A stretch of DNA of 64,000 nucleotides from Alphaproteobacteria bacterium (GTDB lineage Bacteria; Pseudomonadota; Alphaproteobacteria; DSM-16000; Inquilinaceae): the NCBI GenBank assembly GCA_028281265.1, contig JANQKE010000117.1, forward strand, positions 1 to 64,000, read 5' to 3'. Below the pieces are notes generated by a model. The model had not been told where the DNA came from and made no database searches. It worked only from the letters and a program-made list of their open reading frames with translations. Shown piece by piece: positions 1 through 64,000 of this stretch. Within the stretch, counting starts at the first letter, position 1, and the number at the start of each line of letters is the position of its first letter. The position numbers and the translations under genes are program-made.

Positions 1-1755
1 CTTGCGCTTGCGGGTCACGTCGCCGCCGTAGCATTTCGCCGTCACGTCCTTGCGCATGGCGCTGATGGTCTCGCGCGCGATCACCGAGCCGCCGATGGCC
101 GCCTGCAGGGGGATCTTGAACAGCTGCCGGGGGATCAGGTCCTTGAGCCTTTGGCACACCGCCCGGCCCCGCGCCTCCGCCTGGCCCCGGTGGCAGATGA
201 ACGACAGCGCGTCCACCGGCTCGGCGTTGACCAGGATCGACACCTTCACCAGGTTGCCGTCGGCGAACCCGTCCATCTCGTAGTCGAAGCTGGCGTAGCC
301 GCGGGTGATCGACTTCAGCCGGTCGTAGAAGTCGAACACCACCTCGTTGAGCGGCAGCCGGTAGACCAGCATCGCCCGGTCGCCGACATAGGTCAGCTCG
401 ATCTGCTCCCCCCGCCGCTCGGTACACAGCTGCAGCACGCCGCCGAGATAGGTGTCCGGCAGCATGATCGTCGCCCTGATCCACGGCTCCTCGATATGGT
501 CGATCTTGACGACATCGGGCATGTCGGCGGGATTGTGCAGCTCCTTGACCGCACCGTCGGTCATGTGGAGGCGGTAGACCACCGACGGTGCGGTGGTGAT
601 CAGGTCGAGATTGAACTCCCGCTCCAGCCGTTCCTGGATGATCTCCAGGTGCAGCAGGCCCAGAAAACCGCAGCGGAAGCCGAACCCCAGGGCAGCCGAG
701 GTCTCGGTCTCGAAATGGAAGCTCGCGTCGTTGAGGGCGAGCTTGCCCAGACTGTCCCGCAGCCGCTCGAACTCGGAGGTGTCGACCGGAAACAGCCCGC
801 ACCACACCACCGGCACCGACGGCTTGAAGCCCGGCAGCGGCCGGGCGGTGGGCTTCCTGTCGTCGGTGATGGTGTCGCCGACGCGGGTCTCGGAGATGTC
901 CTTGATGCCGGCGGTGATGAAGCCGATCTCCCCGGGGGTCAGGCGTTGCACCATCACCCCCTTGGGCGACAGGAAGCCGACCCGGTCGACCTCCCGCACC
1001 GCCCCGGTCCCCATGAACCGGATCTTCTGGCCGACCCGCAGCGTCCCGTCGACCATCCGCACCAGGATGACCACGCCCAGATAGGGGTCGTACCAGCTAT
1101 CCACCAGCATCGCCTTGGACGGAGCGTCGAGCTCACCGTCCGGCGGTGCCGGCAACCGGGTGACGATCGCCTCCAGCACGCCCTCGACGTTCAGGCCGGT
1201 CTTGGCCGAGATCTCGACCGCGTCGGTGGCGTCGAGCCCGATCACCTCCTCGATCTGCGCCTTGACCTGGTCGGGCTCGGCGGCCGGCAGATCGATCTTG
1301 TTGAGCACCGGGATCAGGTCATGGTCGGCTTCCAGAGCCTGATACACATTGGCCAGGGTCTGCGCTTCCACACCCTGGCTGGCATCGACCACCAGCAGCG
1401 AGCCCTCGCACGCCGCCAGCGAGCGCGAGACCTCGTAGGCGAAGTCGACATGGCCGGGGGTGTCCATCAGATTGAGCTGATAGGTGTTGCCGTCTTGCGC
1501 GGTGTAGTTGAGGCGCACCGTCTGCGCCTTGATGGTGATCCCCCGCTCGCGCTCGATATCCATGGAATCGAGCACTTGCGCCTTCATCTCCCGGTCTTCG
1601 AGACCACCGCATGTCTGGATCAGGCGGTCGGCCAGCGTGGACTTCCCATGGTCGATATGGGCGATGATGGAAAAGTTCCGGATGCGCTCCCGCGGGGTGA
1701 TCTGGCGGGAGTCGGTGACGGCCTGGTCCAGCTTGTCGATGACACTATCGGGCAT
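1..1755 (-). CDS. lepA: Elongation factor 4 (LepA), C-terminus cut by window edge
   Basis: LepA is a ribosome-bound translational GTPase that remodels stalled or mis-translocated ribosomes in the cytoplasm. The minus frame opens with ATG at 1755 ([13 protein letters not shown]) and shows the G-domain in order: AHIDHGKST (G1), [14 protein letters not shown] (G3) and NKIDLP (G4). The EF-G-like domains follow, then the LepA-specific C-terminal part ([15 protein letters not shown] and [16 protein letters not shown]). 585 codons are visible against a family length of about 600, so roughly the last 15 residues lie left of the window. It is divergent from dnaN. In many bacteria lepA is followed by lepB, which would lie outside the window. 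Confidence 0.97.
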
Positions 1756-2192
1756 GCGGGCGTACGCAACTTCGTAGACGGGATGGCAGGCCACGACCGG
1801 GGGAGGCCGCGACGGCGGGTCCGCGGGTCCCACGCCGGCTCGGGACGGGAAGTTCGCCAGGAACATAGGGCGGGCCGGGCGGCGCAGCAACGCCGGGCGA
1901 CACCGGGTCCGATGCGCACCGGTGGCCCCCCGTCCCGATCCGCTTCGGCCACCCGGCGGGACCGGGCGACCATGCGCATTCGAGCCGGATTCCCTGGCTT
2001 GTCCGCCCCGGCTGCGCTAAGACGGTTGACCGTTCCCCGTCCGATCGGCGTGTCCGCAACCGGGACTGGCCCCGTCCCGGCCAAAGGATCGCCATCGCCG
2101 GCCGAACGGGCGACACTTCCCAGATGTCGAATCGCGACCCCGTTCGGGTCGGCATCCTCGGCCCCGTATCTGTTGACCCTAGATGATCCGCC
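1756..2192. other. Gene-free divergent intergenic region lepA/dnaN
   Basis: These 437 bp separate two divergent genes. I see no convincing ORF: frames crossing it are arginine/proline-rich shadows. There is no cluster of TTATCCACA-like DnaA boxes and no AT-rich unwinding stretch, so nothing supports an origin here despite the dnaN-recF-gyrB context. It presumably holds the two divergent promoters, but I cannot place them with confidence. Confidence 0.5.
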
Positions 2193-3344
2193 ATGAAGCT
2201 GACGATTGAGCGCGCCGCCCTGTTCCGGGCCCTGGGCCATGTGCAAAGCGTCGTCGAACGCCGTAACACGATACCGATCCTGTCAAACGTTCTGCTGCGA
2301 GCCGAAGGCGGCAAGCTGCATCTGACGGCCACCGATATGGACCTGGAGATCGTCGAGGCCGCCTTGGCCATGGTGGAGACCGCGGGCGCCACCACGGCAC
2401 CGGCGCACACCTTGTACGACATCGTTCGCAAGCTGCCCGACGGCGCCCAGGTCGAGCTGTCGCTGAACCCGGACGGCAAGTCCCTGGCCTTGCGCGCCGG
2501 CCGCTCGCGGTTCCAGCTCGGTTGCCTGGACGTCGCCGATTTCCCCTCCATGACCGGTGGGGAGATGCCGAGCGCGTTCGATCTGCCGGCGGGGGGGCTG
2601 CGCAACCTGATCGACCGGACCCGGTTCGCCATCTCCACCGAGGAGACACGGTACTATCTCAACGGCATCTACCTGCATGCCGGGGAGTTCGAGGGAGCCC
2701 CGGCGCTGCGGGCCGTGGCCACCGACGGGCATCGGCTCGCCCGGGTCCAGGCTCCGTTGCCGGAGGGGGCCACCGGGATGCCGTCGGTGATCGTGCCGCG
2801 CAAGACGGTGGGGGAGCTGCGCAAACTGATCGACGAGGCGGCCGAACCGATCCACATCGCGCTGTCGGAAACCAAGATCCGTTTCAGCGTCGACGATGTG
2901 GTGCTGACCTCCAAGCTGATCGACGGAACCTTCCCGGACTACGAACGGGTGATCCCAGAAGGCAACGACAAGGTGATGGAGGTCGATACCAAGGGCTTCG
3001 CCGCCGCCGTCGACCGGGTCGCCACCATCGCCACGGAGAAGACCCGCGCCGTCAAACTCGCCATCACGGACGGCCAGTTGACGCTGAGCGCCACGTCGAC
3101 CGACCAGGGCAGCGCGACCGAGGAGCTGGAAGTCGATTACGGCGCCGATCCACTCGAAATCGGGTTCAACAGCCGCTATCTGTTGGATATCGCCGGGCAG
3201 ATCGACAGCGATACCGCCCGGTTCTACATGGCCGATAGCGGGTCGCCGACGGTGATCCGGGATGGCGGCGGCGAGGAGAGCCCGGAGGCCGAGGCGCCGG
3301 TCGGCGATGAAGCGATCTACGTCCTGATGCCCATGCGGGTGTGA
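2193..3344 (+). CDS. dnaN: DNA polymerase III beta subunit (sliding clamp)
   Basis: DnaN forms the ring-shaped homodimer that tethers DNA polymerase III to template DNA. The 383-residue product starts MKLTIERAALFRALGHVQSVVERRN and ends IYVLMPMRV, the typical clamp N- and C-termini. The three repeated clamp folds are recognisable, for example the RTRFAISTEETRYYLNGIY segment in the middle domain. It is slightly longer than the E. coli protein (366) because of an acidic insertion just before the C-terminal strand (GGGEESPEAEAPVGDEA). recF follows after about 47 bp, giving the usual dnaN-recF-gyrB order. Confidence 0.97.
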   Translation: MKLTIERAALFRALGHVQSVVERRNTIPILSNVLLRAEGGKLHLTATDMDLEIVEAALAMVETAGATTAPAHTLYDIVRKLPDGAQVELSLNPDGKSLALRAGRSRFQLGCLDVADFPSMTGGEMPSAFDLPAGGLRNLIDRTRFAISTEETRYYLNGIYLHAGEFEGAPALRAVATDGHRLARVQAPLPEGATGMPSVIVPRKTVGELRKLIDEAAEPIHIALSETKIRFSVDDVVLTSKLIDGTFPDYERVIPEGNDKVMEVDTKGFAAAVDRVATIATEKTRAVKLAITDGQLTLSATSTDQGSATEELEVDYGADPLEIGFNSRYLLDIAGQIDSDTARFYMADSGSPTVIRDGGGEESPEAEAPVGDEAIYVLMPMRV

Positions 3345-3391
3345 CGATGGTCCGGACGGACAGCGGGAGCGTGTGAGGCGGTTTGGTGGGT

Positions 3392-7080
<3,689 letters not shown>

Positions 7081-7136
7081 CGCGGTGAGGTCACCCGCTC
7101 GGCCCGCTCCGTTCCTATCCTGAGGAAGCCCGTATC

Positions 7137-7946
7137 ATGCGTTTGGGCGTTGTCGGTGCCGGCGGCCGCATGGGCCGCATGATCATCCGCCAGTTGGCCG
7201 AGGAGGCCGCCACCGGGGTCACCCTGGTGGGGGCGGTCGACCGGCCCGAGGCCCCCGGTCTGGGCCTGGATGCCGCCCTGATGGCCGGGTGTGGCCAGCC
7301 GATCGGGGTCCGCGTCGGAGACGACCCGGTCCCGCTGTTCGCCGACGCCGATGCGGTGATCGACTTCACCAGCCCTGCGGCCACCGTCGCCCACGCCCGG
7401 CTGGCGGCCCAAGGCAAGACCGTCCATGTCGTCGGCACGACGGGCCTGGCGGATGCCGATGAGGACGCCCTGGGCTTGGCCGCCCGACACTGCCCGGTCG
7501 TCTACGCCCCCAATATGAGCGTCGGCGTGACCCTGCTGCTGGCGCTGGTGGAGACGGTCGCGGCCGCCCTGCCGGCCGAGGATTTCGACATCGAAATCCA
7601 GGAGATGCACCATCGCCACAAGGTCGACGCGCCGTCCGGCACCGCGCTGGGTCTGGGGCGGGCGGCGGCGGCCGGGCGCAATACCGGCTTGGAGGCGGTT
7701 CGGACCCTGTCCCGGGTCGGCCAGACCGGGGAACGCGAGACCGGCACGATCGGCTTTGCGACATCCCGCGGCGGGGCCGTGGTCGGCGACCATACAGTGG
7801 TGTTTGCCGGCGACTACGAACGGGTCGAGCTCGTCCACAAGGCCGCTGACCGAAAGGCGTTCGCGGCCGGCGCGCTACGGGCGGCCCGCTGGGCCTACGG
7901 CAAACCGCCGGGCCTGTACAGCATGCGCGACGTGCTGGGGATCTGA
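7137..7946 (+). CDS. dapB: 4-hydroxy-tetrahydrodipicolinate reductase
   Basis: DapB reduces 4-hydroxy-tetrahydrodipicolinate in the diaminopimelate/lysine pathway, feeding peptidoglycan synthesis. The 269-residue protein begins with the NAD(P)H Rossmann motif GVVGAGGRMGRMI. It contains DFTSPAATVAHARLA and the catalytic/substrate motif EMHHRHKVDAPSGTALGLG (His-His and Lys). The C-terminal barrel includes RGGAVVGDHTVVFAGDYERVELVHKA. The ATG at 7137 follows a plausible GAGGAAG ribosome-binding site. It is separated by 56 bp from gyrB and is convergent with cutA. Confidence 0.97.
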   Translation: MRLGVVGAGGRMGRMIIRQLAEEAATGVTLVGAVDRPEAPGLGLDAALMAGCGQPIGVRVGDDPVPLFADADAVIDFTSPAATVAHARLAAQGKTVHVVGTTGLADADEDALGLAARHCPVVYAPNMSVGVTLLLALVETVAAALPAEDFDIEIQEMHHRHKVDAPSGTALGLGRAAAAGRNTGLEAVRTLSRVGQTGERETGTIGFATSRGGAVVGDHTVVFAGDYERVELVHKAADRKAFAAGALRAARWAYGKPPGLYSMRDVLGI

Positions 7947-7961
7947 GCGCGAGCCCCGCTG

Positions 7962-8006
7962 GAGCACGATGGCAGGAGGCTGACGCTCCCTCATGTCGTC
8001 GTGCTC
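7962..8006. terminator. Imperfect palindrome between convergent dapB and cutA
   Basis: GAGCACGA at 7962 pairs with TCGTGCTC ending at 8006, with partly complementary interior. The right arm overlaps the cutA stop codon. It sits where a bidirectional terminator would be expected, but there is no T-tract. The left arm resembles the hairpin at 28758-28793 (GGAGCA.GATG start), so it may instead belong to a small repeat family. Confidence 0.4.
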
Positions 8007-8331
8007 AAGGTATGGTTCGCGTTTCCTCGGCGATCCAGGCCAGGAACGGGGGATGTCCGCCGTCGATCGGCACGGACACCACGCACGGGCAATCATAGCT
8101 GTGCAACGCGACGACGCGGGCCGTGAGGCGATCGACCAGATCCGCCCGGGTCTTCGCTAGCACGATCACCTCGCGCCCCTCCTCCACCGCCCCCTGCCAG
8201 TGGTAGAGGGACCGCATGCCCTCGATCAGATTGACGCAGGCCGCCAACCGCTCCTTGATCAGGGCGGCACCGATGCGGCGAGCCTCGTCCAGGCCATCGG
8301 CGGTGATGTAGATCAGGCGGGTGTCGGTCAT
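8005..8331 (-). CDS. cutA: Divalent-cation tolerance protein CutA
   Basis: CutA1 is a small trimeric cytoplasmic protein linked to copper and divalent-metal tolerance. Its biochemical role is not settled. From the ATG at 8331 the product is 108 residues, the family size. It carries the typical core: RIGAALIKERLAACVNLIEG, SLYHWQGAVEEGREVIVLAKT and HSYDCPCVVSVPI, ending FLAWIAEETR. An upstream in-frame extension is possible but lacks conservation. It is convergent with dapB and divergent from the small ORF at 8415. Confidence 0.93.
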   Translation of the reverse strand: MTDTRLIYITADGLDEARRIGAALIKERLAACVNLIEGMRSLYHWQGAVEEGREVIVLAKTRADLVDRLTARVVALHSYDCPCVVSVPIDGGHPPFLAWIAEETRTIP

Positions 8332-8414
8332 CGCCTCGGGGGCTCCTTCGGGGTGAGGGGCGGTTGAGGTATCACCGGATGACACTGGCGGGCAAAGCTG
8401 CTTTATCAGACCCC

Positions 8415-8738
8415 ATGTCCAAGGCGACAGACGACCTTTTCGCGAGCACCGCCAGCCACCCGACGCCTCCCGGCGGAAGCAACAGCCCGGCCCCCCGCCG
8501 CCCCCGTCCGACGCCGGTACAGCTGCGTTGGCTGGCCCGCGGGCTCGATCAGCCCGGTGGGAAACTGCCGCTGTTCGACGAGCAGGGACAGAAGGTGCAC
8601 CCGCGCACCGTACTGGCCTGCCTCGCACACGGCTGGGCGACCCGCTGGTTCGCCAACCCGCTCAAGCCGGATTGGCTGGTCTGCCGGCTGACCGACAGCG
8701 GCCGTGCGCTTGCCGTCCGCCATGACGGACGGGGATGA
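8415..8738 (+). CDS. Small hypothetical protein, possible winged-helix end
   Basis: A 107-residue protein I do not recognise by name. The first 40 residues are Pro/Ser/Arg-rich and probably disordered. The rest (LRWLARGLDQPGGKLPLFDE, then VLACLAHGWATRW and VCRLTDSGRALAV) looks like a short helical DNA-binding fold, because the last segment resembles the wing and LTxxGR end of MarR-like domains. That reading is inference only. The ATG at 8415 is chosen over an upstream start at 8364 because conserved-looking sequence begins later. It is divergent from cutA. Confidence 0.6.
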   Translation: MSKATDDLFASTASHPTPPGGSNSPAPRRPRPTPVQLRWLARGLDQPGGKLPLFDEQGQKVHPRTVLACLAHGWATRWFANPLKPDWLVCRLTDSGRALAVRHDGRG

Positions 8739-8813
8739 GACCGGCGGAGGCCCGGTGCTGCGGAGGGCCGGAGCGGGACGGGCGGCATCCGCAAGCGGTC
8801 ATCCTGTCGGCCT

Positions 8814-11696
8814 TTACAGCGCCCCTGTCGGCAGCCGATCGGCGGCGATCGTACCGGCGGTGAGGTAGGACTGCTCGCCCGTCAGCGTCCCGCTGAAGAC
8901 GAACTGGCCGACCACGCCGGCGACCGGGTCCGACCCGCCGGTCACGAAGGACGCCTCCACCCCGCTCAGATCCGGATGGATCGTCAGGTCCGGGGAGACG
9001 ATCGACACACTCTCCAGATGGGCGGGGTGGAACCCGGGATCGCCGCCGGACGCCGCCAGCGAGCCGGTCACCGTCATCCCATCGAAGTCGGAGATCGTGA
9101 AGTCCGACATTCGGGTCGAGAAATCATGCACCTGACGGTAGTTGCCGGCGGCGATGTAGGCATGGCCACCGGTGAGCACATTGCCGATCGCATGCCCCTC
9201 GAACGTCGCGGTCCCCGCCAGCGGAATCTCCGCCACATCCGGCACGCTGCCGGCTGCCCAGGTCGCAAGATGGACCGAGAGATACGGATTACCTTCCCTC
9301 CCGTCCTCCACCTCATTGAGGGGAAAGAAGAACTCGGTCGCAGCCCACCAGCCCCATTCAATGTAGTCGCACGTGCACAAGGTCACCGCGTCCGCTACCC
9401 AGTCGGTGTCGGGGACCAGCGTGTGGGGAACGACGATCCCGGTGGACAAAGGAAACGAGGTCGAGATCTGTGTATCCAGGTTCGACAGGGTCGCATCGGT
9501 GATGACCGATGGTGTCGCACCGTACCGATCGTCGTCGATGAACGAGTCCGCATCCGAACCCATACCGTCTCCGAACGGCAGAAACAGCGCGTACACGTCG
9601 CCGTCGGGATCCAAAGCCAGAAGATCGACGTCGACCAGAAGGCCGTTCTGCGCCGCGTCGAAGGTCAACTCGAACCCGTCACCGTCGGTGAACATCGGGA
9701 CGGCAGCCAGGATGCCGCCTTGTATCTGGGCTTCCGCGATACCGGCGCCGTACCCCGTCAGCGTCCGGGAGGTGCGCCCGGGCCCTTCGACCCCGGATAC
9801 GTCCGGCACCAGACCGGTCAGCTCCGCCGGATTGACGAAGCCGAAATGGGTGAACGCGTCCTCCCCACTTCCGGGCAACGTCGTGAACGGCACGCCGTCC
9901 AGAATCCTGCCGGCTGACCAAAAGGGATCGAGAACGCCTTGGTCATCGACGGTTGGCTCGAGATAGCTGAGGATGAAAGCGTCCAGATCGTCGCCGTAGA
10001 AGGAGGCATTGACACCGGGCAAGGAGTCCGTTCGTCCTACAGACATCACCGATGCGGATGCGCGGGAGTCGATCCGGTAGCTCGAATGATAGGGCTGGAC
10101 GATGTTCAAGATCTGCGGGTTGAAGTCCCGGTCGACATCACCGATCGCCGCGATCAGCAAGGACCGCTGGTCCGGCCCTTGCCCATCGATGGACAGGGAC
10201 GCCTGCAGATACGGCGTGAAGGGTTCCTGCGTCCCCGGCTCCTGGCTGTGCTCTACCCCGATGAGCCCGGACGACGGCTCCAGGATGTAGAACGGCGACA
10301 CGGCCGCCCCGCTCCGGTCGAAACCGAATTGCGGCGGGCTGAACGGGACCAGGTTGTCCCCCTGAACGGGGTCGGAGTGGACATGGTACTCCCGCAACTG
10401 CCGCTGCGTCGGGATCTGCCCGGAATTCGGCGTCGGCTCACCGAAGAAGAAGAAGAACCGCTCGTCGGGAAAGGCATCCGGCTGGCCGAACACATACTGC
10501 AGCGCGCCGCCAGCCAGGATGTCGGAGCCGCCGCTGATCGTCCCGAAAACCGCATTGCCGGTGTCGAAACCGGCGAACGCTCCCCCGTCAACCGGTCGCG
10601 GCAGCGTCAGGAGGGCACCGGCTCCGTCCTGAAACGAGACGGTGTCGTCGGACAACGACAGCGTGCCGACGGCCGTGCCCAGCAGGTCCCGCTCTCCCCC
10701 CAGAAGACCGATCTGGGCTGTCGGCCTGTCGGGAATCACGAAACCGCTGGTGACCTGATACTCGAACGAACTCGCCATCAGCCGGCCCTGCAGCTCCGTC
10801 TTGGGCTCGACGTCGACCTCGTCCTGCACGCCCTCGACGACGTCGTTGGCGCTGTCAGGCACGGGCACCGGACCGTCGTTCGTTACCGCCGTCACCACCT
10901 CGCCATCGACCAGACCACCATCCACCGTGGGGTCCCCATCCGGTCCCAGGGTGCTGCCGAGCATCACCACCTCGGTGTCGCCGACCCGATCGTCCGTCGG
11001 TACATCCGTCGCCCCGGCCGACCGGCCGGACTGGCCGTCCAGACGCTCCAGGGAACGGCCGATGGCCTCGGAGCCGGCTCGGCCGACGGGCGGCAGGTCG
11101 GTGCCCCCGCCACCGACCGGGATCCGCTGCCGGGTGCCCGGGATCGTCAGGCGGCGCTGCGTGCCGTCGGGCAGCCGGATATCGGCCCATTCACCGAGCA
11201 TGAAGGTGACGACCGTCTCTTGGGTGGCGGGATCGACATCGATCAGCGTGCCGCCGCCCCGGATGCCGATCGTGGCCGACGGCGTCCGTACCGTCACCTG
11301 ATCGTCCTGCTTGCTCAGCGCCCCCCCGACGAACCGCATCAGCCCCTGGGAGAAGCTGACCGTCAACTCGCCCGTCCCTTCGTTGGGGTCGTAGACGAAG
11401 CGGTCGATCACCAGCCGGGCATTGGGGCTGACCGTCAGCGACGAGCGGTCCCGGAACAGGATCTGAGCCTGGCCTTGCGCGTCGGTCTCGATCTCCTCTT
11501 CGAAGACGAGCTCGGTGCCGATGAACAGCGTGCGCTGGGAGGCGGCAGGCGGCGTGCCGAAGGCGCCGTCGTTGACCGCGCTGGTCACGCCGATCTCGAC
11601 GGCCGACGCAGGCGCCACGCCCATGCCCATGGCCAGTGCCACCACCGCCGTCGCCGCCGATGGCCGCCGGATTCGGTCATTCCGCTGCATCGTCAT
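8814..11696 (-). CDS. Secreted FecR-domain protein with Slam-substrate-like C-terminal barrel
   Basis: A predicted exported protein of 960 residues (ATG 11696; an ATG at 11723 adds 9). A signal peptide ends near ASAVEIG, with no lipobox. Residues about 50-200 form a FecR-type domain: VFEEEIETDAQGQAQILFRD, SSLTVSPNARLVIDRFVYD, VRTPSATIGIRGGGTLIDV. A long unclassified middle part follows, with an aromatic CTCDYIEWGWW patch. The last 135 residues resemble the 8-stranded TbpB-like barrel of Slam-dependent surface proteins: GTATFEGHAIGNV, VHDFSTRMSDFTISDFDG, EASFVTGGSDPVAGVVGQF and a final LTAGTIAADR. It lies 67 bp downstream of the Slam-like gene in the same operon, so I infer it is that protein's cargo. 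The FecR assignment is firm; the barrel assignment rests on motif pattern. Confidence 0.8.
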   Translation of the reverse strand: MTMQRNDRIRRPSAATAVVALAMGMGVAPASAVEIGVTSAVNDGAFGTPPAASQRTLFIGTELVFEEEIETDAQGQAQILFRDRSSLTVSPNARLVIDRFVYDPNEGTGELTVSFSQGLMRFVGGALSKQDDQVTVRTPSATIGIRGGGTLIDVDPATQETVVTFMLGEWADIRLPDGTQRRLTIPGTRQRIPVGGGGTDLPPVGRAGSEAIGRSLERLDGQSGRSAGATDVPTDDRVGDTEVVMLGSTLGPDGDPTVDGGLVDGEVVTAVTNDGPVPVPDSANDVVEGVQDEVDVEPKTELQGRLMASSFEYQVTSGFVIPDRPTAQIGLLGGERDLLGTAVGTLSLSDDTVSFQDGAGALLTLPRPVDGGAFAGFDTGNAVFGTISGGSDILAGGALQYVFGQPDAFPDERFFFFFGEPTPNSGQIPTQRQLREYHVHSDPVQGDNLVPFSPPQFGFDRSGAAVSPFYILEPSSGLIGVEHSQEPGTQEPFTPYLQASLSIDGQGPDQRSLLIAAIGDVDRDFNPQILNIVQPYHSSYRIDSRASASVMSVGRTDSLPGVNASFYGDDLDAFILSYLEPTVDDQGVLDPFWSAGRILDGVPFTTLPGSGEDAFTHFGFVNPAELTGLVPDVSGVEGPGRTSRTLTGYGAGIAEAQIQGGILAAVPMFTDGDGFELTFDAAQNGLLVDVDLLALDPDGDVYALFLPFGDGMGSDADSFIDDDRYGATPSVITDATLSNLDTQISTSFPLSTGIVVPHTLVPDTDWVADAVTLCTCDYIEWGWWAATEFFFPLNEVEDGREGNPYLSVHLATWAAGSVPDVAEIPLAGTATFEGHAIGNVLTGGHAYIAAGNYRQVHDFSTRMSDFTISDFDGMTVTGSLAASGGDPGFHPAHLESVSIVSPDLTIHPDLSGVEASFVTGGSDPVAGVVGQFVFSGTLTGEQSYLTAGTIAADRLPTGAL

Positions 11697-11763
11697 GGCC
11701 CCACGTGCTCCGCTGCTTGCCATCCCCGATCGACGGATGCCGGAAGCGGCTGCGCGCCTTGCG

Positions 11764-13161
11764 CTAGAACCGTGCCGACAGGCCTCCGAGCACCGAGGAG
11801 TTGGTGTATTTGTTGATGTCGTAGTTGGAATGCCTGAGCGTCTGCTCGACTTGGGCGGTCGCCGAGATCACGTCGGTGATCGGTGCCGTCAGCCCGGCCC
11901 GCAGCCGGAGTTCCCGGTCGCGCCGTTCATCGGTCTGCAAGGGTTCGGCGGCATCGAACACGCTGAAGCCGACCGTCGCCGCCGCCGTCGCCACCCATGT
12001 GCCGTCCAGCCGATCGATCGGGCTGTCGAAGGCCTGCAGCACACCAAGGGTGGCGCTGCCGGCCACCCGGCTCTCGAAGTCCTCATCCGCCCAATCGCGG
12101 CTGGTGCGCACGACGCCGGTCACCAGCGTCTCGGCCGAGACGGCATACCGTCCCTGGAAGGATCCCGTCAGCGTCAGCCCATCCCGATCCGAGCCGTTCG
12201 GCCGCGCCCCGGTGTCGGTGAAGTCCCGCAGACTGCTCCGCACATCCGCCGTGACGGCGAACGCCTCGGCAGCCTGATGGCTGACGCCCAGGCCAACACC
12301 GGCGGCATAGTAGTAGGGCTGCTGGCCGAGCCGCACGATTTCGGCATGGCCGAAGGGACGGATCGAGGTCGCCTCGCGGCCGAACCGGGCCAGATCGATC
12401 CGCGGCCCGCTGTCGACGGCGAGCAGCGCGACGTTGAGGTCGTCATCGTCGAGATAGGCATTGGCGTAGACCGAGGCGTTGCTCACCAGCGCATCGCCTT
12501 CGAGGCCGATCCGGTACCGGTGGGTGGCCGACCCCGACGTGAACAGGTCGACGTCCTCCCGCCGCCGTGACTCGTCATCGAGGCGGAACTCGAGTCCCCC
12601 CAACGTAACCGTCTCCCCGCCCGGCGCGGCATTGGCGTTGTCCTGGTAGCGCAGGCCGGCGAAGATCTGCCCCGTCCAGCTCACCGGGCTGCGGCGATCG
12701 TCGATCTCGGCCAGAAACCGGTTGACGCGGGCCTCGACCTCCGGCGGCACGCTCTCCACCTCGAGCGCTTGCCGGAAATAGGCCTCGGCGACGTCATAGG
12801 ACTGCATGCGGAAATAGAGAACACCGAGTTCGAGACGCACCCGCGGCAGATCCGGGTTGAACAGCAGCATCCGCTCCAGCGCGGTGATCGCCGCCTCCGG
12901 ATCGCCCAACCGGCTCGACACGGCAGCATACCGGAAAGTGATATCCAGGTCGTCGGGTTCGGCCAACATCGCCTCGAACAGACGCTGCTGCTCCGCCTGG
13001 AGTTCGTCCACCGTGAGGTCCGAAATCCCTTGGGCGATCTGTTCGATATCAGAGCCGGCACCCAGACCATGCACCGGGGCGGCGCCGTGCGCCCCGCAGA
13101 CACCCGCCATCCCAATACAAACCACGAATGTGCAGGCGGCGACGGGCTTCAGATACCTCAT
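11764..13161 (-). CDS. Slam-like TPR/beta-barrel outer-membrane protein
   Basis: A predicted outer-membrane protein of 465 residues. It has a signal peptide (MRYLKPVAACTFVVCIGMAG), then TPR-like helices at about 50-155 (ITALERMLLFNPDLPRVRLE, VLYFRMQSYDVAEAYFRQAL). From WTGQIFAGLRYQDNANAAPG at about residue 165 it is a strand-rich barrel ending in GGLSARF, a terminal Phe beta-signal. This is the layout and size of Slam/DUF560 surface-lipoprotein assembly modulators, which move barrel-bearing substrates across the outer membrane (type XI secretion). The start at 13161 is preferred over 13188 because GGGGAG lies 8 bases upstream. The FecR/barrel protein follows in the same operon. Confidence 0.8.
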   Translation of the reverse strand: MRYLKPVAACTFVVCIGMAGVCGAHGAAPVHGLGAGSDIEQIAQGISDLTVDELQAEQQRLFEAMLAEPDDLDITFRYAAVSSRLGDPEAAITALERMLLFNPDLPRVRLELGVLYFRMQSYDVAEAYFRQALEVESVPPEVEARVNRFLAEIDDRRSPVSWTGQIFAGLRYQDNANAAPGGETVTLGGLEFRLDDESRRREDVDLFTSGSATHRYRIGLEGDALVSNASVYANAYLDDDDLNVALLAVDSGPRIDLARFGREATSIRPFGHAEIVRLGQQPYYYAAGVGLGVSHQAAEAFAVTADVRSSLRDFTDTGARPNGSDRDGLTLTGSFQGRYAVSAETLVTGVVRTSRDWADEDFESRVAGSATLGVLQAFDSPIDRLDGTWVATAAATVGFSVFDAAEPLQTDERRDRELRLRAGLTAPITDVISATAQVEQTLRHSNYDINKYTNSSVLGGLSARF

Positions 13162-13538
13162 CGATTGTTCTCCCCACTCGAAAGGCACAATCGAACGCCT
13201 GCAACCGATGATTCCGGTACTGCATCATCGCTCGATCCAGGTCAACCGCATTTGAGCGGTTCCCCTATCATACTACTTGGTTGTCAAGAAAACGATATCG
13301 TGTCCGAATACTTCCCCGCCGGATCCTGCAATCGGCTGCGGCCGGGCGATCGGCACGCGGGCTCGGACCGTCGACCCGGGCCACCACCGGGGGGGCTGAC
13401 GGCCGGCCGGGTCATGGCGGCCCGTTCGGATCTCGGGGGTATGTGCGCGGCGATCCCGACGCGCTGGTCAACGGGCCGCCGGGGCTGGTACCGTTGCCCC
13501 CCGTCAACCCCACATACCGCAACAGGAACCCTCCGCGC
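13162..13538. promoter_or_regulatory. Divergent upstream region of the Slam-like and RidA genes
   Basis: 377 bp without a gene. On the minus strand a GTAGTATGATAG stretch (rc of about 13264-13275) could be a -10 for the Slam-like operon. Downstream of it a 6-bp-stem hairpin AACCGC-ATTTGA-GCGGTT (13244-13261) would fall in the mRNA leader. The stretch 13262-13310 is clearly more AT-rich than its surroundings, as expected of a promoter. I see no Fur-like palindrome. Confidence 0.35.
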
Positions 13539-14000
13539 ATGGGCACGATCGAACAGCGCCTTTCAGATCTCGGGATCACGGTGCCGGAAGCCCCGGCACC
13601 CGCGGCCAATTACGTCCCGACGGTGATCAGCGGCACGATGCTCTATGTGTCGGGGCAAATCAGCATGGTCGACGGCAAGCCGGGCTTCATCGGCAAACTC
13701 GGCGCCGAGATCGATGGGCCGACCGGGCAGGAAGCGGCCCGCGCGTGCGGTCTGGCCCTGATCGCCCAGGCCAAGGCCGCCTTGGGTGAGCTCGATCGGG
13801 TGGTCCGCGTCGTCAAGCTGACCGGCTTCGTCAACTCCACCCCCGACTTCGACCAGCAGCCCATGGTGGTCAACGGCTGCTCCAATCTGATCGCCGAGGT
13901 GTTCGGTGATGCCGGCAAGCACGCCCGCTCGGCGGTCGGCGTTGCCAATCTGCCCTTCGGCGTGGCCGTCGAGGTCGAAGGGATCTTCGAGATCCGCTAG
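13539..14000 (+). CDS. RidA/YjgF-family protein
   Basis: A member of the YjgF/YER057c/UK114 family. Canonical RidA members hydrolyse reactive enamine/imine intermediates made by PLP enzymes. The 153-residue product starts MGTIEQRLSDLGI (ATG 13539) and is longer than canonical RidA (about 128), matching a common paralogous subfamily. It has LYVSGQISMVDG, QEAARACGLALIAQAKAALG, VVKLTGFVNSTPDF and ARSAVGVANLPFGVAVEVEG, which retains the family Arg near the C-terminus. Substrate is unknown. Its TAG stop is the first three bases of a composite palindromic repeat (13998-14103). Confidence 0.92.
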   Translation: MGTIEQRLSDLGITVPEAPAPAANYVPTVISGTMLYVSGQISMVDGKPGFIGKLGAEIDGPTGQEAARACGLALIAQAKAALGELDRVVRVVKLTGFVNSTPDFDQQPMVVNGCSNLIAEVFGDAGKHARSAVGVANLPFGVAVEVEGIFEIR

Positions 14001-14103
14001 AGTATCCTCGGTCCGACCGGACGCAGATAAGAGGCCTCCCCCTCCTTGAAGTCGATCAACTCACCTGCGTTCAGATGAATCCATCCGAACGCAGGTTGAC
14101 CGA
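13998..14103 (+). repeat. Composite palindromic repeat, copy A
   Basis: Two adjacent inverted repeats, called IR1 and IR2 here. IR1 begins TAGAGTATCC and contains GGTCCGACCGGACGCAG; it is degenerate in its outer arms. After a linker resembling CTCCTTGAAG, IR2 (14052-14103) has CACCTGCGTTCAGATG pairing with CATCCGAACGCAGGTTGA. Same orientation as copies B, E and F. The first TAG is the ridA stop codon. Confidence 0.8.
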
Positions 14104-14163
14104 GAGCGGGCGGGCGGGCGCCCTTGCGGTCGCAGCCCGTTGCCGGAAGGCAGCGGGACGCCC

Positions 14164-15393
14164 ATGTCGCTGCTCGCCCCGCCCCGATCGCGTTCGCCCC
14201 GGCCCCGCATGACCTCAGCCGCTCCGGCTCCGCTGCCGACAGACGACACCGCCCCGGTCCTCAAGGCCGTCGCCGACATCACCGGCATCGACGCCGCAGC
14301 CTGGGACCGATGCGCGGGCGATGCCAACCCGTTCGTCAGTCACGCCTTCCTCGCCGCGCTCGAACGGTCCGGCTCGACCGCGGCGGAAACCGGGTGGCTG
14401 CCCCAGCATCTGGTCCTCGAAAGCCCCGGCGGACGCGTCCTGGGCTGCGTGCCGGCCTATCTCAAGAGCCATTCCTACGGCGAATACGTCTTCGACCATG
14501 GCTGGGCGCACGCGTTCGAGCGCGCCGGTGGCGACTATTACCCCAAGCTCCAGGTCTCGGTGCCCTTCACGCCGGTGACCGGTCCACGCCTGCTCATCGC
14601 CCCGGGCGAGGATCGAGCGGAAGTCGGCCGGATCCTGGCCGCCGGACTGCGCGCGCTGTGCGAGCGGCACGGTGCTTCCAGCATCCACGTCACCTTCCCA
14701 GAGCAGGACCAGTGGGACCTGCTGGGCCAGGAAGGGTGGCTTCGACGCACCGGCCATCAGTATCACTGGTTCAACGACGGGTACGGAAGCTTCGACGACT
14801 TCCTGACCGCGCTGTCGTCGCGCAAACGCAAGACGATCCGGAAAGAACGGCACAAAGCCCGGCAGAGCGGTGCCGACATCACCGTGCTGACCGGCGACAC
14901 GCTCCGGGAAGAGCACTGGGACGCGTTCTTCCGGTTCTACATGGACACCGGCAGCCGCAAATGGGGAACACCCTATCTGACCCGGTCGTTCTTCTCCTAT
15001 CTGGGAGAGACGCTGGCCGACCGGGTGGCACTGGTGATGGCGCGGGATGGCGGCCGCTGGGTCGCCGGCGCGCTCAACCTGATCGGCCGGGACGCCCTGT
15101 ACGGCCGCAACTGGGGCTGCGAAGGCTACTACAAGTTCCTGCATTTCGAGGCCTGCTACTACCAGGCCATCGATTTTGCCATCGCCCACGGTCTGGCGCG
15201 GGTCGAGGCCGGCGCACAAGGCGAGCACAAGCTGCAGCGTGGCTACCGGCCGGCCCGAACCTACAGCGCCCACTGGATCCGGCACCCCGGTCTGCGCGCC
15301 GCCGTGGCGGACTATCTCGACCGCGAAACCGACGCGGTCGATTACGAGATCGAGGCCCTGACCACCCACGCCTCACCGTTTCGCAAAGGCTGA
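14164..15393 (+). CDS. FemAB-like (DUF482/PF04339) GNAT-fold protein
   Basis: A 409-residue member of the DUF482 group, often labelled peptidogalycan biosynthesis or GNAT-family acyltransferase. These proteins resemble FemAB aminoacyl transferases, but the reaction is not established. Landmarks: CAGDANPFVSHAFLAALE, YLKSHSYGEYVFDHGWA, YYPKLQVSVPFTPVTGPRLL, RKRKTIRKERHKAR, GRNWGCEGYYKFLHFEACYY and EAGAQGEHKLQRGY, all typical of the family. The first 50 residues are Pro/Ser-rich and poorly conserved, so the start is uncertain. I chose the ATG at 14164; a TTG lies at 14140. It stands alone, downstream of repeat copy A. Confidence 0.9.
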   Translation: MSLLAPPRSRSPRPRMTSAAPAPLPTDDTAPVLKAVADITGIDAAAWDRCAGDANPFVSHAFLAALERSGSTAAETGWLPQHLVLESPGGRVLGCVPAYLKSHSYGEYVFDHGWAHAFERAGGDYYPKLQVSVPFTPVTGPRLLIAPGEDRAEVGRILAAGLRALCERHGASSIHVTFPEQDQWDLLGQEGWLRRTGHQYHWFNDGYGSFDDFLTALSSRKRKTIRKERHKARQSGADITVLTGDTLREEHWDAFFRFYMDTGSRKWGTPYLTRSFFSYLGETLADRVALVMARDGGRWVAGALNLIGRDALYGRNWGCEGYYKFLHFEACYYQAIDFAIAHGLARVEAGAQGEHKLQRGYRPARTYSAHWIRHPGLRAAVADYLDRETDAVDYEIEALTTHASPFRKG

Positions 15394-15438
15394 CCGGCCG
15401 CGGCGGACCCATTCCCGCCGATCGGCCGGTGCCGCCGA

Positions 15439-17127
15439 TCAGGCCGCTTTCACCGCGCTCAGGAAGTCCTGCACCGTGCGCGTCAGACCGGTGGCTTGGT
15501 CCTCCAGTTGACTGGCCGCAGTAATCAAGCCCCGCGCCGCGCCGTCGGTCTGCTGTGCCGCGTCGAGCACTTCGTTGACGTTGGCCGAGACCTCGGCCGT
15601 GCCCCCAGAGGCCTGCTGGGCGTTGCGCGCGATCTCGCTGGTGGCGGCGGCCTGTTCCTCCACCGCAGCCGCCACCGTGGTGGCGACTTGACTGATCGCG
15701 GCGACCCGCTCGGCGATCCGGCCGATCGCCGACACGGTGCCTTGGGTCTGCGACTGGATACCGGCGATGCTTCCCGCGATCTGCTCGGTCGCCTGACCGG
15801 TCTGGGCCGCGAGGTTCTTGACCTCCGCGGCCACGACCGCGAACCCCTTGCCCGCTTCCCCGGCCCGCGCCGCTTCGATCGTGGCGTTCAGGGCCAGCAG
15901 ATTGGTCTGCTCGGCAATGGCCGAGATCAGCCCGACGATCTCCCCGATCCGGGAGACCGCATCGGACAGGTCGCGAACCCGCTCGGCACTGGACGCGACC
16001 TCCTCGTCAGTCTTCGTCGCCTCGGCGGACTGGTCGGCGACCCGCTGGCCGATCTCGCCGATCGACGCGCCCATCTCTTCGGTCGCGCCCGCCACCGCAC
16101 TCACGCTGGCGGCCGTCTGTTCGGCGGCCATGCTCGCGCCGCCGGCCTTGCTGCTGGTGACCTCGGCGGTGTCGGACAGGTCCTTGGCGACCGCCTGCAG
16201 TTGTGCGGTGGCCGATCCGACCGCGGACAGCACCTCCCCGACCCGATGCTCGAAATCCGTGGCCAGCCGGTCGAGAACGGCGATCCGTTCGGCCTGTCGC
16301 GCCGTGTCGGCCTCGGCCTGGTCGGCCAAGCGCCGGACCTCGATCGCATTGCCGCGGAAGGTCTCGAGGCTCTCGGCCATCGCCCCGAGCTCATCGCCGC
16401 GGTCGCGGGACGGGATGTCGATATCCACATCGCCGCCGGCCAGCCGCCGCATCGCGCCGGCCAGATCCTTGAGTTTCCGGGCGATCGTCAGATGCGAGCC
16501 CAGCGCGGCCGCCGCTCCGATCGTACTGGCCAGGACGGTGCCGGCTATCGCCAGCCACCAGGCCCGCGCCGCCGCAGCGGACTGATCGGCCAGCAAGCCG
16601 TACTGCCGGGCCTCGATGATCGCGACGACGTCGAGGATCGCGGCGTCGATCTCCGCCATGATCTCGTAGTCGCGCCCCGTGGCCGCCAGGGCTCGGGCGA
16701 TATCCACGGTATCGGCCCGGCGCATGGCCTCGAACTGCCGAGCGACCAGTTCAGTCTGCCAGGACGCCAGCAGTTCCTGCACCCGCTCGACATGAGCGCG
16801 CGCCTCGGGCTGGTCGGCCACGCCGTCCGCCAAGGCGGCGATATTGGTCTCGACCAGCGCAGACAGCCGCTCATACTCCTCGATCAAGTCACGATCGGCC
16901 GACGCCAGAAACGACAGGACGGTCGCGTGCAGCTTGACGATGTCGTAGACTACGTCACTGGTCTGCCGATTCAACTTCGCCTGTTCCTGTTGACGCTCGC
17001 CGATGGAGTGCATCTCGTTGATGGACCACAAGGTCACCGTGACGACCATTGCGAAGACGGCAACGGTCGCACCGAAACCGGCCGCTACTTTCAAGGCGAT
17101 CGGCGTTCTGTTCACAAACCCAAGCAT
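15439..17127 (-). CDS. Methyl-accepting chemotaxis protein
   Basis: A transmembrane chemoreceptor of 562 residues that feeds the CheA/CheW pathway. TM1 is at about 12-34. A helical periplasmic domain of about 150 residues (36-188, four-helix-bundle character) follows, then TM2 at about 190-211 and a HAMP domain ([20 protein letters not shown]). The signalling hairpin contains the invariant tip [20 protein letters not shown] followed by [18 protein letters not shown]. There is no C-terminal CheR/CheB tethering pentapeptide. It starts 17 bp after a gene for a periplasmic Cache-like protein, so the two are probably one operon and may act together. Confidence 0.95.
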
Positions 17128-17144
17128 TGTGCATCGTCTCCCGA

Positions 17145-17753
17145 TCAGCTCGCCGCAGCCCGGCGCCGAGCAAGCTCGGTCAGATTGATCTCCACCGTCA
17201 TGGCCCCGATCGCCGCCTCACCATCGGCGGAGGGGATGCTCATGTTCACCTGCACCCGCCAGGTGCCAGAGGAACCGTGGTACTCGGCTTCATCGATGAA
17301 CAGGGCATCGGGGCCGTGCGGCACCGTTTCGAGGAACTTCGCCTCGTCACCCTGCCAGTAGTCGGACGTGACGGCGCTCTGTCCGACGTTGAGGCCGTAC
17401 CGGTCGACGATGAAGACTTCCGTAATCAGTCCGTCGGACCAAGCCTGAAGGCGGGTCAGATAGCCCGACAACGGCCGCGCGATCGTCTGGGCGATCAGCG
17501 GCTGGTCGATCGCTTCCCGTTCGGCACGCCACTGCCGATCCAGCGCGTCGATCGTCGCCTGATCGATGTCCGCATGGCGCATGTTCTGCGCCGCAACGGA
17601 AATCGCGACGACCGGGTGGTCGATCCAGCTCCGGAATTCCGCCACGGCGGCGGCATCGATCAACGTGCCGACCGACGGCCGCTCGGTTTGCGCCGTGGCG
17701 GCGCTTGAGATCAGCGCACCAGCGGCCAACATCATCAACAGGCGAACCCGCAT
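17145..17753 (-). CDS. Periplasmic Cache/PDC-like sensor protein
   Basis: A 202-residue protein with a signal peptide ([21 protein letters not shown], cleavage near ATAQ) and no other membrane segment, hence periplasmic. The second half reads as a PDC/Cache-type fold: [29 protein letters not shown], then [14 protein letters not shown] and [12 protein letters not shown]. This is the strand order normally found inside chemoreceptor or kinase sensor domains. It is the first gene of an operon with the adjacent chemoreceptor, so I infer it senses a ligand on the receptor's behalf. Family assignment is by pattern only. Confidence 0.72.
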
Positions 17754-17867
17754 GTTTCCTCCTGACCTTCATCACGCCCAACAGGCTCTGGGCATGCACA
17801 CACCGCCACCGTCGTCGTCGGAAACAGATTGGGTGAGCCGTACTAAATTCCGGTTAATGGCCAAGTG

Positions 17868-19376
17868 ATGGAACCGTCGACTTCCACAAACCCAAAAAAG
17901 CGAATTCTCATGAGTCTAATTCAATGGACGATTTCTTTTGAAACCTCGCTGAAGCCAAGAACCGCGGCTCTGGCCTGCACCCTGGCGGCTGCGATGATCA
18001 CGGGCCTGATCGACGGTGCGATCGCCCGATCGGCGCAGGTACCGACCACGCAAGAGCAGATCACGTTGAGTTTCGCGCCTCTGGTGCGGGAAGCGGCACC
18101 GGCGGTGGTCAACATCACCGCCAGCCGACGCGTCCGTACGCCGGCCGTGCCGTCCCTGTTCGACGACCCGTTCTTCCGCCGGTTCTTCGGGGAAAGCCTG
18201 CCGCTGGCGCCCGGACGACAACGCCCCCAGAGCTCCCTGGGGTCCGGCGTGATCGTCTCCGACGACGGCATGGTGGTGACCAACCACCACGTCATCGACG
18301 GGGCCACGGAAATCCGGATCGCCCTGGCCGACCGCCGGGAGTTCGATGCCGAACTCCTCCTGTCGGACGAGCGGACCGATCTGGCGTTTCTCCAGCTCCA
18401 GGACGTCGAGGGGCTGCGGCTGCCGACCCTGCCGCTGGGCGAGTCGGACGATCTGGAAGTCGGCGATCTGGTGCTGGCGATCGGCAACCCGTTCGGCGTC
18501 GGCCAGACGGTGACCAGCGGCATCGTCTCCGCCGAAGCGCGAACCGGGCTCGGCATCTCCGACTTCAGTTTCTTCATCCAGACCGACGCGGCCATCAATC
18601 CGGGCAATTCGGGCGGCGCCCTGGTGGCGATGGACGGCACGCTGGTCGGCATCAACACCGCGATCTTCAGCCGCGACGGCGGGTCCTTGGGCATCGGCTT
18701 CGCCGTGCCCTCGACCATGGTTCGCGCCCTTCTGGACAGTATCGATCGCGGGCAACCGCTGGCGCGCCCGTGGCTCGGCGCCGGTGGGCAGCCGGTGACC
18801 GCCGATCTGGCCGACGCGCTGGGGCTCGGCCGGCCGGCCGGGGTCATGGTCAACAGCGTCGAACCCGGCAGCCCGGCGGGCCGGGCGGGCTTGCGGGTCG
18901 GCGACGTGGTGATCGCGGTCGGCGATACGCCGGTCGACGACCCCGACAGCCTGCGCTTCCGGATCGCCACCAGCCGGATCGGGCGGGACACGACGCTCAC
19001 CGTCCACCGCGATGAGCGGGAAGTCGTGCTCGCCCTGCCGGTGGAACTGCCACCGGAGATCCCGCCGCGGGACGAAACCTGGCTCGAAGGCCGGCACCCC
19101 TTTGCCGGCGCTCTGGTCGCCAACCTGTCGCCGGCCTTGCGGGAGGCGGTCGGCCACACCGGCCCGGACCGGGACGGCGTGATCGTGCTCGACGTCGCCG
19201 GCGGGTCGCCGGCGGACCGGATCAACGTCCGGCCGATGGATGTCGTCCTGGGGGTCAACGGCCAACCGATCGGATCCGTCGACCAACTGGAGCGGCTGAT
19301 GAACCGGGCGACGGCACCGTGGCGCCTGCAGATCCGCCGCGGCGACCGCGTGCTCGACACCACGCTGCGGGGGTAG
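17868..19376 (+). CDS. Deg-type (HtrA) periplasmic serine protease
   Basis: A trypsin-like periplasmic protease/chaperone of the DegP/DegQ group, 502 residues. After an N-terminal hydrophobic segment (AALACTLAAAMITGLI) the protease domain carries the triad His (VVTNHHVIDGA, about 141), Asp (ERTDLAFLQ, about 171) and Ser (INPGNSGGALV, about 248). Two PDZ domains follow (PWLGAGGQPVTADLADALG; then about 400-500 with GGSPADRINVRPMDVVLG). The start is uncertain: GTG 17865, ATG 17868 and ATG 17910 are all in frame with weak ribosome-binding sites. rarA begins 2 bases after the stop. Confidence 0.93.
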   Translation: MEPSTSTNPKKRILMSLIQWTISFETSLKPRTAALACTLAAAMITGLIDGAIARSAQVPTTQEQITLSFAPLVREAAPAVVNITASRRVRTPAVPSLFDDPFFRRFFGESLPLAPGRQRPQSSLGSGVIVSDDGMVVTNHHVIDGATEIRIALADRREFDAELLLSDERTDLAFLQLQDVEGLRLPTLPLGESDDLEVGDLVLAIGNPFGVGQTVTSGIVSAEARTGLGISDFSFFIQTDAAINPGNSGGALVAMDGTLVGINTAIFSRDGGSLGIGFAVPSTMVRALLDSIDRGQPLARPWLGAGGQPVTADLADALGLGRPAGVMVNSVEPGSPAGRAGLRVGDVVIAVGDTPVDDPDSLRFRIATSRIGRDTTLTVHRDEREVVLALPVELPPEIPPRDETWLEGRHPFAGALVANLSPALREAVGHTGPDRDGVIVLDVAGGSPADRINVRPMDVVLGVNGQPIGSVDQLERLMNRATAPWRLQIRRGDRVLDTTLRG

Positions 19377-19378
19377 CC

Positions 19379-20707
19379 GTGCCGGTGTCCCCCACCCGCG
19401 ATGCCGCGGCCGGCCTGTTCGAGAGCCAGGCGCCGCGGCCCCTGCCCGACCGGCTGCGGCCGACACGCCTGGCCGATATCGTCGGCCAGGACCATCTGCT
19501 CGGCCCGGAGGGCGCGATCACGCGGATGCTCGCGGCCCACCGTCTGCCGTCGATGATCCTGTGGGGGCCGCCGGGCTGTGGCAAGACCACCCTGGCCCGG
19601 CTGATCGCCGAACAGACCGACCTGCAGTTCGAACCGCTGTCGGCGGTGTTCAGCGGGGTCGCCGACCTCAAGAAGGTGTTCGCGGCGGCCCGGGAGCGCC
19701 GGGCAGCCGGCCGCGGCACCCTGTTGTTCGTCGACGAGATCCACCGCTTCAACCGCGCCCAGCAGGACGCCTTCCTGCCGGTGGTGGAAGACGGCACCGT
19801 CACCCTGATCGGCGCCACCACCGAGAACCCGTCCTTCGAACTCAACGCAGCGGTGCTGTCCCGCGCCCAGGTGTTCGTCTTGCGCCGACTCGACGCCGAC
19901 GCCCTGGCCAAGCTGGTCGACCGGGCCGAGCGTGCGACCGGCCAGACCCTGCCGCTCGTGCCCGCAGCGCGGGAAGCGCTGATCGCCATGGCCGACGGCG
20001 ACGGCCGCTTCGTGCTGAATCTGTGCGAGGAGCTGTTCGCCCTGCCCGCCGGCGAGCCCCTCGACGGGGCCGGACTTGCCCGGGCGGTCCAGCGGCGCGC
20101 ACCGGTCTACGACAAGGCCCAGGACAGCCACTACAACCTGATCTCGGCCCTGCATAAGAGCCTGCGCGGCTCCGATGCCGATGCGGCGCTGTACTGGTTC
20201 GCCCGCATGCTGGGGGGCGGGGAAGACCCGCGCTACATCGCCCGCCGGCTCACCCGGTTCGCGGTGGAGGATATCGGCCTGGCCGATCCGGCCGCCCTGC
20301 CGCAGGCGATCGCCGGCTGGGAAGCCTATGAACGGATCGGCAGCCCCGAAGGCGAGCTGGCGCTCGCCCAGGTGGTCCTGTACCTCGCGACCGCGCCGAA
20401 ATCGAACGCCGGCTACGCCGCCTTCACGGCGGCCGGCAAAGCCGCTCAGGAGACCGGCAGCCTGGCCCCGCCGGCCCATATCCTCAACGCGCCGACCCGG
20501 CTGATGAAGGATCTCGGCTACGGGGCCGGATACGCCTACGACCACGACCAGCCCGACGCCTTCTCCGGCCAGTCCTACTTCCCCGACGGCATGGCCCGGC
20601 GGCCCTTCTACCGGCCGGTCGAACGCGGCTTCGAGCGGGAGATCGGCAAACGGCTGGACTATTGGGCCAAGCTGCGGGCGCGCCGGACCACCGCAACGGA
20701 GACGTGA
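19379..20707 (+). CDS. rarA: Replication-associated recombination protein A
   Basis: RarA (MgsA) is a AAA+ ATPase related to clamp loaders that acts at stalled replication forks. It has Walker A WGPPGCGKTTLARLI, Walker B TLLFVDEIHRFNRAQQDAFL, sensor 1 LIGATTENPSFELN, and the C-terminal tetramerisation domain (SALHKSLRGSDADAALYWFA, NAPTRLMKDLGYG, YFPDGM). The only reasonable start is GTG at 19379 (MPVSPTRDAAAGLFE), 2 bases after the protease stop, giving 442 residues; there is no early ATG. Transcription is probably shared with the protease gene. Confidence 0.95.
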   Translation: MPVSPTRDAAAGLFESQAPRPLPDRLRPTRLADIVGQDHLLGPEGAITRMLAAHRLPSMILWGPPGCGKTTLARLIAEQTDLQFEPLSAVFSGVADLKKVFAAARERRAAGRGTLLFVDEIHRFNRAQQDAFLPVVEDGTVTLIGATTENPSFELNAAVLSRAQVFVLRRLDADALAKLVDRAERATGQTLPLVPAAREALIAMADGDGRFVLNLCEELFALPAGEPLDGAGLARAVQRRAPVYDKAQDSHYNLISALHKSLRGSDADAALYWFARMLGGGEDPRYIARRLTRFAVEDIGLADPAALPQAIAGWEAYERIGSPEGELALAQVVLYLATAPKSNAGYAAFTAAGKAAQETGSLAPPAHILNAPTRLMKDLGYGAGYAYDHDQPDAFSGQSYFPDGMARRPFYRPVERGFEREIGKRLDYWAKLRARRTTATET

Positions 20708-20830
20708 CCGCCGGCGAGCCCTGCCCCCAAGCCCGGCGGGGGTCACCCGATCGGCAGAAGGTGATATAGGCTGAACGGTCTTGTCCGCTCGACCCTGTCT
20801 CGACTCTGTACCGTCACCGACGAACGCCCG

Positions 20831-21238
20831 ATGCTCGATTTCGCCACCCTGACCCTGCCGAAATCGCCCAACACCTATCTGTTGGCGCCGGCCGACCTGT
20901 GCCGGAACGCCAAGCCGCATGCCATCGCATCGGTCTATCCGATCGGCCCGATGCAGCTCGCCACCATCGTCCGCGATGCCCTGGTCGCCCTGCCCGACGC
21001 CGAGGTCAAGGAGACGCAAGAGGGGGGGTTGTACCTGGAAGCGCATCAACTCACCCCGCGGCTGAAGTACCGGGACGATGTCACCGCCCGCATCCTGCCG
21101 GCCCAAGGCGGGGCGACGCTGGCGCTCTACAGCCGGTCCCGCAAGGGCTACTGGGACCTCGGCGTCAACAAGAAGCGCGTCCAGGGCTTGATGAAGACCA
21201 TCGAGCGCGGGATCGCCGAAGCCCGGGCGAAGGCGTGA
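20831..21238 (+). CDS. DUF1499 family protein
   Basis: A 135-residue protein of the DUF1499 family, whose function is not established. Family-like stretches are LPKSPNTYLLAPADLCRNAK near the N-terminus, then KETQEGGLYLEAHQLTPRLK and the Arg-rich end LYSRSRKGYWDLGVNKKRV. No signal peptide or membrane segment is visible. Its TGA stop overlaps the GTG start of crcB by 4 bases (GTGA), so the two are translationally coupled. The pairing with a fluoride channel is probably positional, not functional. Confidence 0.85.
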   Translation: MLDFATLTLPKSPNTYLLAPADLCRNAKPHAIASVYPIGPMQLATIVRDALVALPDAEVKETQEGGLYLEAHQLTPRLKYRDDVTARILPAQGGATLALYSRSRKGYWDLGVNKKRVQGLMKTIERGIAEARAKA

Positions 21239-21621
21239 CCCCGTCCGTGATAGCGGCGGTCGCCGCCGGCGGGGCGATCGGTGCGGTCGCCCGATACGTC
21301 GTCATGACCGGCGTCACCCATTACCTGGGTCCGGGGTTTCCGTGGGGGACGCTGGTCGTCAACATCCTGGGGTCGTTCGCCATGGGCGTGCTGATCGAGC
21401 TTTCGGCCCTGGTCTGGTCACCCGGCCCCGAGATGCGGGCGCTGATCGCCATCGGGTTGCTGGGCGCGTTCACCACCTTTTCGACCTTCTCGCTCGATGT
21501 GGTGAGCCTGCTCCAGCGCGGGGCGCTGGTGCCGGCCGGACTGTATGTCGCCGGCTCGGTCCTGTTGTGTGTGGCCGGGCTCTACGCCGGTCTGGCGGTC
21601 GTCCGGGCTCTGTCGGCATGA
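21235..21621 (+). CDS. crcB: Fluoride ion channel CrcB (Fluc)
   Basis: CrcB/Fluc is a small dimeric inner-membrane channel that exports fluoride. The 128-residue product has four hydrophobic segments and the family motifs GGAIGAVARYV, PWGTLVVNILGSFAMGVL (the Asn on the pore helix) and GLLGAFTTFSTFSLDVV (the phenylalanine box). The GTG start at 21235 overlaps the upstream TGA. A second GTG at 21247 is possible. The stop overlaps the next ATG (ATGA). No fluoride riboswitch is visible because there is no leader. Confidence 0.94.
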   Translation: MTPSVIAAVAAGGAIGAVARYVVMTGVTHYLGPGFPWGTLVVNILGSFAMGVLIELSALVWSPGPEMRALIAIGLLGAFTTFSTFSLDVVSLLQRGALVPAGLYVAGSVLLCVAGLYAGLAVVRALSA

Positions 21622-22631
21622 GCGGCGTGCGGACCCTCGCCGTCGCCGCGAGCGAGGCGGACATGCGTCTCGACCGCTGGTTCAAGGCGCATTTTCCCGG
21701 GGTGACCTTCGTCCGTCTCCAGAAGCTGCTGCGCACCGGCCAGATCCGGGTCGACGGCAAGCGCGCCCAGACCAACCAGCGCCTGGCCGCCGGCCAGGCG
21801 ATCCGCATCCCGCCGCTGGACGACGACGCGACCGTCAAGCCGGTGCCGACCGGCCCGAAGCCCGCCCCGCAGCTCGGCACCCGGGACGAAAAGGCGGTGC
21901 GGGCGATGGTGCTGTACCGCGACGACGCCGTGATCGTGCTCGACAAGCCGCCCGGGTTGTCGGTGCAAGGCGGGGAGAAGCAGACCCGGCATCTCGATGC
22001 GATGCTGGACGTGTTCGCCGACGGCGGGAACCGGCCCAAGCTGGTTCATCGGCTCGACAAGGACACCAGCGGGGTGCTGCTGCTCGCCCGCACGGCCCCG
22101 GCCGCGCGCAAGCTTGCCGAGACGTTCCGGGGGCGCGGGGCGCTCAAGCAGTACTGGGCCGTCACCGCCGGTGTCCCCAAGCATCCCGCCGGCCGGATCA
22201 ATGCGGCCTTGATCAAGGCCGCCGGAGCCGGTGGCCGCGAGAAACAGACCGTCGCCGACCGGGATGACGAGGACGCCAAATGGGCCCTCACCCACTATGC
22301 GGTGGTGGATCAGGCCGGCCGGCAGGCGGCCTGGCTGGCGCTGTGGCCCCGCACGGGCCGCACCCATCAGTTGCGCGTCCATTGCCAGGCGACCGGGACG
22401 CCGATCCTGGGGGACGGCAAGTATGGCGGGCAGGCCGCCTTTCTCAGCGGGGTCGACCTGCCGCGCAAACTGCACCTGCATGCGCGGCGGCTGACCCTGC
22501 CGCATCCCGGCGGTCGCGGGCTGATCGACGTCACCGCCCCGCTGCCGGCCCATATGAAGACGACCTTCGATCTGCTCGGGTTCATCGAAGCCGACGGTCG
22601 GGATCTGGTACCGCCCTTCGAGGACGCCTGA
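21618..22631 (+). CDS. RluC/RluD-type pseudouridine synthase
   Basis: An RNA-modifying enzyme that isomerises uridines, most likely in 23S rRNA (RluC-like). The 337-residue protein has an N-terminal S4 RNA-binding domain (MRLDRWFKAHFPGVTFVRLQ, LLRTGQIRVDGKRAQTNQRL). The catalytic domain includes the essential Asp in KLVHRLDKDTSGVLLLA, VLDKPPGLSVQGG, and the C-terminal RTGRTHQLRVH. The ATG overlaps the crcB stop by 4 bases, indicating coupled translation. The exact target uridines cannot be read from sequence. Confidence 0.94.
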   Translation: MSGVRTLAVAASEADMRLDRWFKAHFPGVTFVRLQKLLRTGQIRVDGKRAQTNQRLAAGQAIRIPPLDDDATVKPVPTGPKPAPQLGTRDEKAVRAMVLYRDDAVIVLDKPPGLSVQGGEKQTRHLDAMLDVFADGGNRPKLVHRLDKDTSGVLLLARTAPAARKLAETFRGRGALKQYWAVTAGVPKHPAGRINAALIKAAGAGGREKQTVADRDDEDAKWALTHYAVVDQAGRQAAWLALWPRTGRTHQLRVHCQATGTPILGDGKYGGQAAFLSGVDLPRKLHLHARRLTLPHPGGRGLIDVTAPLPAHMKTTFDLLGFIEADGRDLVPPFEDA

Positions 22632-22653
22632 CCCCCAACGGAGTCCGGATCCG

Positions 22654-23337
22654 ATGACCAGCCGCGCCCGCCTCGCCCTGTTCGACTTCGACGGCACCCT
22701 GGTCGACAGCCTGGGCCTGATCGTCCGTACGTTCCACGCGGCGTTCGAGGAGAACGGGCTGCCCCCGCCGGACGCGTCCGCCATCCGGGAGACGGTGGGC
22801 CTGCCCTTGGCCGTATCGGTGCGGAGACTGCGCCCCGATCTCCCCGTGGCGGTGGCCGAAGCGGTGGTGGAGACCTATCTCGGCCTGTATGCCGAAGGGC
22901 AGCGGACGGCAGCAGGACATCCGCCGCTGTTCGACGGCGCGTCCGACGCGCTCGACGGGCTGGAGGCCGCGGGCTGGTGGCTGGGCATCGTCACCGGCAA
23001 GTCCCGTCGCGGCCTGATGGGTACGCTGGAACATATGGGGATAAGGGATCGCTTCGTGACCCTGCACAGTGCTGATGACGGACCCGGCAAGCCCCTGCCG
23101 GACCCCGCTCTGGCGGCGGCGGCGGCGGTCGGCGTCGCCCCGTCGGACTGTGTCGTCATCGGCGATACCGTGTACGATATCGCCATGGCGAAGGCCGCGA
23201 AGATGGCCGCGATCGGTGTCAGCTGGGGCTATCACGCGCCCGATGCCCTGGCCGGCGCCGGCGCGGCCGTGGTCCTCGACAGCTTCATCCCGCTACCGTC
23301 GACGGCGCTGGATCTTTGGGAACGGGCCGGGCGATGA
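22654..23337 (+). CDS. HAD-family phosphatase (phosphoglycolate phosphatase-like)
   Basis: A haloacid-dehalogenase superfamily hydrolase of 227 residues. Motif I with the nucleophile Asp is LFDFDGTLVDSLG. A helical cap domain follows. Motif II/III is GIVTGKSRRGL with K near GPGKPLPDP, and motif IV is VVIGDTVYDIAMAKAA. Closest families are Gph-like phosphoglycolate phosphatases and PpaX-type phosphatases; the substrate is not determined. It is often found next to an rluC gene in alphaproteobacteria, as here. Its TGA overlaps the AsmA ATG by 4 bases. Confidence 0.9.
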   Translation: MTSRARLALFDFDGTLVDSLGLIVRTFHAAFEENGLPPPDASAIRETVGLPLAVSVRRLRPDLPVAVAEAVVETYLGLYAEGQRTAAGHPPLFDGASDALDGLEAAGWWLGIVTGKSRRGLMGTLEHMGIRDRFVTLHSADDGPGKPLPDPALAAAAAVGVAPSDCVVIGDTVYDIAMAKAAKMAAIGVSWGYHAPDALAGAGAAVVLDSFIPLPSTALDLWERAGR

Positions 23338-25463
23338 AACTGATCGGACGCCTCCTCGTCGGCCTGGCCGGGCTGGTCGTCGTAGCGATCGCCGGCCTGG
23401 GCTTCTGGATCGTGTCCCTGGATCTCGATGCACAGCGTGATCGGCTGGCCCAGCGGGCATCGGCCGCATTGGGCCGGGACGTCACCATCGGCGGCCCGCT
23501 GTCGGTGACCTGGAACGACGGCCTGGCGGTGCGCCTGAGTGACATCGAAGTGGCGGGCCCCGGCGATCGTCCCGACCTGACCCTGCTGTCGGTGCCGACA
23601 CTCGACGCCCGGGTGGCGCTCGACGCTCTGCTGAGGGGGAACATCGCGGTCGAACACGTGGTTGCCGACGGCGCCACGGTCGCCCTGATCGAGTACGGGG
23701 ACGGGCGGCGGAACTGGCGGCTCGACCCGGCCGTCGGCGGACGGACGACCGCCGGGGGCGATGCCGGACTGACCCCGTTGCTGGGCAGCCGTCTGCACCT
23801 GACCAATGCGGTCGTGGAGATCGCCTCGCCCGACCGGTCTCGCCGGATCCTGATCGATCGGGTTGCGGTCGGTCCGTCCGGATCGGACGGCGCCATCGCC
23901 ATCGACGCAACGGCGGTTCTGGCGGGCCAGCAGCTCCGGATCGCCGCAACGGTCTTCCCCGTCAGCGGGATGCTCGACGGCGGCCCCGCCTGGCCGGTCG
24001 ATGCCCGGGTCGCGATCGGTGAGGCGGCGGTCACCGTGGCCGGGGATATCGGCCTGCCGACCGCCCGCTCCCGCTTCGACCTCCGCCTTGCCGGCGCGAT
24101 CCCCGCCTCCACCGCCCTGCAGGAGATCTGGCCCGGCGAATGGCCGGCCCTGGCGGAGGCCGAGTTCTCGGGCCGCCTCCGGGAGGTCGACCGGGTGCTC
24201 ATGCTCGGGGACCTGACGGGCAGGATCGGCGAGACCGACTTCGCGGCCGACTTGGCGATCGTCCCCGAAGAGCGGCCGATGCGGGTCACCGGCCTGCTCA
24301 GCCTGGGCCGGATCGAGGGGACGCCGGCGCCGCCCGACCCCTCCCGGACGCGGCTGATCCGGGACGTCCCGATCCCGTATGGCTGGATCGGACCGGTCGA
24401 AGGGGAGCTTCAGGTCGCGATGGCCGAGCTCGCCTGGGGTCGCCATCGGCTGACCGACGCGGTCGGCCGGGTCACGGTCGCGGACAGCAGCGCCGCACTG
24501 ACCGTGACCGATGGGAGGCTGTACGATGGTGTGGCGACGGGGACACTCCGCCTCGATGCGATCGGTCAGCAGGCCGATCTGACGGCGACCCTCCTCCAGG
24601 GGGATGTCGGCTTGCTCCTCGGCAATCGCCGGTTCGCGCAGGACATCAGCGGCCGGATCGACCTCGACATCGACCTGAGCGGGACCGGCGACCGCCTGCC
24701 GGCCGCGCTCGCGACGGCAGCGGGCACGATCGGCCTGATCCTGGGGCCCACGGAACTGGGTGCGCCCGAGCTTGGACTGCTCGGACGCTCCATCCTGAGC
24801 GCGCTCAACCGCAACGATCGCGCGGCGTCGGCGACGCTGAGCTGTGCCGCCCTCAGCGCCACCGTCGCCGACGGCGTTGCCCGCACCAACGGGTTCGTCG
24901 CCGAGACCGATCGCGCCACGATCGGCGGCGAGGCGGCCGTCGATCTGGGCTCCGAGGCGATCGACATCGCCTTGCGGACCCGCAACAAGGACACCAACCT
25001 GCTGCCGCTGACGCCGATCGTCCGGATCACGGGGACGATCCTGGATCCCCAGGCGACGACCGACGTGACCGAGATGCTGGTCCGCGGGGGTGCCGGCATC
25101 CTGCTCGGGGCGATCACACCGGCCGCCGTGCTGGTTCCCCTGGTCCAGCCCGGATCGGGCGGTCGACCCTGTGCCCGGGCGCTGGAGACCGGCGTGGCGG
25201 GCGATCCCGTTTTCGCCCCGGCAGCCGAGGCTGCGGGAGCCGCTGCCGGGGCGGCCGAACGCGCAGGGCACGCCATCGGCCAAGGCGCGCAGAGTGCCGG
25301 AAACGAGGCCCGCCGGGTGCTGGACGGGGTCGCGGGGACGGCCGCCGGCGCGGCCGATGCGGCGGCGGGCAGCCTCGGCGATGCGGCGGCCGATGCGGCC
25401 AGCGGTGCGGCCGGGGCGCTCGATGATCTGACCGACGGCTTGCGCGGAGTGTTCGGCCGTTGA
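23334..25463 (+). CDS. AsmA family protein
   Basis: A large membrane-anchored protein of the AsmA/TamB-like group thought to help lipid transport or outer-membrane homeostasis. The 709-residue product has an N-terminal TM helix (LLVGLAGLVVVAIAGLGFWI) and the AsmA start (RASAALGRDVTIGGPLSVTW). A long beta-rich periplasmic body follows, then the AsmA C-terminal motif region (TATLSCAALSATVADGVART, VDLGSEAIDIALRTR). The last 85 residues are unusual: an Ala/Gly-rich, probably helical tail (AAGAADAAAGSLGDAAADAA). Start at 23334 by 4-base overlap with the upstream stop. Confidence 0.88.
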   Translation: MKLIGRLLVGLAGLVVVAIAGLGFWIVSLDLDAQRDRLAQRASAALGRDVTIGGPLSVTWNDGLAVRLSDIEVAGPGDRPDLTLLSVPTLDARVALDALLRGNIAVEHVVADGATVALIEYGDGRRNWRLDPAVGGRTTAGGDAGLTPLLGSRLHLTNAVVEIASPDRSRRILIDRVAVGPSGSDGAIAIDATAVLAGQQLRIAATVFPVSGMLDGGPAWPVDARVAIGEAAVTVAGDIGLPTARSRFDLRLAGAIPASTALQEIWPGEWPALAEAEFSGRLREVDRVLMLGDLTGRIGETDFAADLAIVPEERPMRVTGLLSLGRIEGTPAPPDPSRTRLIRDVPIPYGWIGPVEGELQVAMAELAWGRHRLTDAVGRVTVADSSAALTVTDGRLYDGVATGTLRLDAIGQQADLTATLLQGDVGLLLGNRRFAQDISGRIDLDIDLSGTGDRLPAALATAAGTIGLILGPTELGAPELGLLGRSILSALNRNDRAASATLSCAALSATVADGVARTNGFVAETDRATIGGEAAVDLGSEAIDIALRTRNKDTNLLPLTPIVRITGTILDPQATTDVTEMLVRGGAGILLGAITPAAVLVPLVQPGSGGRPCARALETGVAGDPVFAPAAEAAGAAAGAAERAGHAIGQGAQSAGNEARRVLDGVAGTAAGAADAAAGSLGDAAADAASGAAGALDDLTDGLRGVFGR

Positions 25464-25593
25464 TACCGCGCCCGGGCGACCCGACCACGGCCCTTACAGG
25501 TCGATTCGCCCCGGCATCCCTCCCGCCGCACCGCCGCCGATCGCTTCCGGCCCCGATATCGACACACCCATCGCTGACCGAACCAAACACCCG

Positions 25594-26295
25594 ATGAAAC
25601 GCTTCTACCGGACCGTATCGGTGATCGACACCGACACCGGCTTTGGCATCACCTTGGACACCCGACCGGTCCACACACCCGAACGTCAGCCCCTGGACGT
25701 TCCGACCCGCACGCTGGCAGACGCGATCGCCGAGGAATGGGCCGGCCAAGGCCCTACGATCGATCCGTCCGGCATGCCGCTGACCCAGTTGAGCAACGTC
25801 GTCATCGATCGGGTTGCCCCCGACCCTGCGCCGATCCGAGCGGAACTGGTCGCCTATGGCGGCAGCGATCTGCTGTGCTATCGCGCCGATGCCCCGGCCA
25901 GCCTGTGCCGGAGGGAGAGCCAGGCCTGGGACCCGTTGCTCGACTGGGCCGCGGATGCGCTCGGGGCCCGGCTCACGGTGACCTCGGGGGTGGTGCACAA
26001 CGCCCAGCCGGCCGAAGCCCTGGCGGCGTTCGGGCGGCATATCGGGGCGCTGGCGCCGTTCGAGCTGGCCGGGGTCAGGGCTGCCGCTGGACATCTCGGC
26101 TCCCTGGTCCTGGCCCTGGCGCTGCACGGCGGCCGGATCGATGCCGTCGCCGCCCACGCCGCAGCGACGGTGGACGAGGCCTTTCAGGCCGAGCGATGGG
26201 GTCCGGACGGGGAGGCGATCCGACGCCAGGCGGCCATCCTGGCGGAGCTCGAACAGATCGAACGGTTCCTGCGGGCCCTGGGTGCCGGTGCCTGA
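25594..26295 (+). CDS. ATP12 family F1-ATPase assembly chaperone
   Basis: ATP12 proteins chaperone the alpha subunit during F1-ATPase assembly and are typical of alphaproteobacteria and mitochondria. The 233-residue product begins MKRFYRTVSVIDTDTGFGIT and has the family marks LDTRPVHTPERQPLDVPTR, IAEEWAGQGPTIDPSGMPLT, DLLCYRADAPASLCRRESQA, WDPLLDWAADALGARLTVT and the C-terminal AFQAERWGPDGEA. The ATG at 25594 sits 130 bp downstream of the AsmA gene; it may have its own promoter. Repeat copy B lies downstream. Confidence 0.93.
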   Translation: MKRFYRTVSVIDTDTGFGITLDTRPVHTPERQPLDVPTRTLADAIAEEWAGQGPTIDPSGMPLTQLSNVVIDRVAPDPAPIRAELVAYGGSDLLCYRADAPASLCRRESQAWDPLLDWAADALGARLTVTSGVVHNAQPAEALAAFGRHIGALAPFELAGVRAAAGHLGSLVLALALHGGRIDAVAAHAAATVDEAFQAERWGPDGEAIRRQAAILAELEQIERFLRALGAGA

Positions 26296-26458
26296 TCGGC
26301 GCTGCCGTCCCGCCCCCCGGGGTTCCTAACGTCGCCGTCGCGGTCTCGCCACCTCCGGCCTGGCGTGCTATCGGCCCATGCGGGACGGTTTGACGCGGCC
26401 GGCACGTCGCCCGTGGCGGATCGCGGCACCCCGTCTTCAAGCTCAATCAAGCCGCGCT

Positions 26459-26562
26459 GGAGCGTCCCACGTCCGAACGGACGCAGATAAGATGCTCTAA
26501 TCCTTTGAAGTAGATCAACTTATCCGCGATCAGATGACTCCATCTGAACGCAGGTCGATCTA
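26459..26562 (+). repeat. Composite palindromic repeat, copy B
   Basis: Same orientation as copies A, E and F. IR1 has a worn left arm (GGAGCGTCCCACGTCCG) but an intact right arm CGGACGCAGATAAGATGCTC. The linker is TAATCCTTTGAAG. IR2 runs from TAGATCAACT to the terminal GATCTA at 26562 with CAGATGACTCCATCTG at its centre. It lies between the ATP12 gene and pccB, 22 bp before the pccB start. Confidence 0.85.
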
Positions 26563-26584
26563 ACCCACGGAGTGCCGCCGAACC

Positions 26585-28117
26585 ATGCGAGAGATCCTCG
26601 AACAGCTCGAAAGCAAGCGAGCAGCCGCCCGGGCCGGCGGCGGGGAGCGGCGGATCAAGGCGCAACACGGCAAGGGCAAGCTGACCGCGCGGGAGCGGCT
26701 GGAGATCCTGCTCGACCCCGGCTCGTTCGAAGAGTTCGACACCTATGTCGAGCATCGGTGCACCGATTTCGGCATGCAGGATCAGCGTGTTCCCGGTGAC
26801 GGCGTGGTGACCGGCCACGGCACCGTCAACGGCCGGCTGGTGTTCGTCTTCAGCCAGGACTTCACGGTGTTCGGCGGTTCGTTGTCGGAAACCCATGCCG
26901 AGAAGATCTGCAAGATCATGGACCACGCGATGCGGGTCGGCGCACCGGTGATCGGCCTGAACGATTCCGGCGGCGCCCGTATCCAGGAAGGCGTGGCGTC
27001 GCTCGGTGGCTATGCCGAGGTGTTCCAGCGCAACGTGCTGGCCTCCGGGGTGGTGCCGCAGATCAGCTTGATCATGGGACCGTGCGCCGGCGGGGCGGTC
27101 TACTCCCCCGCGATGACCGACGTCATCTTCATGGTCAAAGACACGTCCTACATGTTCGTGACCGGCCCCGACGTGGTGAAGACGGTCACCCACGAGGTGG
27201 TCACGGCCGAGGAACTGGGCGGGGCGGTCACCCACACGACCAAATCCTCGGTCGCCGACTGCGCGTTCGAAAACGATGTCGACGCGCTGCTCAACCTGCG
27301 CCGGTTCGTGGACTTCCTGCCGCTGTCGAACCGGGAACGGCCGCCCTCCCGCCCCACGGCCGACCCGGCCGACCGGGTCGAGATCGGGCTCGACACCCTC
27401 GTGCCCGACAGCCCCAACAAGCCCTACGACATGCGCGAGCTGATCGAGAAGGTCGTCGACGAAGGCGACTTCTTCGAACTGCAGCCCAGCTACGCCCGGA
27501 ACATCCTGATCGGCTTCGGCCGGTTGCAGGGTCACACCGTCGGCTTCGTCGCCAACCAGCCGATGGTGCTCGCCGGGTGCCTGGACATCGACAGCTCCCG
27601 CAAGGCCGCCCGGTTCGTGCGGTTCTGCGACTGCTTCAACATCCCGATCGTCACCTTGGTCGACGTGCCCGGCTTTCTGCCCGGCACCAGCCAGGAATAT
27701 GGCGGCATCATCAAGCACGGCGCAAAACTGCTGTTCGCCTATGCCGAAGCCACCGTGCCCAAGGTGACGGTGATCACCCGCAAGGCCTATGGCGGCGCCT
27801 ACGACGTCATGGCGTCAAAGCATCTGCGCGGCGACATCAACTACGCCTGGCCGACGGCGGAAATCGCCGTCATGGGGCCGAAAGGAGCGGTCGAGATCAT
27901 CTTCCGCGGCGATGCCGGCGATCCCGCCAAGATCGAGGCCCGGACCGAAGAGTACCGGCACAAGTTCGCCAACCCGTTCATCGCGGCCAGCCGGGGCTTC
28001 ATCGACGATGTGATCTTCCCGCGCAACACCCGCCGTCGGCTGTGCCGGGCGCTGGCGATGCTGCGCGACAAGGACCTCAAGAACCCGTGGAAGAAGCACG
28101 ACAACATCCCTTTGTAG
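26585..28117 (+). CDS. pccB: Propionyl-CoA carboxylase beta (carboxyltransferase) subunit
   Basis: This subunit transfers carboxyl from biotin to propionyl-CoA, leading to methylmalonyl-CoA in odd-chain fatty acid, Val and Ile breakdown. The 510-residue length fits the family. Landmarks: [108 protein letters not shown] and the C-terminal NIPL. The alpha (biotin) subunit is not in the window, so the two subunits are unlinked or lie further away. The ATG follows CACGGAGTGCC. Confidence 0.93.
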
Positions 28118-28247
28118 AACCGTGAGCCCGGGCCCGAGGTTGATCGCAGCGCATCGTCGGGGTTGGGGACCGTCCACCGTTTCCCCAATTGCCCCCATGA
28201 TCCACAGGGCAACTCACAGCTTTGTTCGGCATGGTGTGATCCGGTTC
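28118..28247. other. Gene-free region downstream of pccB
   Basis: The region between pccB and rpmJ (28118-28551) has no ORF with coding character. The GC-rich GAGCCCGGGCCCGAGG immediately after pccB could form a short hairpin, but no T-tract follows. The rest of the gap holds a 130-bp repeat and a candidate promoter, listed separately. Confidence 0.4.
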
Positions 28248-28380
28248 GACGACGGGGCGTAGTACCGGTTTGCACTGAGGCGACCTGATCCCAGACCGTC
28301 CTTAGCGTTCAAGCGCCCCCGCGAGGCCTTCCTCGCACAAGCGCGAGCGCACTGGCCACGTCGCGACGAGCCTTGCCCCT
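28248..28380 (+). repeat. Intergenic repeat family 3, copy 1
   Basis: A stretch of about 120-130 bp recurring at 62812-62938. Shared blocks in order: TACCGGTT, GAGG.GAC, GTTCAA.GCC, GCGAGGCCTTCC, CGCAC.AGCGCG and GGCCACGTCGCGAC, followed by CCTT.CCC. Spacing between blocks is nearly constant, with only small gaps. There is no coding frame common to the two copies. It could be a mobile or RNA-level element; its nature is unknown. Confidence 0.7.
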
Positions 28381-28439
28381 CACCCGTCGGCGCAAGGTGA
28401 AACCCGGGTACGGATGACCCAGCGTTGCCGTCAGCGGCG

Positions 28440-28470
28440 TTGACTTGGCCGGGGCGACGGCGATAGGAAG
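28440..28470 (+). promoter_or_regulatory. Candidate promoter for rpmJ
   Basis: TTGACT at 28440-28445 is followed after 16-17 bp by GATAGGA. That is a plausible -35/-10 pair for a housekeeping sigma factor, giving a leader of about 70 nt before rpmJ. It is a pattern match only. Confidence 0.3.
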
Positions 28471-28551
28471 CTGCCGTCCTCGCATCCCGGGCGCGGTTTG
28501 CGACCTTGCAGTGCGTGCCGGTATCAGCCGTTCGTTCGAAGGTTTCCGATC

Positions 28552-28677
28552 ATGAAAGTCGCCAACTCGATCAAGACGCTCAAGAAGCGTCACCGCGCCT
28601 GCCGCGTCATCCGCCGCAAGGGCCGCGTCTACGTCATCAACAAGGAAAACCCGCGCTTCAAGGCCCGCCAGGGCTGA
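28552..28677 (+). CDS. rpmJ: 50S ribosomal protein L36
   Basis: L36 (bL36) is the smallest large-subunit ribosomal protein. The 41-residue product [20 protein letters not shown]... continues [21 protein letters not shown]. The [16 protein letters not shown] start and [11 protein letters not shown] end match the long bL36 type common in alphaproteobacteria. That type has one Cys at position 17 and lacks the full zinc ribbon (C-x2-C...C...H) of the short type. It is monocistronic, with a strong hairpin terminator 28 bp downstream. Confidence 0.95.
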
Positions 28678-28705
28678 CCGCCGGGCCTTTCCTCGGCACT
28701 GACAG

Positions 28706-28737
28706 ACGCCGCTCCCGACCCCGGGGGCGGCGTTTTT
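28706..28737 (+). terminator. Rho-independent terminator of rpmJ
   Basis: GC-rich hairpin with arms ACGCCGC (28706-28712) and GCGGCGT (28727-28733), extended by TCCC/GGGG, running directly into TTTTT. This is the clearest intrinsic terminator in the window. Confidence 0.85.
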
Positions 28738-28757
28738 CGTTGCGCCTGCCGGTCCTG

Positions 28758-28793
28758 GAGCAAGATGACATGAGGGTGCCTCACCCTCATGTC
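28758..28793. repeat. 12-bp-stem hairpin after rpmJ
   Basis: GACATGAGGGTG (28767-28778) pairs perfectly with CACCCTCATGTC (28782-28793) around a 3-base loop. The preceding GGAGCAAGAT resembles the start of the palindrome at 7962. There is no T-run, so this is more likely a dispersed palindrome than a second terminator. Confidence 0.45.
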
Positions 28794-28810
28794 TGAAGCC
28801 CGCTCTCCAA

Positions 28811-28874
28811 AGTGAGAATAAGAGTGGGATTCAGACGTCACGTGCGATCGCACGCGACGCCATCCCGCTCTAGG
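28811..28874 (+). repeat. Palindromic repeat family 2, copy 1
   Basis: AGAGTGGGATTCAGACGTCA, then the internal palindrome GTGCGATCGCAC, then GCGACGCCATCCCGCTCTAG. Outer arms AGAGTGGGAT and ATCCCGCTCT pair. The second copy is at 40966-41050. This copy lies 32 bp upstream of the small basic gene at 28907. Confidence 0.7.
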
Positions 28875-28906
28875 CGGACCCGCAACCGCAGCCCGGAGCC
28901 TGCCCC

Positions 28907-29110
28907 ATGTCCCGCAAGCACAAACCGCCACCGTCCCCGCCGCAACGGCGGCGCGATCCCCATGCCCTGGCCGCCCGCCGCCTCGGCCATCGGGTGGTCG
29001 CCAGCAAGAAACGCTACCGCCGCAAGGACCGGTTCCCAAACCAGGGGGACCGGTCCTCGTCGTTTACCGCCCCCCTCCCCCACCCGGTCCAAAGGTCGCA
29101 GAACGCTTGA
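28907..29110 (+). CDS. Small basic protein, weakly ArfA-like
   Basis: A 67-residue, strongly basic protein (many Arg/Lys, pI clearly alkaline) that I cannot name with confidence. The central stretch DPHALAARRLGHRVVASKKR followed by YRRKDRF recalls the ribosome-rescue factor ArfA, which has an A..L.....R..V...KK....RK pattern. The rest does not match. The N-terminus MSRKHKPPPSPPQRRR and Ser/Pro-rich C-terminus look disordered. A GGAG lies about 10 bases upstream of the ATG. ArfA-like, ribosome-associated, or generic nucleic-acid-binding are all open. Confidence 0.55.
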   Translation: MSRKHKPPPSPPQRRRDPHALAARRLGHRVVASKKRYRRKDRFPNQGDRSSSFTAPLPHPVQRSQNA

Positions 29111-29186
29111 GTCTTCATCTCGCCTCTTGCGCCGCCATGCAAATTGGTATTACCACTTTCGCCGGGAGATGAGGGAGCCTGGAACG

Positions 29187-29639
29187 ATGACCCAAGGGAG
29201 CGGCGCGCCGGCGGAACCCGGTGGAGGAGCGGATGGGCGACTGACCGTCCTGTACAATGGGGATTGCCCGGTCTGCGCTGCCGGGATCGCCGTCGTCCGG
29301 CGCAACGACCGGTCCGGAGCGCGGATCAACCTGATCGATGTCCAGGCCGCCCCGGAGGCGCTCGCCCAGGCGGGGATTACCAAGGACGCGGTCGTCCGGC
29401 GCCTCTACACCGTCGACCCCGGGGGCGGGCGGCGGCGCGGCCTGGCGGCGTTCACCGCCATCGGGGACGCGATTCCGCGCTTGGGCTGGCTGTCGGCCAT
29501 CGCCCGCCTGCCGCTGATCGGCTGGCTGGCCCATCAGGGCTACGAGCGGGTGTTGGTCCCCCTGCTGTATCGCTGGAACCAGGCCCGTACCCGCCGGCGG
29601 ACGGGAGATCCTTCGACCGCCACCGATCGGCTCGGCTGA
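29187..29639 (+). CDS. DCC-type thiol-disulfide oxidoreductase (DUF393)
   Basis: A 150-residue member of the DUF393/DCC family, small proteins with a CxxC motif and predicted thioredoxin-like redox role. The signature is VLYNGDCPVCAAGIAVVRRN at about 20-40 (Cys-Pro-Val-Cys). Then come VRRLYTVDPGGGRRRGLAAF, AIPRLGWLSAIARLPLIGWL (the hydrophobic family segment) and a basic C-terminal tail. The ATG at 29187 is chosen because it precedes the conserved start. glcF follows after 35 bp, possibly co-transcribed. Confidence 0.85.
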   Translation: MTQGSGAPAEPGGGADGRLTVLYNGDCPVCAAGIAVVRRNDRSGARINLIDVQAAPEALAQAGITKDAVVRRLYTVDPGGGRRRGLAAFTAIGDAIPRLGWLSAIARLPLIGWLAHQGYERVLVPLLYRWNQARTRRRTGDPSTATDRLG

Positions 29640-29674
29640 GCCGGTCCCCTTCCGAACCGACGGGCCCGCCTTCC

Positions 29675-31051
29675 ATGCAGACCAACTTCTCGATCACTCA
29701 GCTTGCCGATTCCGCAATGGCGGAGAGCGAGAAGATCCTGCGGACGTGCGTGCATTGCGGCTTCTGCCTGGCCACCTGCCCGACCTACCAGATCCTGGGC
29801 GACGAACTCGACAGCCCGCGCGGCCGGATCTACCAGATCAAGGAGATGTTCGAGTCCGGCCGGGACGCGCCGGAAACGGTGGTCACCCATGTCGACCGGT
29901 GTCTGTCGTGCCTGTCCTGCATGAGCACCTGCCCGTCGGGCGTGCACTACATGCACCTGGTCGACCATGCCCGCGCCCACATCAACGAGACCTATGATCG
30001 GCCCCTGCACGACAAGGCGCTGCGCTGGGTGCTCAAGACCGTGCTGCCGAACCCCGCCCTGTTCCGGCTCGCCCTGATCGGCGCGATGATCGGCCGACCC
30101 CTGGCACCGCTGCTGCCGGCCGGTGTGATGTTCGACCGGCTGAAGGCGATGCTGTCCCTGGCACCCCAGCGCCTGCCGCCGCCCAGTGCCGTCGACCGGC
30201 CGCAGGTGTTGCCGCCGGACGGCCCGCGGCGGAAGCGGGTGGCGATCCTGACCGGCTGTGCCCAGCCGGTCCTGGATCCGGAGATCAACGAGGCGACGGT
30301 CCGCCTGCTGAACCGCCATGGCGTCGAAGTGGTGGTGGCCAAGGGGGTCGGCTGCTGCGGCGCCCTGACCCATCACATGGGCGAAGAGGCGCCCGCCCTG
30401 CGCTCCGCCAAAGCCAACATCGACGCCTGGTGGCGGGAGACGATCGACGGTGGCGGGCCCGGTCTGGATGCGATCGTGATCACCACCTCGGGCTGCGGCA
30501 CGACGATCAAGGACTACGCGTTCATGCTGCGGGACGACCCGGCCTATTCTGACAAGGCCGCGGCGATCAGCGCGCTGACCCGGGACCTGACCGAGTTCCT
30601 GGACGATCACGGTCTGATGGACCCGGTGATCGAAACCGGCCACCGGGTGACCTATCACTCCGCCTGCTCAATGCAGCACGGCCAGCAGATCAAGACCCAG
30701 CCGATCGACCTGCTCAAGGCCGCCGGTTTCAAGGTCCGCCAGCCGGCGGATGCGCATCTGTGCTGCGGGTCGGCCGGCACCTACAATCTGCTGCAACCGG
30801 ACCTCGCCACCACGCTGCGTGACCGCAAGGTCGGCACTCTCGAACGCACGAAGCCCGAGATCATCGTCGCCGGCAATATCGGCTGCATGACCCAGATCGG
30901 TACCGGTACCGGTGTGCCGATCGCGCATACCGCCTCTTTGCTCGACTGGGCGACCGGGGGCCCCAAGCCGTTGGCCCTGGCCGGTTTCCGGGACCCCGCC
31001 CCCAGGCTGACCAACACTGCCAAGGCCGCCCCGGCGATCGCCGCGGAATAG
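29675..31051 (+). CDS. glcF: Glycolate oxidase iron-sulfur subunit GlcF
   Basis: GlcF carries two [4Fe-4S] clusters and two CCG domains of the membrane-associated glycolate dehydrogenase GlcDEF. The 458-residue product has ferredoxin motifs CVHCGFCLATCPTY and CLSCLSCMSTCPSG, then CCG-type motifs GVGCCGALTHHMG and LCCGSAGTYNLLQP, and TTSGCGTTIKDYA. The ATG at 29675 gives MQTNFSITQLADS, the usual start. No glcD or glcE is present on either side, which is unusual because they are normally adjacent upstream. Confidence 0.93.
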   Translation: MQTNFSITQLADSAMAESEKILRTCVHCGFCLATCPTYQILGDELDSPRGRIYQIKEMFESGRDAPETVVTHVDRCLSCLSCMSTCPSGVHYMHLVDHARAHINETYDRPLHDKALRWVLKTVLPNPALFRLALIGAMIGRPLAPLLPAGVMFDRLKAMLSLAPQRLPPPSAVDRPQVLPPDGPRRKRVAILTGCAQPVLDPEINEATVRLLNRHGVEVVVAKGVGCCGALTHHMGEEAPALRSAKANIDAWWRETIDGGGPGLDAIVITTSGCGTTIKDYAFMLRDDPAYSDKAAAISALTRDLTEFLDDHGLMDPVIETGHRVTYHSACSMQHGQQIKTQPIDLLKAAGFKVRQPADAHLCCGSAGTYNLLQPDLATTLRDRKVGTLERTKPEIIVAGNIGCMTQIGTGTGVPIAHTASLLDWATGGPKPLALAGFRDPAPRLTNTAKAAPAIAAE

Positions 31052-31124
31052 CCCTGCCCGGGCGGATCGGCACCGGACCCGGTCTTCGCTTGTGCGGCCC
31101 TGCGAATCGGCCCAGCCGGATGCC

Positions 31125-31910
31125 ATGAACCCGCCCGTCCGCCATCGTCCCACGACGCTGCCGCTGCACCTCAACGGCGCCGATCTCGAGGTCGATCTGG
31201 CCGGCGTGGTGTGGTGGCCGGCCCGCCGGACCCTGATCGTCGCCGACCTGCACTTCGAGAAGGGCACCGCGCTGGCCGCCCGGTCGGGGCAGTTGATCCC
31301 CCCTTACGACACCGCCGCGACGCTGGCGCGGCTGACATCGGTCTGCGCTGCCTACGGACCCACGCGGGTGATCGCGCTGGGGGACAGCTTCCACGATCCC
31401 GGCGCGATCGCCCGGTTGAGCGCGCCGGACCGCGCCGTCTTGACCGGATTGGTCGCGTCGACGGACTGGATATGGGTCGAGGGCAACCACGACCCCGCAC
31501 CGCACGGTCCCTGGGGTGGAACGGTCGAGCCGGTCGCCACCCTGGGCCCGCTGACCTTCCGGCACGAGGCCGTGCCCGGGGCGACAGGGGAGGTCTCCGG
31601 TCACTTCCACCCCAAGGCGGCCGTGCGGGTGCGCGACAAGCGGGTCGGCGCCCGCTGCTTCGCCCATGACGGCGCGCGACTGATCCTGCCGGCCTTCGGC
31701 GCCTATACCGGCGGGCTCGACCTGTTGTCGCCCGATCTGGAGCGTCTGTTCGGCGCCGATCTCCAGGCGAGCATGATGGGGCGCGAACGGCTCTTCCGGT
31801 TCCCGAAGACCAAGCTGATCCGGCCGCACCGTGCACCGACCGGGTTGTTCGCGCCGCGGACCCTGGGTGCCGCCACACCCGTCCGAACACGACAACGGGC
31901 CGCCGGATAG
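31125..31910 (+). CDS. pdeM: Ligase-associated metallophosphoesterase PdeM
   Basis: PdeM is a calcineurin-like phosphoesterase that usually accompanies an ATP-dependent DNA ligase, an Lhr-like helicase and an exonuclease in a DNA repair cluster. The 261-residue product shows VADLHFEKGTALA (D-x-H), IALGDSFHDPGA (GDxxxD), WVEGNHDPAP (GNHD) and VSGHFHPKA (GHxH), the full metal-binding set. Those partner genes are not next to it here. ATG 31125 is preferred over GTG 31092. Its last codons form the left arm of a GC-rich hairpin. Confidence 0.9.
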   Translation: MNPPVRHRPTTLPLHLNGADLEVDLAGVVWWPARRTLIVADLHFEKGTALAARSGQLIPPYDTAATLARLTSVCAAYGPTRVIALGDSFHDPGAIARLSAPDRAVLTGLVASTDWIWVEGNHDPAPHGPWGGTVEPVATLGPLTFRHEAVPGATGEVSGHFHPKAAVRVRDKRVGARCFAHDGARLILPAFGAYTGGLDLLSPDLERLFGADLQASMMGRERLFRFPKTKLIRPHRAPTGLFAPRTLGAATPVRTRQRAAG

Positions 31911-31923
31911 CCCGGCGGCCCGT
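31895..31923. terminator. Hairpin between convergent pdeM and fasciclin gene
   Basis: Perfect inverted repeat ACGGGCCGCCGG-ATAG-CCCGGCGGCCCGT overlapping the pdeM stop (TAG in the loop). It is well placed as a bidirectional terminator for two convergent genes, although no T-tract follows on the plus strand. Confidence 0.6.
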
Positions 31924-31985
31924 CGCGCCCCGACCGATGGCCGGCAGGGAGCTACCCTCATCGGTCCGGACGACCGGCCGATGGT

Positions 31986-32474
31986 TCACATCGGCGGTAG
32001 GATGACCTGGTCGATCACGTGGATCACGCCGTTGTCGGTCATGATGTCCGCCTGCACGACCGTCGCCTCGTTGATCATCACCATCCCGTCGGCGACGGAG
32101 ATCGAGATGTCGCTGCCCTGGACGGTCGTGGCGCTGTCGAGATCGATCACCTGCGCGGCGGTCACTTCACCGGCAACCACGTGATAGGTCAGGACGGCGA
32201 CCAACTGGTCCCGGTTTTCCTCCATCAGCAGGTTCTCGACCGTGCCCTCCGGCAGCGCCGCGAAGGCGGCGTCGGTCGGCGCGAACACGGTGAACGGGCC
32301 TTCGCCTTGCAGCGTCTCGACCAAGCCGGCTGCCTGGACGGCGGCGACGAGGGTGTTGAAGTCGTCGGCCGCAATGGCGGTCTCGACGATATCCTGGGCG
32401 GCGACCGGAGCGGCGGACAACGCCATCGGCGTTGCGATCGCAGCAGCGGCGAGCAAGGTGTTCAGGCGCTTCAT
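31986..32474 (-). CDS. Secreted fasciclin-domain (FAS1) protein
   Basis: A 162-residue exported protein with a signal peptide ([20 protein letters not shown], cleavage near VAAQ) and one FAS1 domain. FAS1 marks: [40 protein letters not shown] (H1 box) and the C-terminal [14 protein letters not shown] (H2 box), with YHVVAGEV between. FAS1 proteins are generally adhesion or cell-surface factors; the exact role is unknown. The ATG at 32474 is chosen because it begins the signal peptide. It is divergent from the photolyase gene across 485 bp. Confidence 0.92.
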
Positions 32475-32959
32475 AGGATGGTCTCCTGGTGCGTCATGGG
32501 GATTTGGCCGGCAAAGGCAACGCCGTTCCGGCGGCCGGGATCTGCGGCGACACCGCCGGCCGGCGTGCCGACAGATGGCCACCGTCCCGATCGCTTCAAG
32601 TGAAACCATCGAGAAAAATTTCGCCTTGCCCTACTGATCCGCAATGCTGCTACAACCGTACAATCTTCAATCTAAGTAAACCGTCACTGTGTGAGGTGAA
32701 TAGTTTGCGCTATTTTTGCGATGATTTGAGAAATCCGTCACATGGTCAACCGCGAATAGGTGATCACTCCTTGCTTCATGGGAGCCGCGACAAATAGCCG
32801 GATGCGACTTGCTGTCGATACCGGGATGTCCAGCGAGGATGCCGCCGGCCGCCGCCCCGGCATGCGGACACACCGGACGAAGCGGCGGGGGCCGATCCGG
32901 CTCCCCGCGGCACGGGCGATCCGAAACCCCGACCGTGTCGTATTTAAGTCTATATACTG
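32475..32959. promoter_or_regulatory. Divergent control region, fasciclin/photolyase
   Basis: 485 bp with no gene and an AT-rich centre at 32610-32745. It contains two direct repeats, 32665-32687 and 32719-32741, both ending CCGTCAC and matching at 15 of 23 positions, 54 bp apart. Near the photolyase end, CGATCC (32917-32922) and CGTATTTAAG (32939-32948) are in a spacing reminiscent of group-ECF11 (ChrR-type) promoters. These are pattern observations, not proven sites. Confidence 0.35.
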
Positions 32960-34462
32960 ATGTGCAACCGCACTCGAACACCGACAGCCGACGTGTCTCA
33001 GGGATCGCCCTTCACCCTGTTCTGGTTCCGCCAGGATCTCCGCCTGGCCGACAATCCGGGCCTGACGGCGGCCGCGGAGGGCGGCGGGACGGTCGTGCCG
33101 GTCTATATCCTGGACGATCAGGAAGAGGCGCCGTGGCGGCCCGGCGGTGCCGGCCGATGGTGGTTGCACGGTAGCCTTCAGGCACTGGACGACGATCTCC
33201 GGTCGCTGGGCAGCCGCCTGATCCTGCGCCGCGGCCCGGCAGCGGAAACGCTGGCCGCGATGGTTGCGGAGACCGGTGCGGCGGCCGTGCATTGGAACCG
33301 GCTTTACGAGCCGCACGCGATCGCCCGCGACACGGCCCTCAAGCAACGGCTTTGCGCCGCCGGCATCGATGTGGCCAGCCACAACGGCAGCCTTCTGCGG
33401 GAACCCTGGACGCTGCGGACCCAATCAGGCGGTCCGTTCAAGGTCTACACCCCGTTCTGGAAACGCTACTGGGCCCAGCGCAACGCGGTGCCGGCACCGC
33501 TGTCCCGCCCCGGAAGCCTGCCGCGCCCGGACACCTGGCCGCGGTCCGACCGGCTGGCCGAGTGGCGTCTGCGACCGATCCGTCCCGATTGGGCCGGCGG
33601 GCTGCGCGCGACCTGGATCCCGGGCGAAACCGGCGCGCGGCAGCGGCTCGACGCGTTCCTCGGCTCGGCGCTCGGCCGCTATGGCGACGGTCGCGACCGG
33701 CCCGGCACCGACGGCACCTCCCGGCTGTCGCCGCATCTCCATTGGGGCGAGATCTCGCCGCGCCAGGTCTGGGCCGCCGTCCAGGATCGCCTGCAGGCGG
33801 GCGGCCTGGATGGCTGCGAAGCGCATGCCGAGACCTTCCTCAAGGAGATCGTCTGGCGGGAGTTCTCCTATAATCTGCTGTATCATTTCCCCAGCCTCCC
33901 CGACGCTCCTCTGGACGACCGGTTCGCCGCGTTCCCGTGGCGCGATACCGATCGGGACGCCGACCTGGGCGCTTGGCAACATGGCCGGACAGGCTACCCG
34001 ATCGTCGATGCGGGGATGCGGCAGCTCTGGCACATCGGCTGGATGCACAACCGGGTTCGGATGATCGTGGCGAGCTTTCTGATCAAGCATCTGCTGCTGC
34101 CCTGGCAGTTGGGCGAGGCCTGGTTCTGGGACACGCTGGTCGATGCCGATCTGGCCAGCAACGCGGCCAGTTGGCAGTGGGTCGCGGGTTGCGGCGCGGA
34201 TGCCGCACCCTATTTCAGGATCTTCAACCCGACGCTGCAGGGCGAGAAGTTCGATCCTGACGGCACTTATGTCCGCCGCTGGGTGCCGGAACTCGCCAAG
34301 CTGCCGGCCAAGTACATCCACAAGCCGTGGGAAGCGCCGGCGCGCACCCTGGCCGATGCCGCGATCGACCTGGGTCGGACCTATCCGCGGCCGATCGTGG
34401 ACCATAGGGCCGCGCGGCACCGCGCCTTGGCAGCCTATGAGGGCATCAAGAAAGCCGCATGA
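32960..34462 (+). CDS. phrB: Deoxyribodipyrimidine photolyase (CPD class I)
   Basis: Photolyase repairs cyclobutane pyrimidine dimers with blue light and FAD. The N-terminal Rossmann-like domain starts LFWFRQDLRLADNPGL. The FAD domain has GTSRLSPHLHWGEISPRQVW, WREFSYNLLYHFP, GMRQLWHIGWMHNRVRMIVA and DADLASNAASWQWVAGCG, all canonical. The 500-residue length fits the family. The ATG at 32960 is followed by a non-conserved leader; a GTG at 32993 (VSQGSPFTLFWF) is an alternative start. It is first in a five- to six-gene operon of lipid-modification genes, which suggests light or singlet-oxygen control. Confidence 0.94.
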   Translation: MCNRTRTPTADVSQGSPFTLFWFRQDLRLADNPGLTAAAEGGGTVVPVYILDDQEEAPWRPGGAGRWWLHGSLQALDDDLRSLGSRLILRRGPAAETLAAMVAETGAAAVHWNRLYEPHAIARDTALKQRLCAAGIDVASHNGSLLREPWTLRTQSGGPFKVYTPFWKRYWAQRNAVPAPLSRPGSLPRPDTWPRSDRLAEWRLRPIRPDWAGGLRATWIPGETGARQRLDAFLGSALGRYGDGRDRPGTDGTSRLSPHLHWGEISPRQVWAAVQDRLQAGGLDGCEAHAETFLKEIVWREFSYNLLYHFPSLPDAPLDDRFAAFPWRDTDRDADLGAWQHGRTGYPIVDAGMRQLWHIGWMHNRVRMIVASFLIKHLLLPWQLGEAWFWDTLVDADLASNAASWQWVAGCGADAAPYFRIFNPTLQGEKFDPDGTYVRRWVPELAKLPAKYIHKPWEAPARTLADAAIDLGRTYPRPIVDHRAARHRALAAYEGIKKAA

Positions 34463-34544
34463 GCCGGCCCCCGTCCCGCTGCCGTTCCGGCATCCGGCCG
34501 GCGATCGCCGAGCCCCCCTGCAACCGTCGAAGAGACAGACCTCC

Positions 34545-35909
34545 ATGAAGATTGCCCTGATCGGGTCCGGCATTGCCGGATTGGGCGCGGCCTGGCTGCT
34601 CCATGAAGACCACGAGATCGTGGTGTACGAAAAGCAAGGGCGTATCGGCGGCCACTCCAACACGGTGGACGTCCCCAAGGCGGACGGATCAGGCGTCATC
34701 CCGGTCGATACCGGCTTCATCGTCTACAACGAGGCGACCTATCCGAACCTCATCGCGCTGTTCGACCGGCTCGGCGTGGCGACCGAGATGTCGAACATGT
34801 CGTTCGCCGTATCGATCGACGGCGGCCGTCTGGAGTATAGCGGCGACGGATTGCCGGGCCTGTTCGCGCAGCGTCGTAACGCCCTGCGGCCGGACCACTA
34901 CCGCATGATCGCGGACATCCTGCGTTTCTATAAGCACGCACCGATCGCGGCCGACGATGCGCTGGACCCCGATCGGACCCTGCGCTGCTACCTCGATGCC
35001 GAAGGCTACAGCCGGGCCTTCGTCGATGATCATCTGCTGCCGATGGCCGCGGCGATCTGGTCGGCGTCGCCCGGGGACATCGCCGGTTTTCCGCTGCGGA
35101 GCTTCCTGTCGTTCTTCCGCAATCACGGCTTGCTCGAACGCGACTTCGCCGCCCGGCCGCAATGGTACACCGTCACCGGCGGTAGCCGGGCCTATGTGGA
35201 CCGGCTGACCGCACCGTTCCGGGACCGTATCCGGGTCGGCACCGGTGCGGTCGCCGTGACGCGAACACCCGCAGGCGTGATCGTTCGGGACAGCGGCGGC
35301 GGCGAGGAACGGTTCGATCAGATCGTGCTGGCGAGCCACACCGATGAGAGCCTCGGCCTGCTGACCGATCCGAGCCCTGAGGAACGCGCCCTGCTCGGCG
35401 GCATCCGTTATGCGGACAACACGGCCTATCTCCATCGGGACAGCGGGTTGATGCCCCGGCGCCGGCGCGCCTGGGCCAGCTGGAACTATCTGGCCGACCG
35501 CCGCACGCCCGGTCCTGCCGCACAGGCGGTGTCGGTGACCTACTGGATGAACCTGCTGCAGAACATCGACCGGGCGGAGCCGCTGTTCGTCTCCCTCAAC
35601 CCGCTGGCCGCGCCCCGGGACGAGACGGTGATCGCCGAGTTCACCTACGGCCATCCGCAATTCGACCGGGCATCCGCGGCCGCGCAGGCGGCACTGGGAG
35701 ATATCCAGGGGCTGCGCCGCACCTGGTACTGCGGCGCCTGGGCGGGCTACGGCTTTCACGAGGACGGGCTGTCGTCCGGCCTTGCCGTGGCCGAGGCAGT
35801 CGCCGAGCGCTTCGGCGGCCGCCACCGGCCTTGGCCGGCCGGAGACGTCTCACCCGCCGGGCTGCATGCGACGCCGCGCGCTTCCCTGCTGACGGAGGCA
35901 GCAGAGTGA
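34545..35909 (+). CDS. FAD-dependent oxidoreductase of the Cfa-like cluster
   Basis: A 454-residue flavin amine-oxidase-like protein. The ADP-binding motif IALIGSGIAGLGAAWLL opens it, followed by VVYEKQGRIGGHSNTVDV and DTGFIVYNEATYPNLIALF. The C-terminal FAD contact is WYCGAWAGYGFHEDGLSSGL. These proteins regularly precede DUF1365 and a Cfa-like methyltransferase. In Rhodobacter a related set belongs to the sigma-E/ChrR singlet-oxygen regulon and has been tied to furan fatty acid formation. That link is recalled, not proven for this gene. The stop overlaps the next start (TGATG). Confidence 0.88.
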   Translation: MKIALIGSGIAGLGAAWLLHEDHEIVVYEKQGRIGGHSNTVDVPKADGSGVIPVDTGFIVYNEATYPNLIALFDRLGVATEMSNMSFAVSIDGGRLEYSGDGLPGLFAQRRNALRPDHYRMIADILRFYKHAPIAADDALDPDRTLRCYLDAEGYSRAFVDDHLLPMAAAIWSASPGDIAGFPLRSFLSFFRNHGLLERDFAARPQWYTVTGGSRAYVDRLTAPFRDRIRVGTGAVAVTRTPAGVIVRDSGGGEERFDQIVLASHTDESLGLLTDPSPEERALLGGIRYADNTAYLHRDSGLMPRRRRAWASWNYLADRRTPGPAAQAVSVTYWMNLLQNIDRAEPLFVSLNPLAAPRDETVIAEFTYGHPQFDRASAAAQAALGDIQGLRRTWYCGAWAGYGFHEDGLSSGLAVAEAVAERFGGRHRPWPAGDVSPAGLHATPRASLLTEAAE

Positions 35910-36811
35910 TGCGGTCGCCGGCCGACCGTCCGAGCACCGGCGCACGGCCGGACACGGCGCCCGGCGCGGGCGGTGTGCCGGTGCCGGAACCGGGTATCTA
36001 TAGCGGCCAGGTGATGCACAAGCGGCTCAAGCCGTTCGGTCACCGGTTCGACTATCGGGTGTTTTCGCTGCTCGTCGACATCGATTCGCCGGCCGGCCCG
36101 CGCGGTCGCATCGGCCCGTTCAGCCACAACCGGTTCAACTGGCTCAGCTTCCATGACGCCGACCACGGGCCGCGCGACGGCAGCGCCTTGCGCCCCTGGA
36201 TCGACGATCTCCTGACGCGCTTCGGGCTGCCGCCCGGCGGGCCGGTCCGACTGATGAGCTTCCCGCGGGTGCTGGGCTATGTGTTCAACCCGTTGAGCCT
36301 GTACTTCTGCTATCACCCCGATGGCCGTCTGCTGGCGATCCTGTACGAGGTCCGCAACACCTTCGGGGAGATGCATGGCTATCTGGTACCCGTCGATGCC
36401 GACTGGGACGGCGCAAGCCCGGTCATCCAGGCGTGCGACAAACGGTTCTACGTCTCGCCGTTCATCGAGATGACATCGCATTACCGGTTTCGGGTGACGC
36501 CGCCGGGCGAGCGGTTCGCCATCCTGATCCGCCAGGCGACCACGGTCGGGGAGACCCTGATCGCCACCCAGACCGGGAGCCGGACGCCGCTCACGGCATC
36601 CGGGCTGTGGCGGGCGTACCGGACCTTGCCGATGGTCACCTGGAAGGTGATCGCGGCGATCCACTGGCAGGCGCTCAAGCTGTGGGCCAAGGGCGCCCGC
36701 TTCTACGGCAATCCCGGCCGCCCGGTCACCGATGTGGAGCGGCCCGACGGCGGCCGCGGGAGCACCGGCAAGGCGCTGTGGCGGCATTTGGGGGTGGCGG
36801 AACGACGATGA
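35909..36811 (+). CDS. DUF1365 family protein
   Basis: A 300-residue DUF1365 protein of unknown biochemical function, nearly always beside the FAD oxidoreductase and Cfa-like gene. Family marks: IYSGQVMHKRLKPFGHRFDY, VFSLLVDIDSP, FPRVLGYVFNPLSLYFCYHP, LLAILYEVRNTFGEMHGYLV, CDKRFYVSPFIEM and a Trp-rich C-terminal helix (MVTWKVIAAIHWQALKLWAK). The ATG at 35909 overlaps the upstream stop by one base. The first 30 residues are non-conserved. It probably acts on fatty acids in phospholipid with its neighbours. Confidence 0.9.
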   Translation: MRSPADRPSTGARPDTAPGAGGVPVPEPGIYSGQVMHKRLKPFGHRFDYRVFSLLVDIDSPAGPRGRIGPFSHNRFNWLSFHDADHGPRDGSALRPWIDDLLTRFGLPPGGPVRLMSFPRVLGYVFNPLSLYFCYHPDGRLLAILYEVRNTFGEMHGYLVPVDADWDGASPVIQACDKRFYVSPFIEMTSHYRFRVTPPGERFAILIRQATTVGETLIATQTGSRTPLTASGLWRAYRTLPMVTWKVIAAIHWQALKLWAKGARFYGNPGRPVTDVERPDGGRGSTGKALWRHLGVAERR

Positions 36812-36926
36812 ACTCCGCAGATTTCCCGCTTGAAGGCCGCGGCGGCCGATCGGATCGTGCCAGCGCGGTCACGGACAGGTGCTCAGCCCGTGCCGCCCGC
36901 CATCCGGCCGGGGTTCGAGAAGTGCG

Positions 36927-38141
36927 ATGACCGAGACCCGCTTGTCCCCCGACCCCGCCTACCGGCCCTCGCCGCTGATGAACCTGATGCTGGCGATGGG
37001 CACCAATCTGGAGATCGGTCGCCTGGACGTCACCCTGCCCGACGGCAGCACTCGGATGTTCGGTGGCAAGCTGCCCGGTCCGGTCGCGGATCTGACGATC
37101 CACCGGGATCGGCTGGCCCGCCGGTTCTTGACGGCGGGCAATCTCGGCTTCAACGAGGCTTATCTCGACGGCGACTGGTCGAGCCGCGATGTCGAAGCCC
37201 TGTTCGTATTCTTTCTGACCAACCGGGCGGCCATCGAGGATGCCATGCTTGGCAAGAGCTGGTACCGCTGGTGGCAGTGGGTTTCCCACAAGCTCAAGCG
37301 GAACAGCCGTAAGGGATCCAAAAAGAACATCGCCCATCACTACGATCTGGGCAATCATTTCTACAAACAGTGGCTGGATCCGACGATGACCTATTCGTCG
37401 GCCCTGTTCGAGGACCCGAACGAGACCTGCCTATCCACCGCCCAGCATAAGAAATATGCGGCGATGGCCCAGCGCATGGGGCTCGCCCCCGACCATCATG
37501 TCCTGGAGATCGGCTGCGGCTGGGGCGGCTTCGCCGAATTCGCCGCCAAGGATGTCGGTGCGCGGGTCACGGCGATCACCATCAGCCAGGAGCAGTTCGC
37601 GTTCGCCCGGGAACGCATGCATCGCGAAGGCCTGGCCGAGAAGGTCGATATCCAGTTGCGGGACTATCGTGACCTCGACGGGCGCTATGACGGCATCGCC
37701 TCGATCGAGATGTTCGAGGCGGTCGGCGAGCCGTACTGGCCGACGTTCTTCGGCACCTTGCGGGAACGGCTGGCGCCGAGCGGCCGCGCCGCGCTGCAGA
37801 TCATCACCATCGCCGACCGCTACTTCGACGACTATCGCCGCAGCTCCGACTACATCCAGAAGTACATTTTCCCAGGCGGCATGCTTCCGAGCCCCACCGC
37901 CCTCGAGCAGGAGATCACCCGAGCCGGCCTGCATCTGCGGGAGATGGTCGCGTTCGGCCAAAGCTACGCCCGTACCTTGCGGGATTGGAACACCCGGTTT
38001 CAGACCGCGTGGCCGGAGATCGAAGCGATGGGCTTCGACCCGCGGTTCAAGCGGATGTGGGAGCAGTATCTCGCCTACTGCGCGGCCGGTTTCCAGACTG
38101 GCTCGATCGATGTGGTCCAGGTCGCCGTGGCGCGCGACTGA
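36927..38141 (+). CDS. Cyclopropane-fatty-acid-synthase-like methyltransferase
   Basis: A SAM-dependent methyltransferase of the Cfa superfamily, 404 residues. SAM motif VLEIGCGWGGFAEFAA; other marks HHYDLGNHFYKQWLDPTMTY, ITISQEQFAFARERM, IEMFEAVGEPYWPTFFG and YIFPGGMLPSPTALEQE. Three of the residues that hold bicarbonate or line the site in E. coli Cfa differ: Cys139 aligns with Ser (TYSSALF) and His266 with Gln (ALQIITI), and MFEHVG reads MFEAVG. The Glu and the later Tyr (FGQSYARTL) are kept. It is therefore probably a paralogue that methylates unsaturated acyl chains differently, such as a furan-fatty-acid-type enzyme. Confidence 0.9.
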   Translation: MTETRLSPDPAYRPSPLMNLMLAMGTNLEIGRLDVTLPDGSTRMFGGKLPGPVADLTIHRDRLARRFLTAGNLGFNEAYLDGDWSSRDVEALFVFFLTNRAAIEDAMLGKSWYRWWQWVSHKLKRNSRKGSKKNIAHHYDLGNHFYKQWLDPTMTYSSALFEDPNETCLSTAQHKKYAAMAQRMGLAPDHHVLEIGCGWGGFAEFAAKDVGARVTAITISQEQFAFARERMHREGLAEKVDIQLRDYRDLDGRYDGIASIEMFEAVGEPYWPTFFGTLRERLAPSGRAALQIITIADRYFDDYRRSSDYIQKYIFPGGMLPSPTALEQEITRAGLHLREMVAFGQSYARTLRDWNTRFQTAWPEIEAMGFDPRFKRMWEQYLAYCAAGFQTGSIDVVQVAVARD

Positions 38142-38192
38142 TCGAACGGATACGCGCATGAGACGACCGCTGGGACCGGGCCGGCACGCCGC

Positions 38193-39527
38193 ATGACGGA
38201 CCCCGCCGGCGGCCGGTTCGGCCGGACCACCCTGCTCGCCTACGGCGCGCCGGCGCTGCCGCTCGCGGCCCTGGTCCTGCCGGCCTACATCTTCCTGCCG
38301 ACGGTCTACGCCCGCGATGTCGGCCTGGGCCTCGACACGGTCGGCTTCGTGCTGCTGCTGGCACGGCTCTGGGACGTCGTCACCGACCCGCTGATCGGCA
38401 GCCTGAGCGATCGCTGGCGCGGCCGGTTCGGCCGGCGGCGACCCTGGGTCGTCGTCGGAGCGCCGCTGGTCATGGCGGGCACCTGGTTCTTGTTCGTCCC
38501 GCCGCCGGATGCGGGCCCGGTGCATCTGCTGGCCTGGAGCCTGGTGCTTTACCTGGGCTGGACCTGCATCATCCTGCCGCTCAGCGCCTGGGGGGCGGAG
38601 ATGACCGCCGATTACCACGAGCGCAGCCGGGTGACCGCCTATCGTGAAGGGCTGGTGGTGGCCGGAACGCTGGTGGCCCTGGGCCTGCCGGCGGCCCTCG
38701 GCTACGGCGACGCCACGGAAGCGCGCGCAGCACTGACCCTGATCGCCGGGATCGTCATCGTCGCGTTGCCGATCACCCTGGTGCTGCTGCTCGCCCGTGT
38801 CCCAGAGCCTGCGGCGATCACCACCGCCTCGGCCATCCGGTTCCGGGAAGGGATGCGGGTACTGGCCGGCAATCGGCCGTTCCGGCGGCTGATCGTGGCC
38901 TATCTGATCAACGGCATCGCCAACGGGCTGCCGGCGACGCTGTTCCTGATGTTCGTCGGCGACCGGCTGCAGGCGGGCGGCTGGGCCGGCCCGCTGCTGT
39001 TCCTGTACTTCCTGGCCGGGATCCTGGCGGTTCCGCTGTGGGTCATCTTCAGCCGGCGGTTCGGCAAACACCGGACCTGGTGCGCGGCGATGCTGTGGGC
39101 TTGCGGGAACTTCGCCCTGGTGCCGCTGCTGGGGCCGGGGGATGCGGTCTGGTTCCTGCTGATCTGCCTGACCACTGGGGCGGCGCTGGGCGCGGACCTG
39201 GTGCTGCCGGCCTCGATGCAGGCCGATGTCGTCGATGTCGACACCGCCGAGACCGGGGAGGCCCGCACCGGCCTCTATTTCGCGCTGTGGGGCATGACGA
39301 CCAAACTCGCCCTGGCGCTGGCGGTCGGCATCGGCCTGCCGCTGCTCGATGCGGCCGGCTTCGAAGCCGGTGGCGACAACGCGCCTGGGGCCCTGTGGAC
39401 CCTCAGCCTGCTTTATGCGGGCGCACCGGTGATCTTCAAGCTGATCGCGATCGTATTGATGTGGAACTTCCCGATCACCGCGGATCACCAGGCCCGTCTG
39501 CAGGCGCAGATCGCAGCCCGGGTCTGA
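38193..39527 (+). CDS. GPH-type MFS transporter
   Basis: A 444-residue inner-membrane transporter of the glycoside-pentoside-hexuronide (MFS_2) type with about 12 hydrophobic segments. The family loop motif is DVVTDPLIGSLSDRWRGRFG followed by RRRPWVVVGAPL. Other marks are LVLPASMQADVVDVDTAETG and RTGLYFALWGMTTKLALALA. These paralogues occur regularly in the FAD oxidoreductase/Cfa cluster, so a lipid-related substrate is more likely than a sugar, but this is inference. It starts 51 bp after the methyltransferase. Confidence 0.9.
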   Translation: MTDPAGGRFGRTTLLAYGAPALPLAALVLPAYIFLPTVYARDVGLGLDTVGFVLLLARLWDVVTDPLIGSLSDRWRGRFGRRRPWVVVGAPLVMAGTWFLFVPPPDAGPVHLLAWSLVLYLGWTCIILPLSAWGAEMTADYHERSRVTAYREGLVVAGTLVALGLPAALGYGDATEARAALTLIAGIVIVALPITLVLLLARVPEPAAITTASAIRFREGMRVLAGNRPFRRLIVAYLINGIANGLPATLFLMFVGDRLQAGGWAGPLLFLYFLAGILAVPLWVIFSRRFGKHRTWCAAMLWACGNFALVPLLGPGDAVWFLLICLTTGAALGADLVLPASMQADVVDVDTAETGEARTGLYFALWGMTTKLALALAVGIGLPLLDAAGFEAGGDNAPGALWTLSLLYAGAPVIFKLIAIVLMWNFPITADHQARLQAQIAARV

Positions 39528-39562
39528 CGCCGATCGGACACCGCAACCAAAGCGCCAGGCCC

Positions 39563-40165
39563 ATGCGACGCGGTCTTGTTCTCCTCGCCTTGCTGACCCT
39601 GGCCCTGACAGGATGTTCGAGCATGAAACCCGAAGACTTTGCCGGCAACGAACCCCGTCTGGTTCTGGAAGACTACTTCAACGGCCGCTCCCGGGCCTGG
39701 GGCATATTCCAGGACCGCTTCGGCACGTTGCGCCGCCAGTTCGTCGTCGACATCGAGGGCCGATGGGACGGTGAGACCCTGACCCTGGTCGAGGATTTCG
39801 TCTATGCCGACGGCGAGACCGAGCAACGGGTCTGGGAACTGACCAAGACCGGGCCCAACAGCTACGAAGGGACGGCCGCCGGGGTGGTCGGCGTCGCCAC
39901 CGGCCAGACCGCCGGCAACGCCTTCCATTGGACCTATAGGTTCGACCTGCCGGTCAACGGCAATACGTGGCGGGTCAGCTTCGACGACTGGATGTGGCTG
40001 CAGGACGAGAACACCCTGTTCAACCGCGCCACGATCCGCAAATGGGGCTTCGAGCTCGGCACCGTGTCGATCTTCTTCCAACGGATCGACGACACCGCCG
40101 AAAGCGACCAAGCCGACCGGGCCGCGGCCAACGACAGCATCCGGCAGACCGTCGCGGCCCAATAG
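39563..40165 (+). CDS. DUF3833 lipoprotein
   Basis: A 200-residue lipoprotein with signal peptide and lipobox (LLALLTLALTGCSS, Cys at about 17). The DUF3833 body contains PEDFAGNEPRLVLEDYFNGR, AWGIFQDRFGTLRRQFVVDI, AFHWTYRFDLPV and FDDWMWLQDENTLFNRATIR. Function is unknown, but it is a standard member of the photolyase/Cfa-like cluster and is probably anchored in a periplasm-facing membrane leaflet. The ATG at 39563 begins the signal peptide. It is convergent with rph, whose stop is 24 bp away. Confidence 0.9.
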   Translation: MRRGLVLLALLTLALTGCSSMKPEDFAGNEPRLVLEDYFNGRSRAWGIFQDRFGTLRRQFVVDIEGRWDGETLTLVEDFVYADGETEQRVWELTKTGPNSYEGTAAGVVGVATGQTAGNAFHWTYRFDLPVNGNTWRVSFDDWMWLQDENTLFNRATIRKWGFELGTVSIFFQRIDDTAESDQADRAAANDSIRQTVAAQ

Positions 40166-40189
40166 TCTCACCATCGCAGCGCCAGGAGG

Positions 40190-40924
40190 TCAGCTCAGCG
40201 CCAGCAAGGCCTTGCGCTGGAAGCCCGCCAGGTCGCCGCAGCCCTTCTTGGCCAGGCTCAGCAGACCGAGGAACTGCGCTTCGGTGAACGGCTCGGTCTC
40301 GGCCGTGCCCTGGACCTCGACGATTCCGCCCCGACCGGTCAGGACGAAATTGGCGTCCGCCTCGGCCGCCGAATCCTCGGCATAGTCGAGGTCGAGCACC
40401 GGTTCGCCCTTGTAGAGACCGCAAGACACCGCCACGACCTGGTCGGTCAGCGGGCTCTGCTTGAGTTTCCTGATCTCGACCAGATGCCGGCAGGCAAGCT
40501 GGAGCGCGACATAGGCGCCGGTGATCGCTGCGGTGCGGGTCCCCCCGTCGGCCTGGATGACGTCGCAATCGACCTTGACCTGAACCTCGCCCATGGCGGC
40601 GAGATCGACGACGGCGCGCAGGCTGCGACCGATCAGCCGCTGGATCTCCTGGGTCCGGCCGGATTGCTTGCCGCGGGCGGCCTCGCGATCGGTCCGCGTG
40701 TCGGTCGACCGGGGCAGCATGCCGTATTCGGCCGTCACCCACCCGCGCCCGGTATTGCGCATCCAGCCCGGCACACGATCCTCGACCGAGGCGGTGCACA
40801 GCACATGGGTGTCGCCGAACTTCGCCAGGCAGGAGCCCTCGGCATATTTGTTGACATGGGTTTCGAGGCTGATCGCACGCAGCTGATCCGGGGCCCGGCC
40901 CGAGGGGCGGATGGACTTCGGCAT
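40190..40924 (-). CDS. rph: Ribonuclease PH
   Basis: RNase PH is a phosphorolytic 3'-to-5' exoribonuclease that trims tRNA and other RNA ends. The 244-residue product begins [20 protein letters not shown] and has [60 protein letters not shown] and [20 protein letters not shown], the phosphate-binding and RNA-binding loops. The length matches the family. It is divergent from hrcA, the common alphaproteobacterial arrangement (rph | hrcA-grpE). A palindromic repeat sits between them. Confidence 0.97.
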
Positions 40925-40965
40925 GGGGTGTCGGCTTGGGAGCGGGGAGGAGGGAGCCCGGCTCC

Positions 40966-41050
40966 CTAGAGCGGGATGAGAGCCAGAGCGGGGTTCAGAC
41001 GTCACGCGCGATTGCAGAAGCGATCGCAGCGAACGCCACCCCGCTCTAGG
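40966..41050 (+). repeat. Palindromic repeat family 2, copy 2
   Basis: Begins CTAGAGCGGGATGAGAG and ends CCACCCCGCTCTAGG, so the outer arms pair. The core GGGGTTCAGACGTCACGCGC matches copy 1 (28811-28874). The centre carries an extra inverted block GCGATTGCAG/AGCGATCGCAG. It lies in the divergent rph/hrcA intergenic region. Confidence 0.7.
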
Positions 41051-41177
41051 CCGGCCACGCCGTCCTGTCCACCGCCCCCCTTACGCGATCCGGTGAATTG
41101 AAAGCGGGCCGGGGACGCATTAGGTAAGGCGGCCGAATGGGCTTGGTTCCAGATCGCCACCGGCCATATTGCAGTCC

Positions 41178-42251
41178 ATGGAACGTCTTCAGGATCTCAA
41201 CGCCCGCAGTCGGGAGATCTTGCGCCACATCGTCGATGCCTATGTCGAGACGGGGGAACCGTTGGGTTCGCGGACCCTGTCGCGGCTGATGGGCATGTCG
41301 CTGTCGCCGGCCACGATTCGGAACGTGATGGCCGATCTGACCGAAGCGGGGCTGCTGTTCGCCCCCCACACATCCGCCGGACGGCTGCCGACGGATGCCG
41401 GGCTGCGGCTGTTCGTCGACGGTATCCTGGAGATCGGCGACGTGTCCGACGACGAACGCAAGGCCATCGAGGGTCAATGCGGATCGGCCGGCCGCACCTA
41501 TGCCGAAGTGCTCGAAGAGGCGACGTCGATGCTGTCGGGCCTGTCGAGCTGCGCCGGGCTGGTGGTGGCACCCAAGGCCGACCGGGCCCTGCGGCACATC
41601 GAGTTCATCAATCTCGCCCCCGGTCGCGCCTTGGTGGTGATGGTCAACCAAGACGGCGTGGTCGAGAACCGGGTGGTGGACGTCCCGCTCGGCGTGCCGG
41701 CAGGCACGTTCGTGACCGCATCGAACTATCTGATGTCGCACGTGGTCGGGCGCACGCTCAGCGAAGCGCGCGCCGACATCCTGACGGATATCGAGCAGCG
41801 CAAGGCCGAACTTGACGAACTGACGGCAAAGCTGGTGGAAGCCGGTGTCGCAACCCTGGCCGGGTCTACCGCCCCGGATAGCGGCACGTTCATCGTCAAG
41901 GGCCAGTCACGGCTGCTGACCGATGTGCAGGGGGTGGCCGGTCTCGACCGTATCCGGCGGCTGTTCGAGAGCCTGGAGACCAAGGAGACCATGCTGAAGA
42001 TGCTGGAAGCGACCCAGTCGGCCGACGGCGTCCAGATCTTCATCGGGGCGGAGAACAGCCTGTTCTCCCACACCGGCTGCTCGATGGTCATCGCCCCCTA
42101 CACCGACGGGCAGGAACGGATCGTCGGCGCGATCGGCGTGATCGGCCCGACCCGGATCAACTATGCCCGGATCATTCCGATGGTCGACTACACCGCCAAG
42201 GTGATCGGCCAGATCCTGTGGAACAAGCAACACACATCGGACGTCGCATGA
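41178..42251 (+). CDS. hrcA: Heat-inducible transcription repressor HrcA
   Basis: HrcA represses groE/dnaK-type chaperone genes by binding CIRCE operators. The 357-residue protein has the N-terminal winged helix (EILRHIVDAYVETGEPLGSR, LSPATIRNVMADLTEAGLLF) with PHTSAGRLPTDAGLRLFVD. The GAF-like domain follows, ending VDYTAKVIGQILW. The ATG at 41178 gives MERLQDLNARSREILR; an in-frame TTG lies three codons upstream. No CIRCE element (TTAGCACTC-N9-GAGTGCTAA) is visible upstream, so it is not obviously self-repressed. Confidence 0.95.
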   Translation: MERLQDLNARSREILRHIVDAYVETGEPLGSRTLSRLMGMSLSPATIRNVMADLTEAGLLFAPHTSAGRLPTDAGLRLFVDGILEIGDVSDDERKAIEGQCGSAGRTYAEVLEEATSMLSGLSSCAGLVVAPKADRALRHIEFINLAPGRALVVMVNQDGVVENRVVDVPLGVPAGTFVTASNYLMSHVVGRTLSEARADILTDIEQRKAELDELTAKLVEAGVATLAGSTAPDSGTFIVKGQSRLLTDVQGVAGLDRIRRLFESLETKETMLKMLEATQSADGVQIFIGAENSLFSHTGCSMVIAPYTDGQERIVGAIGVIGPTRINYARIIPMVDYTAKVIGQILWNKQHTSDVA

Positions 42252-42880
42252 GCGAGAACACCAGCCGCCCTTCCTCGGAAACCGACGAGACGACGCCCGT
42301 CGCACACGTCTCCGCGGAGACCGCGGACAACACGGCCGATAGGCCCGACGAGACGGTCGAGACCGATCCCGTCGACCTGTTGACGGCCGAGAGAGACGCC
42401 TTGCAGGCCGAGGTGGCACGCCTGAAGGACCAGGCCATGCGGGCGCTGGCCGAGGCCGAGAACACCCGGCGCCGGCTGGAACGGGACAAAGAAGACGCGA
42501 TCAAATACGCGGTCTCCAAATTCGCCCGCGACATGCTGGAGGTGGCCGACAACCTGAACCGGGCACTCGGCGCGGTCACCGGCGATCAACTGGGCGACAA
42601 CGACGCGGCCAAAGGCCTGCTCAACGGGGTCGCCGGCACCGAAAAGCAGATGCTCGCCACGTTCGAGCGGCACGGGCTGGTCCGGCTCGACCCGCTCGAC
42701 AAGCCATTCGATCCCAACTACCACCAAGCGATGTTCGAAGCCGAGAACACCGGCAAACTGCCGGGAACCGTGGTCCAGGTGGTGGCGACCGGATATCTGC
42801 TGCACGGTCGGCTGCTGCGCCCCGCCATGGTGGGGGTGGCCAAGGGGGAACCGCCGCAGCGGGTCGATACCGAAGCGTAG
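42248..42880 (+). CDS. grpE: Nucleotide exchange factor GrpE
   Basis: GrpE releases ADP from DnaK. The 210-residue product has an acidic disordered N-terminus, a long coiled-coil (LTAERDALQAEVARLKDQAM, RALAEAENTRRRLERDKEDA), then KYAVSKFARDMLEVADNLNR and the C-terminal beta domain (FDPNYHQAMFEAENT, VVQVVATGYLLHGRLLRPAM, VGVAKG). The ATG at 42248 overlaps the hrcA stop by 4 bases. dnaK and dnaJ are not adjacent downstream in this window. Confidence 0.95.
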   Translation: MSENTSRPSSETDETTPVAHVSAETADNTADRPDETVETDPVDLLTAERDALQAEVARLKDQAMRALAEAENTRRRLERDKEDAIKYAVSKFARDMLEVADNLNRALGAVTGDQLGDNDAAKGLLNGVAGTEKQMLATFERHGLVRLDPLDKPFDPNYHQAMFEAENTGKLPGTVVQVVATGYLLHGRLLRPAMVGVAKGEPPQRVDTEA

Positions 42881-43268
42881 ACGGCTTGTCCGCCGGCCGG
42901 CAGGCCGTCCCCGCACGTACCGGCCGATCGGCGAGGCGACCGGCCTCTGCCCTGCCGCCCGGCCGGAGTGAACCCGCTCGCCCCGACCATGGCCGCAGCA
43001 GCCCGGCGCAGTGGGCACCGACACCGGGACGACCGGTCGCCGTCCCCCGGCCAGGGAGGGCGCATAAGTCGTCGCAACTCGCACCACACCTCTCCTGCTT
43101 GACGCAGCCAGGGTCGGGCAGGTGGTCGCTTCACCCCGCATAGCTCCCGAACGATCCGGCCATGATCGCGACGGCATGGTTGCCGGACATCAAGACGGTG
43201 GGGCGGTCGGGCCGGTTCGATAATCGGAAGAGCCATCCTCAACGGCGGATGGGCGGTCGTAACGGATT
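42881..43268. other. Gene-free region downstream of grpE
   Basis: The gap 42881-43444 is 564 bp. No frame in it has a recognisable protein pattern. Apart from repeat copy C at its right end (43269-43372) I see nothing defined. It is large enough for a decayed gene or an RNA gene, but I see no supporting structure. Confidence 0.4.
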
Positions 43269-43372
43269 TAGATCAACCTGCGTTCCGATGATTCCATCTG
43301 AACGCAGGTAAGTTGATCAACTTTAAAGAGTTAGAGAGCATCCTGCGTCCGTTCGGACGCGGGATGCTTTAG
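43269..43372 (-). repeat. Composite palindromic repeat, copy C (inverted)
   Basis: Opposite orientation: IR2 first (TAGATCAACCTGCGTTCCGA paired with CATCTGAACGCAGGTAAGTT), then the linker GATCAACTTTAAAGAGTT. IR1 follows as AGAGCATCCTGCGTCCG-TT-CGGACGCGGGATGCTTTAG. The reverse complement matches copies E and F closely. It lies upstream of the rhomboid gene. Confidence 0.85.
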
Positions 43373-43444
43373 GGTGACTGTTTGGCCGGGGTCGGGTGCG
43401 CGGAGCCACCCGACGCCCTGGTCGCCTTCGCCGCAACGGCACAT

Positions 43445-44164
43445 ATGAGACCCATGTCGATCCACACCGATCCCCGTCCGCCCGGTCGTCCCAACGAGCC
43501 GATCGTCAACGCCCCGCCGACGACGCTGCTGCTGCTGACGGGGATCGCCGGCGTGTTCGCGATCCTGACCCTGGCCAGCCCGGGGATGAGCCATTGGGTG
43601 CTGGTTCACCTCAGCCTGGTGGCGGCACGGGTGGAGTTCGCCATCGCCAATCCGCTGGGATGGGAGACCCTGTGGGCCGCGGGCACGTTCGCGACCCATG
43701 CCCTGGTGCACCTGGACTTCATTCACTTCGCCGTGAACGCCGGCTTTCTGCTGGCTTTCGGCAGCCTGTGCGAACGGCGGCTGGGGCCGGTCGGCTTCGC
43801 ACTGTTCTTCTTCGCCTGCGTGATCGCCGGCGGGATCACCCAACTCGGCACCGACTGGGACCGCTCTGCGATCATGTTCGGCGCGTCGGGGGGTGTATCG
43901 GGCTGCATGGGCGGCGTGGTCCGGATCATGATGTCCGACCGCCTCAATCCCCGTCGCCGACGCTTCGCCCGGAACCTGGCCCTGGTGCTGGTCCTGCTCA
44001 ACATCGGCATCGGCGTCGTCGGGCCCGAACTGTTCGGTGTGGATTCGGGGTCGATCGCCTGGCAGGCCCATCTCGGCGGCTTCGCCATGGGGTTCCTGTT
44101 GATGACCGTGGCCGGCCACCCGCCGCGCACCACGCGGCCGCCGACGGCCGACGCGCCTCAATAG
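43445..44164 (+). CDS. Rhomboid-family membrane protein
   Basis: A 239-residue intramembrane protein of the rhomboid family with about six hydrophobic segments. The catalytic pattern appears complete: HALVHLDFIHFAVNAGFLLA (His and Asn), FGASGGVSGCMGG (GxSG Ser) and WQAHLGGFAMGFLL (His). It is therefore probably an active serine protease that cleaves membrane proteins; substrates are unknown. ATG 43445 is used; 43454 is also possible. Its end overlaps the convergent HNH gene by 7 bases. Confidence 0.87.
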   Translation: MRPMSIHTDPRPPGRPNEPIVNAPPTTLLLLTGIAGVFAILTLASPGMSHWVLVHLSLVAARVEFAIANPLGWETLWAAGTFATHALVHLDFIHFAVNAGFLLAFGSLCERRLGPVGFALFFFACVIAGGITQLGTDWDRSAIMFGASGGVSGCMGGVVRIMMSDRLNPRRRRFARNLALVLVLLNIGIGVVGPELFGVDSGSIAWQAHLGGFAMGFLLMTVAGHPPRTTRPPTADAPQ

Positions 44165-44721
44165 GGATCGAGCTCGGTATCCCAGTACAGGAAATCCCGC
44201 CAGCTTTCGTGCAGGAAGTTCGGCGGGAAGCTGCGGCCGGTCTCCTGCAGGCGGAAAGTCGTCGGCTCTTCGGGCTTTCGGAGCGGATGCATGCCGCACT
44301 CGCGGGGCAAGCGGTTGCCTTTGTGCAGGTTGCAGCCCGAACAGGCCGCAACGATGTTGCCCCAGTTCGTCGTGCCGCCGCGGGATCGCGGAATGACATG
44401 GTCGAAGGTCAGCTCATGCGTGGGAAACCGGTCCCCGCAATACTGGCAGACGAACGCATCGCGCAGGAAGACGTTGAACCGGGTGAAGGCGGGCCGGCGG
44501 TTGGCGGCGACGTACTCCTTCAGCGAGATCACGCTCGGCAGCTTCATCTCCCAAGACGGGCTGCGTACCGTGCGATCGTAATGGGCGAGGATGTTGACGC
44601 GGTCGAGAAACACGGCCTTCACCGTCTCCTGCCACGACCACAGGGACAGCGGGAAATAGCTGAGAGGCCGGAAATCGGCGTTCAGCACCAGAGCGGGGCA
44701 ATTGTCAGCCGGCGGGGTCAA
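44158..44721 (-). CDS. HNH endonuclease family protein
   Basis: A 187-residue HNH protein of the widespread type found in alphaproteobacterial core regions. N-terminal VLNADFRPLSYFPLSLWSWQ and VKAVFLDRVNILAHYD are family-typical. The HNH/zinc part is FVCQYCGDRFPTHELTFDHV, RSRGGTTNWGNIVAACSGCN, LHKGNR, with two CxxC knuckles and the H-N-H residues. There is no adjacent methylase, so a restriction role is unlikely; the biological role is unknown. It is convergent with the rhomboid gene (7-base overlap). Confidence 0.9.
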   Translation of the reverse strand: MTPPADNCPALVLNADFRPLSYFPLSLWSWQETVKAVFLDRVNILAHYDRTVRSPSWEMKLPSVISLKEYVAANRRPAFTRFNVFLRDAFVCQYCGDRFPTHELTFDHVIPRSRGGTTNWGNIVAACSGCNLHKGNRLPRECGMHPLRKPEEPTTFRLQETGRSFPPNFLHESWRDFLYWDTELDPY

Positions 44722-45031
44722 CGCGCAGCCTCCTCCTCCTCTCCTGAGGATCGCGGTCCCTCGCCCACACCGGGACTGTCCGCAGACGCTCAGCCGATGG
44801 TTGGCACGTCCATAGACCGAGCCCCTTGGAAACGCAATATTTTGTGGCGTTGAAGGCAGTTATTGTCACAGTGTTGTAACTGCGGTTGAAGGTCCGATCG
44901 GAACCGCCGGAGTCGTTAGGAAGATCAAGCGTCTTGCCGGCATCGGCCGATGGCGGCCAAGGCTTGCTACGGCCCCGACTGTTCTTCTTTTGTTCTTGAT
45001 CGATTCCGCGCGGCACGGTAGCGTCCGGCGC
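44722..45031. promoter_or_regulatory. Divergent region HNH/radical SAM with inverted repeat
   Basis: 310 bp without a gene, AT-rich around 44835-44900. A 28-bp inverted repeat with arms GCAGTTA (44856-44862) and TAACTGC (44877-44883) flanks TTGTCACAGTG and could be an operator for either gene. Nothing else stands out. Confidence 0.3.
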
Positions 45032-46132
45032 ATGGCACCGCTTCCCCCCCACTCGCGGCCGGCCAAGGGTCGGGCTGCGGTCAGCAACCGTACCGGGCGA
45101 TTCGAGCCTCTCGTCACGGAACCGGCGGATGATGGCTGGCCGGATCTCGATGCGGCCGCGACGGACGAACCGCCGCGGCTGGAGACGACCCTGTCGGTCG
45201 ATCGGGCGCGGCGGGCGATCACCAGAAACACCTCGCCCGATGTGGGGTTCGATCGGTCGATCAATCCCTATCGCGGCTGCGAGCACGGCTGCATCTACTG
45301 TTTCGCCCGGCCGACCCACGCCTATCTGGGGCTGTCGGCCGGTTTGGATTTCGAGACCCGGCTGTACTACAAGCCCGATCTGCCGATCCTGCTGGATCGG
45401 GAACTGCGGGCCAAGCGCTACAAGCCCGACACGCTGGCCCTGGGGGCCAACACCGATCCCTATCAGCCGGTCGAGCGGACCCTGCAGCTCACCCGGTCGG
45501 TGCTGGAAGTGCTCCGGGCCTTCCATCATCCGGTCGGGATCATCACGAAGTCAGCCCTGGTCACCCGCGACATCGACATCCTCGCCGACATGGCACGGCG
45601 CAATCAGGTCCTGGTCTGCGTGTCCGTCACGACCCTGGACCGAGGTCTTGCCCGCAAGCTGGAACCGCGGGCGCCCACGCCGGACCGTCGGCTGGCCACG
45701 ATCCGCGCCCTGAGCGGATCCGGGATCCCGGTCGCGATCCTGGCTTCACCGTTGATCCCAGGTCTGACGGACCATGAGCTCGATGCCATCCTTGCAGCCG
45801 GCAAGGCCGCCGGTGCCCGGTCGGCCAACACGATCCTGCTCCGGCTGCCGCTCGAGATTGCCGGGCTGATGCAGGAATGGCTCGAGACGCACGCCCCGCA
45901 CCGGGCCGAACGGGTGCTGTCATTGCTGCGGCAGTGCCATGGCGGACAGCTCTACCAGAGCGATTTCGGCACCCGCATGCGTGGCCGGGGTCCGTATGCC
46001 GATCTCCTGGGCCAGCGGTTCAAACAGGCTTGCGGCCGCCTGGGCCTGTCGGCCCGGCGTTGGTCGCTCGATGCAAGCCGCTTTGCCCCACCGGCCGGAT
46101 CGGGCACACAGCCCGACCTGTTCGACACCTAG
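45032..46132 (+). CDS. PA0069-type radical SAM protein
   Basis: A radical SAM enzyme of the SplB-like PA0069 family, 366 residues. The cluster motif is YRGCEHGCIYCFARPTHAYL (C-x3-C-x2-C). Family marks: SPDVGFDRSINPYRG, YYKPDLPILLDRELRAKRYK, ALGANTDPYQPVERTLQLTR, GIITKSALVTRDIDIL, SVTTLDRGLARKLEPRAPTP and the C-terminal YADLLGQRF. Its reaction is not established. The stop TAG is the first three bases of repeat copy D. ATG 45032 is preferred over an upstream TTG. Confidence 0.9.
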   Translation: MAPLPPHSRPAKGRAAVSNRTGRFEPLVTEPADDGWPDLDAAATDEPPRLETTLSVDRARRAITRNTSPDVGFDRSINPYRGCEHGCIYCFARPTHAYLGLSAGLDFETRLYYKPDLPILLDRELRAKRYKPDTLALGANTDPYQPVERTLQLTRSVLEVLRAFHHPVGIITKSALVTRDIDILADMARRNQVLVCVSVTTLDRGLARKLEPRAPTPDRRLATIRALSGSGIPVAILASPLIPGLTDHELDAILAAGKAAGARSANTILLRLPLEIAGLMQEWLETHAPHRAERVLSLLRQCHGGQLYQSDFGTRMRGRGPYADLLGQRFKQACGRLGLSARRWSLDASRFAPPAGSGTQPDLFDT

Positions 46133-46204
46133 ATCAACCTGCGTTCAGATGGACTCATCTGAACGCAGATAAGTTGATCTATTTCAAAGATGTAGAGCAT
46201 CCGT
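46130..46204 (-). repeat. Composite palindromic repeat, copy D (inverted, truncated)
   Basis: Inverted orientation, with complete IR2 46130-46181 (TAGATCAACCTGCGTTCAGA pairing with TCTGAACGCAGATAAGTTGA and TCTA). The linker is TTTCAAAGATG. Only the first 12 bases of IR1 (TAGAGCATCCGT) follow before the match ends. The initial TAG is the stop codon of the radical SAM gene. Confidence 0.82.
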
Positions 46205-46432
46205 GTTGGTCAAGCGTTGAGATTGTACCATGGTCCGCACCGTTTCCGGCGCGGGTTGCTCCGGGGGCTCCGCGCCGGGCGACCGGTGAGGCTCGGCGCC
46301 GGCCGCAGGATACGGTTCCGCGACCTCCGAAGACGGGTTGCGTGCTGCACTGGAGAGCCGATCGTGATAAGCTGCCGGCTGCGCACTCGGGTATGCATGG
46401 ACTCGAGCGACCTCGATCAGGAGGGACCGGCG
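46205..46432. other. Upstream region of the TauD-like gene
   Basis: The gap between the radical SAM gene and the TauD-like gene totals 300 bp, its first quarter being repeat copy D. The rest is GC-rich, with no ORF I would support and no clear promoter. It ends in a strong AGGAGG ribosome-binding site 8 bases before the ATG at 46433. Confidence 0.4.
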
Positions 46433-47416
46433 ATGACCATGGTGAAGCTTGATTCGGCAACCGAACCGCTCTTGGGACCGGATCGGACGGCACGGTGTAT
46501 CGACATAAGGGATCGTGCGTCAGCGGCACCGGCTCTCCTGCCCTGGCTGGCGGATGAGCAAGCCCTGATCCGGACGCTGATCGATCGGCACGGGGCGCTG
46601 CTGCTGCGTGGTTTCGGCCCGCCGGAACCCGAACGCCTGGCCGACGTCCTGACCACTCTGGGCGGCACCCTGGTGGACTATGTCTACAAATCCACCCCGC
46701 GAACCCGGGTCGAAGGCCGGGTCTTCACCGCCACCGAATATCCGGCCGATCAGTGGATCCCGCAGCACTGCGAAATGGCCTACGCCCGGTCGTGGCCGCG
46801 GCTGCTGGCCTTCGCGTGCATCACGCCGGCCGCCGATGGCGGGCAGACCCCGCTTGCGGACATCGCCCGGGTGACCGAACGGCTGCCCGTCGACCTGCTC
46901 GACCGCTTCGAGGCACGGGGCGTGCTCTACATCCGCAACTACGGCCTGGGGGTCGATCTGCACTGGGCGGACGTCTTTCAGACCGACGATCCGCGGGCGG
47001 TCGATGCGCTCTGCGCCCGGACCGGCATCGACACCGAATGGCTGGATGACGACCATCTCCGAACGCGGCAGGTCTGCCAGGGCACCGCACGGCACTGGCG
47101 CACCGGCGACCGGGTGCTGTTCAACCAAGCCCACCTGTTCCACCCCTCCAACCTGCCGGCCGCGGTTCGGGAGGCCCTGGAGGCCGCTTTCGGGGAGGAG
47201 GATCTACCGCGCAACGCCCGCTACGGTGACGGCTCGCCGATCGACGACGGCGATCTCGCGCAAGTGCGGGCGGCATTCGATGCGGAGACCCGGATGTTCG
47301 ACTGGCAGGCCGGCGATGTGCTGCTGGTCGACAACATGCGTTGGTCCCACGGCCGGGCACCGTTCACGGGAACCCGCCGGGTGCTGGTCGCCATGGCCGA
47401 CGCCTTGCCCGCCTGA
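46433..47416 (+). CDS. TauD/TfdA family (SyrP-like) dioxygenase
   Basis: A predicted Fe(II)/2-oxoglutarate-dependent oxygenase of 327 residues. Iron ligands: His and Glu in WIPQHCEMAYARSW (H-x-E) and the distal His in VDNMRWSHGRAPF. The 2-oxoglutarate Arg is in GTRRVLVAMA. The N-terminus has LIDRHGALLLRGFG, as in SyrP-like and clavaminate-synthase-like hydroxylases acting on amino acids or peptide-bound residues. No biosynthetic cluster surrounds it, so the substrate is unknown. Start chosen by AGGAGG at -13 to -8. Confidence 0.87.
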   Translation: MTMVKLDSATEPLLGPDRTARCIDIRDRASAAPALLPWLADEQALIRTLIDRHGALLLRGFGPPEPERLADVLTTLGGTLVDYVYKSTPRTRVEGRVFTATEYPADQWIPQHCEMAYARSWPRLLAFACITPAADGGQTPLADIARVTERLPVDLLDRFEARGVLYIRNYGLGVDLHWADVFQTDDPRAVDALCARTGIDTEWLDDDHLRTRQVCQGTARHWRTGDRVLFNQAHLFHPSNLPAAVREALEAAFGEEDLPRNARYGDGSPIDDGDLAQVRAAFDAETRMFDWQAGDVLLVDNMRWSHGRAPFTGTRRVLVAMADALPA

Positions 47417-47444
47417 CCCAAGCGACGGGTCCGACGATCCCGCA

Positions 47445-48401
47445 TCAGAAGTGCCGCCAGCCGGCAAGGCCGGTGACCGGTGATCCGTCGCGGGTGAACC
47501 GGACACCACTGCCCGCGGTCACCGTACCCACCGGGGTCAGCGGCGGCAGACCGTCGGGAACGGCTGCGGGCAGATCGGTCGGGCCGGTCAGCAGCAGTTC
47601 GTAGTCGTCACCGCCGGCCGCGGCGACCGGCCAGAGATCCGGGCGCCCCGCCAGCACCGCGCGGACCGCCGGTGCCAACGGGAGCCGTCCCAGATCGATG
47701 TCGAGGGCAACGCCGGAGGCGGCCGCGATGTGCTCGGCATCCCCGGCAATGCCGTCCGACAGATCCAGCCCCGCCGTCGCCCGGCCCCGCAGCACCGGGG
47801 CCAGGGCCGTCCGCGGCGCGGGCCGGAGATACCGCTCCGACAGCGCCGCGACTACGGCGGGAGCGAAGCCGGCGAGTTCCTCCCGCACGGCCAGCAGGCC
47901 GAGCGCCCCGGCGCCCACCTCCCCGCTGACGAAGACGACGTCACCCGGCCGGGCCCCCGCGCGCCGCAACGCGGCCCCGGCCGGGACCAGGCCCTGGGCC
48001 GTGATGGTCACGCTCAGCGGTCCCGGCATGCCGACCGAGTCGCCACCGGCGAGCACCAGGCCGAACGCCGCCTGCGCGGCGGCAAGACCGCCGGCGAAGC
48101 CAGCGATCCAGGCGTCATCGATCTCCGGCCGGGTCGCCAGCGCGACAGTATAGACCCAAGGATCGGCCGCCATCGCAGCGAGGTCGGACACGTTGACCGC
48201 CAGCGCCTTCCAGGCGAGGTCGGATGCGGGTGTCCGGGGCAGGAAATGCACTCCCTCCACCAGCGTGTCGGTGGTGACGACCACTTCCTGGCCCGGCGGC
48301 ACGCTCAACACCGCCGCGTCGTCGGTAAGCGCGAAGGCGCCGGGCAAGTCCGCCGCCAGCGGGCGGAAGTAGCGGGCGATCCGCCCGAACTCGCCGGTCA
48401 A
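47445..48401 (-). CDS. thiL: Thiamine-monophosphate kinase
   Basis: ThiL phosphorylates thiamine monophosphate to the diphosphate cofactor. The 318-residue product begins TGEFGRIARYFRPLA, the family start, reading from a TTG at 48401; no ATG is available near it. Marks: LTDDAAVLSVPPGQEVVVTT, VEGVHFLPRTPASDLAWKAL, NVSDLAAMAADP, VLAGGDSVGMPGPLSVTITA, LDLSDGIAGDAEHIAAASG and AAAGGDDYELLLT. It follows nusB by 15 bp, the usual alphaproteobacterial nusB-thiL order. Confidence 0.95.
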   Translation of the reverse strand: MTGEFGRIARYFRPLAADLPGAFALTDDAAVLSVPPGQEVVVTTDTLVEGVHFLPRTPASDLAWKALAVNVSDLAAMAADPWVYTVALATRPEIDDAWIAGFAGGLAAAQAAFGLVLAGGDSVGMPGPLSVTITAQGLVPAGAALRRAGARPGDVVFVSGEVGAGALGLLAVREELAGFAPAVVAALSERYLRPAPRTALAPVLRGRATAGLDLSDGIAGDAEHIAAASGVALDIDLGRLPLAPAVRAVLAGRPDLWPVAAAGGDDYELLLTGPTDLPAAVPDGLPPLTPVGTVTAGSGVRFTRDGSPVTGLAGWRHF

Positions 48402-48416
48402 GCCCGCGCGTCCCGG

Positions 48417-48932
48417 TCAACCCGCCCCGGATGGCCGCACCGCCTTGGCGACGCGGTCCAGCACGGCATGGACGATCGACGGTTCCTTGCCGGCGAAGAA
48501 CGCATCGGCGATGTTGATATAGTCGGCGATGATGATGGCCACGGGTGTTTCGGGGTGGGCCAAGGTCTCGTAGATGCCGCAGCGCAGGATGAGGCGAAGC
48601 AGCAGTTCCAATCGATCCAACGTCCAGGGCCGTACGAGATTGGCCTCCAGCAGGCCCTCGATCTCGCTATGGCGACTGACCACGCCTCGGACGATATCCC
48701 CGAAGAACCCGGGCTCCGGGGCGACGTAGACGTCGCCGTCCACCTCCTCCCCGAACCGGCGGTTGACGAAGTCGGCGATCACCCCGTCCACCTCGGCGCG
48801 GGTCTGGGCCAAGGCGTACAGAGCCTGGACGGCGGCCAGACGCGCCGCCGAGCGGCGCGCCTTCGCCGATGGTTTCGGGGTCCTGCGGGGGACCGGGACG
48901 GCAGCGGTCACGGGATCGGCACGGTCTGGCAT
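48417..48932 (-). CDS. nusB: Transcription antitermination protein NusB
   Basis: NusB binds boxA RNA with NusE/S10 in rRNA antitermination. The 171-residue product (ATG 48932) has a Pro/Arg-rich start and then the helical NusB fold: RSAARLAAVQALYALAQTRA, VDGDVYVAPEPGFFGDIVRG, WTLDRLELLLRLILRCGIYE and VAIIIADYINIADAFFAGKE. It ends HAVLDRVAKAVRP. It lies between a small membrane-protein gene and thiL on the same strand. In relatives it follows ribH directly; here a membrane gene and repeat copy E separate them. Confidence 0.94.
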   Translation of the reverse strand: MPDRADPVTAAVPVPRRTPKPSAKARRSAARLAAVQALYALAQTRAEVDGVIADFVNRRFGEEVDGDVYVAPEPGFFGDIVRGVVSRHSEIEGLLEANLVRPWTLDRLELLLRLILRCGIYETLAHPETPVAIIIADYINIADAFFAGKEPSIVHAVLDRVAKAVRPSGAG

Positions 48933-48951
48933 CGTCACTGGGCGGTCATGC

Positions 48952-49425
48952 CTATCTGCGGTCGGGTGGAGAGGCCAACTCCTCGTCCCAATCTTCGTCA
49001 TCATCGAACACGGCGAACGGCAGGACGCGAGAGCCTTCGCGCGGCCCCGCCAACTGGTCCAGATGCAGCGTCACCCGGCTGGGTCTCAGCCCGAAAACCC
49101 AGGCCACCGCCAGGATCGGCAGGCTGACCGGCGCAGTGACGACGACCAGGACCCATTGCCAGGGCTCCAGCATGAACCGCCACTGGAAGACCAGACGGTC
49201 CCCTCCCTCCGTCAGGAGGAGCAAGCCCGCGCGTTCATAGACCTCTATCATGCGGTCGCGCACCTCGTCTTTGGCAAGGCCGGACTGCATCAGATGCTCG
49301 GCCCCCAGGGTCAGGCCCAGCATGGCCCGGGTCCGCACCCGCCGGACGGCCCGTCCGAAGAAGATGCCGACGACGGCGACACCGATTGCGATCCACCAGA
49401 AGCTGCTTGGCACCCCGGTCCCCAT
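48952..49425 (-). CDS. Small membrane protein of unknown function
   Basis: A 157-residue protein (ATG 49425; ATG 49461 adds 12). It has two likely membrane segments, FWWIAIGVAVVGIFFGRAV at the N-terminus and WVLVVVTAPVSLPILAVAWV near 100-120. Between them is a soluble stretch (LTLGAEHLMQSGLAKDEVRD), and an acidic C-terminal tail (VFDDDEDWDEELA) follows. I do not recognise a family. It is in the riboflavin/nusB gene run, on the same strand, between repeat copy E and nusB. Confidence 0.7.
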   Translation of the reverse strand: MGTGVPSSFWWIAIGVAVVGIFFGRAVRRVRTRAMLGLTLGAEHLMQSGLAKDEVRDRMIEVYERAGLLLLTEGGDRLVFQWRFMLEPWQWVLVVVTAPVSLPILAVAWVFGLRPSRVTLHLDQLAGPREGSRVLPFAVFDDDEDWDEELASPPDRR

Positions 49426-49486
49426 GGTTCGGCCTGGCCGACCGTCCCTCTTCAGCGCCACGGCCGCATCCGGCCGGACGCCGCGC

Positions 49487-49595
49487 TAGAGCATCTTATC
49501 TGCGTCCGAACGGACGCAGATAAGATGCTCTAACTCTTTGAAGTCGATCAACCTATCTGCGTTCCGATGAGGCCATCTGAACGCAGGTCGATCTA
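49487..49595 (+). repeat. Composite palindromic repeat, copy E
   Basis: The most complete copy. IR1 is 46 bp (49487-49532): TAGAGCATCTTATCTGCGTC and its mirror end GACGCAGATAAGATGCTCTA. The linker is ACTCTTTGAAG. IR2 runs TCGATCAACCTATCTGCGTT to CTGAACGCAGGTCGATCTA. Compared with copy F, the IR1 arms differ by TTAT on the left and ATAA on the right, a matched change. The last three bases are, on the minus strand, the ribH stop codon. Confidence 0.9.
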
Positions 49596-50051
49596 CAGCC
49601 GCCACCGCCTCTTGTGGTCGACCAGGGCCAAGGCGGCAAGGGCTGCACCGCCGCCCTTGTCCTTCCGCTCCCGATCGGCCCGGGCCCAGGCCTGCTCCCG
49701 GTTCTCGACCGTCAGGATCCCATTACCGATGGCGGCGCGCTTGTGGATCGTCAACTCCATGATCCCGCGGGCGCTTTCGGTGCACACCGTATCATAGTGG
49801 CTGGTCTCCCCCCGGATGACCACGCCGAGCGCGACGAAACCATCATAGGGCCGCGGAAACGTCCCGCGCTCCCCGGCCGAGATCGCCTGTGCGATCGCAC
49901 CGGGGATCTCCAGCGCACCGGGCACCTCGATCCGATCGAAGGTCGCGCCGGCGGCCCCGAGTGCCGCCGCCGCACCGGCCGCCAGCGCGTCGGCCAGGTC
50001 GGTATAGAAGCGCGCCTCGACGATCAGCAGATGCGGCGGATGCTCGGCCAT
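49593..50051 (-). CDS. ribH: 6,7-dimethyl-8-ribityllumazine synthase
   Basis: RibH (lumazine synthase) makes the direct precursor of riboflavin. The 152-residue product has [36 protein letters not shown] (active-site loop), [20 protein letters not shown] (GxxIRGxTxHxD with catalytic His), [17 protein letters not shown] and the C-terminal [10 protein letters not shown]. It ends WRRL-like with a TAG that is the outer end of repeat copy E, so the annotated C-terminus is partly set by the repeat. It lies downstream of ribB in the riboflavin operon. Confidence 0.96.
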
Positions 50052-50092
50052 GGGAACCTCGGCAGGGGATGGCGGGTCGGAACGGCGGCGGA

Positions 50093-51334
50093 TCAGGCCG
50101 GGGCGATCGGCTCACGGCCGACGATCTCGAGCCCGTAGCCATCCAGCCCGATCACGGTGCGGTGGCTGTTGGACAAGAGCGTCATCCGGGTGACGCCGAG
50201 ATCGAGCAGGATCTGAGCACCGATGCCGTAATCCCTGAGGGAGCCGCCATCCTGGTTCTGGCCCTGGTTCCGGCCGCTATCGGCCTCCCCGGCCATCGCT
50301 CCGATCCGCTGGCTCAGGGCAGTCGGCCGCGGCTCGCGGATCAGGACGACCACCCCGCGGCCGCGCCGGCCGATCTCCTCCATCGCGCGCTGAAGCTGCC
50401 CCCCATGGCCGCCGCCGGTCTCGCCGAGCACGTCGTCGAGCACGTTGAGCGCGTGCATCCGCACCGGCACCGGCTCGGTCCCGGTGACGTCGCCTTTGAC
50501 CAGGGCGACGTGCTCGGCATACTCGGCCCGGTTGACGTACAGGATCATGCGCCAGTCCCCACCGAACCGGCTACTGAACGGCGCCTCGCGGTGCCGCTCG
50601 ACGATGGACTCCGTGCGCCGGCGATAGGCGATCAGATCGGCGATCGTCCCGATCTTCAAGCCGTGGAACTGGGCGAAGCGAACCAGGTCCGGCAGACGGG
50701 CCATGCTGCCGTCTTCGTTCATGATCTCGCAGATCACGCCCGACGGGTTCAGCCCGGCCATCCGGGCGATGTCGACGGCCGCCTCGGTGTGCCCGGCGCG
50801 CACCAGGGTCCCGCCATCCCGCGCCATGATGGGGAACACATGGCCCGGCGTGGTCAGGTCGTTGCCCGTCGAGTCCGGGTTGATCGCCACCTGGACGGTT
50901 CGGGCCCGGTCGGCCGCCGAAATCCCGGTCGTCACGCCTTCCTTGGCTTCGATCGAGATCGTGAAGGCGGTATCGTGGCGGGAGGTGTTGCGCTGGGGCA
51001 TCAACGGCAGGCCGAGGGTCTCGATCCGCTGCCGTTCCATCGCCAGGCAGATCAATCCGCGGGCGTATTTCGCCATGAAGTTGACGGCCTCGGCCGTGGC
51101 CATCTGGGCCGGGATGACGAGATCGCCTTCGTTCTCCCGGTCCTCGTCGTCGACGAGGATGAACATGCGGCCCTGGCGGGCCTCCTCGATGATCTCGTCG
51201 ATCGGCGACAAGGCGGCCTGGTCTTCGACCGTCAGGCGGCTGTCGGCCGGACCAGCCGGGCCACGTACCGGGCCAGCATGTCGGCTTCGAAGTTCACCCG
51301 GTGACCCGGCCTTAAGGTCTGAAACGTCGTGCAT
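50093..51334 (-). CDS. ribB: 3,4-dihydroxy-2-butanone-4-phosphate synthase with degenerate RibA half
   Basis: The N-terminal half is a complete RibB enzyme ([64 protein letters not shown]), making the four-carbon unit of lumazine. The C-terminal half is GTP-cyclohydrolase-II-like but lacks the zinc cysteines: the expected HSECLTGDVFGSLRCDC block reads [15 protein letters not shown], then TGGGHGGQL. It therefore corresponds to the RibBX form known in alphaproteobacteria and is probably inactive as RibA. The start is unusual: either the ATG at 51334, overlapping ribE by 103 bases, or a CTG at 51235 overlapping the ribE TGA. Confidence 0.9.
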
Positions 51335-51840
51335 GCTTGGGTGTGCCCGATGATGTTCACGCCAAATTCGGCGACGTCGCCCGGGGCGTCGCGCACTTCA
51401 TTGACGGTGAGGGAGACCCCGTCAAGCGCGACAGAGCCTTTCGGCGCCAGGCTGCGTCCGAACCCCGGGGGGCTCCGGAAGACGAACCGCAGGCTGTCGC
51501 CTTCGGGCCGCCGGTCCAGGATCTCGGCCACGCCGTCGACATGGCCGTAGACCAGATGCCCCCCCAGCTCATCCCCCAGCCGCAAGGACCGTTCGAGATT
51601 GACCTGTGTGCCGACCTGCCACCCGCCAAGGGTGGTCTTGGTCACCGTCTCCGCCGAGGCTGCGACCCAATACCGCCCCTGCCCTTTGTCGGTGACGGTC
51701 AGACAGACGCCGTTATGGGCGATCGACGCGCCGAGATCGATGCCGGCAAGGTCGTAGGCGGTCGCGATCCGGAACCGGGTATCGCCGGCCCGCTCGATGG
51801 CGGTGACGGTGCCCACATCGGTGACGATGCCGGTGAACAT
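51232..51840 (-). CDS. ribE: Riboflavin synthase, alpha subunit
   Basis: RibE dismutates lumazine to riboflavin. The 202-residue protein starts MFTGIVTDVGTVTAIERAGD and contains the two repeated lumazine-binding folds: IAHNGVCLTVTD with VAASAETVTKTTLG, then GHLVYGHVDGVAEIL and VALDGVSLTVNEV with [16 protein letters not shown]. It ends [11 protein letters not shown], as in the family. The ATG is well placed. The gene is followed by ribB on the same strand with overlap at its stop. Confidence 0.96.
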   Translation of the reverse strand: MFTGIVTDVGTVTAIERAGDTRFRIATAYDLAGIDLGASIAHNGVCLTVTDKGQGRYWVAASAETVTKTTLGGWQVGTQVNLERSLRLGDELGGHLVYGHVDGVAEILDRRPEGDSLRFVFRSPPGFGRSLAPKGSVALDGVSLTVNEVRDAPGDVAEFGVNIIGHTQACTTFQTLRPGHRVNFEADMLARYVARLVRPTAA

Positions 51841-51863
51841 GAAGCAAGCCCCTGCCAGGTCTC

Positions 51864-52958
51864 TCAGCCCGCCGATCGGACCGCGTCATACCGCTCCCAC
51901 AGATCCGGGCCCAGTGCCCGGCGGTCGGTCCATCGGAACATGGGCCGATCGGTCAGGACCGTCAGCCCGAGCGGGCCGATTGCTGCCATGCCGTCATCGC
52001 CCAGGACGCTGGGGTTGCGGAACCACTCCAGCCGGTCGACGAGGCCCGCCGACACCACAGCCGTGGCGATACCGCGCCCGCCCTCCACCAGCACCCGGGT
52101 CAGCCCCAGGGCACCCAACCGTTCGAAGACATCGGCGATTTCCGCCTCGGCCGGTACGGCGATCAGGCGGACGCCCAGCGACCGCAGCCGTGCGGCCGCG
52201 GCACCGTCGCTCCGCTCGGTGACCACCCAAAGCCGCCCCTCAGCCGCACCGGCGGCGAGCCGGCTGTCCGGGTTCAGACGAAGCCGCCGGTCCACCACGA
52301 TCCGTACCGGACAGCGCCGCTCGAACCCCGCAACCCGCGTCGTCAGCGCCGGATCGTCGGCCAGGGCGGTGCCGCTGCCGATCAGGACCGCGTCGTGGAT
52401 CGCCCGCAACACATGCCCCTTGGCGCGGGCCGCCGGCCCGGTGATCCATCGGCTCGCCCCGTTGGCCATGGCGATGCGGCCGTCCAGGGTGGTGGCGAGC
52501 TTGAGCGTGACCAGCGGCCGGCCGGCCGTCACCCGGGTGAAGAAGCCCTGATTGATCCGGTCGCCGGCCGCAGCCTCGACCCCCGTGGTCACGGCGATCC
52601 CGGCCGCCCGAAGCCGGGCCAGACCGGAGCCGGCCACCCGCGGATCCGGATCATGGCTGGCCGTCACCACCCGAACCACACCGGCGGCGATCAGTGCATC
52701 GGCGCAAGGTGGGGTCCGGCCATAGTGGCTGCAGGGTTCGAGCGTTACATAGGCAATCGCCCCGCGGGCATCCGACCCGGCCCGGTCGAGAGCGACCCGC
52801 TCGGCATGGGGCCGTCCGCCGTCGGCGGTCCGCCCTTCCCCCACCACATGGCCGTCCCTGACCAGGACGCAGCCGACCGTGGGGTTCGGCCAGGTCCGCC
52901 CGAGCCCGCGCATGGCGAGCCGCAGGGCCCGGCGCATCCAGCGCCGATCATCCGTCAC
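51864..52958 (-). CDS. ribD: Bifunctional riboflavin deaminase/reductase RibD
   Basis: RibD performs the pyrimidine deamination and side-chain reduction of riboflavin synthesis. The 364-residue product has the zinc deaminase motif in PTVGCVLVRDGHVVGEGRT, HAERVAL and VTLEPCSHYGRTPPCADALI (H-A-E, P-C-x8-C). The reductase domain follows (TLKLATTLDGRIAMANGASR, ITGPAARAKGHVLRAIHDAV, GSGTALADDPALTTR and VLVEGGRGIATAVVSAGLVD). The start is GTG at 52958 (MTDDRRWMRRALRLA). No FMN riboswitch is visible upstream. Confidence 0.96.
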   Translation of the reverse strand: MTDDRRWMRRALRLAMRGLGRTWPNPTVGCVLVRDGHVVGEGRTADGGRPHAERVALDRAGSDARGAIAYVTLEPCSHYGRTPPCADALIAAGVVRVVTASHDPDPRVAGSGLARLRAAGIAVTTGVEAAAGDRINQGFFTRVTAGRPLVTLKLATTLDGRIAMANGASRWITGPAARAKGHVLRAIHDAVLIGSGTALADDPALTTRVAGFERRCPVRIVVDRRLRLNPDSRLAAGAAEGRLWVVTERSDGAAAARLRSLGVRLIAVPAEAEIADVFERLGALGLTRVLVEGGRGIATAVVSAGLVDRLEWFRNPSVLGDDGMAAIGPLGLTVLTDRPMFRWTDRRALGPDLWERYDAVRSAG

Positions 52959-53062
52959 CGGAGGGCCGTCGCGCTCGAGCTCATCCCCTTCGCCGGTCAG
53001 AGGCTCACCTCCTCTTCATGCCGGATCGTCCGGCCGCCCCGCCGCACCGGCCCGCCAAGCCG

Positions 53063-53521
53063 TCAATCGGTGTTGCGGCGCAGGGTCTCGACGAACTCGG
53101 TGAATTCCGAGGGCTCCTGAAAGTCCTTGTACACCGAGGCATAGCGCACATAGGCGACCTTATCGAGGTCGGCGAGGAGCTTCATGACCATCTCCCCGAT
53201 GGTGCGGGACTGGATTTCGGTCTCTCCGATGCTTTCCAGCTGGCGGACCATGGAGTTGACGATCCGTTCGATGCGTTCGGCACTGACGTCGCGCTTGCGC
53301 AAGGAGATCTGTAGCGACCGGGCGAGCTTGTCGCGGTCGAACGGCTCCTTCCGGCCATCGGTCTTGATGACGGTCAGTTCGCGCAGCTGGACGCGCTCGA
53401 ACGTCGTGAAGCGGGCGCCACAGGCCGGGCAGAAGCGGCGGCGGCGGATCGCGGAGCTGTCCTCCGTCGGCCGCGAATCCTTCACTTGCGTGTCCTCGTT
53501 GCCGCAGAACGGGCAGCGCAT
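53063..53521 (-). CDS. nrdR: Ribonucleotide reductase repressor NrdR
   Basis: NrdR senses ATP/dATP and represses nrd genes. The 152-residue protein has the N-terminal zinc ribbon [20 protein letters not shown] with [20 protein letters not shown], and the ATP-cone ([40 protein letters not shown]). The size is typical. It sits between glyA and ribD on the same strand, as commonly seen in alphaproteobacteria. The ATG at 53521 is unambiguous because the zinc ribbon starts at residue 3. Confidence 0.97.
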
Positions 53522-53601
53522 CCCCCGACCCTCCGTTCACCTTTGGCCATAACGGGGACGCGCGACGCACACCCCTGCCCCGTCCTACCCCCGATTCGAC
53601 C

Positions 53602-54918
53602 CTAGACCGAATAGATCGGAAAACGCGCGCACAGCGCTTCGACCCGCTGGCGAACCGCCGATTCGATGGCGCCGTTGTCCTCGGGGTTGGCGGCCAGACC
53701 GTCGAGCACCTCGACGATCAACTGCCCGACCTGGCGGAACTCGGCCTGGCCGAAACCGCGAGTGGTCGCGGCGGGGCTGCCCAACCGAACCCCGGAGGTC
53801 ACCATCGGCTTTTCCGGATCGAACGGAATGCCGTTCTTGTTGCAGGTGATGCCGGCATTTTCGAGCGACCGTTCCGCGGCCTTGCCGGTCAGCCCCTTGG
53901 GCCGCAGGTCCACCAGTGCGAGATGGGTGTCGGTGCCGTTGGACACGATGTCCAGCCCGCCGGCGGCGAGGGTCGCGGCCAGGGTCCGGGCGTTGTCCAC
54001 CACCGCCGCGGCGTAGTCCTTGAACCCGGGCTGCAGCGCTTCCCCGAAGGCGACCGCCTTGGCCGCGATCACGTGCATCAGCGGCCCTCCCTGCAGGCCG
54101 GGGAAGACGGCCGCGTTGATCTTCTTGCCCAGGGCCGGATCACGGGACAGGATCATGCCGCCGCGCGGCCCCCGCAGGGTCTTGTGGGTGGTGGTCGTGA
54201 CGACATGGGCATGGTCGAGCGGATTGGGGTGCACGCCACCGGCTACCAGACCGGCGAAATGCGCCATATCGACCATCAGATAGGCCCCGACCTCGTCGGC
54301 GATGGCGCGGAACCGGGCGAAGTCGATCACCCGCGGATAGGCCGAGCCGCCGGCGATGATCAGTTTGGGCTTGTGCTCCCGCGCCTGGGCGGCAACGTCG
54401 TCGTAGTCGATCAGCGCATCCTGTCGGCGGACGCCGTACTGATGGGCGTTGAACCATTTGCCCGACAGGTTCGGCGCCGCGCCGTGGGTCAGGTGTCCGC
54501 CGGCGGCCAGCGACATGCCCAAGACGGCGTCGCCCGGCTGCAACAGCGCCAGCATCACCGCCTGGTTGGCCTGGGCGCCGGAATGCGGTTGGACGTTGGC
54601 GAATGAGGCGCCGAACAGGCGGCATGCCCGCTCGATCGCCAGCGTTTCGGCCACGTCGACATGCTCGCACCCACCATAGTAGCGGCGGCCCGGATAGCCT
54701 TCGGCGTATTTGTTGGTCAGGACCGAACCTTGCGCCTCCATCACCGCCTTGGAGACAATGTTCTCCGAGGCGATCAGCTCGATCTGCCGCTGCTGCCGGT
54801 CGAGTTCGGCGGCGATCGCGTCGGCGACGGCCGGATCGGTCTCGCCCAGCTGTCCGCCGAAGAACGTCTCGAACCCGGCGGTGGCGGGTCGTGCGTCGGC
54901 GGGGATGGCAGATGACAT
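53602..54918 (-). CDS. glyA: Serine hydroxymethyltransferase
   Basis: GlyA interconverts serine and glycine using PLP and tetrahydrofolate, the main one-carbon source. The 438-residue protein has [80 protein letters not shown] and the PLP lysine in [19 protein letters not shown]. The C-terminus ends RFPIYSV. The ATG at 54918 is preceded by GGAG at about -14; further upstream in-frame sequence is not conserved. It follows rpiB by 136 bp. Confidence 0.97.
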
Positions 54919-55054
54919 GACCGTTGCTCCTTCGACATGCTGATGGGCCAGCAGGCCCGACGAGAGGCCGGCCGGCTTTGGCGGCGAACCGATGCCGGCC
55001 CCTGACGCCGGCCCCGATCGGACCGCACCCAGAATCCCAATCGAGGGCGAAGCG

Positions 55055-55504
55055 TCAACCGGGCGCCGCCGCAGCCGTGCCAAGCATGGCCACGCGGCGG
55101 GTGTGCCGCCCGCCCTCGAACGGGGTCGCGACGAACGCCCGCAGGGCCTCCTGCGCGACCTCGGAGCCGACGATCCGAGCGCCCAAGGCGAGCACGTTCG
55201 CGTCGTTGTGCGCCCGGGCCAAACGGGCGGTCGTGACATCGTGACAAAGGGCTGCACGTACCAGCGGATGCCGATTGCAGGCGATCGAAATGCCGATCCC
55301 GGTCCCGCACACAGCAACACCGAACTGCGCATCCCCGGCGGCGAGAGTCTCGGCAAGGGCGAACCCGAATCTCGGATAGTCCACCGACTCCGTTCCACCG
55401 GTGCCAAGATCGACCACCGACCACCCCGCGGAGCAGGCCGTACCGATCAGCGACAGCCGAAGGCCGCGACCGGCATGATCGCTGGCGAAGGCGAGAACAG
55501 TCAT
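55055..55504 (-). CDS. rpiB: Ribose-5-phosphate isomerase B
   Basis: RpiB interconverts ribose-5-phosphate and ribulose-5-phosphate, which supplies the RibB substrate encoded in the same gene run. The 149-residue protein has the family start [17 protein letters not shown], then [36 protein letters not shown] (catalytic Cys and GTGIG), [18 protein letters not shown] and the end [15 protein letters not shown]. The ATG at 55504 follows AAGG. It is the first gene of the minus-strand run rpiB-glyA-nrdR-rib. Confidence 0.94.
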
Positions 55505-55808
55505 AGAGTTGACCTTATATGGGGGCGGTATCCGGCAATCGGCAGCGAGCCGGCCACCGACCAGCAGTGACCGTCTGTAGGTAGCATCGCACGGCCCGAC
55601 CGCGGAACAGCGAAATCCCCAGGCACCGCTGCGAGCAAGTCATTTGCATCGGAGTGATTGCCCATACTCCGATATCGTCTGGTATCCAGTCTCGCCTAAT
55701 TCTTCCTAACATGTAACAAGAGATGCAATGGTGAGAAAATCTTATTGACACTTCGCTATCGAATGCCTTACTGGCGGTAGTAGGCAGATGACCGTTAGGA
55801 CCACTCAG
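55505..55808. other. AT-rich divergent region rpiB/mucR-like
   Basis: 304 bp between divergent genes. The stretch 55640-55790 is markedly AT-rich compared with the rest of the window. It contains the MucR promoter candidate listed separately. No additional gene is supported. Confidence 0.5.
55745..55773 (+). promoter_or_regulatory. Candidate promoter of the MucR-like gene
   Basis: TTGACA (55745-55750) and TTACTG (55768-55773) are separated by 17 bp. This is the best sigma-70-type -35 box in the window. A start near 55780 would leave about 29 nt before the ATG at 55809, which has AGGA at 55797-55800. Confidence 0.5.
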
Positions 55809-56240
55809 ATGGTAGATCACGTCGATACAAAACAGCAACCAGACCTCACGGAGGTCCGCAAACTCGCGACAACTATCGTGAGCGCATACGTCGGCAACAA
55901 CGCTGTGACCGCGGACGCGCTACCACCCCTGATCAATGCGGTCTTCAGCACACTACATGGCCTCGGCAACGGCCCCGAGGATCATGTAGAGCCGACGCCA
56001 AAGCCCGCTGTCCCCATCAAGAAGTCAATTCAGGACGACTATCTGGTTTGCTTGGAAGACGGCAAGAAACTTAAGATGCTGAAACGCCATCTCCGCACCG
56101 CGTACAACCTGTCGCCAGAAGAGTATCGTGCCAAATGGGGGCTGCCGCATGACTATCCGATGGTAGCCCCGAACTACGCCAAGCAGCGTTCGGAGTTCGC
56201 CAAGAAGATCGGCCTCGGTCGCCGCGGCAACGGAGGCTGA
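55809..56240 (+). CDS. MucR/Ros-family regulator lacking zinc ligands
   Basis: A 143-residue MucR/Ros family DNA-binding protein; such proteins are global silencers and regulators of surface polysaccharide and cell-cycle genes in alphaproteobacteria. The N-terminal oligomerisation part includes VRKLATTIVSAYVGNNAVTA. The finger region reads YLVCLEDGKKLKMLKRHLRT followed by AYNLSPEEYRAKWGLP and YPMVAPNYAKQRSEFAKKIG. In Ros the ligands are C-x2-C and H-x4-H. Here the second Cys is Asp (CLED) and the last His is Tyr (HLRTAY), so classic zinc binding is unlikely. Similar zinc-free homologues are known in Mesorhizobium. Start chosen at 55809 by ribosome-binding site; ATG 55788 is also in frame. Confidence 0.9.
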   Translation: MVDHVDTKQQPDLTEVRKLATTIVSAYVGNNAVTADALPPLINAVFSTLHGLGNGPEDHVEPTPKPAVPIKKSIQDDYLVCLEDGKKLKMLKRHLRTAYNLSPEEYRAKWGLPHDYPMVAPNYAKQRSEFAKKIGLGRRGNGG

Positions 56241-56268
56241 CCGGGCGGCAGTGAACCCGGCCGGCGGG

Positions 56269-56505
56269 TTACGCGGTCCAGCCGGTGGTCGACTGCCGAC
56301 TCGCCCGCCGGTCACCACGATCCTGCCCGCTCCGCCCCAGAACATAGGCGAGCTTCGCAACGGCCACGCGTTCCAGAGCCGCGGGACCGGCGCTGGCCGG
56401 TCCCTGGATCGACACCTCGACACCGGTCGCGCTGTCGACCGCATTGACCCGTACACTGGTCCCCTGCGGGATGAACTCGAGCAGCGTGTGGCGATCGGGA
56501 GGCAT
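56269..56505 (-). CDS. Small conserved protein (DUF6898-like)
   Basis: A 78-residue protein with the sequence FIPQGTSVRVNAVDSATGVE, then VSIQGPASAGPAALERVAVA, KLAYVLGR. It looks like a small beta-rich fold followed by one helix, a pattern I associate with a short alphaproteobacterial family of unknown function (DUF6898). The last 20 residues are Arg/Ser-rich and probably not conserved. It is convergent with the MucR gene and lies just upstream of lrgA on the other strand. Confidence 0.6.
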   Translation of the reverse strand: MPPDRHTLLEFIPQGTSVRVNAVDSATGVEVSIQGPASAGPAALERVAVAKLAYVLGRSGQDRGDRRASRQSTTGWTA

Positions 56506-56634
56506 GATCCGACTCGATCCGATGGACGAGCCCCCAGTTTAGCCTCCGACCGTTGATGTTCGGTAAACCAATGCCTTGCCGCGGGCCGTCTCCGACCAAT
56601 CCTCCCCTTCGGAGTCGAACCGGAGGGCATTGTG

Positions 56635-57021
56635 ATGCTGGGCTACCTGACGCTGCTTCTGGTCTGCCAGTTGATCGGGGAGAGCCTGGCGGTGGTGCTC
56701 GCGATCCCGCTGCCCGGACCGCTGATCGGCATGGCCGTCCTGTTCGTCATCGTGTTCGCGGCCGATGCGCTGGGGGCACGCGGCGTCGTCGATGGCACGA
56801 CGGAGGCGGCCGACGCGCTGTTGAGGCATCTGTCGCTGCTGTTCGTGCCGGCGGGGGTCGGTGTGGTTCTCCATCTGGCGCTGATCCGGGAGGAATGGCT
56901 GTCGATCACGCTGGCGCTGATCGGCAGCGCGGTGTTGACCACATTGGTCACCGGTTGGGTGATGCAGCGCTTGGGGCCTGCCGAACCGCCGGCCGGGGGC
57001 TTGGATCGGTCCCGGGACTGA
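56635..57021 (+). CDS. CidA/LrgA family holin-like protein
   Basis: A 128-residue inner-membrane protein with four hydrophobic segments: LGYLTLLLVCQLIGESLAVV, IPLPGPLIGMAVLFVIVF (the PGPxIGM family motif), LSLLFVPAGVGVVLHLALI (FVPAGVG motif), and ITLALIGSAVLTTLVTGWVM. CidA/LrgA proteins act with LrgB in transport of small carboxylates such as pyruvate/acetate or in control of murein hydrolases. ATG 56635 follows GGAGGG; the preceding GTG at 56632 is less likely. lrgB starts 13 bp downstream. Confidence 0.9.
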   Translation: MLGYLTLLLVCQLIGESLAVVLAIPLPGPLIGMAVLFVIVFAADALGARGVVDGTTEAADALLRHLSLLFVPAGVGVVLHLALIREEWLSITLALIGSAVLTTLVTGWVMQRLGPAEPPAGGLDRSRD

Positions 57022-57034
57022 CGGAGGCCGGACG

Positions 57035-57757
57035 ATGGGCGAACCGCTGTTCGACCTGTGGATCTATCTTTCGACGACGCCGCTGTTGGGCCTGACCGTC
57101 ACGTTGGCGGCATACATCGGCGCCGACGCCCTTTATCGACGGACCGGCCGCCACCCGGCGGCGAACCCCGTGCTGTGGGCGGTGTTGCTGCTGTGCGGGC
57201 TGTTGTGGATCACGGGCACCGACTACGGCACCTATTTCGAAGGTGCGCAGTTCATCCATTTCCTGCTGGGCCCGGCGACCGTGGCCCTTGCGGTGCCGTT
57301 GTACGCCGCCGTGAAACGGGCCGCACGCTCGCTGCCCGCAGCCATCGTTGCGGTGCTGTGTGGCGCCGTCACCGCATCGGGCAGCGCGGTCGGCATCGCC
57401 TGGCTGCTGGGCGCCGGGGAAGCGACCCTGCTGTCCCTGGCACCGAAATCGGTGACGACGCCGATTGCCATGGGCGTCAGCGATCGTATCGGCGGGCTGC
57501 CGTCCCTGACGGCCGTGCTGGTCATACTGACCGGGATCCTGGGCGCGGTGATCGGGCCGCCGCTTCTGTCGGCGGTCGGGATCAAGGGCTGGATGGCCCG
57601 GGGTTTGGCGGTCGGTGTGACCGGACATGGCATCGCCACCGCCCGAGCACTCGGCGTTCACCCCGTGGCCGGCGCGTTCAGCAGCCTGGCGATGGGGCTC
57701 AACGGTGTCGCGACGGCGGTGTTGATCCCGCTCGTGCTCACGCTGCTGACGGGGTGA
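57035..57757 (+). CDS. LrgB/CidB family membrane protein
   Basis: A 240-residue inner-membrane protein partner of LrgA. The family marks are FIHFLLGPATVALAVPLYAA, SLAPKSVTTPIAMGVSDRIG (the APKSVTTPIA signature), VLVILTGILGAVIGPPLLSA and ARGLAVGVTGHGIATARALG, with about seven membrane segments. The operon is lrgA-lrgB. Its last 20 bases overlap the convergent MarR gene. Confidence 0.93.
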   Translation: MGEPLFDLWIYLSTTPLLGLTVTLAAYIGADALYRRTGRHPAANPVLWAVLLLCGLLWITGTDYGTYFEGAQFIHFLLGPATVALAVPLYAAVKRAARSLPAAIVAVLCGAVTASGSAVGIAWLLGAGEATLLSLAPKSVTTPIAMGVSDRIGGLPSLTAVLVILTGILGAVIGPPLLSAVGIKGWMARGLAVGVTGHGIATARALGVHPVAGAFSSLAMGLNGVATAVLIPLVLTLLTG

Positions 57758-58217
57758 CGGCCGACCGAACCAGCGGGTCGACCCGCCCGGTCCAGAACCG
57801 TTCCAGCCGCATCAAGACCTCGTTCAGCTCGCGCAGCTTGGGATCGTCCATATCCGCGAGTTGCAGGTCGCTAACATGCCGTTCGAACATATCCCGTAGT
57901 TTTGCGGCGAGTGATGTTCCCTTGGCCGTCAGCCGGACCCGGACCGAACGCCTGTCGTGGGGCGAGCGATACTGTTCGAGATAGCCGTTCTCCACCATCT
58001 TCTTCACGTTATAGGAGACATTCGATCCCAGATAGTACCCGCGCGCGGTCAACTCCCCAACGGTAAGCTCATCATCGCCGATATTGTACAAGATGAGGGC
58101 TTGCACGTTGTTGATATCGCGGACGGCGAGACCATCCAGTTCCGCCTTCACCACTTCCAGGAAGTAGCGGTGCAGCCGTTCGATTAGCAGGATGCTTTGA
58201 TAGTACGGGTGCTGCAA
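57738..58217 (-). CDS. MarR-family winged-helix regulator (LdtR-like)
   Basis: A 159-residue MarR-type dimeric repressor resembling LdtR, an alphaproteobacterial regulator of cell-envelope genes. Sequence: PYYQSILLIERLHRYFLEVV, VRDINNVQALILYNIGDDEL, LTVGELTARGYYLGSNVSYN (recognition helix) and VKKMVENGYLEQYRSPHDRR, SVRVRLTAKG (wing). The start is TTG at 58217 with GAGGAGG just upstream. Its gene converges with lrgB (20-base overlap). A near-perfect 22-bp palindrome lies over the presumed promoter, suggesting autoregulation. Confidence 0.9.
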   Translation of the reverse strand: MQHPYYQSILLIERLHRYFLEVVKAELDGLAVRDINNVQALILYNIGDDELTVGELTARGYYLGSNVSYNVKKMVENGYLEQYRSPHDRRSVRVRLTAKGTSLAAKLRDMFERHVSDLQLADMDDPKLRELNEVLMRLERFWTGRVDPLVRSAVTPSAA

Positions 58218-58257
58218 GGGAAGCCCTCCTCGTCCTTACGTCATCTGACCGACACTA

Positions 58258-58279
58258 TCATAGCATGTGCATGCCATGA
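58258..58279 (-). promoter_or_regulatory. Palindromic operator over extended -10 of the MarR gene
   Basis: TCATAGCATG-TG-CATGCCATGA, a 22-bp inverted repeat with one mismatch. On the minus strand it includes TGCTATGAT, an extended -10 element, about 40 bp upstream of the TTG start. The placement fits self-repression by the MarR protein. I found no second copy upstream of lrgA. Confidence 0.6.
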
Positions 58280-58310
58280 CAGAGCCTTACAAGCTTACCC
58301 TAACATCGTC

Positions 58311-59201
58311 CTAATGTTTGCGGCTGATCATCTCAAAAATAGCCGAAAAATCCAACTCGGCCATACCGCGATCGCACATGCGACCGAATGCTCCAGCGGC
58401 CAGGGCGCCGGCCGCGGTCTCCACACCGGTTTCCTCAGCCGCCGCCTGGGCGAGCTTGAGGTCCTTGAGCATCATCGCAGCCGTGAACCCGGGCGCGTAG
58501 CCGCGGTTCGCCGGCGACGTCGGAACCGGCCCCGGAACCGGGCAGTAGGTGGTCAACGACCAGCATTGGCCCGAGGCGGCGCTGGCGACGTCGAACAGCG
58601 TCTGCCGATCAAGTCCAAGCCGGTCGGCCAGGGCGAACGCCTCGGCCACCGACATCATCTGGATCCCCAGCATCATGTTGTTGCAGACCTTCGCGGCCTG
58701 ACCGGCCCCGCTGGCACCGGTGTGGACGATGCGCTTGCCCAGCGCTTCCAGGATCGGCTCGGCCCGGCCGAAGGCCTCCTGCTCCCCGCCGACCATGAAG
58801 GTCAGCGTACCGGCCTGAGCGCCGCCGACACCGCCGCTGACCGGGGCATCGACCATGGCAAGACCCTTGTCGGCAGCGGCGGCCGCCACGTCCCGAGTCG
58901 TGCCGACGTCGACCGTCGAGCAATCGATCAGAAGCGTGCCGGCACGGGCGTGGGCGAACACCCCGGCCACCCCGGCGTAAACGGCCCTGACCTGCGGGCC
59001 CGCCGGCAGCATGGTCACGACGGCATCGGCTCCGGTCACCGCCTCGGCCAAGCTCGCGGCCGGATGCACGCCGGCCTCCGCGGCCCTCGCCAGGTGATCG
59101 GGGTTGAGATCGACGCCGCGGACCGTGCGGCCGGCCTTGACCAGATTGGCCGCCATCGGGCCCCCCATGTTGCCAAGGCCGATGAAGGCGATCGTCGCCA
59201 T
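58311..59201 (-). CDS. mmsB: 3-hydroxyisobutyrate dehydrogenase
   Basis: This enzyme oxidises 3-hydroxyisobutyrate to methylmalonate semialdehyde in valine degradation. The 296-residue protein has NAD-binding IAFIGLGNMGGPMAANLVKA, substrate motif VDAPVSGGVGGAQAGTLTFM, and catalytic Lys in GAGQAAKVCNNMMLGIQMMS. It ends with SAIFEMISRK. Start ATG 59201 follows GGGAGGA. It is third in a same-strand run: acyl-CoA dehydrogenase, 3-hydroxyisobutyryl-CoA hydrolase, dehydrogenase. Confidence 0.93.
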   Translation of the reverse strand: MATIAFIGLGNMGGPMAANLVKAGRTVRGVDLNPDHLARAAEAGVHPAASLAEAVTGADAVVTMLPAGPQVRAVYAGVAGVFAHARAGTLLIDCSTVDVGTTRDVAAAAADKGLAMVDAPVSGGVGGAQAGTLTFMVGGEQEAFGRAEPILEALGKRIVHTGASGAGQAAKVCNNMMLGIQMMSVAEAFALADRLGLDRQTLFDVASAASGQCWSLTTYCPVPGPVPTSPANRGYAPGFTAAMMLKDLKLAQAAAEETGVETAAGALAAGAFGRMCDRGMAELDFSAIFEMISRKH

Positions 59202-59243
59202 GCTGTGTCCTCCCTTGCGCTCGCCGGGCGCGTCCACGCGCTG

Positions 59244-60332
59244 TCAGTCCCCCAGTACCAGATCCCGCCCGCCCAAGGGGGCGAAGTGCCGATCCACCAG
59301 GTCGGCATCGACCTCGGCAAGACTGTTCGGCACCCAGTGCGGTGCCTTGTCCTTGTCCACCAGGACCGCCCGGATCCCCTCGTAGAAGTCGTGCCCGGCC
59401 ATGCAGGCCTGGCTCATCCGGTACTCGATGGTCACCACGTCCGAATAGGACAGGCCGGCGCAGCGGCGCAGTTGCGCCAGCGTGATCTTGAGGCTGGTGG
59501 GCGACATCCGGCCGAGGGTCTCGGCCGTCGTCGTCGCGAAACCGCCGCCCTCGGCCGCGAGCCGGCTTACGATCTCCTCCACCCGATCGGCGGCGAAGCA
59601 GCGGTCGATCAGCGCCCGGTGAGCGGCCAGAGGGGATGGCCCCGGATCGCTGTGGAACTGGTCGAGCACCGCTTCCAGCGCTTCCGGTACCGCGAGATCG
59701 GTTTGGGCCAGCGCGTCGATCAAGGCCGGCACCCGGCCCGACGGCACATGGTGCGTGGCATACCCCGTCATCATCGCTTCGGCGGCGGTCCCGCGGGCCC
59801 CGGTGAGCCCGAAATAGGTCCCCAGCTCACCCGGATAGCGGGTCAGGAACCAGCCGCCGCCGACATCCGGAAACAGCCCGATCCCGGTCTCGGGCATCGC
59901 GACCATCAGCCGCTCGGTCACCACGCGGTAGGCGCCGTGGGTCGAAAGCCCGACCCCGCCGCCCATCGCGATACCGTCGACCAGCGCGATATAGGGCTTG
60001 GGGAAGGTGTGGATCCGGTGGTTGAGGACATACTCCTCCCGAAAGAAATCCGCCGTCATCCCCGTCAGATCGGTGCCGTGGCGTTTGGCCTCGAGGCCGG
60101 CCTCGTAGACCGCCCGGACATCCCCGCCCGCGCAGAACGCCCGATCGCCGGCGCCCCGGATCACCACCGCCCCGACCCCGGGATCGGCTTCCCAGGCGTC
60201 GAGCTGCGGGCCGATCGCCCGGATCATCCCGAGGCTGAGGGCGTTGAGCGCCTGGGGCCGGTTGAGCGTGATCAGCCCAAGCGGACCCTTCGTTTCGAAC
60301 AGAACCGGAGCGGTCTCGGTCGCATCGGACAT
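59244..60332 (-). CDS. 3-hydroxyisobutyryl-CoA hydrolase
   Basis: A crotonase-superfamily thioesterase of valine degradation, 362 residues. Marks: LITLNRPQALNALSLGMIRA, RAFCAGGDVRAVYEAG, ALVDGIAMGGGVGLSTHGAY, MPETGIGLFPDVGGGWFLTR (the acidic residues that separate HIBCH from enoyl-CoA hydratases), and LAQLRRCAGLSYSDVVTIEY with AVLVDKDKAPHW. It is much longer than simple crotonases (about 260), fitting HIBCH. It lies between the dehydrogenase genes of the same pathway. Confidence 0.92.
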   Translation of the reverse strand: MSDATETAPVLFETKGPLGLITLNRPQALNALSLGMIRAIGPQLDAWEADPGVGAVVIRGAGDRAFCAGGDVRAVYEAGLEAKRHGTDLTGMTADFFREEYVLNHRIHTFPKPYIALVDGIAMGGGVGLSTHGAYRVVTERLMVAMPETGIGLFPDVGGGWFLTRYPGELGTYFGLTGARGTAAEAMMTGYATHHVPSGRVPALIDALAQTDLAVPEALEAVLDQFHSDPGPSPLAAHRALIDRCFAADRVEEIVSRLAAEGGGFATTTAETLGRMSPTSLKITLAQLRRCAGLSYSDVVTIEYRMSQACMAGHDFYEGIRAVLVDKDKAPHWVPNSLAEVDADLVDRHFAPLGGRDLVLGD

Positions 60333-60401
60333 TGCGGATCGTCTCGCAAAAGGGGGCAGGGTCGGATGAAGGGACGGACCCTATCGGGTGAGGCCGACGC
60401 G

Positions 60402-61541
60402 TCAGCCGGCCAACACGTGCCGGGCGATGATCACCCGCATGATTTCGTTGGTACCCTCTAGAATCCGATGCACGCGCAAGTCACGTAAGAACCGCTCGAC
60501 CGGATACTCTCGGATATAGCCGTAGCCACCGTGCAACTGCAGCGCTTCGTCACAGATGTCGAAACAGATGTCGGTGGCGAAACGCTTGGCCATCGCACAG
60601 CGCGGGGTGGCGTCCCGGTCGCCCGTATCCAGGGCGACCGCGGCGCGGTAGACCATGAGCCGGGCGGCCTCCAGATGGGTGGCCATGTCCGCGAGCTTGA
60701 ACTGGGTCGCCTGGAAGGCGGCGATGGGCTTGTCGAACTGCCTGCGCTGCCCGACATAGTCCGTGGCCGCCGCCAGACAGGCCGAGGCCCCGCCCAGCGA
60801 ACAGGCCCCGATGTTGACCCGGCCCCCATCGAGACCCTTCATCGCCAAGGTGAAGCCCTGACCTTCCTCGCCGAGCCGGTTGTCCGCCGGGATCGCGCAG
60901 TCCTCGAAGACCACCGCGGCGGTGGGCTGGCTGTTCCATCCCATCTTCTTTTCGAGCTTGCCGAAGGACAGCCCGGGCGTTCCGGCCGGTACCAGGAACG
61001 CGCTGACGCCCTTCGGGCCGGGCCCGCCGGTCCGGGCCATGACGAGGTAGAGGTCGGACGCCGACCCGCCGGAAATGAACGCCTTGGAGCCGTTCAGCAC
61101 ATACGCGTCGCCCCGGCGGTCCGCCCGGGTCCGGAGCGAGGCGGCATCCGAGCCGGAGCCGGGCTCGGTCAGGCAGTAGCTGGCCACCGTCTCCATGGTC
61201 ATCAGCCCGGGCAGAAAGCGGGCGCGCTGCTCCACGCTGCCGAAGCTGTCGATCATCCAGGCGACCATGTTGTGGATCGACAGGAAGGCCGCCGTCGACA
61301 CACAGGCCGACGACAGCGCCTCGAACACCAACGCCGCATCCAGCCGGGTCAGACCGGAACCGCCCTGCTCCTCCCCGCAATAGATGCCGGCCAGGCCCAA
61401 CTCGGCCGCCGCCCGCAGCGTATCGACCGGGAAATGCGCGGTCTCGTCCCACTCCGCCGCGAAGGGCGCCAGCCGGTCGGCCGCGAACCCGCGGGCCATG
61501 TCCTGGATGGCGTGCTGCTCCTCGCTGAGCGTGAAATCCAT
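60402..61541 (-). CDS. Acyl-CoA dehydrogenase (isobutyryl-CoA type)
   Basis: A flavin-dependent acyl-CoA dehydrogenase of 379 residues. Marks: LAGIYCGEEQGGSGLTRLDA, ASYCLTEPGSGSDAASLRTR, GWNSQPTAAVVFEDCAIPAD, LQLHGGYGYIREYPVERFLR and the catalytic Glu in RILEGTNEIMRVIIAR. Because the two downstream genes are the next valine-pathway steps, isobutyryl-CoA is the likely substrate (ACAD8-like). The ATG at 61541 gives MDFTLSEEQHAIQDMARGFA, the usual start. First gene of the operon. Confidence 0.92.
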   Translation of the reverse strand: MDFTLSEEQHAIQDMARGFAADRLAPFAAEWDETAHFPVDTLRAAAELGLAGIYCGEEQGGSGLTRLDAALVFEALSSACVSTAAFLSIHNMVAWMIDSFGSVEQRARFLPGLMTMETVASYCLTEPGSGSDAASLRTRADRRGDAYVLNGSKAFISGGSASDLYLVMARTGGPGPKGVSAFLVPAGTPGLSFGKLEKKMGWNSQPTAAVVFEDCAIPADNRLGEEGQGFTLAMKGLDGGRVNIGACSLGGASACLAAATDYVGQRRQFDKPIAAFQATQFKLADMATHLEAARLMVYRAAVALDTGDRDATPRCAMAKRFATDICFDICDEALQLHGGYGYIREYPVERFLRDLRVHRILEGTNEIMRVIIARHVLAG

Positions 61542-61768
61542 GTTCCTGCCTCCCCTGTCGGCGCGGCCTCCGACCGCCACCGGGTAACGATGTTGCTGTA
61601 GGCAAGCCTCGTCCGCCGGTCAAATCGGCATGTGCATGGCGGCTATGGAAGGATAGACGGGTCGCGGCGGGCCGCGTGGATTGATCGCGATCAGTTGTCG
61701 CGGGCGGATGGGCCGGGCAAAGTTGCCCGCAAGCAACAGTCCTGCCGCTTGAGATCCTGGAACCGACC

Positions 61769-62776
61769 ATGACGCGGATGCCCTATCCCGGCTGCTATCC
61801 GACCGCCCGCCCCCGTCGCAACCGGGCGGACGCGGCTACCCGACGCATGGTGGCGGAAGCACGGCTCGGCGTGGACGATCTGATCTGGCCGATCTTCCTG
61901 AAGGACGGCGGCGGCGCGGCCGAACCGGTGGACTCGATGCCGGGCGTGTTCCGCTACGGTGTGGACGAGGCCGTCGCCGTGGCGCACCGGGCGGCACAGC
62001 TTGGCTTGCCGGCGGTGGTCCTGTTCCCGTGCACGCCGGACGGGCTGAAGACCGATGACGGGCGGGAATCCTACAATCCGGACAATCTGACCTGCCGCAC
62101 GATCCGCGCGATCAAGGCTGCCGACCCCGGTCTGGCGGTGATGACCGATATCGCGCTCGATCCTTACACCACTCACGGCCATGACGGCGTGATCCGGGAC
62201 GGCAGGATCGTCAACGACGAGTCGGTGGAGGTGCTGGTGCGCCAGGCGCTGGCCCAGGCCGATGCCGGGGCGGATATCCTGGCACCGTCGGACATGATGG
62301 ACGGCCGGATCGGGGCGATCCGCCGGGCCCTGGAGCAGGCGAACCACGCCGAGATCAGGCTCATGGCCTATGCCGCCAAATACGCCTCGGCCTTCTACGG
62401 CCCGTTCCGGGATGCAGTGGGCTCCGGCGGCGTTCTCAGGGGCGACAAGAAGACCTATCAGATGGACCCGGCCAATTCGGAAGAGGCGATCCGGGAGACC
62501 GCACTGGACATCGCCGAAGGGGCCGACATGGTCATGGTCAAGCCCGGCTTGCCCTATCTGGACATCGTCCATCGGATCAAGCAGGCCTTCGCGGTGCCGA
62601 CGGCCGTCTATCATGTCAGCGGGGAGTTCTCGATGCTGCACGCCGCCGCCGAGCGCGGTTGGATCGACTACGACCGCGGTCTGATGGAAGTCCTGCTCAG
62701 CTTCAAGCGCGCCGGGGCCGATATGATCCTGACCTATGGCGCGCCGCGGGCCGCGGAGCTCCTCGCGAGCCGGTGA
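61769..62776 (+). CDS. hemB: Delta-aminolevulinic acid dehydratase (porphobilinogen synthase)
   Basis: HemB condenses two ALA molecules to porphobilinogen in haem and chlorophyll synthesis. The 335-residue protein has LIWPIFLKDGGGAAEPVDSM, VMTDIALDPYTTHGHDGVIR, ADILAPSDMMDGRIGAIRRA, LMAYAAKYASAFYGPFRDA (first active-site Lys), DMVMVKPGLPYLDIVH (Schiff-base Lys) and YHVSGEFSMLHAAAERGW. The zinc-binding Cys cluster of the animal type is absent at the usual loop (TDIALDPYTTHG), which suggests the magnesium/potassium type. Start ATG 61769. Confidence 0.96.
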   Translation: MTRMPYPGCYPTARPRRNRADAATRRMVAEARLGVDDLIWPIFLKDGGGAAEPVDSMPGVFRYGVDEAVAVAHRAAQLGLPAVVLFPCTPDGLKTDDGRESYNPDNLTCRTIRAIKAADPGLAVMTDIALDPYTTHGHDGVIRDGRIVNDESVEVLVRQALAQADAGADILAPSDMMDGRIGAIRRALEQANHAEIRLMAYAAKYASAFYGPFRDAVGSGGVLRGDKKTYQMDPANSEEAIRETALDIAEGADMVMVKPGLPYLDIVHRIKQAFAVPTAVYHVSGEFSMLHAAAERGWIDYDRGLMEVLLSFKRAGADMILTYGAPRAAELLASR

Positions 62777-62811
62777 CCTGCCGGGCGGTCAGGTGCAGGT
62801 GAGGTCGGCAG
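62777..62811. other. Start of gene-poor region after hemB
   Basis: The gap 62777-63186 (410 bp) holds family-3 repeat copy 2 and composite repeat copy F. Immediately after hemB, GAGGTCG and CGACCTC (about 62803-62823) could form a 7-bp-stem hairpin, but with no T-run. The stretch 62939-63060 between the two repeats shows nothing defined. Confidence 0.4.
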
Positions 62812-62938
62812 CGACGACCTCCTGTACCGGTTCGCGCCGAGGTGACTTCATCTCAAGTCGTACGGTGTTCAACGCCATGCGAGGCCTTCCGCGCACGAGC
62901 GCGGGCACGCGGGCCACGTCGCGACCAACCTTACCCAT
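62812..62938 (+). repeat. Intergenic repeat family 3, copy 2
   Basis: Matches 28248-28380 in block order: TACCGGTT, GAGGTGAC, GTTCAACGCC, GCGAGGCCTTCC, CGCACGAGCGCG, GGCCACGTCGCGAC. It lies downstream of hemB in the same orientation as that gene. Copy 1 likewise lies downstream of a plus-strand gene (pccB). Confidence 0.7.
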
Positions 62939-63061
62939 CGCGACATGGCGGTATGGGGAGAGGGGCACGCCCCCCTTGCTTTCTGCCCGCCCCGCCCCGA
63001 TCTCCCGATCGTCGGGCCGGAGCGCGGCCTTAATACCTTCTATTCATTGTGCCTTTTTGGC

Positions 63062-63158
63062 TAGAGCATCCTGCGTCCGAACGGACGCAGGATGCTCTAA
63101 CTCTTTAAATTAGATCAACCTGCGTTCAGATGAGTCCATCTGAACGCAGGTTGATCTA
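63062..63158 (+). repeat. Composite palindromic repeat, copy F
   Basis: The cleanest copy. IR1 is a 38-bp near-perfect palindrome, 63062-63099 (18-bp arms around AA): TAGAGCATCCTGCGTCCG with mirror CGGACGCAGGATGCTCTA. The linker is ACTCTTTAAAT. IR2 is a perfect 22-bp stem with 4-base loop, 63111-63158: TAGATCAACCTGCGTTCAGA with mirror TCTGAACGCAGGTTGATCTA. It starts and ends with TAG/CTA. Confidence 0.92.
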
Positions 63159-63186
63159 GTGGCGGCACGTGACGGAGCGCATACTC

Positions 63187-63285
63187 ATGGGCAAGGACTG
63201 GTTCGAGAAGCTGTCGATCGTGTTGATCGGCATCGGCGGAACGGGGCTGTTTCTATACGGCCTCGGAACCCTCGTCATCGCCTGA
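63187..63285 (+). CDS. Very small single-pass membrane protein
   Basis: A 32-residue ORF: MGKDWFEKLSIVLIGIGGTG continues LFLYGLGTLVIA. It has a short charged N-terminus and one hydrophobic helix with GxxxG-like spacing. GGAG lies 11 bases upstream of the ATG. It is immediately downstream of repeat copy F and upstream of the convergent YheT gene. No family is recognised. It may be a genuine membrane micro-protein or chance; the ribosome-binding site and composition favour real translation. Confidence 0.45.
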   Translation: MGKDWFEKLSIVLIGIGGTGLFLYGLGTLVIA

Positions 63286-63305
63286 GCGATAGGCCGTCCC
63301 GCGCT

Positions 63306-64000
63306 CTAGGCGAGCGTCAGCCGGTCGAGAAAACTGATCGTCAGTCGGTCGTGCCAGGGATACCGGCTCCCCTTGGTGTGGAATCCGACATGACCGCCGC
63401 TGGGCGGATAGACCGTCAGCACGATCGCCGGCTTGGTCTCTTCGACTTGCTGATAGCTGGCGATCGGGATCCACGGGTCGTCCCGCGCGTGCAGGATGAT
63501 GGTGGGTATGCGGATGTGCCGGACGAACCCCCTGGCCGAGCAGGCCTCGTAGTAGGCGTCGGCCCCCTCGAATCCGTTGCGCGGAGCCACGAAGCCGTCA
63601 TCGAAGGCGTAGACGGTGCGGGCCGCCCGGGCAGCCCGCTGCTCGGCATCGCTGGGATCGGCCGCACCGGCCAGGCTGTCCCGGATCAGCTTGCGCAGCA
63701 TCCAATGGTGATAGACCCGGTTCCGGGGTCGCATGATGGTGCGCTGGGCGGCCTTGAGGTCGACGGGGGCGGAAACCGCGACCGCCCCCAGCACACCGGG
63801 CACCCGCCCCCGTTCCCCCAGGAATTTGAGCAGCGCGTTGCCGCCCAGGCTGTAGCCGATGATCACGACGCCCTCGCCGGCGATCTGCGGGGCGAGCTGG
63901 GCCAGTACGGCGGCGAGATCGCCGGTCCGCCCGGCATGGTACATGCCGCGGCACAGGCTCCGGGTCGGTCCGGCTCCGCGCAGATTGAGCCGCATGACCC
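63306..64000 (-). CDS. YheT-type alpha/beta hydrolase, N-terminus outside window
   Basis: The C-terminal 230 or so residues of a YheT-like hydrolase (COG0429). The nucleophile Ser is in VVIIGYSLGGNALLKFLGER, the acid Asp in ILHARDDPWIPIA and the His in YPPSGGHVGFHTKGSRYPWH. The segment MRLNLRGAGPTRSLCRGMYH is internal in this family, and the frame continues past 64000, so the real start and the first 80-100 residues are missing. Substrate is unknown, possibly lipid esters. Confidence 0.9.
   Translation of the reverse strand, partial: VMRLNLRGAGPTRSLCRGMYHAGRTGDLAAVLAQLAPQIAGEGVVIIGYSLGGNALLKFLGERGRVPGVLGAVAVSAPVDLKAAQRTIMRPRNRVYHHWMLRKLIRDSLAGAADPSDAEQRAARAARTVYAFDDGFVAPRNGFEGADAYYEACSARGFVRHIRIPTIILHARDDPWIPIASYQQVEETKPAIVLTVYPPSGGHVGFHTKGSRYPWHDRLTISFLDRLTLA

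Follow-up and report, generated by a model that had tools for sequence, protein, structure and literature searches.

Two adjacent genes in an alphaproteobacterium of the Inquilinaceae (GCA_028281265.1) are well supported as a Slam-cargo pair. We consider it probable that the outer-membrane protein P0002 is a divergent type XI secretion system (T11SS) translocon, that the FecR-domain protein P0001 is its dedicated cargo, perhaps anchored through FecR, and that the pair may take part in signalling to a cyclase; the topology and the signalling are the parts of this explanation that we infer. The pairing is far beyond chance, since the two genes recur next to each other and in the same order across dozens of alphaproteobacterial genera and families.

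The gene pair and its outer-membrane protein

The genes lie in a window of 64,000 nucleotides, the whole stretch of DNA that was analysed (contig JANQKE010000117.1, positions 1 to 64,000), to which all coordinates refer (Table 1). A preliminary description had read a two-gene unit on the minus strand, and this was borne out: two intact ORFs, P0002 followed by P0001, both on the minus strand, fill positions 8814-13161 exactly, with a gap of 67 bp between them. The start of P0001 is the ATG at 11696; an alternative in-frame ATG at 11723 would give a protein of 969 aa. The FecR domain that had been placed at the N-terminus of P0001 matched PF04773 (residues 68-165, E=1.1e-10, 42.2 bits as compared to a cut-off of 24), the three C-terminal motifs that had been quoted were all found in this protein, and the TPRs and C-terminal beta-barrel described for P0002 agree with its PF14559 match and AlphaFold2 model.

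Table 1. Features of the P0002/P0001 locus (window coordinates).
Feature	Residues	Coordinates	Strand	Basis or remark
P0002, Slam/T11SS-like outer-membrane protein	465 aa	11764..13161	-	ends ...GGLSARF
P0002 periplasmic TPR domain, seven helices	37-157	12691..13053	-	PF14559 E=3.2e-9; AlphaFold2
P0002 14-strand beta-barrel	160-464	11770..12684	-	AlphaFold2; Slam-barrel HMM E=7.1e-30
P0001, predicted FecR-TbpB-like cargo	960 aa	8814..11696	-	Sec signal peptide, without lipobox
P0001 signal peptide, cleavage after ASA	~1-32	11601..11696	-	read from sequence
P0001 FecR domain	34-220	11037..11597	-	PF04773; pLDDT mostly 85-97; Foldseek PupR
P0001 disordered linker	223-300	10797..11030	-	pLDDT <50; linker after FecR in nearly all relatives
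P0001 middle beta-rich region, possible first lobe	301-640	9777..10796	-	moderate pLDDT
P0001 handle domain	644-757	9426..9767	-	AlphaFold2; HMM built here
P0001 CxC motif, directly before WGxW strand	774-776	9369..9377	-	
P0001 C-terminal TbpB/NHBA-type 8-strand barrel	779-954	8835..9362	-	AlphaFold2, Foldseek

Scans with published family models gave only hints. In a direct Pfam scan at the curated cut-off, P0002 had no hit to SlipAM (PF04575) at all; a direct scan gave a sub-threshold match to TPR_Slam (E=0.0022), and a direct family scan a weak match to EpsL. A direct Pfam/NCBIfam scan of P0001 returned neither TbpB_B_D nor slam_lipo above cut-off, the slam_lipo match covering residues 811-883 (E=0.026, 14.8 bits as compared to a cut-off of 80). 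Alone, such sub-threshold matches to TPR_Slam and slam_lipo are no proof of a Slam pair. The search of the source genome with PF04575 was likewise empty, which is an artefact of the model and not a real absence.

The relationship became evident with a Slam-barrel HMM that was built from the barrels alone of six proteins of the Slam family, none of which falls in the FecR-paired clade. Among 2646 ORFs, P0002 was the top match outside the training set (E=7.1e-30), and the best background ORF was no better than E=1.1. The reverse profile retrieved all six Slam-family barrels, with weak matches to two (E=0.001-0.004), and alignment of the P0002-family and Slam-family barrel profiles with hhalign gave a probability of 99.8% over 285 columns. 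Homologues of P0002 were present in 33 of 143 related genomes, mostly of different families, and 15 of 32 aligned homologues matched SlipAM (best 3.4e-34). A direct homologue in genome G110 (35% identical, E=5.6e-64) and a close homologue in G098 are both above the SlipAM cut-off, and both are adjoined by proteins with FecR and a barrel. Thus, the kinship with DUF560 that had been proposed for the partner was missed by the Pfam model in P0002 itself but recovered in its homologues.

In the AlphaFold2 model of P0002 (pLDDT 91), seven helices make up the TPR domain and 14 long strands the barrel. Structures predicted separately for the two proteins thus conform to the preliminary description, with a 14-strand protein and not an unrelated porin for P0002, and an 8-strand barrel at the C-terminus of P0001. 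The fold search of P0002 returned BcsC and PelB as top matches, together with porins, and is unable to tell a Slam barrel and other porins apart; no Slam structure was among the listed matches, and the PDB sequence search retrieved generic TPR matches only. P0002 might therefore be taken for an unrelated TPR-barrel exporter of the PgaA/BcsC/PelB or EpsL type, or for a porin, with an incidental neighbour, a reading for which the BcsC, PelB and weak EpsL matches speak. We regard it as highly improbable, given the Slam-barrel HMM score, the 14 strands instead of 16, and the presence of a FecR protein at 72 of 80 loci with this family; identity as a polysaccharide exporter was rejected on sequence. 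The Slam-barrel HMM, hhalign and AlphaFold2 agree on a Slam-family protein with 14 strands, as had been claimed, and we conclude from homology and fold that P0002 is a divergent member of the Slam/T11SS outer-membrane proteins and probably a translocon.

Domain structure of the FecR-barrel protein

The signal peptide of P0001 ends in ...APASA-VEIG, and inspection by eye found no lipobox and no cysteine at the mature N-terminus, in agreement with the preliminary description. Of 95 proteins with FecR and a barrel, 16 have a cysteine near the start of FecR, which, as judged by eye, mostly falls within the hydrophobic core of their signal peptides and not at a cleavage site. Lipidation of these proteins was therefore considered and set aside as unlikely.

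The AlphaFold2 model of P0001, calculated with 30 relatives as input and without templates, has a pLDDT of 72.6. Its leading PDB matches were TbpB from several species (E=1e-7), the C-terminal barrel of NHBA (target TM 0.71) and fHbp, all of which represent classical types of Slam cargo. Over the whole chain, TM-scores to TbpB stayed low, at about 0.3 or below, probably owing to a different arrangement of the domains, and the weight therefore rests on the barrel matches. The FecR part resembled PupR and other anti-sigma regulators in Foldseek, and its main NCBIfam matches were the Leptospira outer-membrane proteins LipL45 and Lsa33. Searching the PDB by sequence with P0001 gave no match.

Relatives that carry FecR and barrel in one chain matched slam_lipo (down to 1.2e-10) and TbpB_B_D (2e-4), below the cut-offs. 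A cargo-barrel HMM, built from the barrels of proteins adjoining the Slam-family outgroup proteins, ranked more than 20 FecR proteins ahead of any unrelated ORF, although P0001 itself scored only 4.6 bits. Profile against profile, the barrels of the FecR proteins and of the Slam neighbours aligned with a probability of 97.6% (hhalign, 3.9e-12). The TbpB-like barrel that had been claimed for the C-terminus is thus upheld by AlphaFold2, Foldseek and the slam_lipo and TbpB_B_D matches of relatives; the HMM comparison was sub-threshold for P0001 alone and positive at the level of profiles. The large middle region had been called unclassified, which does not hold for its TbpB-type handle. The remaining beta-rich part, modelled with moderate confidence, is conserved in relatives and may be a first lobe; the alignment to TbpB spans several hundred columns.

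Residues C776 and G782 were nearly invariant among 30 relatives. A C-x(1,2)-C pair precedes the W-G-x-W strand in most of the FecR-barrel proteins (P0001 residues 774-784, window 9345-9377), and similar pairs occur near the end of some barrel-less FecR partners (L070, L073 and L082). The pair may form a disulphide or a metal site.

Homology, fold and gene pairing mark P0001 as the probable dedicated, non-lipidated cargo of P0002, with secretion as the predicted consequence.

Distribution, cargo architectures and CHASE2 cyclases

The single-protein scan of genome contigs with P0002 found nothing, and the alignment query of the family found 197 relatives. A set of 80 loci from named genomes or bins was compiled, with genera such as Roseibium, Stappia, Rhizobium, Agrobacterium, Mesorhizobium, Aureimonas, Pleomorphomonas and Reyranella. 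The FecR gene present at 72 of these loci lies directly downstream of the outer-membrane protein gene at 70, and FecR and barrel are fused at 61, which confirms the co-occurrence of Slam-like and FecR-barrel genes across alphaproteobacteria that the preliminary description had suggested surveying. At L147, L161, L165, L191, L192, L206, L209 and L224, the stretch examined contained a P0002-like gene but no FecR gene.

The smallest cargo architecture consists of FecR and a bare barrel (about 408 aa), and proteins with FecR, middle region, handle and barrel measure about 800-1080 aa. In L106, L107 and L203 (about 1620-1650 aa), two complete middle-handle-barrel lobes are present, reminiscent of the two-lobed TbpB. 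The partners with FecR only are about 280-340 aa long, several with CxC or CxxC near the end. The linker behind FecR has a median length of about 120 residues in the relatives. The phylogenetic tree groups the FecR-paired outer-membrane proteins in a single clade distinct from the Slam-family outgroup (SH-aLRT 99), with P0002 inside a clade of 16 rows, the partners of which all have FecR and a barrel. The barrel was gained or lost about 9 times on this quick tree, in which some of the FecR-only labels may be contig-edge effects. The existence of barrel-less partners indicates that the barrel is not required for the pairing, and since FecR is retained while the barrel varies, FecR rather than the barrel is the constant partner of the outer-membrane protein.

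The family is linked to CHASE2 adenylate/guanylate cyclases. Such a cyclase is encoded within 5 kb at 30 of the 80 loci, where we estimate roughly 1% or less by chance (genomes with any CHASE2 genes have one to seven), and at 27 of these 30 the outer-membrane protein, FecR and cyclase genes follow in this order on one strand. Annotated examples of the three-gene order are found in Shinella sp. H4-D48 and Paracoccus aminophilus. Among the genomes sampled, CHASE2 was encoded in all 27 with a FecR-paired outer-membrane protein as compared to 43 of 116 others (p=1.7e-10, uncorrected for genome size), an association that genome size may inflate. No CHASE2 cyclase adjoins P0002/P0001, which falls outside the three-gene module; the single CHASE2 cyclase of the source genome is on contig C144, unlinked to the pair, and would therefore have to act in trans. 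This cyclase (771 aa) is encoded divergently from an ORF of 1094 aa rich in FG-GAP-like and RTX-type repeats (L142:287-6021). In Shinella, genes for NHLP bacteriocin export come after the three-gene operon (L143:13022-15239).

These patterns bear on the interpretation of the preliminary description, in which the barrel is a tag that exports FecR and the middle region to the surface, and on its fuller form, in which this whole cargo reaches the surface or the medium, soluble or attached to Slam, and does not signal. T11SS cargo that is soluble and non-lipidated has been described (PMC8406197), FecR-like folds occur in LipL45 and Lsa33 of Leptospira, and the source genome lacks a linked cyclase. 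Export of the whole protein nevertheless leaves unexplained why the pairing persists without a barrel and why CHASE2 cyclases are linked to the family and universally co-occur with it. We therefore consider it unlikely, if the least unlikely of the alternatives, and the notion of a barrel that simply carries FecR to the surface is unsupported or incomplete.

Proposed topology and relation to known systems

We propose instead that P0001 would first be exported by Sec, after which the TbpB-like handle and barrel very probably cross the outer membrane through P0002. The FecR domain, on its long flexible linker, has about an even chance of remaining in the periplasm near the TPR domain of P0002, where it would replace the lipid anchor of classical cargo. 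From there it might, more tentatively, relay binding at the surface to the inner-membrane CHASE2 adenylate/guanylate cyclase, which would give a signalling route from the outer membrane to cAMP. The combined scheme is a type XI-like translocon that serves signalling, its cargo lodged across the outer membrane with the TbpB-like lobes outside and FecR, in control of a CHASE2 cyclase, inside; it is put forward with marginally more reserve than the relay step. If true, FecR would take the place of the lipid anchor and of the sigma-factor output alike, in an undescribed surface-to-cAMP pathway of alphaproteobacteria. To our knowledge, the ligands of CHASE2 cyclases are largely unknown, and the pair is a candidate answer to how extracellular proteins reach these enzymes.

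A parallel is found in S. meliloti, where cAMP signalling in response to an external protein requires NsrA and CyaK (PMC7529298, PMC13001267). An ORF of 1219 aa on pSymB, in a record that carries no gene names, was identified as NsrA on the basis of its site beside a CyaK-type cyclase and the published barrel residues 600-1200; it combines a FecR domain (E=2.3e-15) with TPRs and a barrel, and CyaK comes directly after it. The NsrA receptor is thereby newly read as a FecR-TPR-barrel protein; its FecR domain goes unmentioned in PMC7529298. The ORF leads directly into the gene of the CHASE2 cyclase (L145:3229-8837). FecR, TPRs, an outer-membrane barrel and an adjacent CHASE2 cyclase are common to NsrA-CyaK and the P0002/P0001 family, but NsrA unites the first three in a single chain, has a barrel that does not resemble Slam and lacks a TbpB-type lobe. 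The barrel HMMs found nothing significant in NsrA, which was rejected as a homologue of P0002. By analogy, the P0002/P0001 family looks like the parts of NsrA split over two proteins, with a Slam-type barrel and a TbpB-like lobe.

From this parallel, P0002 could be an outer-membrane receptor or plug barrel into which a periplasmic P0001 docks its TbpB-like barrel from the inside, forming an NsrA-like signalling complex. The union of FecR, TPR and barrel in the NsrA receptor (PMC7529298) and the occurrence of FecR-only partners are consistent with such a complex; it appears distinctly unlikely, however, as the Slam-related barrel is present in P0002 and not in NsrA, and C-terminal TbpB-type barrels are common to predicted T11SS cargo (PMC12282271). 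One observation counts against FecR-to-cyclase signalling as such: the S. meliloti FecR protein SMc02177, encoded near cyaD1, is dispensable for signal perception (PMC5498481).

The FecR-type periplasmic domain is shared with FecA-FecR-FecI and PupB-PupR-PupI, as reflected in the fold match to PupR. In contrast to these systems, no TonB-dependent receptor, sigma factor or anti-sigma segment in the inner membrane is known for P0002/P0001, whose neighbours were read as ORFs, and the proposed output is a cyclase; since FecR in P0001 directly follows the N-terminal signal peptide, there is no cytoplasmic anti-sigma domain. In the BiofilmReg operon of Burkholderia, a secreted LysM-FecR protein is encoded beside a CHASE2 histidine kinase (PMC5192318), a system that differs in having a kinase instead of a cyclase and neither a Slam-like outer-membrane protein nor a barrel. 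A retention-module model matched the FecR region of relatives at L085 (E=1.4e-6) and L074 (1.4e-5) and gave no match in P0001. The matches make an N-terminal periplasmic stopper conceivable, although LapA-type adhesins differ from P0001 in being giant adhesins that take the T1SS route.

Slam/T11SS loci (DUF560, PF04575) likewise combine a TPR and 14-strand outer-membrane protein with a neighbour that has a C-terminal TbpB/NHBA-type barrel. The P0002-family proteins differ in falling mostly under the DUF560 model and forming their own clade, and P0001-type cargo in starting with FecR, lacking a lipobox and belonging to a family linked to CHASE2 cyclases. A 2025 survey of cargo lists about ten architectures, unified by C-terminal TbpB-type barrels, and FecR goes unmentioned (PMC12282271). 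In the open-access literature searched, we found no paper that links FecR to Slam, to DUF560 or to type XI secretion. P0002/P0001 may thus be a variant T11SS with a cargo type missing from the published survey and possibly a new signalling route. This would extend T11SS to a large alphaproteobacterial clade mostly missed by the DUF560 model and suggests that its exporters can perhaps serve as signalling devices. The source genome encodes a second Slam-like outer-membrane protein (419 aa; L093, G000:C179:8500-17500), which is flanked by proteins of 303 and 307 aa with lipobox-like N-termini and TbpB-type barrels, the conventional T11SS arrangement.
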